A model generated the notes under the pieces. That model had not been told where the DNA came from. It did not search any database and saw only the letters and a program-made list of their open reading frames with translations. This document shows, one piece after another, positions 1-38,153 of a stretch of DNA of 38,153 bases. Numbering within the stretch: position 1 is the stretch's first letter; each line of letters begins with the position of its first letter. Source of the DNA: a virus; the IMG/VR virus record IMGVR_UViG_3300005600_000052, positions 1-38,153 of that record; one strand, given 5' to 3'. Made by a program: the position numbers and the translations under genes.

Positions 1-2
1 CT

Positions 3-107
3 CCCGACCCCTTGATCGTTGGCTCCAGTTCCCACGTCATTGACCGGTCGGACCACATGCTTGGAAAATCCCTTCATCCCAAGAAGCGTCGGTCGACTAA
101 AAGTTGA
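3..107 (+). CDS. Possible 3' end of a flanking gene (partial)
   Basis: A frame open from the window edge ends at a TGA at 105-107. The last 34 or so residues include a basic tail (KKRRSTKS). It could be the C-terminus of a host gene next to the phage end, which would put the phage boundary between about 107 and 208. The piece is too short to assign a family and may be a chance open frame. Positions 108-207 show no gene. Confidence 0.2.
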   Translation, partial: PDPLIVGSSSHVIDRSDHMLGKSLHPKKRRSTKS

Positions 108-207
108 GGATTTTCGATGCTTCGCGTAACTGCTCAAGGAATGGACCTGATACAAACACGCTTTGCCGCCGTGTTCAGCTCCGCTCTGGATACTGAGAAG
201 CGTCAAA

Positions 208-347
208 AGGTTTAATAACCTGGAAAGACCCTTAAAAACCCTTAGAACATGCCCACTTCCAAGGGTTTCCAATTATCAGACCCCGGAGGCCGAGGTTTCA
301 TAACTTTTGGGCTCTGCCCCCGGAAAATGGCAAAGGTTTGATAAACT
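208..347. repeat. Three direct copies of a 14-bp motif (candidate transposase end sites)
   Basis: The motif AGGTTTNATAAMYT occurs three times in the same orientation: 208-221 (AGGTTTAATAACCT), 293-306 (AGGTTTCATAACTT) and 334-347 (AGGTTTGATAAACT). The last two lie in the 3' part of the DnaA-like gene. Mu-type phages carry several MuA-binding sites at each end, and Mu sites contain a related GTTTCA core, so these may be end sites. The phage terminus itself cannot be fixed from this window. Confidence 0.4.
231..268 (-). terminator. Candidate terminator after the DnaA-like gene
   Basis: On the minus strand an 8-bp stem (261-268 paired with 236-243, AAACCCTT/AAGGGTTT) with a 17-nt loop ends in a short T run (238-234), just past the stop of the DnaA-like gene at 276. 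The loop is long and the T run is partly inside the stem, so this is a moderate call. Confidence 0.4.
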
Positions 348-698
348 TTCGGGGGTCATGAAGGCGGTCTGCAGGGTTGTTGCAGGCATTCTGCCAGCTA
401 TCTGCACCCAGGCGCTGATCTCGTGCTCTATGGCCTGGATTTGGGCCGCAAATCGGGGTTCCAGGGCGATGCGGGTGGATATCAGCTTAGTGGCGTGGTG
501 GGAGGAGTGGGCGTGCATGCCGAATCGCTCGGCGGTATAGGTGTGGCCTCTTTCGGTGTGTTTGGCGATCAGATACATTGCCACCTGGCGGGGGACACAT
601 ATGTGGGCCAGTTTGGTGTTGCGGAATACCTCACAGGGGGCCAATCCGAAGTGTTCAGAGACGGTATTGATGATCTTTTCTGTTAGATATTTGACCAT
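276..698 (-). CDS. DnaA domain IV-like DNA-binding protein, candidate late activator
   Basis: 140 residues. The middle of the protein matches the DNA-binding domain IV of DnaA: a PRQVAMYL block, then an FG-containing turn and a recognition-like helix (FGMHAHSSHHATKLI) in place of the usual GGRDHTTV. There is no AAA+ ATPase domain, so it is not a replication initiator by itself. The start is the first ATG (698). Upstream in-frame reading requires a TTG and would run through a terminator hairpin. Position is informative: it is the last leftward gene, isolated from the early operon by that terminator. In Mu the activators Mor and C sit at the ends of the early and middle transcripts, so I infer a regulatory role for late genes. 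Two of the three 14-bp repeats overlap its 3' end. Confidence 0.7.
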   Translation of the reverse strand: MVKYLTEKIINTVSEHFGLAPCEVFRNTKLAHICVPRQVAMYLIAKHTERGHTYTAERFGMHAHSSHHATKLISTRIALEPRFAAQIQAIEHEISAWVQIAGRMPATTLQTAFMTPESLSNLCHFPGAEPKSYETSASGV

Positions 699-705
699 TT
701 CAAAG

Positions 706-733
706 AAAAAGCCGAGCTGTTTTGCTCGGCTTT
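706..733 (-). terminator. Rho-independent terminator of the early operon
   Basis: A perfect 10-bp stem, AAAGCCGAGC (708-717) with GCTCGGCTTT (724-733) and a 6-nt loop, is followed on the minus strand by TTTTTCTTT. It lies between the small zinc-ribbon gene and the DnaA-like gene and should end leftward early transcription. The plus-strand side also has some T residues, so weak bidirectional function is possible. Confidence 0.75.
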
Positions 734-752
734 GGTTTGCCAAAATTGTCTT

Positions 753-920
753 TTAATCATCTCTTTTGCTGACCTCTGGGCTGCTTAGTTGCTCGCAGGC
801 CGGACAGTGGCAGTCGGGGCAGTAAAGGAGGCCGTGATGTGGGCACATGCCCCAGTCTCCCCCGGTCATTTCGAACTCTTCAGAGCAGTTGTCGCATTCG
901 GTTTGTTGGGAGGTGATCAT
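753..920 (-). CDS. Small cysteine-rich (zinc ribbon-like) protein, 55 aa
   Basis: A 55-residue protein with seven cysteines: C9/C12, C26 followed by HH, then C34, C37, C39 and C42. Paired CxxC knuckles of this kind normally bind zinc. It starts 3 nt after the stop of the secreted protein gene (924) and is the last gene before the early terminator. There is no strong Shine-Dalgarno sequence. Function unknown; a small DNA- or protein-binding phage factor is plausible. Confidence 0.6.
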   Translation of the reverse strand: MITSQQTECDNCSEEFEMTGGDWGMCPHHGLLYCPDCHCPACEQLSSPEVSKRDD

Positions 921-923
921 AGG

Positions 924-2165
924 TCAAAAAAGGAGTTCGCCTTTGGTGTGCCAGCCAGCCGTTTTTGGGGCTGGTGTTCGCTTGGGGAGAACCCATCCTT
1001 GGAAGCCTGCTACATGCTCTGGAAATATGTCCAAATTTGCCCCTGGGCGAGTGCATAAAATGAAGGGGAGCATCTGATCTTTTGGGGCGAATTGCCGCCC
1101 GTCTGCGGTCTCTCCGTGGTGCATGGTCCAGCCGGAAATCACTCGCCCTTGTCCACCGTGGCAGTAGACGCCCATTTTCCACCCGTAAATGTTAAAATTC
1201 GTGAACCTCATGTTGTTTCCGGAGAAGAATCCCAATGCCTGCCTCAGAGCGTTTGAATGTGGCCCTTCGAACTGGATATCATCGAACACTGGGTCCGCTA
1301 AATAGACGTTTCCATCGGTGGATTGAACGGCTGAAAACGGGTAGTCGCGAGCCCGCAATGGAGGCGCATGTTTGATGGCCATTTGGATGTAGCTACTCAA
1401 CCGTCCTTGGTGCTGTTGAATGTTGCAAGCACTCATCCAAAAACGGTCCTGATTTTGAGCCAAATACACCGGCAAAGATCCATTGTGCGCCACCAAGATC
1501 AGGTTTTTGATACTTTGCTCAAATGGCCTGACAATCATGTCACCTGAACTCGTCGTGACAGTGGTTGTGGGCTCCACGTAGATCCCGACTGGAGCCATGG
1601 TTGCGACCCCATAGGCAACGTCATCAATCAGGACTCGATCGCCGTCTCCATAGAACCGTAAAATGCTCCCCCAGCGAGCTGGACATGTGACTTCAAAACG
1701 GCCTGGCAATCGCACTGTGTTGTGGAAAAAATACTCTGGCTCGATGCACAAAATTCGGATGAGCGGCATGGCTGAAGTTCCCAGCCAACCTGGCCCCGAT
1801 GGGCTGCTGACTTGATCACTCCAAAACGCCTCTTTTTTAAACCAATATTCAGCTTGAATTGCCTGGCCTTTGGCGATGATTTCTTCCCATTCGTCGTCGG
1901 CGAAATCGTCGCCGTCGTCATCCATCAAAACGAAGGTGAACTTAGCCGATTCATCCTTGGATTTTGGTTCGTTTTCCAGCGCGTTTATCCGTGCTTCGAC
2001 GCCTTCCAGGAAACCGCTTGGCACGTCCGGTTTTTGCTCCAGAGCTCGGACCCTATCGGAGAGTGTGACAAGGGCTTTGAGTTCGTCCAAAATGCTACTC
2101 AATTCTGATGCCTGGACGCTGGCAAGTGTGAGAATGAATGTGAGTATGTAGATGAGATTTTTCAT
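924..2165 (-). CDS. Secreted protein with coiled coil and beta-helix-like C-terminal half
   Basis: 413 residues. The N-terminus (about 1-19) is a signal peptide with a hydrophobic core (LIYILTFILTLASVQA). Residues about 20-70 form heptad-rich coiled-coil segments (SDRVRALEQ, EARINALEN), followed by an acidic patch with DDDGDDFADDEWEE. The rest is rich in Gly, Asn and aromatic residues with short beta-strand-like repeats (FFSGNNMRFTNFNIYGW), suggestive of a right-handed beta-helix. It belongs to no family I can name. It is unusual to find a long exported protein at the end of a Mu-type early operon. It could be cargo expressed in the lysogen, or a surface or fibre-like protein. Expected place of action: periplasm, outer membrane or outside. 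Confidence 0.65.
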   Translation of the reverse strand: MKNLIYILTFILTLASVQASELSSILDELKALVTLSDRVRALEQKPDVPSGFLEGVEARINALENEPKSKDESAKFTFVLMDDDGDDFADDEWEEIIAKGQAIQAEYWFKKEAFWSDQVSSPSGPGWLGTSAMPLIRILCIEPEYFFHNTVRLPGRFEVTCPARWGSILRFYGDGDRVLIDDVAYGVATMAPVGIYVEPTTTVTTSSGDMIVRPFEQSIKNLILVAHNGSLPVYLAQNQDRFWMSACNIQQHQGRLSSYIQMAIKHAPPLRARDYPFSAVQSTDGNVYLADPVFDDIQFEGPHSNALRQALGFFSGNNMRFTNFNIYGWKMGVYCHGGQGRVISGWTMHHGETADGRQFAPKDQMLPFILCTRPGANLDIFPEHVAGFQGWVLPKRTPAPKTAGWHTKGELLF

Positions 2166-2179
2166 AGTCGTTCTAGGGG

Positions 2180-2389
2180 TTAAAAAAGTTCCTTTTGTTC
2201 TTGTTCTTCGCGGTCTAATTCCCAGTCGATGACCTTTTCATTACGCTCGATGTATTCGGCGACATCGGGCCATTGTGGGAGCCAGTTTTGGCCGCGCAAC
2301 CAGTCCAGATAGGATGCTGGGACATCGCGCATGGGTTTGCCTTTGTGGCGGCCAAATGGGAAAGGTGAATCGTCACTTAAAAGGGTCAT
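2180..2389 (-). CDS. DUF3820-like small protein
   Basis: 69 residues with the motif PFGRHKGKPMRDVPASYLDWL, the hallmark of the DUF3820 family (small proteins often found in phages and near exonuclease-type domains). The biochemical role is not established. It overlaps the upstream membrane protein gene by ATGA (2386-2389) and lies 14 bp upstream of the secreted protein gene. Confidence 0.7.
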   Translation of the reverse strand: MTLLSDDSPFPFGRHKGKPMRDVPASYLDWLRGQNWLPQWPDVAEYIERNEKVIDWELDREEQEQKELF

Positions 2390-2610
2390 TGCTTGGTCCT
2401 TTTTTCTTCCGTTTCACCGGTAAGTAACGTTTCAACTCGATTCTTAATCCAGATACCTTGATGATCGGCTTTGTGTTGGATTTTAGGGAAAAGGCACAAT
2501 ACAAGAGCCATCAGCACTGCAAAAGCTACGCCAACAATCAAGAGAACCAACTTGAACAGGCTCATTGGAATTATGAAAAGTTCGTCCAGAATATTGGTCA
2601 ATAGATGCAT
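2386..2610 (-). CDS. Small single-pass membrane protein
   Basis: 74 residues with one strong transmembrane segment at about residues 14-40 (FKLVLLIVGVAFAVLMALVL) and a charged C-terminal tail with KNRVETLLTGETEEKRTKQ. The chosen ATG is at 2610, 1 nt after the upstream stop; an in-frame ATG pair at 2637 lies inside the upstream gene. Small early membrane proteins in temperate phages often act in exclusion or lysis control, but nothing here decides the role. Confidence 0.55.
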   Translation of the reverse strand: MHLLTNILDELFIIPMSLFKLVLLIVGVAFAVLMALVLCLFPKIQHKADHQGIWIKNRVETLLTGETEEKRTKQ

Positions 2611-2611
2611 G

Positions 2612-2857
2612 TTAATCCTTCTTATACATGTCATCATAGCACCCGCTGCAGATCGTATCCTCTAGAGGGCAATCGCAGCCGCATTCTTCGCAGGTGCCAC
2701 CTGCTTCGTGGCAGGAATCGCAGGTGCCCCGCAACTTTTGCCAGGCATCGATGGCACATTTGCAGACATTGCAAATGACACCCGATCCCTCGCATTCCGA
2801 ACACGTCGTCGGTTCGTTGGGCAGCCATCCAGATCCTTCGCAAACTCGGCACTTCAT
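2612..2857 (-). CDS. Cysteine-rich zinc-finger protein (DnaJ-like CxxCxGxG units)
   Basis: 81 residues with 15 cysteines. The first two units (CRVCEGSGW, CSECEGSGV) have the CxxCxGxG pattern of the DnaJ central zinc-binding region. Further CxxC pairs follow (C29/C32, C46/C49, C56/C59, C70/C73). It probably binds two to four zinc ions. It overlaps the upstream gene by ATGA (2854-2857). Function unknown; protein-protein or nucleic-acid contact is likely. Confidence 0.65.
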   Translation of the reverse strand: MKCRVCEGSGWLPNEPTTCSECEGSGVICNVCKCAIDAWQKLRGTCDSCHEAGGTCEECGCDCPLEDTICSGCYDDMYKKD

Positions 2858-3081
2858 AATTTGTTTTCCTTAATTTGTATTAAGTGGGTTGTGTCTTTTC
2901 CTGTCCATATGAGCGATGCGAGCACTGCGTCAAGGAGACGTTTATCAACAGAATTCTTTGCTTCACCATAGATCCAAGCCTCATCAGCACGCACACCCTG
3001 TATATCTCGCCAGTGCTTGACTTCTTTAAATTGATTTTTGTCAAAGCGAACCACGATCAAGAATTCTTTACCCCACTTCAT
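2854..3081 (-). CDS. Hypothetical protein, 75 aa
   Basis: 75 residues, mixed alpha/beta character (FLIVVRFDKNQFKEVKHW). No family recognised. The start at 3081 is chosen because it overlaps the stop of the upstream 39-aa gene as ATGA; the longer reading from 3093 would need a TTG. It ends in another ATGA overlap with the zinc-finger gene. Confidence 0.55.
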   Translation of the reverse strand: MKWGKEFLIVVRFDKNQFKEVKHWRDIQGVRADEAWIYGEAKNSVDKRLLDAVLASLIWTGKDTTHLIQIKENKL

Positions 3082-3197
3082 AACAGAATCCAAAAGGCTA
3101 AGAATCCACCCGCCACCATGGCCGCCCCGAGAATGTTTTGAACCATCTCTGCATCCAGTTTGCAGACATCTTTAAACGTTGGTCGTTTGTAGCTCAT
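3078..3197 (-). CDS. Very small membrane protein, 39 aa
   Basis: 39 residues: a polar N-terminus (MSYKRPTFKDVCKLDAE) and a C-terminal hydrophobic helix (ILGAAMVAGGFLAFWILL) ending at the stop. A purine-rich AGAAAGGCGG lies upstream of the ATG, and both ends join their neighbours by ATGA overlaps (3194-3197 and 3078-3081). The open frame extends upstream to 3515, but that part is arginine-rich nonsense opposite the gp16-like gene. Confidence 0.55.
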   Translation of the reverse strand: MSYKRPTFKDVCKLDAEMVQNILGAAMVAGGFLAFWILL

Positions 3198-3784
3198 ACA
3201 GCCACCGCCTTTCTGTTGTTTTCGGCACATTCGAGACTTCCACGGGCCGCCACGGGGCGGTGTGTGGTGTCTTCGTCGATTGCTTGTTCGCGTTCGTTCC
3301 AGGGAGTGCCGGTGCCCCGTGCGATCGCTTCTTCGCCTCCTTCGTCCTGTTTGGATTCCTGGCGGTTGTTGTGGTAGCGGAGAGCTACCGTGATTTTGAC
3401 GAGTTCGTGCTCGTCGCAGTCGTCGACATGCTTGCTGAACATGTGCTTGGCAATGCTCACCAGGTAGGGCTTGTCGACGCTTGCCTTGCCAGCCTCTTGT
3501 CGCAGGCGAAACCAAGCCCTACCGCGCGGCTGATACTCGGCGTTGATCTGGGCGTTGAGATCCGCCGGACGGCTGACCGCCCGGAAGGCCCCCAGCACCT
3601 TGTCCAACTGTCGATTCGTCAGATCCTTGCTGCTCACGGTCGTTCCAACGGGAGCCCCAAGTGCCTGAATCGTCAACTCTCGCCGCTGATCGTTCACCTC
3701 GCTTGTGTCGTATCCATGCGAGATCAACGTGCGGCGGGCCTTGGCCCACTCGCGCCAGTAGAGCTTGGTTTGCGCTGCTGTCAT
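3194..3784 (-). CDS. Mu gp16-like protein (DUF1018 family)
   Basis: 196 residues, the usual size for the family. It starts with MTAAQTKLYWREWAKARR and includes LTNRQLDKVLGAFRAVSRP, typical of the DUF1018/gp16 proteins encoded in the early-to-middle region of Mu-type phages just before the Mor activator. The start at 3784 is set by the ATGA overlap with the upstream 62-aa gene (3781-3784); the frame is open to 3976 but lacks family features there. Molecular role unknown in Mu; regulation or DNA binding is suspected. Confidence 0.75.
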   Translation of the reverse strand: MTAAQTKLYWREWAKARRTLISHGYDTSEVNDQRRELTIQALGAPVGTTVSSKDLTNRQLDKVLGAFRAVSRPADLNAQINAEYQPRGRAWFRLRQEAGKASVDKPYLVSIAKHMFSKHVDDCDEHELVKITVALRYHNNRQESKQDEGGEEAIARGTGTPWNEREQAIDEDTTHRPVAARGSLECAENNRKAVAV

Positions 3785-3969
3785 GCTTGTCCTTTCTGCC
3801 TGGTTCTGGAATTGGCTGGACAAACGAGGTTCCACAACCACCGCCACAAACGCACCGGCCACGATGCGCCTCCACGTTTGGGCTTGTGGTTGCTTGAATT
3901 GATATGCCGACGGACTGGTCGCACATACGTGCGCTTGGGCTCGGCTACCCACTTCGGATTGGCAATCAT
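3781..3969 (-). CDS. Small basic protein, 62 aa
   Basis: 62 residues with many Arg and Lys (KPKRGG, RPVRRH) and a Trp-rich stretch (WPVRLWRWLWNLV). It is supported mainly by context: ATGA overlaps at both ends (3966-3969 with Gam, 3781-3784 with gp16-like), as for its neighbours. It could bind nucleic acid or sit at the membrane surface. No family recognised. Confidence 0.45.
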   Translation of the reverse strand: MIANPKWVAEPKRTYVRPVRRHINSSNHKPKRGGASWPVRLWRWLWNLVCPANSRTRQKGQA

Positions 3970-4478
3970 GCTGCACCCTCCTTTCTCATTTTGGGTTTGG
4001 GTTCGATGACAAACTTCTGATCGTCAACCAGGCGCACCCCGATGTTTTGCCACTCGCGCTTGTTGGTCTTCTTCATGTCGTTTTTGATCCGCTCCTTGTC
4101 GAGCGTTGGTTCGTGGCGTAGCAGCCCGGCCAGATTTGGCATGCTTTGGATTCGCTCCAACACCTTGCCCCATGTCCAGGAAGTCATGGGCTTGAGGACA
4201 TCCGGAGTCTTGCGTAACTTGTAAAACGCCATTCCGGTTTCCCCCCGCTTCGCCTCCTTTGAATCGGATCCAAAAACTTTTGCCGGATACTTTTTGGCAA
4301 ATCTCTCCGCTGCTTTCGTCTTATTGGATGCCGTTTTTTTAAGTCCATCCAGCAACGAGGCATATCGTTTTTGGACTCTGGCCAACTCGTTCTTCAAAAG
4401 GGTTTCCGCAAATTCCAATTGCTGCATTGCGATTGCGGCCTCATCCACCGCCTTTTTAAATTCATCAATCGTTTTCAT
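3966..4478 (-). CDS. gam: Mu Gam-like host-nuclease inhibitor
   Basis: 170 residues, the normal Gam length. The N-terminal 60 residues are a coiled coil (MKTIDEFKKAVDEAAIAM), then a beta-rich part (GETGMAFYKLRKTPDVL), then the C-terminal helical segment with LDKERIKNDMKK and the end strand GVRLVDDQKFVIEPKPK. This order matches phage Mu Gam, which binds double-stranded DNA ends and shields them from host RecBCD-type exonucleases; it is a bacterial/phage relative of Ku. Its position between MuB and gp16 agrees with Mu. It overlaps the 99-aa gene by ATGA (4475-4478). Confidence 0.8.
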   Translation of the reverse strand: MKTIDEFKKAVDEAAIAMQQLEFAETLLKNELARVQKRYASLLDGLKKTASNKTKAAERFAKKYPAKVFGSDSKEAKRGETGMAFYKLRKTPDVLKPMTSWTWGKVLERIQSMPNLAGLLRHEPTLDKERIKNDMKKTNKREWQNIGVRLVDDQKFVIEPKPKMRKEGAA

Positions 4479-4774
4479 TGTCTGTTTCGAATTCTGACTT
4501 CTTTGATTGCTTTGAGAAAATCCATATTAGAGAACCCCATAAGAATTGCTTTTTCTCTAAAATGATTCATTTCTCTGAAAGCGTTTCGGGTTATTAATCG
4601 TTGTTCATCCCATGTTGCGGGCATGATTTCTCCATGCTTAATTGGACCAGAGCAAACTCTTCGATCGTAAGATTCAGTAGCATCAAGGTATTGTACGGCG
4701 AGAATGCGCAATTCACGTTGGCCATCATCGGTCGACGGGTATCCAAAATACTCACGCTCGAATTGATCACTCAT
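4475..4774 (-). CDS. Hypothetical early protein, 99 aa
   Basis: 99 residues, mostly helical and charged, ending in a basic helix (FLKAIKEVRIRNRQ). No family recognised. It is AT-richer than MuB and joined to both neighbours by ATGA overlaps (4771-4774, 4475-4478), between MuB and Gam, where Mu-type phages carry short non-essential genes. Confidence 0.6.
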   Translation of the reverse strand: MSDQFEREYFGYPSTDDGQRELRILAVQYLDATESYDRRVCSGPIKHGEIMPATWDEQRLITRNAFREMNHFREKAILMGFSNMDFLKAIKEVRIRNRQ

Positions 4775-4989
4775 AACTGCGAAATATCCTCCTTCACATA
4801 CTCCAGCGGCACCCCGCCGCTCAACCCATCCACCGGCACATAAGACTTCCCGAAATCCCCGTCATAAGCGCCGCCGATTGTCTTTGTGCACATGCACGTT
4901 CCAGCCTTTGGGTAATTGAACACAATGACAAAAGCCCCCACTGGCACCGCCTCGTTCCAGGCTTGCGTTGTTTGGTAGATCGTTGCCAT
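4771..4989 (-). CDS. Hypothetical early protein, 72 aa
   Basis: 72 residues with a beta-strand pattern (VGAFVIVFNYPKAGTCMCTKTI) and a single CxC. No family recognised. It begins 1 nt after the MuB stop and ends in an ATGA overlap with the 99-aa gene, so it is co-translated with MuB. Confidence 0.6.
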   Translation of the reverse strand: MATIYQTTQAWNEAVPVGAFVIVFNYPKAGTCMCTKTIGGAYDGDFGKSYVPVDGLSGGVPLEYVKEDISQL

Positions 4990-4990
4990 A

Positions 4991-6073
4991 TCAGGTCCAC
5001 TCCTTTTCTGGGTTGCTGTTGCTTTCGATGATCAAGTGAGCATTCAAGAAGTGCGTCCAGGTCAACTTGCCACCGTTGCGCTTGCTTAGTTTGGTGCCGT
5101 AGCGCATCCGCTCCGTGATCGCCTTGAGACCGTCATGACGAGCCAGCGAGTTGACCACCTCACGCGGCGACCTGGTCCAGGATTGATCCTTGATCCGGAT
5201 CTCCACCGTCTCGCCCCTGTCCGGCAGCTCCAGCCCCTGGCTTTTGAGCAGAGCCTTGACATCCCAATGACTCGGCATCACCCCAAGCTGCGTGCGATGC
5301 ACACCGCGCCGGAACAACTGCTCCAGCTCCCCGTTGCGATGCTGCTGGAACTTCTCCACACCCAGATTGGTGAAAATGAAAACCATTCCACACTGCGCCT
5401 CGTCGTAGAGATAGCGCAGCGTCTCCACGCAATTGAAATAATTGACCTTCGTGTAAGTGTGGGTCAGCAAATGCACCTCATCGAAAATCATGATCGTGTT
5501 CGGAGTAAGCCGACCGACAATCTCATCCAGCAACTGCTCTTTGGTGTGAGATGTATCCAGGCCGAACTGAGCGGCGATCAGATTCACCACAGCCTTGACC
5601 CCGCTTGATGGGCGCAACCTCACATACACCGTGCGGCTATCCCGACGCTTGCGCATATACTCAGCGCACGCCGTTGTTTTGCCGATATGAGATGCCCCGC
5701 TTAGGAAGACCGGCGTGCGAGACTCACGCGCCAGATCCAGGGCATTCCAGATTTTGCGAGCCGTTGCCGTCTCCACAAATGAGGACTCGCCATACAGCGA
5801 ACGCTCCTCCTCCAGGCGGCGAAACTCACGCGCCCCCTTGATCAACTTCTCGGGCAACGGCAGCGGATTGGATGACCCCTGAGCCACATACCGACCCGTG
5901 AACACCTTGTAGACCGTGTTATCCGAGACGCCCACCTGGCGGCAGAAATCTTCAAACGAGATGTTTCGATCCTGACACCATTGCCAACACCACAACAGGA
6001 CCTCTTGATCCTCGCTCGCGCCGTGATTTATATTGCGCTCCAGCTCCGCGCGTTCTATTTTCCATCCGTGCAT
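4991..6073 (-). CDS. MuB-like AAA+ ATPase, DNA transposition protein B
   Basis: 360 residues. N-terminal helix-turn-helix (about 38-62: ISFEDFCRQVGVSDNTVYKVF), as in MuB. A Walker A motif GASHIGKT at about 126-133 and a Walker B IMIFDEVH at about 194-201 mark the ATPase core. MuB binds target DNA non-specifically as an ATP-dependent filament, brings it to the MuA transpososome, stimulates strand transfer and gives target immunity. Two ATGs are possible: at 6082 a GAAAGG touches the start codon, while for 6073 the same GAAAGG is about 8 nt away, so 6073 is preferred. Length is slightly above Mu B (about 312 aa). Confidence 0.9.
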   Translation of the reverse strand: MHGWKIERAELERNINHGASEDQEVLLWCWQWCQDRNISFEDFCRQVGVSDNTVYKVFTGRYVAQGSSNPLPLPEKLIKGAREFRRLEEERSLYGESSFVETATARKIWNALDLARESRTPVFLSGASHIGKTTACAEYMRKRRDSRTVYVRLRPSSGVKAVVNLIAAQFGLDTSHTKEQLLDEIVGRLTPNTIMIFDEVHLLTHTYTKVNYFNCVETLRYLYDEAQCGMVFIFTNLGVEKFQQHRNGELEQLFRRGVHRTQLGVMPSHWDVKALLKSQGLELPDRGETVEIRIKDQSWTRSPREVVNSLARHDGLKAITERMRYGTKLSKRNGGKLTWTHFLNAHLIIESNSNPEKEWT

Positions 6074-6089
6074 TTTCTGCATCCTTTCA

Positions 6090-6410
6090 CTATTTGGTAA
6101 GGTCGCGTTGCCGCGCGGCCTTACCTTTTTTGTTGTCTAAACAAGGGTGATCTTCTTTTCCAAAACTGAGATTAATAGCTCCGGATTCCTCCAAACTCTG
6201 AAACATGTTGATTGCCTCACGAACTCCCATCATCCAGTAGATTTTTACAATGCCTCTTATGTATGGGGCTAAATAAGGGGGGACACCTGACTTCTTTGCG
6301 GTTTTAGTAAAAGCCTTTGCAACCTGTGAACTGCCGGACCTTTCAAAAACAGTTTTTAGGTGATTACAAATCCACTTTGCGTCTTCTGTTCCTTTGCTCG
6401 AATCACTCAT
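6090..6410 (-). CDS. Hypothetical early protein, 106 aa
   Basis: 106 residues, helical, with a basic C-terminus (NKKGKAARQRDLTK). The DNA is clearly AT-richer than the flanking MuA and MuB genes, a sign of a recent insertion into the early operon. No family recognised. It lies 5 nt after the 71-aa gene. Confidence 0.6.
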   Translation of the reverse strand: MSDSSKGTEDAKWICNHLKTVFERSGSSQVAKAFTKTAKKSGVPPYLAPYIRGIVKIYWMMGVREAINMFQSLEESGAINLSFGKEDHPCLDNKKGKAARQRDLTK

Positions 6411-6415
6411 AACTA

Positions 6416-6631
6416 TTACCTGTCCAGATTGATTTCCTTATGTTCGTGCATCGCGTTCAACTGCCGCAGTGCAGCGTCGACGCCCTGTTCGTAGATGGCC
6501 TTGACTCTGGCCTTGTAATCCTCGCGCCACACCGTCTCGACCTCCTGAGTGTTTCGATCCACCACCGAATCGATCATCGGCAAATGCCGATCCAAAACCT
6601 TCTCCCTGACTCTCTGTAACCTTACGTGCAT
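6416..6631 (-). CDS. Hypothetical early protein, 71 aa
   Basis: 71 residues, nearly all predicted helix and highly charged (REKVLDRHLPMIDSVVDR), perhaps a coiled coil. A purine-rich AGGTAAAGG precedes the ATG. No family recognised; co-oriented with and close to its neighbours. Confidence 0.55.
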   Translation of the reverse strand: MHVRLQRVREKVLDRHLPMIDSVVDRNTQEVETVWREDYKARVKAIYEQGVDAALRQLNAMHEHKEINLDR

Positions 6632-6641
6632 CCTTTACCTT

Positions 6642-6887
6642 TCATTTTACTATTTCACCGTTCCCATTGACGGTGACGCTTTCTCCACTCCCTTGATCGA
6701 TGCCAATTTGGTATTCGATCCACTCCCGCTTGACCGCTATCTCCAGACCATCCTGGAGCCTGATTCGGACAAACGATCCATTCACCTTGACCACATCCCC
6801 GGTGGCCCGGTCCTTGCAATACGGATTCCCCGTCACCCGAGAAATCACCGAGTCCCCGATCCGCAGATTGTTGACCGCCTCATTCAT
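6642..6887 (-). CDS. Small beta-rich protein, 81 aa, after the transposase
   Basis: 81 residues with alternating strands suggesting a small beta-barrel (LRIGDSVISRVTGNPYC, GDVVKVNGSFVRIRL), like KOW/SH3-type folds. The start at 6887 has a strong upstream GGAGGT at about 7 nt and overlaps the 3' end of MuA by 8 nt. The frame is open to 6983 but is then antisense-like nonsense. A small DNA- or protein-binding accessory factor is possible. Confidence 0.6.
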   Translation of the reverse strand: MNEAVNNLRIGDSVISRVTGNPYCKDRATGDVVKVNGSFVRIRLQDGLEIAVKREWIEYQIGIDQGSGESVTVNGNGEIVK

Positions 6888-8946
6888 GATCCACCTCCAA
6901 CAAATCACTCGCATCCAAACCAGAAACCTGTCCCGATTCCCGGTAGACCTCCGGTTCCTGATCCCCCAAAAGATCATCCGCATCCAGCCCCCGAGCCGCC
7001 TTGGAGTCCAGATCCTTGACGTGTTTCTGAATCACGCGACCGTTGCGCAGAGCCAGGTTGCTGGACTCACCACCCGACCTGGAAACCAACTCAGCGATCG
7101 ACTCGCGATAGATATTCTCTTTCTTGCCGTGCATCCGGTGGATCGCATCCAAGTCGTGTGCATAGACAGAAGACCAACGCTCACACGCACCCACAAAAAC
7201 GCCACGAGCATCCACCACCAGCATCTGGTCAGTGTTGAAGGGATTCACGCATGTGCTGAACTTCTGACCATTGGGAAGCAACTCATCGAACCCAGCCGCA
7301 TCCTTCACACGCGCCAGATACCGAAACTTATCCGGTCCCAACTCCGCGTCCTCGAACTCAAACAACCGATTCCGCACCGTGCGCTCTACAAAACAATCCG
7401 AAGGCAACAACGAAGCCAACCCGGCAGCATTCAGCCGCTGCGTCTGCCCCTTGACCGTGGTCAAAGCCTCTGCAGGGGAGAACGGACGCATGCGGGAACA
7501 CTCCGCATCCTCAGCCAGGATCATCTCCATCACCTCCCGACGCTCCGGAGACAAGTTCTCCAACTTCGAAAGTGGCAACCAAAGATCCGTCCCCGAATCC
7601 ACACGGAACTCCCGACGCACCAAACCAGCCTTCTCCCACCCCTCATTCGAATGATTCGTCCGATCATTGATCCGTCGATACGTCTCCAGGATCACCGTGC
7701 GCGCCTGGTCTAAAGTCAGAAAAGGGAAACTCAATTTGTCAGCCAACTCCGGGTGAGCGGCCACGATAAGAGCCAATTCATCACTCGCCTTATTGCGTCC
7801 AAAATTTTCCAGCGGCATATGATCCCGATTCATGCCCACCTGACCAGGCAGACAAGCAAGCTCGTTATGGACCAAATTCCCAAGCCCCTCCTTGAGAGCT
7901 TTGAAACGCGGATTCCCTTTGCCCTTTTCCCCATACCCACCACTCACCGCTGGTCGCCCACTCATTGCCCCTGTGCGTACCGTGACCAGACCGTTGGTCA
8001 CTTTGTGAAGCCGCTCTTCAAAGTCTTTGTTTACAGCAGCGGTCCCATTCTCAAGGATCAGCGCCGTGCCATCCTTGTGCCAACCGATGTCCGTCAAGAA
8101 CCAGAGCAGGTAGAAGATAAAATCCTTCTTGTTTAAATACTCCGTCTTATCCGTTGCAATGTTCTTTAAACGCGGTTTCAGACCAGGGTTAAACAAATAG
8201 GTAGTGAACATGTCCACCGCTCCGAACTGCACCAAACGGCTGCTACCCCTTTGCCCCATGCGGATCACCTCGAAGTCATGCCACATGTCATCAAACTGCA
8301 CCTCCATGAGCGGGTAAGACCCCACCCGAGTCCGGTGCACCGTCGGCAACGTCAACGAAGCCGCAAACCGTCCCCGGCGCATCGCAGCAAACTCCGTGTC
8401 CGTTGGCGCATGCCTGAGAAGATTCTCATAGCTCCACCCATCCGGATGATTGCAGCCGGCGGCGTTGGGCGGTGGGGCATCATACCCCGGTATAGGGCAT
8501 GCCGAACCCGAACGCCACCGGCAAAGCTGTTCCATTAGCGCAGACCACGCAGGCCGGATCTTCCGCTGATACTTGTCGCAAGACTGCCGCCAGTGCACCA
8601 GGAATGCCTTGGGCAACTCCCGTTTGCGCCCCTGCCATGCAGTCGGCACATGACGCTTATCGATCAACACCCGGTAATCCTTCCCGGCATTGATCCACTT
8701 GCGATAAATCTGGTAAACCGAATTCACCTTTTGCCCATACACCTTGGCCACCTCCATCGCAGCCTTGCGAGATCCACCCAAACCATCAATCTCCCGCATC
8801 CAGCGCAACCTCACAAAATACCGATCACGCGCCGTAGTGCCCAACTGTGCCAACACCTCCACAGGCGCATCCTGGACAACACTTGTCACAACAACGTCAC
8901 CTACAGACTCGGACACAGCAGATCGTATGGGGTAAGGTGCAATCAT
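6880..8946 (-). CDS. MuA-like DDE transposase
   Basis: 688 residues (Mu A is 663). About 38-100: helix-turn-helix region for end or enhancer binding (KAAMEVAKVYGQKVNSVYQIYRK). About 212-360: RNase H-like catalytic core with D219/D220 (MEVQFDDMW), then E299 (LILENGTAAVNK) at the place of the second catalytic Asp, then E353 (FKALKEGLGNLVHNE) at the place of the catalytic Glu. The C-terminal 300 residues correspond to the beta-barrel (Mu-C) and MuB-contact regions, ending in acidic DADDLLGDQEPE and DASDLLEVDHE. It pairs phage ends, nicks them and joins them to target DNA. The Glu at the second site is odd: either a clade feature or an inactivating change. It starts 3 nt after the end of the preceding minus-strand ORF. 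Confidence 0.92.
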   Translation of the reverse strand: MIAPYPIRSAVSESVGDVVVTSVVQDAPVEVLAQLGTTARDRYFVRLRWMREIDGLGGSRKAAMEVAKVYGQKVNSVYQIYRKWINAGKDYRVLIDKRHVPTAWQGRKRELPKAFLVHWRQSCDKYQRKIRPAWSALMEQLCRWRSGSACPIPGYDAPPPNAAGCNHPDGWSYENLLRHAPTDTEFAAMRRGRFAASLTLPTVHRTRVGSYPLMEVQFDDMWHDFEVIRMGQRGSSRLVQFGAVDMFTTYLFNPGLKPRLKNIATDKTEYLNKKDFIFYLLWFLTDIGWHKDGTALILENGTAAVNKDFEERLHKVTNGLVTVRTGAMSGRPAVSGGYGEKGKGNPRFKALKEGLGNLVHNELACLPGQVGMNRDHMPLENFGRNKASDELALIVAAHPELADKLSFPFLTLDQARTVILETYRRINDRTNHSNEGWEKAGLVRREFRVDSGTDLWLPLSKLENLSPERREVMEMILAEDAECSRMRPFSPAEALTTVKGQTQRLNAAGLASLLPSDCFVERTVRNRLFEFEDAELGPDKFRYLARVKDAAGFDELLPNGQKFSTCVNPFNTDQMLVVDARGVFVGACERWSSVYAHDLDAIHRMHGKKENIYRESIAELVSRSGGESSNLALRNGRVIQKHVKDLDSKAARGLDADDLLGDQEPEVYRESGQVSGLDASDLLEVDHE

Positions 8947-8949
8947 GGT

Positions 8950-9543
8950 TTAAAGAAGTGGTTCCAGGAAGAAAGCTCCCGTTCCGATCGCGATGGTTAG
9001 TATTGCCCCGGCAATCAATCCAATGATAAAACCATGCTCGGGTTGAGTGAGTTGATATGAGTAGAGAAGACGAGAAACAAAGACTGGATCTAAATGACAA
9101 GGCTCTGGATCTTCGGATGGCGTGGTATCGTCAGCTTTTGACCCTCGCGGCAGGTGGCCTGACGCTTCTAGTAGGGCTGAATCCTGAAATTCCTCCAATT
9201 CCGATGGCTCGCTATTGCTTGGCGACTGCGTTGGTAGCTCTGGGATTAAGTATATTGTTCGGAGCCGCAGCAGTATATCGGGATGTGTATTGGCAAGAAA
9301 CTCTTGTAGTCGAGTATGACCGAGAACTACGTAAAGCCCAGGAGAAAAGAATGCCTTTACCCGCTCGCCCAATCTTTGGAAAACCGGGGAAACTTTATAA
9401 ATGGTGCGGCCATCTGATGGTGGTATCGTTGATCCTTGCCGTGACTGCTCTTGTTTCCTTCTCTGTGATTGTAACTCTGGATTTTCAGCTTCTTCCGCCT
9501 GCTGGACAGAATCCGTAACACCGATCAGTTTTTTACCACTCAT
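8950..9543 (-). CDS. Possible tail-anchored protein, antisense to a plus-strand ORF
   Basis: 197 residues. It starts in an ATGA overlap with the upstream lipoprotein gene (9540-9543) and ends 3 nt before MuA, so it fits the operon exactly. The central part is Ser/Pro/Glu-rich and poorly structured; the last 30 residues form a clear membrane helix (FIIGLIAGAILTIAIGTGAF) that lies outside the region shared with the plus-strand ORF. Against it: the plus-strand ORF 9057-9518 has a more convincing composition. Either one is a shadow or both are used. Confidence 0.45.
   Translation of the reverse strand: MSGKKLIGVTDSVQQAEEAENPELQSQRRKQEQSRQGSTIPPSDGRTIYKVSPVFQRLGERVKAFFSPGLYVVLGHTRLQEFLANTHPDILLRLRTIYLIPELPTQSPSNSEPSELEEFQDSALLEASGHLPRGSKADDTTPSEDPEPCHLDPVFVSRLLYSYQLTQPEHGFIIGLIAGAILTIAIGTGAFFLEPLL
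9057..9518 (+). CDS. Putative three-helix membrane protein, opposite strand inside the early operon
   Basis: 153 residues with three membrane segments at about 26-41, 53-75 and 119-141, a charged N-terminus (MSREDEKQRLDLNDKALDLR) and a basic cytoplasmic loop around 88-116. The protein looks natural in composition and topology. It would be the only rightward gene within the leftward early operon, the layout of a lysogenic-conversion gene (moron). No clear promoter or Shine-Dalgarno is visible. It is fully antisense to the 8950-9543 ORF. Confidence 0.5.
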   Translation: MSREDEKQRLDLNDKALDLRMAWYRQLLTLAAGGLTLLVGLNPEIPPIPMARYCLATALVALGLSILFGAAAVYRDVYWQETLVVEYDRELRKAQEKRMPLPARPIFGKPGKLYKWCGHLMVVSLILAVTALVSFSVIVTLDFQLLPPAGQNP

Positions 9544-9923
9544 TTTTGCCCCCTATTACTCAATTCAGGTTCAGTGGATTTGGAGCTTTCCGATGCGATG
9601 AACCATTCCCCGATTTGGACTTCATTGAAGGTCTTTTGGTCGATCCACCAAGTTGCACGTTGGACTTTCTCAGATTCAGGGTTCTCGATCTTGACACACC
9701 ATCTATCCGGATAATGAAACCAATGCTGCCGTAGCGTTGTGGTCCTTACATTTCCGATAACGTGAGATTCAGGAATCATCACCACAATGCTTTCTGCTGG
9801 GGAAAACTGTTTTTCGTAGATCAAGCCTTCATGAATTTTGTCGCCACACCCAGACAGGAAAGTTGAAGTGATGATCATTACCATAGCCAAAAGCTTTGGT
9901 CCTCTGTGAAATTTAATGCTCAT
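9540..9923 (-). CDS. Early lipoprotein
   Basis: 127 residues. The start at 9923 gives a basic N-terminus, a hydrophobic core (LLAMVMIITSTF) and a lipobox LSGC at 23-26, so C26 should be lipidated and the protein anchored to a membrane. The mature part has Trp-rich segments (WFHYPDRWCVKI, ATWWIDQKTF). Linked by ATGA overlaps at both ends (9920-9923, 9540-9543). Lipoproteins among early genes of temperate phages can block receptors or DNA entry of rival phages, but that is inference. Confidence 0.65.
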   Translation of the reverse strand: MSIKFHRGPKLLAMVMIITSTFLSGCGDKIHEGLIYEKQFSPAESIVVMIPESHVIGNVRTTTLRQHWFHYPDRWCVKIENPESEKVQRATWWIDQKTFNEVQIGEWFIASESSKSTEPELSNRGQK

Positions 9924-10684
9924 CGCCCACCTCCGGTAGTCAACTGAGGTTCCACCTTGAGCCGTTCCTTGAGCACAAGCTTGAGCTTGCGCAGGAACGC
10001 ATCCAGCCGTTGCGTGCAATGGCCCAACTCATCCACCGTGAGATTCAGGTGGTGCAGCCGGTAGGGTTCCTCTGGAGTCCCGTCCATCATGTCATCCACC
10101 CATGCCAAAATACTGCGCTGAGGGTCCATCCACACATCCAACGCGCGCTGGTGCAACACCTCAGGCGTCCAGGCAGGTTCCTGACGCTTCCCGCCGTTCT
10201 TGCCCTCGGGGTTGTTGTTGCTGATCCCCTTCATGGGTTTGCGCACTCCAAAATCTAACTCCAACTGGTAGACTGACTTACCATCGATAAGGTTAAATAT
10301 CTCATCCCGTATCGGCCTCACCTCTTCAGGCACCTCGGCATCCGGTAAAGCAAGGAGTTCGTAGCTGGGGCGGTCAAAATCCAACAACGCTTGGAATTTG
10401 GTTATTCCCATAATGCCCTCTGTGAGACGCATGAACTGGCGGACTCGCTCATGGGAGAGGTCTGGGCAATTCGTTTTGAGCCATTTTCCAAACCTTCCGT
10501 GTTGAAGATTTCGTTTGACGTGCAGGCACATCATTCCGAACACAATTACCCTTCTTACGCCATTGACGGCTTCGTGATATGCATGTTGAAACTGATCTGC
10601 AAATCCATCTGGTAATAAAATTTGAGGTTCCTCGCCTGCTGGAATTACTTCACTGGTGGGAATGATATTGGTTGCTTCTGACAT
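9920..10684 (-). CDS. DUF3102-like early protein
   Basis: 254 residues. The region around 20-90 (HAYHEAVNGVRRVIVFG, LQHGRFGKWLKTNCPDLS, RVRQFMRLTEG) resembles DUF3102-type proteins, which combine a helical segment with a GEW/GKWL-like turn and a DNA-binding-like helix. The middle has a basic KNGGKRQ linker, and the C-terminus is a helical bundle (RLDAFLRKLKLVLKERLK). A DNA-associated early protein is likely. The start at 10684 lies 5 nt after the upstream HTH gene. Confidence 0.55.
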   Translation of the reverse strand: MSEATNIIPTSEVIPAGEEPQILLPDGFADQFQHAYHEAVNGVRRVIVFGMMCLHVKRNLQHGRFGKWLKTNCPDLSHERVRQFMRLTEGIMGITKFQALLDFDRPSYELLALPDAEVPEEVRPIRDEIFNLIDGKSVYQLELDFGVRKPMKGISNNNPEGKNGGKRQEPAWTPEVLHQRALDVWMDPQRSILAWVDDMMDGTPEEPYRLHHLNLTVDELGHCTQRLDAFLRKLKLVLKERLKVEPQLTTGGGR

Positions 10685-10689
10685 ATGAT

Positions 10690-11040
10690 TTATGCGTCCT
10701 CGAATAATTGGGTTTGATGTTTCTCGACCTCGCGCTTGGTCGCGATGGCCGCTTGCAGCTCGCCTGCCAAGGTCATGAGCTGCGTTAAAGTCAGTTTGGA
10801 AAAACAAGTCTCCTTGAAAGGTGCCGTCATCCGGCTGCGGATAAATTCACGGTAGGCCTCAATTGGCACTCGGTAAGACATGCGTGTTTCCACCGAACGA
10901 CTCCCATTCACGCTTACCAACTCCCCACACTCGATCAGGCCAATCACATGTTCCGGCGTATATCGCAACTTGTTGGCGATATCATTCACCGTGAGCGTGG
11001 TGCGCCCTTGGAAATCAAGTGATGGGAAAGGAAGGCTCAT
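10690..11040 (-). CDS. Helix-turn-helix regulator (excisionase/MerR-like fold)
   Basis: 116 residues. Residues about 15-60 form a winged HTH of the excisionase/MerR type: LTVNDIANKLRYTPEHVIGLIECGELVSV, then SYRVPIEAYREFI. The C-terminal part is a helical region (LTQLMTLAGELQAAIATKREVEK) suited to dimerisation. It begins 2 nt after the stop of the 56-aa RHH regulator, so both are the first products of the leftward operon, the position held by Ner in Mu. Confidence 0.65.
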   Translation of the reverse strand: MSLPFPSLDFQGRTTLTVNDIANKLRYTPEHVIGLIECGELVSVNGSRSVETRMSYRVPIEAYREFIRSRMTAPFKETCFSKLTLTQLMTLAGELQAAIATKREVEKHQTQLFEDA

Positions 11041-11042
11041 GG

Positions 11043-11213
11043 TTAGTTGTTCAGAACAATGGTCCCACGTTCGATATCAGGGAGCACTTGAATGATAGCG
11101 AATCGAATGACACTGCTGTTATTCGATCCCATCCTGTTTGCCGCTTTTTCGAGCCTCCGAATGGTTTCTCCATCCAGTCTCACCGGCACAGGTTTGGTTT
11201 TCTTTGTTTTCAT
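11043..11213 (-). CDS. Ribbon-helix-helix regulator, 56 aa (leftward partner of the switch)
   Basis: 56 residues: a basic N-terminus (MKTKKTK), the DNA-contacting strand PVPVRLDGET, helix 1 (IRRLEKAANRMG), then SNNSSVIRFAIIQVL as helix 2. This is the Arc/CopG ribbon-helix-helix fold at its minimum size; such proteins bind DNA as dimers with the strands in the major groove. It is clearly related to the divergent RHH protein at 11300: the PxPVRLDxETIxR block and the A-x-RMG-x-VI pattern are shared. First gene of the early operon, about 4 nt from the predicted transcription start, so it may be read from a nearly leaderless message. Confidence 0.8.
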   Translation of the reverse strand: MKTKKTKPVPVRLDGETIRRLEKAANRMGSNNSSVIRFAIIQVLPDIERGTIVLNN

Positions 11214-11223
11214 CGTGTGCACT

Positions 11224-11251
11224 ACTGTATATCACTGGTATACGATGTCAA
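11224..11251 (-). promoter_or_regulatory. Leftward early promoter
   Basis: On the minus strand a consensus -35 TTGACA (11251-11246) is followed after 16 bp by TACAGT (11229-11224). Initiation would be near 11217, only a few bases before the ATG at 11213. One copy of the 12-bp repeat lies in the spacer. Confidence 0.6.
11236..11247. promoter_or_regulatory. Operator-like repeat, copy 1
   Basis: TGGTATACGATG, identical to the copy at 11283-11294, with a palindromic GTATAC core. It lies within the spacer of the leftward promoter. Read leftward, a second TATAC-A half-site follows one helical turn (11 bp) away (TATACCAG then TATACAG), the spacing expected for two RHH dimers side by side. Confidence 0.6.
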
Positions 11252-11261
11252 CAGAAAAAAA

Positions 11262-11291
11262 TTGATTTGCTAAACCTTTTTTTGGTATACG
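11262..11291 (+). promoter_or_regulatory. Rightward promoter for the second RHH regulator
   Basis: TTGATT (11262-11267), an 18-bp spacer and TATACG (11286-11291). Initiation would fall at about 11298, so the GTG start at 11300 would be essentially leaderless. An alternative, TTGTTT (11204-11209) with TATATC (11228-11233), also has 18-bp spacing and would give a leader. Confidence 0.4.
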
Positions 11292-11294
11292 ATG
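11283..11294. promoter_or_regulatory. Operator-like repeat, copy 2
   Basis: The second exact TGGTATACGATG, 47 bp from the first, covers the -10 element of the rightward promoter. Each divergent promoter is therefore covered by one copy. Confidence 0.6.
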
Positions 11295-11299
11295 CAGGC

Positions 11300-11638
11300 G
11301 TGGCGAGGACATCACCAATACCTGTTAGGCTGGATGAGGAAACCATTCAGCGCATAGACAATGCAGCATCACGCATGGGAAACACCCGTGCCGGTGTGAT
11401 TAAGTTGTGTCTGCAATCTTTCCTTGAATCCTTTGAAAAAAAGGGGGCTGCTTCGTTGCCGCTCGATTGGCAAGATATTTTGGACTCACTTGATGGTAGA
11501 ACAGTAAGTTCCAGAGAAATCAATTCCGAGCCAAGTCAAGCAGTGCAGGATGCTTTGAAGGAGGCGGCACAAGGAGTGGCAAACTACGTTCAAAACAAGA
11601 ATGCGAAAAAGCGTCGCGCAAAGACACCCAAGTCTTAA
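11300..11638 (+). CDS. Ribbon-helix-helix regulator, 112 aa (candidate lysogeny repressor)
   Basis: 112 residues from a GTG start. N-terminal RHH domain: strand SPIPVRLDEET, helix IQRIDNAASRMG, then NTRAGVIKLCLQSFL. A C-terminal extension of about 65 residues (LPLDWQDILDSLDG, then QAVQDALKEAAQG, then a basic KKRRAKTPK tail) could serve oligomerisation or an anti-repressor. It is the paralogue of the 56-aa protein facing it. Single gene, divergent from the early operon, longer form: the layout of a phage repressor. The frame is open upstream to 11138, but that stretch covers the operators and has no RHH features. Confidence 0.75.
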   Translation: MARTSPIPVRLDEETIQRIDNAASRMGNTRAGVIKLCLQSFLESFEKKGAASLPLDWQDILDSLDGRTVSSREINSEPSQAVQDALKEAAQGVANYVQNKNAKKRRAKTPKS

Positions 11639-11725
11639 TCTCTTCCACAAAGTCCTCCTGATCCTCCTTTTTCAGCCTGGAAAACACATCATCCAATATA
11701 CGTCTCGCTGTCATAACGGGTTAAA

Positions 11726-11763
11726 CCTACCGCCATGGGTAGGACAAAAACCGTCCAACCCAT
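11726..11763 (+). promoter_or_regulatory. Two mutually exclusive RNA hairpins
   Basis: Hairpin 1: CCTACC (11726-11731) with GGTAGG (11738-11743). Hairpin 2: ATGGGT (11735-11740) plus GGAC (11742-11745) with GTCC (11753-11756) plus ACCCAT (11758-11763), with an A/A mismatch and a 7-nt loop. They share bases 11735-11743, so only one can form at a time, as in attenuators. The rest of the gene-free stretch 11639-11882 shows no convincing gene; a 47-codon frame at 11735-11878 is noted under rejected items. Confidence 0.35.
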
Positions 11764-11882
11764 TCCGAAACCGCCGAAACTTATTCACATCCCCGTGTGG
11801 ATGAAAAAACTAAAAATATCTGACACCGAACCTCCCATTTTTACGCATTATACATGGGGGAACCAACCGCCCAAATGAACCA

Positions 11883-12434
11883 ATGCAAAAACATATGAAA
11901 AACATGATTCTGGCTGCCCTGGTGGCCATCAGTCTCGTATTGCCCGCAAAAGGCGAAGAACCGAAAGCAAAAATCGAAGGAGCCTTCGGACTTAAACTGG
12001 GGGACAAGTTTGACGTATCCAAAGCTACTTGGACAAGAACCTTGGACGATGGAGATGTGCTCTATGGTTTTCAACCAACGAAACCATTTAAAGGAATGCA
12101 CGATTACTACGTCAGTATTACACCTGATGAGTCTTTGATTTACACAATATCTGCACTTCAGAAGTTTGACTCTGCAACAGAGGCCCAAGCCGAATGTGAT
12201 GTCATTTGCCATATACTGGAAAACAAATACGGACCGTTTGATAAACCAAGAATTGGAGAAACCATGTCAGGCATAAAGCGTATTATGAGAGACCATCGCA
12301 TTGTTCAGGTAGATTTAGACAAGGCATTTGCGGCATCCGTGCAAATCGTTTATGTGGATTTGGAATTGTTCAGCGATTCCGAAAAAAAGAAAATAGCAAG
12401 CAAAGCAGCTCAAGTCGACGCCTCGGGACTCTGA
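11883..12434 (+). CDS. Secreted (periplasmic) protein, accessory
   Basis: 183 residues with a signal peptide (MILAALVAISLVLPAKG, cleavage near residue 24) and a mature domain of about 155 residues with the pattern GAFGLKLGDKFD near its start, seen in small bacterial exported proteins of unknown function. Cysteines at CDVIC could form a disulphide. In-frame ATGs at 11883 and 11895 are both possible; neither has a strong Shine-Dalgarno. AT-richer than the structural genes, like the two genes after it. Function unknown. Confidence 0.6.
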   Translation: MQKHMKNMILAALVAISLVLPAKGEEPKAKIEGAFGLKLGDKFDVSKATWTRTLDDGDVLYGFQPTKPFKGMHDYYVSITPDESLIYTISALQKFDSATEAQAECDVICHILENKYGPFDKPRIGETMSGIKRIMRDHRIVQVDLDKAFAASVQIVYVDLELFSDSEKKKIASKAAQVDASGL

Positions 12435-12455
12435 AAATACACAAGCGCACGTGAT

Positions 12456-13358
12456 ATGAAAAAAACTCGAACACTGGAATTCTCCATCATCAACATCAAA
12501 TTGCAGCCTCGAACGCCTGATAGAACTGGCAAATACATCAAATTGATGAAACTTGCTGCGGAAAACCGTCAAAGCGTACCGGTTCATGGCCCAAGACATG
12601 GATGCATAAATTCAGCATACATTGAGGAACGTTTTGAAAAAGAAGTAGTCACTGGTGAATTGGTGACATTCACAAATATTGACACTGATGGAGCTTGGCA
12701 CAATGTCATAACTGGAAAAGAGGCGGATCCAACGGCAGTTGAAAAAGTGAAAGATCCACTTAGGAATCTACAACCGGATCGAAAGACGTTTCGTTATTTC
12801 TTCTATCCAGAGGACCACGTTATGATCTACTTGTCTAAGAATCGCACTTCTAGATTAACTCCAAATCAAGCAGTTTGGCTTTTAAAAGAAGTCCTTAACA
12901 CCGAAGAAATGCGTGCGGCACTTCAAGTTCGAACAATCGAAGTTCAAGCTATGACCGATGCCCAACAAATTCTGGATGTTTTTTCTGAATACAAAGTCAA
13001 CTACCTTCATGTGGATTTCACCAAACCAAACGACAGTTCATCGGACATTGGAAAATCAATTGAGGAAATATTCGAAGAGGAGCACGTAAAAAGAGAGGAG
13101 ATTAAAAAGTGGGCAGATGAAACAGGAAGTATCCAACCCAACGAACAAACCAAAAAACTAATTGAAGCTGGTGCCAAAGACGGAAAGGTAGAGATAAGAG
13201 CCAAGGATGATGATGGAGAAAAGAAAACATTCAATACACAGAAAATGCCAATTGTGGAGCAGGTTCAATATTCAGTAGATTATCCATTGTTCAATTTTTG
13301 TTTTGAAAAAGCCGACAAAATGCTCGAAAAATATGTCAAGAAAACCAACCCTAAATGA
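12456..13358 (+). CDS. DUF4747-like cytosolic protein, accessory module
   Basis: 300 residues, no signal peptide. The N-terminal 200 residues (KTRTLEFSIINIKL at 3-16; FRYFFYPEDHVMIYL around 112-126; SRLTPNQAVWLLKEVLN around 132-148) recall the DUF4747 family, a soluble family of unknown function scattered among bacteria and prophages. I assign it from memory of the pattern only. The C-terminal 100 residues are Lys/Glu-rich and helical. It overlaps the following membrane protein by ATGA (13355-13358), so the two are made together. The DNA is AT-richer than the late operon. A sensor/effector pair for phage exclusion is an inference from this layout. Confidence 0.6.
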   Translation: MKKTRTLEFSIINIKLQPRTPDRTGKYIKLMKLAAENRQSVPVHGPRHGCINSAYIEERFEKEVVTGELVTFTNIDTDGAWHNVITGKEADPTAVEKVKDPLRNLQPDRKTFRYFFYPEDHVMIYLSKNRTSRLTPNQAVWLLKEVLNTEEMRAALQVRTIEVQAMTDAQQILDVFSEYKVNYLHVDFTKPNDSSSDIGKSIEEIFEEEHVKREEIKKWADETGSIQPNEQTKKLIEAGAKDGKVEIRAKDDDGEKKTFNTQKMPIVEQVQYSVDYPLFNFCFEKADKMLEKYVKKTNPK

Positions 13359-14011
13359 GCAAAAAAAAATCCAGCCAGATCCAGTCTGTAAAAACCTTTC
13401 GTGACGCTTACAGAGCTTACGGCAGGTTGAAGGAGTATGGGTGGTTAAAGACAATATTTAGTTCTCCCTACTTTTATGGTTCCATACTGATTTTTATTTT
13501 AACCACCCCCATATGGTGTGGTCCTGAATGGTGGGACAAAGTTTTTTCCATTTTGCCATCAGTTCTCGGGTTTACGGTAGGAGTTTACGGAATTCTTGTT
13601 GGAGCCTCGATTGGAAACTTGGGGAAAATTCTCTCAAAACCCAATATTGAGCAAAAGGAATTTGATTATGACAAACTCGTACTATCATCACAAATGGCTC
13701 GATTAGCTGGCACATTTGTTCATTTTCTACTCATACAGTTTGTTGCCATTATTCTGGCTCTTGTATGCGAAGCTCTCTATAGCGTTCCTGCACCAGGTTG
13801 GTGCCCAGACCTTGGAAACCCTAAGTTTGTAAAATTTGTTTGGATGATTTGTGGTGGTGTAACTGTTTACGCCTTGTTCCTTGCTTTGGCGACGATAGAG
13901 TGGCTGTTTGCGGTTTCAAAAATTATTATAGGATTTCATCAGTTGGAAGAACTTAAAAAGGAGAACGATGAAGCAGAAAAGAAACGTAAGCAGGTTAACA
14001 GATCAAATTAA
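13355..14011 (+). CDS. Four-helix membrane protein coupled to the DUF4747-like gene
   Basis: 218 residues. Predicted membrane helices at about 41-55, 66-87, 117-142 and 161-187. The N-terminal 30 residues are basic and polar, and the C-terminus is a charged coiled coil (LEELKKENDEAEKKRKQ), probably cytoplasmic. Gly-rich second helix (VLGFTVGVYGILVGASIG). No family recognised. Translational coupling to the preceding gene points to a stoichiometric complex. A phage terminator follows at 14154, closing this module. Confidence 0.6.
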   Translation: MSKKKSSQIQSVKTFRDAYRAYGRLKEYGWLKTIFSSPYFYGSILIFILTTPIWCGPEWWDKVFSILPSVLGFTVGVYGILVGASIGNLGKILSKPNIEQKEFDYDKLVLSSQMARLAGTFVHFLLIQFVAIILALVCEALYSVPAPGWCPDLGNPKFVKFVWMICGGVTVYALFLALATIEWLFAVSKIIIGFHQLEELKKENDEAEKKRKQVNRSN

Positions 14012-14153
14012 CCGTCTTCTACGCTCTGCACCTTTGTTCAAGCAGGTGTGAGAAAAAGCTATCATCCTTCCCCCTCATTTGCTAAGAAAAAAGCACCCCA
14101 CCAAACCAAGAACGGGAATACCTTGAAATAACCCCCAACCAAGCAAACCAAGC

Positions 14154-14183
14154 AAACGGAGCCCTACACGGCTCCGTTTTTTT
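14154..14183 (+). terminator. Rho-independent terminator before the late operon
   Basis: AAACGGAGCC paired with GGCTCCGTTT (10 bp, loop CTACAC), followed by a run of T to 14183. It separates the accessory module from the late genes, so these need their own promoter; none with a clear sigma-70 pattern is seen at 14184-14243, as expected if a phage activator is needed. The stretch 14012-14153 holds no gene I can support. Confidence 0.8.
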
Positions 14184-14243
14184 GTGCGCACACTACGACC
14201 AACATCGGGGCCATTCCCCCCGCTGGAAAACTTGGTTCACAAC

Positions 14244-14450
14244 ATGACGCCGCGCACGCACAACACATCCTCATTGCTCAAAGCCCTGGCCATTTCCTCG
14301 GTGGCCGTCGCGGCGTGTGGCGCGGCGTCAACTCCAGTCATCTCCGCACACATCACAGCCTCGAATCCAAAACCTCCGGTTGCGATCCGCAGCGAGGAAC
14401 AACTCATTCGCCGACCTGACATCATTTACAAAGCACCACGACAATTTTAG
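14244..14450 (+). CDS. Small exported protein, first late gene
   Basis: 68 residues with a hydrophobic segment (LLKALAISSVAVAACGAAS) that could be a signal peptide or, with the cysteine at about 25, a weak lipobox. The remainder is Pro/Arg-rich and short. The ATG at 14244 is chosen because the frame upstream starts directly on the terminator. It precedes the lipoprotein by 2 nt. Possible lysis-related role; not recognised. Confidence 0.45.
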   Translation: MTPRTHNTSSLLKALAISSVAVAACGAASTPVISAHITASNPKPPVAIRSEEQLIRRPDIIYKAPRQF

Positions 14451-14452
14451 CC

Positions 14453-14758
14453 ATGAAGAACACGATCACACTCCTGTTGCTGCTCACACTCACCGCCTGC
14501 CTCCCGGCATGCGCCACCCATAAGCACGAACGCCCCGTCACCAACAACCAGGGCGAATTGGTAGGAGTGGAGAAAACCAAGTGGAAGTATTTTGCGATCG
14601 ACAGCAAAGCCGCCTCGGTGGACCTGGAAGTGCGCGACCTGAACTACCACCGCACCGTCAAGGCGAGCGAGCCGGAAGTCCTGAGTGACGAAGCAACCGT
14701 TCAACAACTCAGCGACGCACTGGGCAAAGCCAAGGAAATCGCCGACACCCTGAAATAA
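14453..14758 (+). CDS. Small lipoprotein, possible outer-membrane spanin
   Basis: 101 residues with a signal sequence (LLLLLTLTACLPAC) and lipobox candidates LTAC (C16) and LPAC (C20). The mature part is helical and acidic. Small lipoproteins at the start of the late operon are often o-spanins that fuse inner and outer membranes at lysis; the next gene (membrane anchor plus coiled coil) could be an i-spanin partner, but it also fits Mu gp25. No holin or endolysin is next to them. Confidence 0.55.
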   Translation: MKNTITLLLLLTLTACLPACATHKHERPVTNNQGELVGVEKTKWKYFAIDSKAASVDLEVRDLNYHRTVKASEPEVLSDEATVQQLSDALGKAKEIADTLK

Positions 14759-14764
14759 TTGGTC

Positions 14765-15154
14765 ATGCCGTCACTTGATTTCCAGTCTCTCGGGACCGTG
14801 CTTGTCGGGTTGATCGTTATCAGCCAGTGGATATGGGCTTGGCAAAAAAACAAGCGTGAAGAATCCGACAGATTTGAGCAGCGTCATACGCCAGCCATTC
14901 ACGAGCGCTACGCCACCAAGACAGAGCTGGCAAACTTGGAAAAGAACTTGAGCCAGGCGATCAGCCAGATCAGTCAACGACTCACACGCGGCGAAGAGCT
15001 GGGAGCCCAAAGCCGCGACAAGATATACACCCGGCTCACCGACCTACAGAGCGCAGTATCCTCACTGAGGAAAGAGAACGAAATCAGCCATCAACAGGTC
15101 AACGAACTATCACGCAAAATTGACCGTATCCTGGAAAGATTAGGAAACCAATGA
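14765..15154 (+). CDS. Mu gp25-like membrane coiled-coil protein (DUF2730)
   Basis: 129 residues: an N-terminal membrane helix at about 10-24 (LGTVLVGLIVISQWIWAW) followed by a long coiled coil (about 50-128). This architecture and its position before gp26- and gp27-like genes match DUF2730, Mu gp25. ATG 14765 is chosen; a TTG at 14759 in frame is less likely. Role unknown; packaging-region accessory or spanin-like. Confidence 0.65.
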   Translation: MPSLDFQSLGTVLVGLIVISQWIWAWQKNKREESDRFEQRHTPAIHERYATKTELANLEKNLSQAISQISQRLTRGEELGAQSRDKIYTRLTDLQSAVSSLRKENEISHQQVNELSRKIDRILERLGNQ

Positions 15155-15429
15155 GCGACCGCAGCCCAGAGAAAAAAGAACTCGACCGCAACGCAATCCT
15201 GATTTGCCTGGGGGAATGCAATCCGAAACCGGCGACCATTAGCTACATCAATCGGCGCATCGCTTTGGAAGGGGTCAGAATCCCCGAGGAAACCATCGAG
15301 CAGGACATCGCCTACCTCAAAGACAAAGACATGGTGATCCAACAACACGCCGAACTCTCCATCGCCAAGAAGCACTACCGAATCACCTCTAAAGGCCAGG
15401 AATACCTGGAGCAAATGGGCTTGGAATAA
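15151..15429 (+). CDS. Mu gp26-like winged-helix protein
   Basis: 92 residues. The N-terminal helix, a three-helix HTH (ISYINRRIALEGVRI, PEETIEQDIAYLKDKDMV) and a beta-wing (KKHYRITSKGQEYLEQ) give a winged-helix fold. It overlaps the gp25-like gene by ATGA (15151-15154) and precedes the gp27-like gene, as in Mu. It probably binds DNA in packaging or late control. Confidence 0.65.
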   Translation: MSDRSPEKKELDRNAILICLGECNPKPATISYINRRIALEGVRIPEETIEQDIAYLKDKDMVIQQHAELSIAKKHYRITSKGQEYLEQMGLE

Positions 15430-15458
15430 TCTGCGAAAATCTGCGCCATCTGCGGTTA
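15430..15458 (+). repeat. CTGCG-type short tandem motif in an intergenic gap
   Basis: TCTGCG occurs three times (TCTGCGAAAA, TCTGCGCCA, TCTGCGG) between the gp26- and gp27-like genes. The same kind of 9-10-nt period repeat is common between genes in Verrucomicrobiota and other bacteria. It ends just before the ATG at 15464 and leaves no room for a Shine-Dalgarno. Confidence 0.5.
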
Positions 15459-15463
15459 AAAAA

Positions 15464-16000
15464 ATGAACAAAATCGTCAAAAACCTGAACGCCGAAGAAC
15501 TCCAAGAGTTCTTCCAAGAGTGTGCCCAAACCAAGGGGCTCACCCTGGAGGCCATTCAGGATCTGGCGAAAAAGCGCGGCATCCAGATATCCCTGATGTC
15601 CGCCAAGAATTTCCGAGAAGGCGCGCTGAACGAGTGGCGCGCCAAACTCCAACGCGCCACCGAAGTCTCCGGGCAGATCGAAACCCTCCTGGAACAAGGC
15701 ACCGCAAACAGCTTTGCAGACGCCTCCGCCGTTGTCCTTGGGCAGATGGTTTTCGACATTCTCATGACCGGAGAAGATGGCGTCGACATCAACACCCTTT
15801 CCAAAATCATATCCCGCTTGCGCACCGGCGACCACGCCCAGCGGAACCTGGAAATGAAAATCGCCGAATACGAGCGAGCCGAAGCCGAAAGGCAGAAGCA
15901 GGTCGAAGCGCTCAAGGCCAAAGCCCAAAAAGCCAAAGAAGCCGGAGGACTCACCGAAGACGCCCAAGCCGTCGTCGATGAACTCATCCTTGGAATGTGA
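15464..16000 (+). CDS. Terminase small subunit-like (Mu gp27, DUF3486)
   Basis: 178 residues, as expected for DUF3486. The N-terminal half has a helix-turn-helix-like region (LTLEAIQDLAKKRGIQISLMSA), followed by helices and a long charged coiled coil (MKIAEYERAEAERQKQVEALK). The family sits directly before the terminase large subunit in Mu-type phages and is thought to recognise packaging DNA. It overlaps TerL by 1 nt (TGATG). Confidence 0.75.
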   Translation: MNKIVKNLNAEELQEFFQECAQTKGLTLEAIQDLAKKRGIQISLMSAKNFREGALNEWRAKLQRATEVSGQIETLLEQGTANSFADASAVVLGQMVFDILMTGEDGVDINTLSKIISRLRTGDHAQRNLEMKIAEYERAEAERQKQVEALKAKAQKAKEAGGLTEDAQAVVDELILGM

Positions 16001-17469
16001 TGAAGAACCCACACGGCAAAGCCAAGAACATCCCCAAGCAGCCGAAGGCGCTCATGCTACCATACCAGCGCGACTGGGTATTGGATGAGGCACGGATCAA
16101 GCTCATGCAGAAATCCCGCCAGATCGGTATCAGCTGGGCCTCTGCCTACCGCTGCGTCCGGTCGACCTCCAAAAAAGGGCGTCAATACGACACATGGTGT
16201 TCCAGCCGTGACGACATCCAGGCAAGGCTACTTCTGGAGGACTGCAAAGACTTTTCAAACATCTTGAAAGTCGCCGCCGAAGACCTGGGAGAGAAGATTT
16301 ACAACGACGACGCAGGCAAGCCATACACCAGCTACGACATTCGCTACGCCAACGGCAAAGCCATCCACTCCATGTCCAGCAACCCGGACGCCCAGGCAGG
16401 CAAACGCGGATCCAGACTTCTGGACGAATTCGCGCTCCATCCTGATCCCCGCAAACTCTACGCGATTGCCTATCCCGGCATCACCTGGGGCGGTCAACTG
16501 GAAATGGTCTCCACTCACCGAGGCACCCACAACTTTTTCAACGGATTGGTGGAAGAAGTCACCCACGGAGAGAACAAGAAAAAGATCAGCCTCCACACCG
16601 TCACACTCCAGGACGCCCTGGATCAAGGCTTCCTTTACAAACTCCAGGAAAAACTGCGCCGGGCCACCGACGACGACGAACGCCTGGAGATGGACGAAGC
16701 CGAATACTTCAACTACATCAAAGACGGCTGCGCCGACCAGGAAACATTCGACCAGGAATACATGTGCCTCCCATCGGACGATGCCACCGCGTTCCTACCA
16801 TTCGAATGGATCGATCGCGCCAAGTTCCGCGTGACAGAAGAGTGGGAAACGGATCTCCTTGACTGCGTCAATCCGCTCTACATCGGAATGGACATAGGGC
16901 GTGAACACGACCTCACGGTCATCTGGGTTCTTGAAAAAGTGGGAGAATTCTATTTCACCCGCCGCTGCATCGAACTCTACAAAACCCCCTTTAGGGAACA
17001 GGAAAGAATCCTCTATGATTTACTACAGCTACCACAACTGCGGCGTGCCTGTGTGGATGCGAGTGGTATTGGCGCCCAACTGGCCGAGAACGCGCATCGT
17101 CGATTTGGTTCTAAAGTTGAAGAGATCAAATTTACTGCCCCCGTCAAAGAAGAGCTTGCATACCCATTGCGCACAGTATTTGAAGACGCGGCCATCCGTA
17201 TCCCTCCCGACCCCAAAGGCAAGATTGCTGCGGATCTGCGGGCAATTAAAAAAGAGACCACCGCCTCGGGCAACGTCCGCTTCACAGCGGACCGAGGCAA
17301 GAACGGACACTCTGACCGATTCTGGGCGCTCGCCCTCGCGCTGCATGCCGCCAAGACCTACAAACCCGCAGGCAAACCACAACGCTGGCCAGGTGCAAGC
17401 CGATTCATGCGCAGTGCTGAACGCCGCAACCGCGCCGTGATCGCCAGAAACATGGGAGGTATTCGATGA
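16000..17469 (+). CDS. Terminase large subunit (Mu gp28-like)
   Basis: 489 residues. The N-terminal ATPase has a Walker A-like QKSRQIGIS at 37-45 and Walker B with SRLLDEF at 138-144, followed by a coupling motif near STHRG (171-175). The C-terminal nuclease (RNase H-like) has D298 (YIGMDIG), D353 (CVDASGIG) and a third Asp in GHSDRFWALALAL near the end. It translocates phage DNA into proheads using ATP and cuts it; Mu-type phages package headful with flanking host DNA. ATG at 16000 is used in preference to a GTG at 15997. Confidence 0.9.
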   Translation: MKNPHGKAKNIPKQPKALMLPYQRDWVLDEARIKLMQKSRQIGISWASAYRCVRSTSKKGRQYDTWCSSRDDIQARLLLEDCKDFSNILKVAAEDLGEKIYNDDAGKPYTSYDIRYANGKAIHSMSSNPDAQAGKRGSRLLDEFALHPDPRKLYAIAYPGITWGGQLEMVSTHRGTHNFFNGLVEEVTHGENKKKISLHTVTLQDALDQGFLYKLQEKLRRATDDDERLEMDEAEYFNYIKDGCADQETFDQEYMCLPSDDATAFLPFEWIDRAKFRVTEEWETDLLDCVNPLYIGMDIGREHDLTVIWVLEKVGEFYFTRRCIELYKTPFREQERILYDLLQLPQLRRACVDASGIGAQLAENAHRRFGSKVEEIKFTAPVKEELAYPLRTVFEDAAIRIPPDPKGKIAADLRAIKKETTASGNVRFTADRGKNGHSDRFWALALALHAAKTYKPAGKPQRWPGASRFMRSAERRNRAVIARNMGGIR

Positions 17470-19097
17470 AATTCAAAGTGGTGCCCCTACAACTCAAAGA
17501 CACCTTTCGCTCCCAGCTCAACCCCCTGCGCGGTCTGACCCCCACGCTTGTTGTCACATACCTGGAGCAAGGACAACGCGGCATCTACCCGGACCTGCAA
17601 TGGCTCTACCGATTCATCGAGAAACGTGACGCCACCCTTCGAGCCTGCAAACGCAAACTGCTGGGCCGACTTAACGGCTTTGAATGGGGTATCAAAATCA
17701 TTGACGAACTCCCGGCCGGAAAAGACGCGATCGCCGAAGAGCAGAAGCAATTCCTGCGCCAGTCCTACGAGCGCATTGACAACCTGAAGGAAGCCATCAA
17801 GCACCTTGGCCTGGCAGAATTCAGAGGCTACGCCCACCTGGAACCCCACTGGCGCAAAGATGGGGAGAGCTACGAAATGCACCACCTGGAACCCGTGCCC
17901 CAATGGCACTGGGTCAAAGACGGGCTCTATGGGGACTGGAAATTTGTCGAAGACGCCACCGCATCCGACCTGCACGGCGACCCGATCGACCCGGCATCCT
18001 TTGTGATCCGCGAAATTGACGACCCCGTCAACGAGATTGCCCTGGTGTCATTTGTCAGAAAACAACTCAGCCAAAAAGACTGGGACGGCTTTATTGAGAA
18101 CTTTGGCATACCCTACACCTTTATTATACTTCCCGAAAACGTAGGCGAAGACGACAAAGCGGAATACGACACCGTTGTCCAGAGCATGATCGCCGACTCG
18201 CGAGGCGTGCTCCCGGCTGGCTCCGATATCAAAACCGCCGACGTCAAAACCGCAGGCGACCCATTCAAAAAACACCTGGACTACCAGGATGACCAGATCG
18301 TCCTGAGCGTCACCGGCTCGCTGCTCACCATGCTGGCCAAGAGCGGATCCGGCACCCTGGCAGGCAATGCCCACGAAGAAACCTTCGACTCCATCGGCAA
18401 AGCCCTGGCCAAATCAATCGCCGAAACTCTCCAGGAACAAATCGACAAGCGCCTGATCGCTGAACGATGGCCTAACGAAGAAGTCTACGCCTACTTTGAC
18501 TTTGAAACCGAGGACGAAGAAGAAGTCGGCGAGATCATCGACCATGCGTCCAAGCTGCACAGTGCAGGATATAGCATGGAAGCCGAAGAACTGAGCGAAC
18601 GCACCGGCTACACCATTTCCGTTCGGGGACCTGATGCCCCGAACAACGTGCGCCCGGCGGGTGGTGGTGAAACCAACCCACCACCACCCGTCACTAACCG
18701 GGCAAAATCCACGCAAACCGTCAACAACCGCGAAAACTACCTTTACACCGGCCAACCAAACGGCTTCCAGGAAACCGCCCGAGACCAGAACGCCCGAGCC
18801 CTCGCCGACGCCCTGGCCCCCTTCCGCAGAATCGTCGAAGAAGTAGCCGCGTCTGCCAAGACGTGGCCCCCCAACGCGACCGACATCGCCGCCGACATCG
18901 AACGCCAATGGGCCGACCTCCTGGCCAACCCAGAGACCATCACCCCCTACGGCGACACCCTGACCGGCATATTGACCTCTGCGATGGTCAACGGAGCCGA
19001 ACGGGGAAATGCTCAAATTCGCGATCTAAAGGGGGGTTCTCTTGAAAAAGCGGTCAGCATACCAATCGAAACCAAAAACGCGAATGCAGAGAATTAA
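17466..19097 (+). CDS. Portal protein (DUF935, Mu gp29-like)
   Basis: 543 residues (Mu gp29 about 512). The DUF935 core has NPLRGLTPTLVVTYLEQGQRG near 19-38, KRDATLRACKRKLLG and the middle PQWHWVKDGLYGDWKF. The portal is a dodecameric ring at one capsid vertex through which DNA enters and to which the tail attaches. It overlaps TerL by ATGA. Residues about 460-471 (VAASAKTWPPNA) are encoded by a copy of an intergenic hairpin element that has become part of the gene in frame. Confidence 0.9.
   Translation: MKFKVVPLQLKDTFRSQLNPLRGLTPTLVVTYLEQGQRGIYPDLQWLYRFIEKRDATLRACKRKLLGRLNGFEWGIKIIDELPAGKDAIAEEQKQFLRQSYERIDNLKEAIKHLGLAEFRGYAHLEPHWRKDGESYEMHHLEPVPQWHWVKDGLYGDWKFVEDATASDLHGDPIDPASFVIREIDDPVNEIALVSFVRKQLSQKDWDGFIENFGIPYTFIILPENVGEDDKAEYDTVVQSMIADSRGVLPAGSDIKTADVKTAGDPFKKHLDYQDDQIVLSVTGSLLTMLAKSGSGTLAGNAHEETFDSIGKALAKSIAETLQEQIDKRLIAERWPNEEVYAYFDFETEDEEEVGEIIDHASKLHSAGYSMEAEELSERTGYTISVRGPDAPNNVRPAGGGETNPPPPVTNRAKSTQTVNNRENYLYTGQPNGFQETARDQNARALADALAPFRRIVEEVAASAKTWPPNATDIAADIERQWADLLANPETITPYGDTLTGILTSAMVNGAERGNAQIRDLKGGSLEKAVSIPIETKNANAEN
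18843..18878 (+). repeat. Hairpin element, type A, inside the portal gene
   Basis: GTAGCCGCGTCTGCCAAGAC then GTGG and the CCAACGCG tail. Stem CCGCGTCT/AGACGTGG (8 bp with one G-T), loop GCCA. It is closely related to intergenic copies at 22105 and 34560. Length is 36 nt, so it adds 12 in-frame codons. Confidence 0.65.
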
Positions 19098-19100
19098 ATC

Positions 19101-20189
19101 ATGATTGCAGAGATTTTAAAAACAAGAGGTAAAGCGCTCACCGTCACAAATCGGGATTTCAAGCTTCCGGAGGATGGATACATCCAAATTGTCTCCATCG
19201 AAGAAGCCCCCATCGGACTGGAAGTCACCGAGCATTTGACCGGCCAAAGAGAGCAACCTGCCATCCAAGTCCTGGACCGCGAAGCCATCAAAAGCATGGC
19301 GGCCACATTCAAAGGCGAAGTCCTGGTCGACTACGAACACTTTTCACACGACGGCGACAAAGAGACCAAAGCCGCAGGCTGGATCCAAAACGTCCAGGCC
19401 CGTGAAGACGGCCTCTACGCCCAGATCCGCTGGAGTCAATCAGGGAAAGCAGCACTGGAAGGCGGCGACTACCGCTTTATCTCGCCAGAATTTCCGGTCG
19501 AACACCTGGAACACCTTGGAGGCAACCGCTACCGGGCCACCGTAATGAACGGCGCAGGCCTCACCAACCGCCCAGGCCTCAAGAAAATTAAACCGCTTTC
19601 AAATCGTGGAGGTATGAGTTCCACCTCGTCCCACGCACAACAACAACAAACAGAAAAGACAGACATGGACCTAAAAACAATCCTCTGCTCGTTGCTGGCC
19701 ATCGCGCCCACGGCAACGGACGAACAGATCCGGAACCGGCTGACCGCGTTCCAGGATGAACAACGCGCGAAGGATGACCAGCTCAAAGAACTGGAAACCA
19801 TCAAGAATCGTGAAAAAGGCTACCTTGAACAGTTGGCCGACCGGGACCTGGAGAAATACTCCGGCGTCATCAAGAACCGCGACAAAGTCCGCGAACAACT
19901 CATCACCAACCGTGATGCAACCTTGGAGCTGCTGGAAAACCTGGAACTCGGGGATTCTGACACCACCACGGCCCAAACCCAGGCAGCCAACAATCCACCC
20001 GCCAAAACGGTCTTCAATCGAAACACCGCCAAGGGGCCGGAGAACGTCATCAACAAAGCCAACGACGCCGCTGACAAGGAAGCTGCCTTTGTGGCAAACC
20101 GCGCCAGCGAACTGATCAAGGCCACCCCCAACATGTCGTTGAGCGATGCCTACCGGCGCGCACAAAACGAATACAACGCCAAAAACTGA
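19101..20189 (+). CDS. Head maturation protease and scaffold (Mu I-like)
   Basis: 362 residues. The N-terminal 170 match the Mu I protease family (VLVDYEHFSHDGD, AAGWIQNVQA, DYRFISPEFPVEHLE). The C-terminal half after residue 170 is a charged, helical scaffold (LKELETIKNREKGYLEQLADR), the part that Mu also makes alone as Z from an internal start. An in-frame ATG at 19615 with an adjoining GGAGGT and another at 19665 are candidates for such a start here. It processes the scaffold during head maturation. Confidence 0.85.
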   Translation: MIAEILKTRGKALTVTNRDFKLPEDGYIQIVSIEEAPIGLEVTEHLTGQREQPAIQVLDREAIKSMAATFKGEVLVDYEHFSHDGDKETKAAGWIQNVQAREDGLYAQIRWSQSGKAALEGGDYRFISPEFPVEHLEHLGGNRYRATVMNGAGLTNRPGLKKIKPLSNRGGMSSTSSHAQQQQTEKTDMDLKTILCSLLAIAPTATDEQIRNRLTAFQDEQRAKDDQLKELETIKNREKGYLEQLADRDLEKYSGVIKNRDKVREQLITNRDATLELLENLELGDSDTTTAQTQAANNPPAKTVFNRNTAKGPENVINKANDAADKEAAFVANRASELIKATPNMSLSDAYRRAQNEYNAKN

Positions 20190-20229
20190 AGCGTTGAACC
20201 GCAATTGAAACACATTTGAAGAAAAGATT

Positions 20230-20658
20230 ATGGACTACCAGCAATCCAACACACAGGCAGGACCCAAGGACTTTATTGCCAACGCGGACCTGACAGGCAA
20301 AGAAGGCTACCTTGCCAAAGTGGTCAACTCATCCGGAACCCCCAAGGCGGCCTTGCCAGGCGCAGCTGCTGATCACACGCCTTTTGCCATCGGCCAAGGC
20401 GCAGCATCCGGGGAAAAAGCCAAATTGCTTCCCATCGAGCCCAATCAGAACATTCGATTGAGGTTGAATGGCACCTGCAACCCAGGGGAACAATTGGTCC
20501 GCGCGGACGAAACCGGTGGCGACACTGGCAAAGTGATCAAACTGCCAGCAGCCAGCGGCACCTACACCGCCGTCGGCATCGCTGAAGAAGCGGGAGTCGA
20601 CGAACAACTCGTCTTGGTTCGTCCTTATCGCCTGGGCGATCAGATCGTCGTTTCATAA
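20230..20658 (+). CDS. Capsid cement/decoration protein (DUF2190-like)
   Basis: 142 residues, beta-rich and Gly/Ala-rich (LTGKEGYLAKVVNSSG, PFAIGQGAASGEKAKLLP, IRLRLNGTCNPGEQLVR, TAVGIAEEAG). This resembles the short capsid cement proteins encoded between protease and major capsid genes. It would sit on the outer face of the capsid as a stabiliser. The gene is 41 bp upstream of the major capsid gene. Confidence 0.7.
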   Translation: MDYQQSNTQAGPKDFIANADLTGKEGYLAKVVNSSGTPKAALPGAAADHTPFAIGQGAASGEKAKLLPIEPNQNIRLRLNGTCNPGEQLVRADETGGDTGKVIKLPAASGTYTAVGIAEEAGVDEQLVLVRPYRLGDQIVVS

Positions 20659-20699
20659 CGAGCCCACAGAAACCATCCATCTTTAACAGGTAACTAAAT

Positions 20700-21620
20700 A
20701 TGAGTTTACAAACCATCTCAGCAAATCCCGTCCTGCGGAACTACGCGCAAGACGCTGCCCAGCGATCGGTCCGCCGAGTCGCCAACCTCATCGCCCCGAC
20801 CGTGGAAGTGCCGACCCTTTACGGCAAATACAAGGTCTACGACGCGAAACACCGCTACAAAATCCCGATCACCAAGCGCGCGATCGGCGGTAAGGCCACC
20901 CGCATCGGATTCGATGCCACGGACGCCACCTACAGCCTGGAACCAAACGCCCTCGACTTCCCGATCGACAATCTGGAAAAACTCGAAGGCGACCAGTTGA
21001 TGAACATGGCCCAGTATGGAGCCGACCTCATCGCAGACGCCGCCTCGCTTGCCCATGAAAAGGACGTGATCGACACTGCCCTGGCAAATGTCGGCACCCC
21101 CGTGGATAGCAATTTCACCTCTGCCAGCGTGGATCCAATCGATGTGTTGGATGAGCAGATCGAAACCGTGAAGAAAGCTGCCAAGAACGGCGCAGGCATT
21201 GTGCTGATCTTTGGCCTCACTGCATGGCGTCGATTCAAATCCAACGCCAAGGTGATCGCCCGCTACACTGGCACAGCCAAGGCGCAATCCCAGCCATCCC
21301 TGGAAGACGTGCGCCAGATGCTGCTCACCAACCCCGTCGTGGACTACTCCGACATGGTCAACGACACAGCGGTCGAAGGCGCAGCGGAATCCATCGGGTT
21401 CCTGATGAGCAACCAAATCCTCATCTTTGCGAGCAACCCCACGCCGAACACCATGGACCCCTCGTTCATGAAAACCTTCCGCCTCCGTGGAAAATGGATG
21501 GTTCCTGGAACCTACCAATTCGAAGACGGACGCGGCGAAGCGCTGAAGATGGACTGGACCGGTGAAGTGAAAGTCACCAACACCGCAGCCATTAAGATGG
21601 TTAACGCCAACGCCGCTTAG
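20700..21620 (+). CDS. Major capsid protein (HK97-fold, Mu T-like position)
   Basis: 306 residues, the usual size for Mu-type head subunits. An N-terminal helix (LRNYAQDAAQRSVRRVANLIAP), a long spine-like helix (GDQLMNMAQYGADLIADAASLAHEKDVID) and a beta-rich P-domain end (FRLRGKWMVPGTYQFEDGR). Position after protease and cement supports the call. It builds the icosahedral shell. Confidence 0.8.
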   Translation: MSLQTISANPVLRNYAQDAAQRSVRRVANLIAPTVEVPTLYGKYKVYDAKHRYKIPITKRAIGGKATRIGFDATDATYSLEPNALDFPIDNLEKLEGDQLMNMAQYGADLIADAASLAHEKDVIDTALANVGTPVDSNFTSASVDPIDVLDEQIETVKKAAKNGAGIVLIFGLTAWRRFKSNAKVIARYTGTAKAQSQPSLEDVRQMLLTNPVVDYSDMVNDTAVEGAAESIGFLMSNQILIFASNPTPNTMDPSFMKTFRLRGKWMVPGTYQFEDGRGEALKMDWTGEVKVTNTAAIKMVNANAA

Positions 21621-21657
21621 TAACTCAACTACCACTGCATCCACAACACCACGCACC

Positions 21658-22101
21658 ATGTCCTGGAACGCCATCACAGAAGACGACGTCCTCACCGTCC
21701 TTGCAGGTCCGGAACTCGAAGCCATTCGAGCAGCCGCCCTCAAGGCGGGCCAGGTCGATCCGCTTCAACCCACGATCGATGACGTCACAGACATGGTGCG
21801 TGGATACGTGGCCGGATGCGCCACCAACCAGCTTGGACCAGACGGCACCATCCCGGCCAAACTCATGAGACCGGCGCTCAACATCCTGGCCGTCGATATG
21901 CCAAACCGCGTCCGGCAAAGCATTCCGGACGCCCGCAAGGAAGCACGCAAAGAAGCCATTCGCATCCTGGAACAAGTCGCAAACTGCAAATTTCACATCG
22001 AAGCCCCGGCCACCCCGAGCGAAGAAGCAACCGGCCACATCAAACCAACCATCACCGCACGCACCTCCGCCTACGGACGCACCGCCCAAGACGGCCTGTA
22101 A
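21658..22101 (+). CDS. Head-tail connector (Mu gp36-like, DUF1320)
   Basis: 147 residues, mostly helical: MSWNAITEDDVLTVLAGPEL, then AALKAGQVDPLQPTIDDVTD, then LMRPALNILAVDMPNRV and the C-terminal AIRILEQVANCKFH. This is the order in DUF1320 adaptor proteins, which form a ring under the portal. 37 bp after the capsid gene. Confidence 0.7.
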   Translation: MSWNAITEDDVLTVLAGPELEAIRAAALKAGQVDPLQPTIDDVTDMVRGYVAGCATNQLGPDGTIPAKLMRPALNILAVDMPNRVRQSIPDARKEARKEAIRILEQVANCKFHIEAPATPSEEATGHIKPTITARTSAYGRTAQDGL

Positions 22102-22104
22102 AAC

Positions 22105-22141
22105 GTAGCCGCGTTCGCCAGAAAGTGGCCCCCAAGCGCAC
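22105..22141 (+). repeat. Hairpin element, type A
   Basis: GTAGCCGCGTTCGCCAGAAA then GTGGCCCCCAAGCGCA. Stem CCGCGTTC with GAAAGTGG (imperfect), loop GCCA. It fills the gap between the connector gene stop and the next gene. Confidence 0.6.
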
Positions 22142-22158
22142 ACAAATTTAAAACGACC

Positions 22159-22428
22159 ATGAAAACCAAATTTGACACAGTCCAAACAGCCAACCCTGGC
22201 ACCGGGTGGACAACCCTGCCCGGCAAGGGATGCAGCGAATTCACGATCAACAACCCAAACTCCCCAACCGTGTTGATCCGACGCGCCGACGAAACCAGCG
22301 AGACATTCCGAATTCCGTCCCAAGGAGGCATCAGCGGAGTGAAAGCCGCCAACCTCAACGAATACCAAGTCAAACGCGAAGACAACAGCAACACCCAGAT
22401 CACCCTGGACATCGCCTACGACGCATAA
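22159..22428 (+). CDS. Small beta-sandwich-like protein, 89 aa
   Basis: 89 residues, all beta in character. Residues 38-52 (VLIRRADETSETFRI) and 71-78 (EYQVKRED) match a segment within the large tail protein at 31661-34021 (LELRRADDTANTIRL, then EFQIRRED). So it is a free-standing copy of a tail domain, perhaps a decoration or connector protein. No other family recognised. Confidence 0.6.
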   Translation: MKTKFDTVQTANPGTGWTTLPGKGCSEFTINNPNSPTVLIRRADETSETFRIPSQGGISGVKAANLNEYQVKREDNSNTQITLDIAYDA

Positions 22429-22431
22429 CCC

Positions 22432-22472
22432 GGTATGGACGCGCTGCCGCGCGTCCGCGAACAACCAACGCG
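22432..22472 (+). repeat. Hairpin element, type B
   Basis: GGACGCG (22437-22443) with CGCGTCC (22450-22456), loop CTGCCG, then CGCGAACAACCAACGCG. The tail CCAACGCG is shared with the type A copies. Lies between the 89-aa gene and the fibre gene. Confidence 0.65.
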
Positions 22473-22481
22473 AAAAAATAC

Positions 22482-24335
22482 ATGAACGTATTCCAAGCCC
22501 CAGGCAATCGAACCGAAAACTTCATCGACACCGTCGACGCCGCGAGTCTTCCCGATCCCTCTACGCTCAACAACGGCGACTACTACATCATCCAGGCTGG
22601 CGGCACCCTATGGGGCAAAACCTGGGCCAATGGCGACCGCGCCATCTCCGACGGCACCGCCTACAGCCAAGACGCCGACGCCACCAAACAAGTTGCCGAA
22701 GGAGGGACAGGGGCAACAACGGCAGCAGGGGCAAGGACGAATCTTGGGGTTTTGTCGTTGGATGAAATAGCTGAAATATCAGGATCAAGGTCCATTGCTC
22801 CAGCCCTCTACTTAAATGGAAACTCTGCGAACTTGAATATCGCTCACGATTCCAAGTGGAACTTTTGCAATGCGGACGGTGATTTACCGTTTGCATTGGG
22901 GGCTGAAGTCATATTTCACGACGACGGTGATGCAACGATTATCGCCAAGACAGAAAGCACCTCGACACGTGAATGGTATTTTTTCAAATCAAGCGCTGAA
23001 AAACTCGTGCTTAGACTGTGGACGGATGCATCGAACTACATTGATATCACAAGCAGTGTTACGCTCACCTTAAGTCAGATTTACCGAGTTTGTGTGACCT
23101 ATAATGGAGATGAATCTAGCCCAACTTTAAAACTTTTCATTAACGGGGTTGAAGACACCTCTGCGTCAGTAGCCGAAACGGGAACCTACGCAGGCATGTC
23201 CCAGTTGGCTGGAGCTGTGGAAGTAGGTGACAGTTACAGCAGCGGACCGAGTGAAATAACTCTTTTCAGAGTTCTTGCTGCCAACAGGGAACTGACAGTT
23301 GCTGAGGCAAAAGCATGGTCTAAAAACGGAATCTTGCCTAATTCCTTTGCAGATGAATGGGGTGGTGCGCGTGGTGGAATTTACATATCTAATCACAGTG
23401 TTGGAACCGATGGTTGGGCAGCTACGCGCGGAACAGTTGCAGGGAATATAGATAGCATAGGTGGGCAAGATGATAATATGCGATTTACTCTGGACACGTC
23501 CAACAATACTCACATTGCATACAAAGTAATTACGGGAGCATTTTTAGGGAAACGTGTCCAGGCGATAGCGGATATTTTTATTCCATCTACTAACACGCTT
23601 GTAGATGGGATACAGGTTAGCTGGGACGGTGCTGGTCAAAAAAATTACTCATCACCCCCACTGGATTCTTGGTTCCGCATCGAGGTTGAACACTTGCTCA
23701 CGCTAAACACGAATGCGTTACGGTTCAATCCATTGGATGGTGGCAATTCCATTGTAAATGACGCTGCGGGGGCTGATGTTTTTTATGTTCGAAACATTCA
23801 AATCACGGCAATCGGCGTCCTCGCGGACCTGGGTGCCGAAAATTTCGACGAAGCCACCGGCAAACTTTACGATAAGTCCAGCAATGCGTTTGTGGGAGTT
23901 GGTAACGGAGTCTCCCTGGTTGGACGTGCACAACCTGTATATGATAAAGGCACTTTCACCCCAGGAGTAACCTTTGGAGGTGCCAATGTAGGAATGGTAT
24001 TAAGCATTGCCTCCGGATACTACACCAGAATAGGGAATCTGTGCTTGATTAGTATGAATATCACTTTCACCGCCAAAGGCACATCCACCGGGCAAGCACT
24101 CATTACTGGATTGCCATTTTCCTCGGCAGCATCATCCGCTCAAAACGGATTATTCAACGCGCTGTATGCGGCAAACATGGCGGCATTAACCTCGTCGCCA
24201 GAACTGCGAGTAGGTGAAAGTCAAACATCAATCATCCTGCAAGACTGGGGAGCAACCGGTGTTGTTGTATTGGATGAATCCAATTTCACAGACACCACAT
24301 CCATAAGAATTTCAGGTATCTATCAAATCCAATAA
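22482..24335 (+). CDS. Fibre protein with LamG-like domain, within the head module
   Basis: 617 residues. 1-65: N-terminal anchor (NFIDTVDAASLPDPSTLNNG). About 71-88: the linker EGGTGATTAAGARTNLGV, a motif common in phage tail fibres. About 105-285: laminin G/concanavalin-like beta-sandwich (ALYLNGNSANLNI, YRVCVTYNGDESSPTLKLFI, EITLFRVLAANRELTVAEAKAW). About 310-460: a second beta domain. About 490-617: a C-terminal fibre domain (DKGTFTPGVTFGG, SGYYTRIGNLCLISMNITF). The DNA is GC-rich up to about 22740, then clearly AT-richer, as if the binding part was swapped in. Position between connector genes is unusual; it may be a capsid or neck fibre that binds glycans. Confidence 0.75.
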   Translation: MNVFQAPGNRTENFIDTVDAASLPDPSTLNNGDYYIIQAGGTLWGKTWANGDRAISDGTAYSQDADATKQVAEGGTGATTAAGARTNLGVLSLDEIAEISGSRSIAPALYLNGNSANLNIAHDSKWNFCNADGDLPFALGAEVIFHDDGDATIIAKTESTSTREWYFFKSSAEKLVLRLWTDASNYIDITSSVTLTLSQIYRVCVTYNGDESSPTLKLFINGVEDTSASVAETGTYAGMSQLAGAVEVGDSYSSGPSEITLFRVLAANRELTVAEAKAWSKNGILPNSFADEWGGARGGIYISNHSVGTDGWAATRGTVAGNIDSIGGQDDNMRFTLDTSNNTHIAYKVITGAFLGKRVQAIADIFIPSTNTLVDGIQVSWDGAGQKNYSSPPLDSWFRIEVEHLLTLNTNALRFNPLDGGNSIVNDAAGADVFYVRNIQITAIGVLADLGAENFDEATGKLYDKSSNAFVGVGNGVSLVGRAQPVYDKGTFTPGVTFGGANVGMVLSIASGYYTRIGNLCLISMNITFTAKGTSTGQALITGLPFSSAASSAQNGLFNALYAANMAALTSSPELRVGESQTSIILQDWGATGVVVLDESNFTDTTSIRISGIYQIQ

Positions 24336-24341
24336 CCGACC

Positions 24342-24623
24342 ATGCAAGCACAACTGCAAGCACTCAAAAGTCGCATCCTCGGCGTCAAAGCCGAACTGGA
24401 TGCCAACAAAGGCAAGTCCGAATGCCTCGCCGCACTCAACGAAGCCGAAGCCCGTATCGGACACCTCGACGGACTCGGCATTGCCCCCAACCGCGACAAT
24501 GTTGAATCCATTGCCGGGCTGTTGGTAGCCGCCGTGGCAGCCCGCAACGCAGCCAACCAAATCACAGCCCCAACCGTGGCCGATGTCTTGGCAGAATTCG
24601 ACAGCCTCGAAGAGCCCGAATAA
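24342..24623 (+). CDS. Hypothetical helical protein, 93 aa
   Basis: 93 residues, helical, a possible short coiled coil (QLQALKSRILGVKAELDANK) and an acidic end. It follows the fibre gene by 6 nt and may be a fibre chaperone or attachment protein. No family recognised. Confidence 0.6.
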   Translation: MQAQLQALKSRILGVKAELDANKGKSECLAALNEAEARIGHLDGLGIAPNRDNVESIAGLLVAAVAARNAANQITAPTVADVLAEFDSLEEPE

Positions 24624-24625
24624 AA

Positions 24626-24664
24626 GGTAGGTCTGGGCGTCCCGCCCGGACAACCCCCAACGCG
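24626..24664 (+). repeat. Hairpin element, type B variant
   Basis: GTCTGGGCG (24631-24639) with CGCCCGGAC (24643-24651), 9-bp stem with one G-T and loop TCC, followed by AACCCCCAACGCG. It fills the gap after the 93-aa gene. Confidence 0.6.
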
Positions 24665-24678
24665 CACAACAACGCAAC

Positions 24679-25485
24679 ATGCTCACCAAACCCACCAGCC
24701 AAGAAGAAGCCCTCCGTTACCTCGAGGAAAAGCAGCTCATGCCAACGCGCCTGCGCACCTGGCAACTGGAGCAGCTCCCCGTCGAACTGCGCCAACGCTC
24801 CTTCTTCTCGGCAGCCGTCACCATGACGGAGGTATTGGACGAAGCACTCACTCAAGTCAAACTCATCGTAGCCCAGGACACCGACAGAGCCCAGGCACGC
24901 CTGGCAATCCGCGCCATCCTTGCCAAACTCAACTACACCCCGGAAGAAGGCGACGAAGGCACCATCAAAGACCTGCGCACCGATCAACGACAGAACCTCA
25001 TCCTGGACACCAACGTCGCCCAAGCCAACGGCTACGGCGAGCACCAGTCCCAGAACGATCCGGACATCCATGAACTCTACCCGGCCCTGGAACTCTACCG
25101 CGCCGGAGGCATGCCCGAACAACCACGCCCCTGGCTGGAGAAATGGGTCCGCGCTGGAGGCAAGCTCTACGAAGGCCGCATGATTGCCATGAGGGGAGAC
25201 GACATATGGACAAAGAACCTCGACGCCGGAGGCTTCAACCGCTTTGGAACCGAATATCCACCTTTTGACTTCAACTCCGGCATGCGCACCCGCAACGTGG
25301 CAAGAGCCGAAGCCGAACGCCTCGGCTTGGCAGGCTTGGACGTCCCGTCCGAACAACCAACCGACGTATCCATCAACGCTAACACATCAGCCGAACCCAG
25401 CATCGGCAGCAACGCACTACGCCAGGCACTCCTGGACAGCGGCCTGGCAACCCTAACCAACGGCAGACTGACCCCGACTCCATGA
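24679..25485 (+). CDS. Head morphogenesis protein (MuF domain-like, Mu gp30 counterpart)
   Basis: 268 residues. The middle carries the MuF signature: LILDTNVAQANGYGEHQSQ (minor head proteins have IxDTNxxxAxxxG), then a segment ending EGRMIAMRGDDIW and FGTEYPPFDFNSG in place of the usual PPNG region. The C-terminal 60 residues are Ser/Asn-rich. MuF proteins are minor capsid proteins that help start head assembly or are ejected with DNA. In Mu the gene follows the portal; here it lies after the connector and fibre genes. Confidence 0.65.
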   Translation: MLTKPTSQEEALRYLEEKQLMPTRLRTWQLEQLPVELRQRSFFSAAVTMTEVLDEALTQVKLIVAQDTDRAQARLAIRAILAKLNYTPEEGDEGTIKDLRTDQRQNLILDTNVAQANGYGEHQSQNDPDIHELYPALELYRAGGMPEQPRPWLEKWVRAGGKLYEGRMIAMRGDDIWTKNLDAGGFNRFGTEYPPFDFNSGMRTRNVARAEAERLGLAGLDVPSEQPTDVSINANTSAEPSIGSNALRQALLDSGLATLTNGRLTPTP

Positions 25486-25492
25486 CCAAAAA

Positions 25493-25518
25493 CTTAGTGC
25501 CTTAGTGCCTTTGTGAGA
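25493..25518 (+). repeat. TTAGTGCC-type short tandem motif in an intergenic gap
   Basis: CTTAGTGCCTTAGTGCCTTT with GTGAGA following, a 9-nt period motif directly after the MuF-like gene and before the ATG at 25528. Such sequences recur between genes in several bacterial phyla. Confidence 0.5.
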
Positions 25519-25527
25519 GAATAAAAA

Positions 25528-26085
25528 ATGATCACCATCAACCTAACCGGCGACGATCGCGTCAAGCAATTCCTGGTAGCCATCCAGGGAAGCGCCGAAT
25601 CGCGCCTTGTTAGGACAGCCCTTGGAGACGAAGGCAAAGAGATGATCAAACAACACCTCTACGAACGGGACAAAACACCGAACCGACTTGGAGGCAAACG
25701 CACCCACTTTTACCGCCAGGCAGGCGACTCCACTAACTCCGCCCTGACCGCCTCCGGAGCCGTGATAACAGTCTCCAAAAAAGGCATCCGCCAACGCCTC
25801 AAAGGCGGCGTCATCACACCCAAAAATGCCGCCTACCTAACCATCCCGATCCACCCGGACGCTCATGGCAAACGCGCCCGAGAATTCGACAACCTATTTT
25901 TCGTTAAAGGCGTCCTTGCCCGTCCGGACGGCGAAGGCATCGAACCCCTTTACGCCCTGAAAAAGAAAGTCAGCCAAAAAGCCGATCTAACAGTCATGCC
26001 AACCGACAAAGCAATCGGTGCAATGGCCAGACAAACCGTTTTCAACACCGTTGAAACCATCCTGAAACGAAGGGGCAAAGCATGA
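25528..26085 (+). CDS. Tail completion/virion morphogenesis protein (Mu G-like)
   Basis: 185 residues. MITINLTGDDRVKQFLVAIQ at the start, GDEGKEMIKQHLYERDKTPN, then LGGKRTHFYRQAGDST: the pattern of the phage virion morphogenesis (Mu gpG) family, related to HK97 gp10 tail-completion proteins. Joined to the next gene by ATGA (26082-26085). It acts at the head-tail joint. Confidence 0.75.
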   Translation: MITINLTGDDRVKQFLVAIQGSAESRLVRTALGDEGKEMIKQHLYERDKTPNRLGGKRTHFYRQAGDSTNSALTASGAVITVSKKGIRQRLKGGVITPKNAAYLTIPIHPDAHGKRAREFDNLFFVKGVLARPDGEGIEPLYALKKKVSQKADLTVMPTDKAIGAMARQTVFNTVETILKRRGKA

Positions 26086-26630
26086 GCTGGCGCAAAACCA
26101 AAACCATCTTGGACGCGCTCAAGACCAAGCTTGAAAGCCTGGTCTTTCCCGAAGGCCACGCACTCGAAGGCGACGCCATATTTAAAAACGTTCGCCTCTA
26201 CGACATCCCCGATCTGGAAAAAGCGTTGATGGATCTCTTGGAATTTGAGGACCGCATTTGCTTGGTCGTATCCGGCGGCGACTTCTGGCGCAACGACCAG
26301 CGCGGCACATCCATCGAATCCCACCGGGACGGCGAGATCATCCTGATCATGTCCGACCAAGACTATGCCCCAGGCAAAAGCAGCTTTTTCGGAGACGGCA
26401 CCAAGCCGGGAATCATCAACTTTAAAGAAGACGTCATCAGCGCGATCGCAGGCGAAACCATCGGCATCCGAGGATGCAGCCTGGTTCCGCTTGAAGGCGT
26501 CAGCCTGCGCTTTGCAAAAGAGGACGGCAAACTTGACTCCAGCCGGGAAGGCTACCGGCTATTTCTCAACGTCAACATGGGAACCGAAAACTTAGAACTA
26601 TCACGCGGCGCAAGTCGCACACACGGATAA
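26082..26630 (+). CDS. Tail terminator-like protein (Mu gp37, DUF1834)
   Basis: 182 residues: N-terminal helix (TKTILDALKTKLESLV), then beta strands (RICLVVSGGDFW, REGYRLFLNVNMGTEN). This matches the alpha/beta fold of minor tail terminator proteins (DUF1834/gp37), which cap the tail tube and join it to the head. Confidence 0.65.
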   Translation: MSWRKTKTILDALKTKLESLVFPEGHALEGDAIFKNVRLYDIPDLEKALMDLLEFEDRICLVVSGGDFWRNDQRGTSIESHRDGEIILIMSDQDYAPGKSSFFGDGTKPGIINFKEDVISAIAGETIGIRGCSLVPLEGVSLRFAKEDGKLDSSREGYRLFLNVNMGTENLELSRGASRTHG

Positions 26631-26636
26631 AACACT

Positions 26637-27464
26637 ATGCTCACCAAATCCAACTTGGTCGCCGACGGAGAATTCTTCTTCTGTCCCGACGTCACAACAC
26701 CAGCCGCCGCCGTTAATCGCGGTTACAAACAATTCGGCAACCTTCACCAAATTTCGATCAACCCGTTGATCGAAACCAACGAACACGACCTCGCCCGCCG
26801 AGGCATCAACACACGCGGTAAAACCCACGTCACCAAAGTGGGGCTCATGATCCAGGCTGAAATGCATGATCTGACATGGAACAGTGTCTCCGCACTCTTT
26901 GGATCAGAATCCGAATACGGCGGCAAATTGGAAGACGGCGCATCCGGATCCAGCGCTGCAGGCGCTGACATCGTGGTGCCAAGCACACTGCCAGCAGGTA
27001 TTGCTGAACTCAAAGACGTTTGGTTTCAGATCAAAAACACCTCATCCGTGCCATTCACCAACATCACGGCGGCAGCATTGACGAGGGGATCTCTACTGGT
27101 CGAAGGAACAGACTACGAACTCAACGCTCGCACCGGCCAAGTGCGGTTCATTTCCTCAGCGGTTGCATTGGGTAACACAGTCACCGTCGCAGGCGTCACC
27201 GCAGGTGGCACGGCTGCCGCACGATTGCAAGGCGACGTTGTTGGCCAAGCCCTACAGCGGGAAGGCATCGGGCAATTGGCTATCTTTGGCAGCAAAGGAG
27301 ACGCCAACAACCAGGTCTATGCCGAACTAATCCACGATGATTTTCTTTGCAAATTGACCATCGACGGCAACAACGAGATTGACCCAAACAGCCCGCAAAC
27401 CATCAACCTCAACATCAAAGTCCTCGACCTCCCCGGCAAAGTCTGGCTCCGAACCAATCCGTAA
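26637..27464 (+). CDS. Tail tube-like protein 1
   Basis: 275 residues, beta-rich. N-terminal block with TNEHDLARRGINTRGK and LMIQAEMHDLTWNSVSALFG, then a TxFT/GT loop region and a C-terminal strand set (HDDFLCKLTIDGNNE). It resembles the following gene in order and size (about 275 aa each), so the two are paralogues. Tail tube subunits form stacked hexamer rings along the tape measure. Confidence 0.65.
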   Translation: MLTKSNLVADGEFFFCPDVTTPAAAVNRGYKQFGNLHQISINPLIETNEHDLARRGINTRGKTHVTKVGLMIQAEMHDLTWNSVSALFGSESEYGGKLEDGASGSSAAGADIVVPSTLPAGIAELKDVWFQIKNTSSVPFTNITAAALTRGSLLVEGTDYELNARTGQVRFISSAVALGNTVTVAGVTAGGTAAARLQGDVVGQALQREGIGQLAIFGSKGDANNQVYAELIHDDFLCKLTIDGNNEIDPNSPQTINLNIKVLDLPGKVWLRTNP

Positions 27465-27465
27465 C

Positions 27466-27501
27466 GTAACCGTCCCGCCGACGCGGGATGGCCCCCCAAC
27501 G
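27466..27501 (+). repeat. Hairpin element with CCAACGCG tail
   Basis: CCGTCCCGC (27470-27478) with GCGGGATGG (27483-27491), 9-bp stem with one G-T, then CCCCCCAACGCGAACAAC. It occupies the gap between the two tail tube genes. Confidence 0.6.
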
Positions 27502-27523
27502 CGAACAACAACGAAACACGACC

Positions 27524-28351
27524 ATGAACGACAAATCCTTTACAGGCACCGGAGAACTCAAACTCCATTACACCAACACGGACACCCCGGCAACAGCCGT
27601 CTTGGGGCCTGCTGTACACTTTGGAGACGGTAAAATCACAGTGAGTCCGGAACTAACCACAGCGGAAATCACGCGTGCAAAACGTGGGCTCAATGTTAGT
27701 CTGGACGATCGCGTCACTGGCTTCAAGATCGCCTACGACATCGAACTCAATCAACTGACCCTCGCAGCTCTCAATATTCTGATGTTTGGCAACGCTGGAA
27801 CCAGTGCTGCAAACAATGTGAGATCTGCTGACACTCCTGTGATCGATGACTTCGACTTCGACACCGGTTCCGATGGGGTGATCTGCAGCGTGAACAAATG
27901 GTATCCAATCCGCAGCACAACGGCACAGTATCGAAATATCAACTCTGTAAGCTTGACCGGCGCACAAGCCGCCTACGGAGCTGCCGGGAATTCAACGACG
28001 CTTGCCGAAACGTATGACTACGAGCTGGACAAAGAGCTCGGGATGATCAAATTCAAGGCAGCCATCGACGACGACGTCATTGGTGGCACCGTCAATATTC
28101 CAGCCATCACGGCAGCGTCGGACATATACCGCACCGCAATCGTGCCATTCCAACGCGCAAAATGGAGCGGCATCGGCGACCTGCAGGTCTACGACGAAAA
28201 CGGCACACTGATCTGGAAACACACTGAATTCGCCGTCGACCTTATCCCTGGTGGCAATCTGGAATTTAGTCCACAAACCCCAACCGTCGCCAGAATCCGC
28301 GCCAACGTCGTCGCCCCGCTCGGCAATATCCTGGTGAGTGAATTGAACTAA
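27524..28351 (+). CDS. Tail tube-like protein 2
   Basis: 275 residues. ELTTAEITRAKRGLNVSLDD corresponds to TNEHDLARRGIN in the preceding protein; the C-terminal part has WKHTEFAVDLIPGG and a beta end (ARIRANVVAPLGNILVSE). The start at 27524 follows the hairpin element; the frame is open upstream without family features. Two adjacent tube genes may form a heteromeric tube or a tube plus a tip or neck ring. Confidence 0.65.
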   Translation: MNDKSFTGTGELKLHYTNTDTPATAVLGPAVHFGDGKITVSPELTTAEITRAKRGLNVSLDDRVTGFKIAYDIELNQLTLAALNILMFGNAGTSAANNVRSADTPVIDDFDFDTGSDGVICSVNKWYPIRSTTAQYRNINSVSLTGAQAAYGAAGNSTTLAETYDYELDKELGMIKFKAAIDDDVIGGTVNIPAITAASDIYRTAIVPFQRAKWSGIGDLQVYDENGTLIWKHTEFAVDLIPGGNLEFSPQTPTVARIRANVVAPLGNILVSELN

Positions 28352-28379
28352 TTCACCATTCCAAATTCACAATTCAAAA
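28351..28379 (+). repeat. ATTCAC-type short tandem motif in an intergenic gap
   Basis: ATTCACCATTCCAAATTCAC with AATTCAAAA following, an AT-rich period motif between tail tube 2 and the chaperone gene, another of the intergenic tandem types found here. Confidence 0.45.
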
Positions 28380-28392
28380 GCCCCACCAAGCT

Positions 28393-28866
28393 ATGACAAA
28401 AGAAAACGAACTCAAAACCATCCTCGAAGACGCCCAGCAACTCACGGTCGAATTGATCGACACCAGAACGCTGGACGTCACCATCCGCCGCGTCCCCCTC
28501 CGGAGCATGGATCAACTCCTCCGCGCCCAGGGAGACGACACGGCCACTGCCCGAATCTACCTCGGCGACGAAGCTGAACGCGTTGATCAACTCACCGACG
28601 AATCACTTATGGACGTGTTGGAAAAGGGGGATGAAATCAACGCCCCTTTATTCGAGAGATGGTTCGCTCGCACCAAAGCCAAAGCCAGGCGAATGGGAGT
28701 GGACATGGATGCGGAAGTGCAGCAAGCGCTGGAATCAGCGAAATCCTCGCTTACCTCATCGGACGCGGATTCGACGAACGACACCTCCTTGACTGCAGCC
28801 TCCCCAAGCTCCGGCTCTACCACCGCCGTGCCCAGGAGGCCCACACCCGCGAACAAGCCATCCTGA
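28393..28866 (+). CDS. Tail assembly chaperone, short form (G-like)
   Basis: 157 residues. The first 115 or so residues are a compact domain (LTVELIDTRTLDVTIRRVPL, DQLTDESLMDVLEKGDE). After about residue 118 the frame turns Ser/Thr-rich because the same bases code for the second frame. Position between tail tube and tape measure and the overlapped second frame match lambda G/GT. It keeps the tape measure soluble until tube assembly. Confidence 0.7.
   Translation: MTKENELKTILEDAQQLTVELIDTRTLDVTIRRVPLRSMDQLLRAQGDDTATARIYLGDEAERVDQLTDESLMDVLEKGDEINAPLFERWFARTKAKARRMGVDMDAEVQQALESAKSSLTSSDADSTNDTSLTAASPSSGSTTAVPRRPTPANKPS
28644..28650 (+). promoter_or_regulatory. Slippery heptamer for -1 frameshift, CCCTTTA
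   Basis: The zero frame reads C CCT TTA, i.e. X XXY YYZ with X=C, Y=T. A -1 slip here enters a frame that opens just after a TGA at 28632-28634 and stays open to 29051. No strong downstream hairpin was identified by eye. Confidence 0.5.
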
Positions 28867-29051
28867 TCGACGGATTCCGTAGTGCCATCGGAGCCGCCCT
28901 CTTTGGCGACAAACAAGGACACTACAAAAAGCTGATGACCACCCTCACAGCCAAACGAGATGAAACGGTAGGGACGCGTTGCGCCGCGTCCGCCACTCGC
29001 CCATCCCGTGGCCTTATATCAGGCATGAAACAAGCAGGCGTCCTAAAATAA
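28651..29051 (+). CDS. Tail assembly chaperone, frameshifted C-terminal part (T-like)
   Basis: Read in the -1 frame after the slippery site, this adds about 130 residues to the first 86 of the short form. The conserved-looking part begins at about 28730 (SEILAYLIGRGFDERHLLDC, then PKLRLYHRRAQEAHTREQAIL and GDKQGHYKKLMTTL). The first 25 residues are a Ser/Gly/Gln-rich linker. An ATG at 28659 in frame allows separate starting, with no Shine-Dalgarno. The 3' end includes a hairpin element (28967-28994) translated as VGTRCAASA. T-like parts recruit the tube protein to the tape measure. Confidence 0.6.
28967..28994 (+). repeat. Hairpin element, type B, inside the chaperone T frame
   Basis: GGACGCG (28972-28978) with CGCGTCC (28985-28991), loop TTGCGC, preceded by GGTAG. 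It is translated in frame within the 3' end of the T-like frame. Confidence 0.6.
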
Positions 29052-31664
29052 ATGGCAACAACCCAGACACAGATCGACATCGTCCTCAACGCCATCAACC
29101 GCGTCAACAACGTGGTCGATCGTGTGTCGCGCCAAGTCAGTGCCCTGAGCACCGCCGAGACCAAAGCCAATCGAACAGGCAGAGTCTTGGCGCGCACCCA
29201 GCGCAGTGTTGACACTGCCTTTGCCCGCACCGCGAGAGCAGCCGCCAAACTGACCGCTGGACTCATTGCAGTCGCTGCCGCTTACGCTGGACTGCGATCC
29301 ATAGACAACCTCTTGGCTCCATCGATCGAGATGGAGCAATTTGAAACCCAATTTGGCGTCCTGTTAGGAAGCTTAGAAGAAGGCCAAAAGCGAGTCGCGG
29401 AGCTGGTCGACTTCGCCGCAGAAACACCCTTTGAACTTCCAGGAGTCATCAGAGCAAGCCGAACACTTGAAACTCTGACAAAAGGCGCACTTAGCACAGG
29501 CGATGGATTGAAGCTGGTCGCCGATGTGGCAGCCGCTACGGGGCAACCCATTGACGAAATCGCCGTCCATGTAGGAAGACTCTACGATGGTCTGCAGAGC
29601 GGACGCCCGGTTGGAGAGTCTGCGATGCGACTCCAGGAGTTGGGAATCATCAGCGGTGAAACTCGCAACAAGATCGAGGACCTGCAGAAAGAAGGGAAAA
29701 AAGGTCCAGAGGTATGGGATGAGCTATCCGGAAGCCTTCAACGGTTTTCGGGCATCACCAATGCCCTCAGCTTAACGGCAGGTGTTCAGATCACCAACAT
29801 TGCCGACAACTTTTACAAACTCCGCACTGCTCTCTTCTCAGACGTCCGAGATGCGTTGACACCTCGCCTGGTTCAGCTCAACGAACAACTGGATAAGCTG
29901 GCCAATAGTGAAAAAATCAAACAAATAGGCACCAACATCGCCAGCATCTTCGAGATGGTGATCGACGCCTACCAAAACGATCAGCTCGATGACCTCATCG
30001 TCCTAAGCCTCAAAGCCGCTTACGAACAAGCCTCCAACTTTTTCCGCAAAACATTCAGTGCCGACGTGGATTGGTATGCGGCACTGATCAAAAACAAAGC
30101 CCTCCGCGCATTCCTTGAAGCTCCGATTGATTTTGCGTTCTGGATGAGGGGGCTGGCCAATGAGGGCGGCATGTTCTTTATTTCCGTATGGGAGACAGTC
30201 ACGTCCACGCTGGTGGAGAATGTAGAATACTACGCGGACAAGTTGATTCATACGCTTAAGCAAAAAGCTACTGACTTCGTCAACTACTTCATTCAGCGAC
30301 TTACCCAGCAAATCAACGGCGTCCTGCGAGTTTTGAATTTGTTGCCAGGTGTGACCGTTTCGCCATTTGCAGACATCAAGCCACTTGAAGGTCCTGGAGC
30401 GTTTGAAGGACAAATACCGCTCGCCCCCATGGAAAAATGGGTCCAAGTAAGCGAGAAAAACGGGAGAGAACTTGAAAATATCCTCCAAAAATTGGAAGCA
30501 GCCAACGGGAAAGCTAAAGCCGTATTGCTTCCACAGGAGCAAAATCTCGAAGTCATAAAGGAGCAGGTTTCTTATACGGAGCAGTTGAGTAAGTGGTATG
30601 AAAATTACGTACAAAAGATCCAAGCAAACAAGATCAACTTAGAAGCCCAAAAGGGTGCAATTATCGAAAACGCACCCAAACCAACACCGGGCTCAGTTAG
30701 TGATGGGAAGAAAAAGGATGGTCGAGAAGTAGAAATTAAAGACCGATTTCAGCAACTAGGAGACGATCTTCAAGTCATCGCCCAGGATATGAGCGCCGTC
30801 ATGGCAGCCCCATTTGAGGGCATGTTCTACGGCGTTTCACAGTCCATTCAAGGACTGATCATGCAAACAATGACCTGGAAGGACGCCCTGAAGAGTGTCG
30901 GTTCAGCAATTCTTGGCAGCGTCGTTTCAGCGATCGCATCCATGGCCGCCGCCTGGTTGACGAGTCAGCTCATGATGGCGATCGGTATGCAATCGCTTGC
31001 CACTGCGACCACAACGTCATCCGCAGCAATGGGAACATCTTTGGCAGCCGCCTGGCTGCCAGCCGCTATCTCCGCAAGCATTGCCACCTTTGGTGGGGCA
31101 GCCGCAGCCGGATCGGCAGCGTTTACGCTCGCCATGTTATCCGGATCGGCATCGGCAGTGCTATTCGGAGGCCTGGCAAGCGCTGCGCTTGGTGGTATCA
31201 CCGCCGCCAGCGCTGCCAGTCGCGGCTACGCCACAGGCGGCCTTGTCACAGGAGGCGAGCAACAAATAACGATCAACGAAAATGGCCAGGAATACGTCGT
31301 TAACCACGCAGGCACCCAAAAGCACCTGACACTCCTGGAGATGATTAACCATGGAGCCACCACCACCGACATCATCACGAAGCTGGTATCCGACAACTTC
31401 AGCCATGCAAGCGCCCTGGACATTGTCAACAACACCGCAACCTTTGAGCCCATCGGCAGGGACGCCCTGCCGCGCGTCCGCGACAACGCGACGCCCATGA
31501 ACAACCTCCGCGCCCCATCCACCAACGCCACACACGGATCCAAACTCAACGTCGCAATCTTCGACCGAAAACAACAATTCAAAGAGTGGCTCCGGAGCAG
31601 CGAAGGCCGACGTGCCTACATTGACATGGCCCGGACCAATAAAGTGGAGCTTGGTCTGACATGA
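29052..31664 (+). CDS. Tape measure protein
   Basis: 870 residues, the longest gene here. The N-terminal 200 residues match tape measure family starts (TQTQIDIVLNAINRVNNVVD, EQFETQFGVLLGSLEEGQKR, TLTKGALSTGDGLK). The middle has helices; about 580-740 is Ala/Gly-rich hydrophobic (MAAAWLTSQLMMAIG). The C-terminal part holds NHAGTQKHLTLLEMINHG. At 1.5 A per residue, the known rule, the tail would be near 130 nm. It sets tail length and is ejected during infection. Residues about 802-812 come from a hairpin element. Confidence 0.85.
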   Translation: MATTQTQIDIVLNAINRVNNVVDRVSRQVSALSTAETKANRTGRVLARTQRSVDTAFARTARAAAKLTAGLIAVAAAYAGLRSIDNLLAPSIEMEQFETQFGVLLGSLEEGQKRVAELVDFAAETPFELPGVIRASRTLETLTKGALSTGDGLKLVADVAAATGQPIDEIAVHVGRLYDGLQSGRPVGESAMRLQELGIISGETRNKIEDLQKEGKKGPEVWDELSGSLQRFSGITNALSLTAGVQITNIADNFYKLRTALFSDVRDALTPRLVQLNEQLDKLANSEKIKQIGTNIASIFEMVIDAYQNDQLDDLIVLSLKAAYEQASNFFRKTFSADVDWYAALIKNKALRAFLEAPIDFAFWMRGLANEGGMFFISVWETVTSTLVENVEYYADKLIHTLKQKATDFVNYFIQRLTQQINGVLRVLNLLPGVTVSPFADIKPLEGPGAFEGQIPLAPMEKWVQVSEKNGRELENILQKLEAANGKAKAVLLPQEQNLEVIKEQVSYTEQLSKWYENYVQKIQANKINLEAQKGAIIENAPKPTPGSVSDGKKKDGREVEIKDRFQQLGDDLQVIAQDMSAVMAAPFEGMFYGVSQSIQGLIMQTMTWKDALKSVGSAILGSVVSAIASMAAAWLTSQLMMAIGMQSLATATTTSSAAMGTSLAAAWLPAAISASIATFGGAAAAGSAAFTLAMLSGSASAVLFGGLASAALGGITAASAASRGYATGGLVTGGEQQITINENGQEYVVNHAGTQKHLTLLEMINHGATTTDIITKLVSDNFSHASALDIVNNTATFEPIGRDALPRVRDNATPMNNLRAPSTNATHGSKLNVAIFDRKQQFKEWLRSSEGRRAYIDMARTNKVELGLT
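31456..31490 (+). repeat. Hairpin element, type B, inside the tape measure gene
   Basis: GGCAGGGACGCCCTGCCGCG then CGTCCGCGACAACGCG. It is closely similar to the copy at 22432-22472 and is read in frame as GRDALPRVRDNA near the C-terminus of the tape measure. Confidence 0.6.
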
Positions 31665-34021
31665 GCAACTTAATCCCCCACATAGGTTCCATGCCAGGCG
31701 GATCACTCACCGCCGAGCAAGCAGCCGCGCAGCTCGCCGAACAGGCCGCAGTGCCCACCTTGTTTCCTTACGAGATCGATGCCAACCCAATCCTAACTGG
31801 ACGATATCGAACACAAATCGACTACGAAAAACGAGGCAGCGAAGACCGCACTCCCTTTGACGACCAAATCCGCTACCGCCTCCAAAGCTCCTGGACCCTA
31901 AACGAAACCCAAGCCCAGGACCTGCGTGAGAAACTGGAATCCCTCCGCACCAAGACAGTACGCATGCCCATGTGGCCACATGCCACCAACGCGGCAACCA
32001 TCACCCAGGGCGACACCACCATTACCGTCGACGACTTACCGGGGGACTGGAATTGTGCAACAATTCTGGTTTGGCAGGATTGGAACACCTATGACATACT
32101 CACCGTGGCCAGTGTGCCGACAGGCAACACTATCGCGCTTGCAACCTACCCAACCAAGAGCTACGCCGACGCTACGGTCATGCCGCTGCGCGATGGATAT
32201 CTCCAAGGATTGCCATCTGTCCGAGGACTGAACGCATCCGACGCGTGGGCCGAGTTCGATTTCCTTGAAAACTACGGCAACCAACTCCAGACCGGACTCC
32301 ACACAGCCCCGACCATGTTCAGGGGGCGGCCTGTCTTTGACTTCCTGATCGATTGGGACGAACCGACAGAAAGCTGGGAAGACAACGTGGAGATCCAGGA
32401 ACTTGGATTTGGGAATCCACTCAAACTATCCGAGGCCGATCTCACGATCCGACGCCACGCCATGACGCTGGACCTGGAAGGCGAAGAACTGACCCGCTTC
32501 TGGGGACTTTATCAGGAATGCTTGGGCAGATATCGCGCCGCATGGCTGCCGAGCTACCGCACCAATCACCGTCTTGCTGCCGACATCACAGCCTACGCTC
32601 GCGAGATCCGGATCGAAGCTGCGAACCTGGTGGACACCCTGAACACGCGCGCCTCCACAAAATACATCGCCGTCATCACCGACAACGGAGCCTACGCAGC
32701 CGAGATCCTGAAAGTGGTTAAAGAGGGTGATGTGGAAGTGTTGAGCCTCTCCGATGCCATACCCGAAGCAGTCACAAAGCAAGCTGGAATTGTCTGCCAC
32801 CTGGACTTGGTGAGATTTGCAGAAGAAGAAGTCGCCATCCAATACGTCACCCCGACGGCGGCAAAAGCCGGTCTCAACATGATCGAGCTACCCTTCGAAT
32901 ATGAGGGAAGCTTCATGGAACAAACCCACGTTCAGACTCTCGACGTGGCCGATACCTTCGTGGGGCCCGCACTCAAGCGTGCCAAGAGAATCAGCCTTCA
33001 AAACGACACTGGGTTCAACCTGGAACTGCGACGAGCCGACGACACCGCCAACACCATCCGGCTCCAACTCGGTCAAGCCATCACGTTGCGTTGTGACACC
33101 TCCGACGAATTCCAAATCCGTCGAGAAGACCAGGTGGCCGAAGCGCTCAAGGTATCATTCACGATCGACACGGTTTCAGAACGACACCCGGTTTGGCTCT
33201 ACAAGTTTTCACCCGTCAATGCTGCCAGCGACTTCACGGAACGCTTTTTCACGTCCCACCGCAAATCGTTTACCATTGGGGTAAACACTTTTTCACCGGC
33301 CCATATCAACCACGGAAGCATTCGACGCACCCTGGAACTCACCGAAGACCAGCTCGACCTGGAGATGATCATTCCGGATGAAGAGGATCAACTCTGGGAT
33401 CTTTTGGACGAACGCAATCCGGAACTGATCCAGCTCACAATTTATGAAACTGACTACTACGCTCCGGATCTGACCAATGAAATCCACACCGGATTGATCA
33501 AGAAAGTCAGCAACGACCAAGACCTACGATTGACATTTACCGTGGGCAGCCGATGGAACTGGGGCGACCCATTGAGCCGCAACAAACTCTCCCGTCGATG
33601 CCGACACCAGCTTTTTAATACCGGATGCACACTCCTTGAAACCAACTTTCAGGAGACCGGAACCATCACGGAAATCACAACGGACGCCGACGGATGGCCG
33701 ATCGTTAAATGCACCCTGACCGGCAGCCGGGCCGCTGGTTGGTTTGCGGGCGGCAAGATCACCGTCGGCAACGAGATTCGGAGCTGCGCCGACGATATCC
33801 GCGAAGGATTAACCGTGGTGCTCTACATGACGCTGCCCTTCAAAAAAGCGGTAGTAGGCGACGCCATCACCGTCACCGCAGGCTGCGACAAATCCTTCGA
33901 CACCTGCATCAATAAATTTGCCAACGCAAACAACTTTGGAGGCATGCCCTACATGCCCAACGAAAACCCAACCCTAAAAGCCATGGAAGTCCCCACCCAG
34001 GACCTCGGCGGAAAGAAATAA
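31661..34021 (+). CDS. Distal tail/hub protein with C-terminal DUF2163 domain
   Basis: 786 residues. The N-terminal 150 (GRYRTQIDYEKRGSEDRTPF, LESLRTKTVRMPMWPHAT) is a distal-tail-type beta domain, seen again around 200-300 (WEDNVEIQELGFGNPLKLSE). About 440-505 carries the domain shared with the 89-aa protein at 22159. About 545-770 matches the DUF2163 hub family, ending CDKSFDTCINKFANANNFGG. DUF2163 proteins form the ring at the tail tip in gene transfer agents and siphophages. Overlaps the tape measure gene by ATGA (31661-31664). Confidence 0.75.
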   Translation: MSNLIPHIGSMPGGSLTAEQAAAQLAEQAAVPTLFPYEIDANPILTGRYRTQIDYEKRGSEDRTPFDDQIRYRLQSSWTLNETQAQDLREKLESLRTKTVRMPMWPHATNAATITQGDTTITVDDLPGDWNCATILVWQDWNTYDILTVASVPTGNTIALATYPTKSYADATVMPLRDGYLQGLPSVRGLNASDAWAEFDFLENYGNQLQTGLHTAPTMFRGRPVFDFLIDWDEPTESWEDNVEIQELGFGNPLKLSEADLTIRRHAMTLDLEGEELTRFWGLYQECLGRYRAAWLPSYRTNHRLAADITAYAREIRIEAANLVDTLNTRASTKYIAVITDNGAYAAEILKVVKEGDVEVLSLSDAIPEAVTKQAGIVCHLDLVRFAEEEVAIQYVTPTAAKAGLNMIELPFEYEGSFMEQTHVQTLDVADTFVGPALKRAKRISLQNDTGFNLELRRADDTANTIRLQLGQAITLRCDTSDEFQIRREDQVAEALKVSFTIDTVSERHPVWLYKFSPVNAASDFTERFFTSHRKSFTIGVNTFSPAHINHGSIRRTLELTEDQLDLEMIIPDEEDQLWDLLDERNPELIQLTIYETDYYAPDLTNEIHTGLIKKVSNDQDLRLTFTVGSRWNWGDPLSRNKLSRRCRHQLFNTGCTLLETNFQETGTITEITTDADGWPIVKCTLTGSRAAGWFAGGKITVGNEIRSCADDIREGLTVVLYMTLPFKKAVVGDAITVTAGCDKSFDTCINKFANANNFGGMPYMPNENPTLKAMEVPTQDLGGKK

Positions 34022-34023
34022 TC

Positions 34024-34563
34024 ATGAGCAAAGACAAACAAGAGAATGCAGATGCCTCTACCAAAGAGGTGGCCCCCATCACTACAAAACCTGAAACCAA
34101 GGCAGACCCCACGCGCCCATTCGAAACTGAAGGGCAGGTCAAACGCTTGGAAGAAATCGCACAGCTTTGGTTCGGGACACCATTCCTGACCAATACCCAA
34201 ATCGTGGGCAAAGGTGTTGACTGTGTCCGCTTGCCTGTCTGCATCCTGGTATCATGCGGGGCGCTCCCGCAAGACTTCACCTGGCCAGCCTACGGGAGCC
34301 TGGCACCCAAGGAGGTCAACTGGAAAGCCATCAAAGCAGGCATCGACGAACACGGCTTCGAAGAAGTCAAAGACCTGGATAAACTCCAGCCTGGCGACCT
34401 CTTGGTCTTTTCGATCGGAAAAGAAGAAACCGTCCACCTGGGGCTACACCTCAGCGACGGATTCGCCCACGTCATGCCCAGCCACACCGCCCGCCGCGAC
34501 GCCCTGACTGCCACCTGGAAAAAGCGACTCAAATCAGCCTGGCGCCCCACAAAAACCAAGTAG
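34024..34563 (+). CDS. NlpC/P60 cell wall peptidase of the tail tip
   Basis: 179 residues. The N-terminal 35 are polar; the core has the catalytic Cys C67 in GKGVDCVRLPVCIL, His H138 in EETVHLGLHLSDGFAH, and a possible third polar residue at H149 or H154. NlpC/P60 enzymes cut peptide cross-links in peptidoglycan and, in tails, help penetrate the wall. The Ser/Gly after the usual DC is replaced by Val-Arg. The gene's TAG stop is supplied by the hairpin element at 34560. Confidence 0.75.
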   Translation: MSKDKQENADASTKEVAPITTKPETKADPTRPFETEGQVKRLEEIAQLWFGTPFLTNTQIVGKGVDCVRLPVCILVSCGALPQDFTWPAYGSLAPKEVNWKAIKAGIDEHGFEEVKDLDKLQPGDLLVFSIGKEETVHLGLHLSDGFAHVMPSHTARRDALTATWKKRLKSAWRPTKTK

Positions 34564-34597
34564 CCGCCTTCGCCAGAAGGTGGCACACCAAACGCAT
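34560..34597 (+). repeat. Hairpin element, type A, providing a stop codon
   Basis: GTAGCCGCCTTCGCCAGAAG then GTGGCACACCAAACGC. Stem CCGCCTTC/GAAGGTGG (8 bp, one G-T), loop GCCA. The TAG at 34561-34563 is the stop of the NlpC/P60 gene. Confidence 0.65.
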
Positions 34598-34602
34598 CCA
34601 CT

Positions 34603-35088
34603 ATGCAACCAGATCCCCGCAAACAGTACGCAGGCCCAAAAGTCCGCATAGCCCTCTTCCGAGGGCGCGGGCTTATGTCCGCCATGATCCGCTGGCAAAC
34701 CTGGAGCGACTACAGCCACGCCGCGATTGTCTTGCCTGATGGCTCCATCATCGAAGCCTGGCAAGGCCTCGGGGCAGGCGTTCGCCGCAAATGGGTCGAA
34801 GACTGGGACGGCATCGACGTGTTCGATGTGGATTGGTTGTCCAAAGAGAAATCCGCAGCAGTGGAAGCATTCGCCCGTCAGCAAATTGGCAAGCGCTACG
34901 ACTATCTTGGCGTGCTGCGGTTCCTAAATCGCCGCAAGGTCATCTCAAATGGGAAATGGTTTTGCAGTGAGCTAGTGTTTGAAGCATTCATGCTGGAGGG
35001 AATTGACCTTTTGGCACGCACCAACTCCAGCCGAGTTAGCCCTGGACTACTGGCAAGATCCCCACTGCTGCGAAGAATTCCGTTTTAA
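34603..35088 (+). CDS. Circularly permuted NlpC/P60 (YiiX/papain-like) protein
   Basis: 161 residues. In this family the order of catalytic residues is reversed: His first (H39 in DYSHAAIVLPDG), a Glu near E51 (IIEAWQG), and Cys later (C121 in KWFCSELVFEAF). It is related to YiiX/permuted papain-like amidases. It lies next to the canonical NlpC/P60 gene, so the tail tip may carry two different wall- or bond-cutting enzymes. Substrate not determinable here. Confidence 0.75.
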   Translation: MQPDPRKQYAGPKVRIALFRGRGLMSAMIRWQTWSDYSHAAIVLPDGSIIEAWQGLGAGVRRKWVEDWDGIDVFDVDWLSKEKSAAVEAFARQQIGKRYDYLGVLRFLNRRKVISNGKWFCSELVFEAFMLEGIDLLARTNSSRVSPGLLARSPLLRRIPF

Positions 35089-35091
35089 AAA

Positions 35092-35119
35092 CCTCCGCGC
35101 CTCTGCGTCTCTAGCGCAG
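35092..35119 (+). repeat. CTGCG-type short tandem motif in an intergenic gap
   Basis: CCTCCGCGCCTCTGCGTCTC then TAGCGCAG: 9-nt period, between the permuted NlpC/P60 gene and the tail tip gene. Same class as 15430-15458. Confidence 0.5.
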
Positions 35120-35138
35120 CGGGCGTGACAACAAAACC

Positions 35139-37385
35139 ATGGCAAGCCCCACCACAACGCCACCACGCCCAACCCGACAAGAATCCCGGCACCTCTTCGG
35201 ACTCGCGCCGCAAGCGTTCCCGACCGACCAGGTCAGCCAGGCATTGCCGGTATTCTGGGGCCGCCGGTATCTCTCCGGAATCTACCTGACCCCCATATTC
35301 AACGACTCAGCCGAAGCAATCAAAGAGCGCGTCAAGACCGGCAAAAAGTCCTCCACCATCATTCAAGGCTACAACTATTTTGGAACCTATGCCCTGGGGA
35401 TATGTCTCTGTGAGATCACCGAAGTGGAGCAAATCATCTACCAGGAGAACGCCATTCTCGAAGCCGCCGAAACACCGGTCAACTCAAACACCCCACTCAC
35501 CATCACCACCGGGGTCGGCGACTTCGTGCTCTACCCAGGAGGAACAACCCAACCAGCCCCGACCGAACTCACCGACCTGGGCACACAACCTGGCTATCGG
35601 AGCATGGCCTATGTGATTTGCAACAATCTGGCGTTTGGAAATTCACCATCACCGCCCAATCTGCAATTCCTGGTTAAACGTCAACCGAACATCCTCACAC
35701 TGGACGCCCACCACGTCGACGGAGACGCCGTTTTGGCTGAAGTGCTCTACGACTTACTGACAAGCACCACCTACGGACTGCGCATCGATACAGCAAAGAT
35801 CGAAACAAGCACATTCGAAACGATCGGCAACGCCATGATCGCCGAAGGCCACGGCTTGAGCCCATACCTTGACGAAGACACAACAGCACGGCAACTCATT
35901 GGAGACCTCCTGGAATACTCAGACCTGGCCATAACAGAAACAGCCGATCACAAACTCCAGTTAGTCCGGATCCGAAACCTGACAGCCCGCACGATCGACA
36001 GCAACGATCTCCTGGATCGATTGGTCAAAGAACCCGAAAGCTGGTCAGAAACCTTTGTGGAAACCCGCGTGGAATTCAGCGATCGAGACGCCAAAGGCGA
36101 GAGCCGATCCGTGATCTATCACGACCTGGCAGCCGAAGCCAACGGAGCCCAAAACACCTACCAGGAATTTCGCCGACCATTCATCACTCAGCCCGCGATC
36201 GCATCCGCGCACGCGATAGAAACAGGACGGCTTGGCGGCATTCCTGAAGTGACATTTCAAGGGGAATTAAACAGCAGTCACTCCAATTTAAATCCGGGCG
36301 AGAAGATATTAATAGACACCAACCAGATCGTGGTCCAGTCCGTTGAGATTGCGGGGCCTGGCAGCTCTGGCGTGCGGTTTTCCGGAACACTGGACCGTTC
36401 CTACCTCCGCCGCCGACTGCCAGGCGTGAACGAATACGCCTTCAACCTCACGAAATACCAACCAGCCCCGGCAACATTCCGCATCGCGCAACTACCTGAC
36501 ACCGACTACGGTGGCAAAGTCGACGGATTCTTTGTGGCAGCATCCAGACCAAATCCTGGAATCAATGCAGGGATCCTGCACTGGGGCGATGACCTGAACC
36601 AAGGATGGCGCGAGCAATACCAAATCAACCTCTTTTCACTGGCTGCCAAAATAGGAGCCTGGAGGCACGTCAACGGACGCAATGACGCCCTGGACATCAC
36701 CTTCGACTCCGATCTGGACCAAAGCGAATTCCAGTCCATTGTCTCCAGGGGAGAGCAGCGCCTATTATACGTTGTCACCTGCTACCGCGACGTCATCCCG
36801 CCAAGCACCGACCAGCACTCCGTCAAGACCGTCTGGGCAGTCATCCGGGCGGGATCAACACCAACACCCCACGCTACCGATGCACGCCGTTGGTTGATCG
36901 ACGTGGAGAGCGGTTACAAAGCATCCAAAACCTTTCTCTACAACACCGGAGACGGCAGTGGAAGATTCCCGTGTGAACGAGTGTTCATAGGCCCTGAAGG
37001 AGCCTTTCACAGCATCGCATTCGACAACCGATATTTCGAACGCCTACACCGAAATGATGTCTTCGACACCGAACTTAAACGCCACATCAAACTCCAAACA
37101 AAAACCCCGGCAGCCGTCGAAGACTTCGACACAGCGCCGAGCCACTACTACGACCGCGATGACACCACGATGAACCCGGCTGGCACCTTCGTTTCAGACT
37201 GGAACGCAGGCAGCCCACCGAGCCACAACGTGAACCTTGGAGACAACAGCGGCAGCGATCCATTTCAAGACCTGGCACTGCCGACAACAACAACCAAATA
37301 CCGCGACCCAGCCGACCCAGTAAACGACCCAACGGAAGCACAGGAAACCCTCCTGGAAGCTGGAGTCTACCCAGAAAGAACTTGA
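35139..37385 (+). CDS. Tail tip protein (gpJ-like)
   Basis: 748 residues, a size and position typical of the central tail tip protein that carries the fibre. The N-terminal part (FPTDQVSQALPVFWGRRYLS, CLCEITEVEQIIYQENAI) matches phage tail tip proteins of the gpJ/GTA tip type. The middle (LEYSDLAITETADHKLQLVR) and an Asp/Ser-rich C-terminus (FDTAPSHYYDRDDTTMNPAG) follow. It forms the end of the tail that contacts the host. Confidence 0.7.
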   Translation: MASPTTTPPRPTRQESRHLFGLAPQAFPTDQVSQALPVFWGRRYLSGIYLTPIFNDSAEAIKERVKTGKKSSTIIQGYNYFGTYALGICLCEITEVEQIIYQENAILEAAETPVNSNTPLTITTGVGDFVLYPGGTTQPAPTELTDLGTQPGYRSMAYVICNNLAFGNSPSPPNLQFLVKRQPNILTLDAHHVDGDAVLAEVLYDLLTSTTYGLRIDTAKIETSTFETIGNAMIAEGHGLSPYLDEDTTARQLIGDLLEYSDLAITETADHKLQLVRIRNLTARTIDSNDLLDRLVKEPESWSETFVETRVEFSDRDAKGESRSVIYHDLAAEANGAQNTYQEFRRPFITQPAIASAHAIETGRLGGIPEVTFQGELNSSHSNLNPGEKILIDTNQIVVQSVEIAGPGSSGVRFSGTLDRSYLRRRLPGVNEYAFNLTKYQPAPATFRIAQLPDTDYGGKVDGFFVAASRPNPGINAGILHWGDDLNQGWREQYQINLFSLAAKIGAWRHVNGRNDALDITFDSDLDQSEFQSIVSRGEQRLLYVVTCYRDVIPPSTDQHSVKTVWAVIRAGSTPTPHATDARRWLIDVESGYKASKTFLYNTGDGSGRFPCERVFIGPEGAFHSIAFDNRYFERLHRNDVFDTELKRHIKLQTKTPAAVEDFDTAPSHYYDRDDTTMNPAGTFVSDWNAGSPPSHNVNLGDNSGSDPFQDLALPTTTTKYRDPADPVNDPTEAQETLLEAGVYPERT

Positions 37386-37388
37386 GCC

Positions 37389-38153
37389 ATGCCAGAGGAA
37401 CAAAAAGCTCCATTTGTCCGGATAAAGGTTCTCCACGGAACTGACGTCGATCGACGACTGGCCAATGATATTGACGATTCAGAATTCCACGTTACCACTG
37501 ATCAATTCCGGGCATGGATAGGTAAATTCAACTTGCTTTCTGGCCACCCACACCACGGCGCCACCAACCAAGCCGCACGTCTCACATTGAGAACAACAGA
37601 AGATCGAGGTTGTTATCCTGGGGACACGTGCAAACAGAGCGACAATGGCAAAATATACCAGTGCATATCCAACGAAGGCCAAGCCACAGAGGACTGGCTG
37701 GACCTTACTGATCACCCCCACACGCTCACCAACATCACAGATGCCGGAACTGCCGCCGGATATGACGTACCGGCAAGTGGAAACGCGGCATCAGGGCAGG
37801 TTGTGCTTGGAAATGACTCCAGACTTTATGACCCTCGCACACCCACCGCGCACGGGCACACTTTAAGCGATATCTCCGACGCTGGAACCGCTGCAGGACT
37901 AAACGTTCCAGCTTCAGGTGACGCTGCATCCGGCGAAGTGGTGAAAGGCAACGATTCCCGCCTTTCAGACCCTCGAACTCCGACGGCCCATACGCACGAT
38001 GATCTCTATTACACCGAGGGTGAAATTGACACCCAAATGGCTGGCAAATCAGACACCGGCCACGGGCACACTTTAAGCGATGTTTCAGACGCCGGAACAG
38101 CCGCTTCAAAGAACGTTCCAGCGACGGGAGACGCTGCAGCCGGTGAGGCAGTT
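37389..38153 (+). CDS. Tail fibre protein with 46-residue repeats (partial, 3' end missing)
   Basis: 255 codons read to the window edge without a stop. The N-terminal 110 residues are an attachment domain (FVRIKVLHGTDVDRRLANDI, with two Cys: CYPGDTC). From 37734 a repeat begins: SDAGTAAG-x-NVPASGDAASG-x-VV-x-GNDSRLSDPRTPTAH, with an insert THDDLYYTEGEIDTQM between copies 2 and 3. This repeat is common in phage fibres, where it forms trimeric shafts. It probably binds the cell surface. Confidence 0.8.
   Translation, partial: MPEEQKAPFVRIKVLHGTDVDRRLANDIDDSEFHVTTDQFRAWIGKFNLLSGHPHHGATNQAARLTLRTTEDRGCYPGDTCKQSDNGKIYQCISNEGQATEDWLDLTDHPHTLTNITDAGTAAGYDVPASGNAASGQVVLGNDSRLYDPRTPTAHGHTLSDISDAGTAAGLNVPASGDAASGEVVKGNDSRLSDPRTPTAHTHDDLYYTEGEIDTQMAGKSDTGHGHTLSDVSDAGTAASKNVPATGDAAAGEAV
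37734..38153 (+). repeat. 46-codon repeats in the tail fibre gene
   Basis: Copies begin at 37734, 37872 and 38082. The first two are 138 bp (46 codons) apart. The third is 210 bp after the second because of a 24-codon insert. The DNA is also similar, with shared ACTTTAAGCGAT. Confidence 0.7.

What the first reader, a model, noticed from the sequence alone, without database searches (positions are those of the whole stretch)
11043..11638. Lysogeny switch made of two paralogous ribbon-helix-helix proteins
A 56-aa RHH protein (minus) and a 112-aa RHH protein (plus) face away from each other across 86 bp. They share PxPVRLDxETIxR and the following helices, so they arose by duplication. Lambda-type and Mu-type switches use helix-turn-helix repressors; a CI/Cro-like pair built from two RHH paralogues at the head of a transposable phage would be a new switch design. 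The C-terminal extension of only one partner suggests different roles.
Basis: partly seen in the sequence, partly recalled or inferred. Interest (0 to 1): 0.75.

Follow-up and report, generated by a model that had tools for sequence, protein, structure and literature searches.

The report
Paralogous RHH-pair lysogeny switch
A Mu-like phage of the Verrucomicrobiota-associated kind carries, exactly where its relatives keep their usual helix-turn-helix lysogeny switch, two small related DNA-binding proteins of a different fold (ribbon-helix-helix) facing apart over a shared control region, and the same design recurs in about twenty related phages, so switches seem to be swapped as whole cassettes between protein folds.

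Summary
A 56-aa (11043-11213, minus) and a 112-aa (11300-11638, plus) RHH protein diverge across 86 bp and are 44% identical over 45 residues (E=8e-14). AlphaFold2 gives the short one a confident RHH-like two-helix model (pLDDT 90). New evidence: among 61 phages/prophages with related MuA-like transposases, 50 carry HTH and 11 RHH regulators at this slot; the tree needs at least 8 changes of type. Twelve further divergent RHH pairs were found separately. The tailed RHH protein lies divergent from the transposition operon (repressor slot); the short one heads that operon (Ner/Cro slot). The intergenic DNA carries a TTGAC -35 toward the short gene (15/22, 2.5 expected), palindromes near that promoter (combined P about 8e-10), and often a second half-site at the long gene's start. 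Best reading: long = lysogeny repressor, short = Cro/Ner/Arc-like early repressor. DNA binding, repression and lysogeny are inferred, not shown. Verdict: new variant of a known kind.

The parts
11300..11638 (+). Long RHH protein (112 aa, GTG start): proposed lysogeny repressor (c/CI/Mnt-like); RHH domain about residues 4-47, then a C-terminal tail with motif LPxxWQDxxxSLDxRT and a Lys/Arg-rich end
   Evidence: orthologue L094 788-1054, E about 1e-19 including the tail motif; sits in the slot of HTH repressors of relatives
11043..11213 (-). Short RHH protein (56 aa): first gene of the early/transposition operon, proposed Ner/Cro/Arc-like early repressor
   Evidence: AF2 pLDDT 90; Foldseek and PDB-sequence relatives are RHH proteins
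11214..11299 (.). Divergent control region (86 bp)
   Evidence: compared with 21 other RHH cassettes
11224..11251 (-). Candidate early promoter: TTGACA (11251-11246), 16-nt spacer, TACAGT (11229-11224), directed at the short gene and the transposition operon
   Evidence: 10 of 12 consensus matches; the scan itself is near chance level; TTGAC toward the short gene is present in 15 of 22 RHH cassettes against 2.5 expected
11227..11243 (.). Imperfect palindrome GTATATCACTGGTATAC in the promoter spacer: candidate operator O1
   Evidence: not significant alone (P=0.19), but its position matches strong palindromes in relatives; combined P about 8e-10 over 22 cassettes
11236..11247 (.). TGGTATACGATG, copy 1 of a 12-bp exact repeat (overlaps O1)
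   Evidence: shuffle P=0.0025, none of 18 cross-phage comparisons as good
11283..11294 (.). TGGTATACGATG, copy 2, ending 5 bp before the long gene's GTG: candidate operator O2; it also reads as an extended -10 (TGGTATACG) for the long gene with TTGATT at 11262-11267 (inferred by eye)
10690..11040 (-). HTH_17-like gene following the short RHH gene; a homologue lies between the Ner-slot gene and the transposase in all 11 RHH loci first surveyed and in most HTH relatives checked: marker that the slot is equivalent
6880..8946 (-). MuA-like transposase (688 aa), too divergent for Pfam/PHROGs
   Evidence: (profile matches Mu transposase 4fcy, E=1e-4)
4991..6082 (-). MuB-like ATPase
   Evidence: phrog_296 DNA transposition protein, E=9e-32
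3966..4478 (-). Mu Gam-like protein

Best explanation
The pair and its 86-bp control region are the lysis-lysogeny switch of a Mu-like transposable phage. In the lysogen the long, tailed RHH protein (11300-11638) would bind half-sites (TGGTATAC-type) in the spacer of the early promoter and block the operon that starts with the short RHH gene and includes the transposase, MuB and Gam. A second copy of the half-site at its own promoter and start would let it regulate itself. After infection or induction the early promoter fires; its first product, the short RHH protein, has the same predicted DNA-contact residues (Pro-Pro-Arg in the strand) and would occupy the same sites, shutting off the long gene and later damping the early operon, as Cro, Mu Ner and P22 Arc do. 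SHOWN: fold family, paralogy, layout, slot equivalence with HTH switches, recurrence, repeated half-sites and palindromes near the early promoter. INFERRED: binding, direction of repression, role of the tail, lysogeny of this particular phage.
For: Slot: relatives with the same transposase carry an HTH repressor (some with S24 domain, as L005) divergent from a small HTH gene heading the early operon; in the window and 10 others the slot proteins are RHH. Exclusivity: no HTH_3 protein anywhere in the window record, nor in RHH records G011, G017, G021, G030; Pfam scans of the other early and mid genes found no other repressor. RHH hits in the phage records fall at the slot, except two inside long overlapping frames. 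Recurrence: 10 cassettes found through the transposase, 12 more through the short protein; 7 of the latter are linked to the same transposase. Operators: same half-site at the early promoter and at the long gene's start, better than shuffles (combined P=9e-8, 10 cassettes); palindromes near the early promoter, combined P=8e-10 over 22. Specificity: cassettes whose short protein has contact triad F-(G/A)-W carry at least two TTTAAC; this was predicted before looking and held in 3/3 held-out cassettes. Prophages: G297 and G130 carry the RHH pair next to TnpA and late phage genes inside larger bacterial contigs.
Against: No binding, expression or induction data. The window's own palindrome is weak (P=0.19). 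Of the predictions made before looking, (L/M)-T-W with GGTGTA failed (0/2) and GGTGTA also occurs with other triads, so the residue-to-operator rule holds for one class only. In L037/L038 the long gene is broken and in L025 its tail ends at a stop codon, so some carriers may no longer make a functional repressor. L008 has an additional double-HTH protein directly after its short RHH gene, so not every RHH phage relies on RHH proteins alone. The window is a viral contig; its own integration was not seen.
Confidence: 0.8

Rival explanations
1. Arc/Mnt-like secondary switch: the RHH pair controls an antirepressor-like early function while an unrecognised repressor elsewhere holds lysogeny.
For: P22 immI has exactly this layout and is secondary to the HTH pair c2/cro. 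L008 carries both an RHH pair and a double-HTH protein.
Against: The RHH pair sits in the primary slot where relatives have their HTH switch; no HTH_3 protein in the window or in several other RHH phages; the gene after the short RHH is an HTH_17-like gene, not an antirepressor.
Confidence: 0.1
2. Both RHH proteins are only early-operon regulators (autoregulators of transposition genes) in a phage that no longer forms lysogens or does so without a classical switch.
For: Broken or truncated long genes in L037/L038 and L025; lysogeny of the window phage itself is not demonstrated.
Against: RHH phages are found as prophages in bacterial contigs (G130, G297); the long gene is kept in nearly all cassettes with its own tail and promoter region.
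Confidence: 0.07
3. The pair is a toxin-antitoxin, partition or relaxosome-type RHH module unrelated to the switch.
For: Many RHH proteins are antitoxins or partition/relaxosome proteins (Foldseek lists such).
Against: Both partners are RHH, divergent and not in one operon; no toxin or ParA/relaxase neighbour; strict placement at the HTH-switch slot in many genomes.
Confidence: 0.03

Closest known systems
Salmonella phage P22 immI: Mnt/Arc (BK000583)
   Same: Divergent pair of paralogous RHH repressors (47.5% identity over 40 aa; window pair 44% over 45), long 83 aa and short 53 aa, 90-bp intergenic region, short gene first in its operon, Arc operator inside the arc promoter with its centre about 15 nt after the promoter's TTG (window: 16.5 nt).
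   Different: Secondary immunity region controlling an antirepressor in a phage whose primary switch is HTH (c2/cro); no specific sequence kinship with the pairs found here (profile score about 0 bits); here the pair heads the transposition operon.
Bacteriophage Mu c/Ner early switch
   Same: Repressor gene divergent from an operon that begins with a small DNA-binding early repressor and includes transposase A, B and Gam-like genes (Mu layout from own knowledge).
   Different: Mu c and Ner are HTH-type proteins (own knowledge); here both are RHH paralogues. Most relatives in this phage group use HTH proteins at the slot.
SSV1 F55 (archaeal virus RHH lysogeny regulator)
   Same: RHH repressor of 55 aa that keeps early genes off in the carrier state, binds repeated short sites in early promoters and in its own promoter (PMC9608457).
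   Different: Single protein described as unique to SSV1, repeated 11-nt sites, archaeal virus; no paralogous partner at a divergent promoter is described there.
Lambda CI/Cro
   Same: Logic: two related DNA-binding proteins competing for shared operators between divergent promoters (own knowledge).
   Different: HTH proteins; CI has a cleavable C-terminal domain; no S24/LexA-like domain in the RHH long protein.

Membership tests
Ribbon-helix-helix (RHH/CopG/Arc/MetJ fold) proteins | N-terminal strand followed by two helices; sequence profile match | tested here: met
   Pfam RHH_1 E=5e-4 and 5e-3 (sub-threshold); profile hits RHH structures; AF2 H15-28/H32-48 preceded by an extended stretch; P0002 model low confidence, pLDDT 54, same helix order
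Ribbon-helix-helix (RHH/CopG/Arc/MetJ fold) proteins | Intertwined dimer with two-stranded sheet in the DNA major groove | not testable with these tools
   Only single-chain prediction is on hand
P22 immI (Mnt/Arc) switch | Divergent paralogous RHH pair, long and short, about 90 bp apart | tested here: met
P22 immI (Mnt/Arc) switch | Operator centred between -35 and -10 of the short gene's promoter | tested here: inconclusive
   A palindrome lies there in the window and many relatives, but binding is untested
P22 immI (Mnt/Arc) switch | Sequence homology to Mnt/Arc beyond the fold | tested here: not met
   hmmsearch of the RHH-cassette profile: Arc 0.4 bits, Mnt -0.3 bits; hhalign probability 8% and 0.3%
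P22 immI (Mnt/Arc) switch | Short gene followed by an antirepressor (ant) | tested here: not met
   The next gene is HTH_17-like
Mu-type transposable phage early region | Transposase A, AAA+ ATPase B and Gam in one operon, with a divergent repressor | tested here: met
   MuB phrog_296, Gam, transposase matches MuA 4fcy
Mu-type c/Ner switch | Repressor and Ner are HTH-type proteins | tested here: not met
   No HTH_3 in the record; both slot proteins are RHH

The most novel reading that the evidence does not exclude
In one group of Mu-like phages of Verrucomicrobiota and neighbours, the primary lysogeny switch is a plug-in cassette (two regulators plus their operators) that has been replaced as a unit between unrelated DNA-binding folds, HTH pairs and RHH pairs, at least eight times at the same genomic slot, while the circuit logic (larger repressor divergent, small early repressor first in the operon) stays the same.
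Probability: 0.75. Interest if true: 0.7.

Novelty: new variant of a known kind. Interest (0 to 1): 0.6.

Why it matters
It suggests that the logic of a lysogeny switch can be kept while its protein fold is exchanged, and it offers a natural series of about 22 RHH cassettes, with varying contact residues and half-sites, for testing how RHH proteins choose DNA and how immunity specificity changes. It also gives a sequence signature for recognising temperate phages that standard HTH-repressor searches would call repressor-less.

Tried and rejected
Close relatives of P0002 by sequence in the viral and phage collections: none; the transposase was needed as an anchor. The rule GGTGTA = (L/M)-T-W triad was proposed from 3 cassettes and failed on held-out data. 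A single-sequence fold of P0002 gave pLDDT 54, and its fold search (permuted single-chain Arc first, E=0.9) is only consistent, not evidence. An RHH hit in L009/G007 and one in L020/G015 lie inside long frames overlapping other genes and were set aside. Paper searches for an RHH primary switch in Mu-like phages found none in the open-access library; the phiKZ/phiEL repressor remark in PMC3564109 concerns other phages. Direct origin from P22 Mnt/Arc rejected on sequence.

Full report
OBSERVATION. They are 44% identical over 45 residues (E=8e-14). Pfam RHH_1 matches both just below its cut-off, and PHROGs lists RHH/Arc-like repressors. A profile of the pair with its relatives finds NikR, CopG, PutA and VapB among solved structures. 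AlphaFold2 with 15 sequences gives the short protein pLDDT 90 with helices 15-28 and 32-48; the nearest PDB folds are RHH proteins, including Arc, though with weak Foldseek E-values. P0002 folded alone is low confidence.

CONTEXT. The record is an IMG/VR virus contig. Minus-strand early operon: short RHH, HTH_17-like gene (10690-11040), further genes, a 688-aa transposase (6880-8946), a MuB-like ATPase (4991-6082), Gam (3966-4478); plus strand: long RHH, then late genes with TerS, TerL, portal, protease and tail genes. The transposase has no Pfam or PHROG match, but a 12-member profile hits Mu transposase 4fcy (E=1e-4). Relatives occur in 40 of 388 genomes sampled from the phylum of a Puniceicoccaceae (Verrucomicrobiota) genome.

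SLOT EQUIVALENCE. The first relatives found (L003, L004, L005) have at the same place an HTH repressor, some with an S24 domain, divergent from a small HTH gene that heads the early operon. With Pfam searches over whole records and home-made RHH and HTH profiles over upstream regions, 61 loci with a complete enough transposase were classified: 50 HTH, 11 RHH (window, L008, L013, L022, L025, L026, L028, L035, L037, L094, L110). A homologue of the HTH_17-like gene lies between the switch and the transposase in all 11. In a quick maximum-likelihood tree of the transposases the switch type changes at least 8 times, all 8 forced by starred branches. The window's sisters L003 and L007 are HTH; the phage with the closest RHH pair, L094, groups with HTH phages L089/L090 elsewhere. 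L094's long protein shares the window's tail motif LPxxWQDxxxSLDxRT (E about 1e-19), so the cassette appears to move independently of the transposase.

MORE CASES. Searching with the short-protein profile gave 12 further divergent RHH pairs (L118, L120, L121, L124, L128, L131, L132, L133, L134, L135, L136, L149), seven with the same transposase on record. In the intact pairs the partner with the C-terminal tail (about 78-185 aa in all, usually Lys/Arg-rich) is divergent from the early operon, and the short one (about 55-75 aa) heads it. Exceptions: the tail is cut by a stop codon in L025, the long gene is broken in L037/L038, and L122, L138 and L139 show only the short protein.

CONTROL REGION. 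TTGAC directed at the short gene is present in 15 of 22 intergenic regions (2.5 expected; 1 on the other strand), and palindromes near that promoter are stronger than in shuffles (combined P about 8e-10); in most cassettes the palindrome centre lies about 15-20 nt after the TTG, that is, in the -35/-10 spacer. Examples: L094 ACATGGTATAAAGCTGTTATACCATGT, L008 AACGACTTTAACTCAGTTAAAGTCGTT, L149 CTAAGTATAAACTGAGTATATACTTAG. Many share a CTNAG centre (10 of 22, 2.6 expected). A second copy of the half-site often lies at the long gene's start (within-phage repeat, combined P=9e-8); in the window it is the exact 12-mer TGGTATACGATG at 11236 and 11283. The window's own palindrome (11227-11243) is weak alone.

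SPECIFICITY. The three outward residues of the strand (by alignment with the RHH fold; inference) are P-P-R in both window proteins and in L094's long protein; both phages use TGGTATA. F-(G/A)-W short proteins go with at least two TTTAAC: 5/5 at discovery and 3/3 in held-out cassettes predicted beforehand (notebook, result). The parallel prediction for (L/M)-T-W and GGTGTA failed, so a general code is not claimed.

MECHANISM. Most likely the long protein represses the transposition operon in the lysogen and regulates itself, and the short protein, made first after derepression, turns off the long gene and damps early expression. Shown: layout, fold, paralogy, recurrence, sites. Inferred: binding, repression, lysogeny. 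RHH prophages do exist with TnpA and late genes in bacterial contigs (G130, G297).

KNOWN SYSTEMS. P22 immI has divergent paralogous RHH repressors: mnt (83 aa) and arc (53 aa), 90 bp apart, Arc operator inside the arc promoter (roles in PMC7549136 and PMC11016777). It is secondary to c2/cro, ends in an antirepressor, and shares no detectable sequence kinship with the pairs here. SSV1 F55 is an RHH lysogeny repressor of an archaeal virus (PMC9608457). So neither an RHH repressor nor an RHH pair is new; an RHH pair as the apparent primary switch of transposable phages, exchanged with HTH switches at one slot, was not found in the literature searched (open-access only).

LIMITS. Motifs were first picked by eye; the tree is a quick one; classification rests partly on home-made profiles; the window's own lysogeny is not shown; no binding data.

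Noticed in passing
6880-8946 (minus) and L003-L110 transposases: MuA-like transposase family without any Pfam or PHROG match; in a 12-member alignment the acidic positions D219/D220, E299 and E353 are invariant, which may mean a D-E-E rather than D-D-E active site.
   Followed up: partly
276-743 (minus): Protein of 155 aa with a DnaA C-terminal DNA-binding domain (PF08299, E=2.6e-12) near the far end of the early region.
   Followed up: no
12456-13358 (plus): DUF4747 protein (E=6e-41) in the late-strand segment just after the switch; phrog_10040.
   Followed up: no
L008:7719-8222: A protein with two HTH domains directly follows the short RHH gene, so this phage has both regulator folds.
   Followed up: no
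L044:4651-5517: An insertion-sequence-like transposase gene lies at the place where the repressor gene is expected.
   Followed up: no
L025:7763-7954 and L037/L038 about 8168-8266: Long RHH gene ends at a stop codon at the start of the tail (L025) or is broken after the strand (L037, identical in L038).
   Followed up: partly
L141-L147: Verrucomicrobiota-phylum genomes hold proteins related to the window's long RHH protein (strand like LPVRLD, then an LPxxW-like motif in several); no divergent RHH partner was seen in the short flanks fetched, so the phage cassette may be kin to chromosomal RHH regulators.
   Followed up: no
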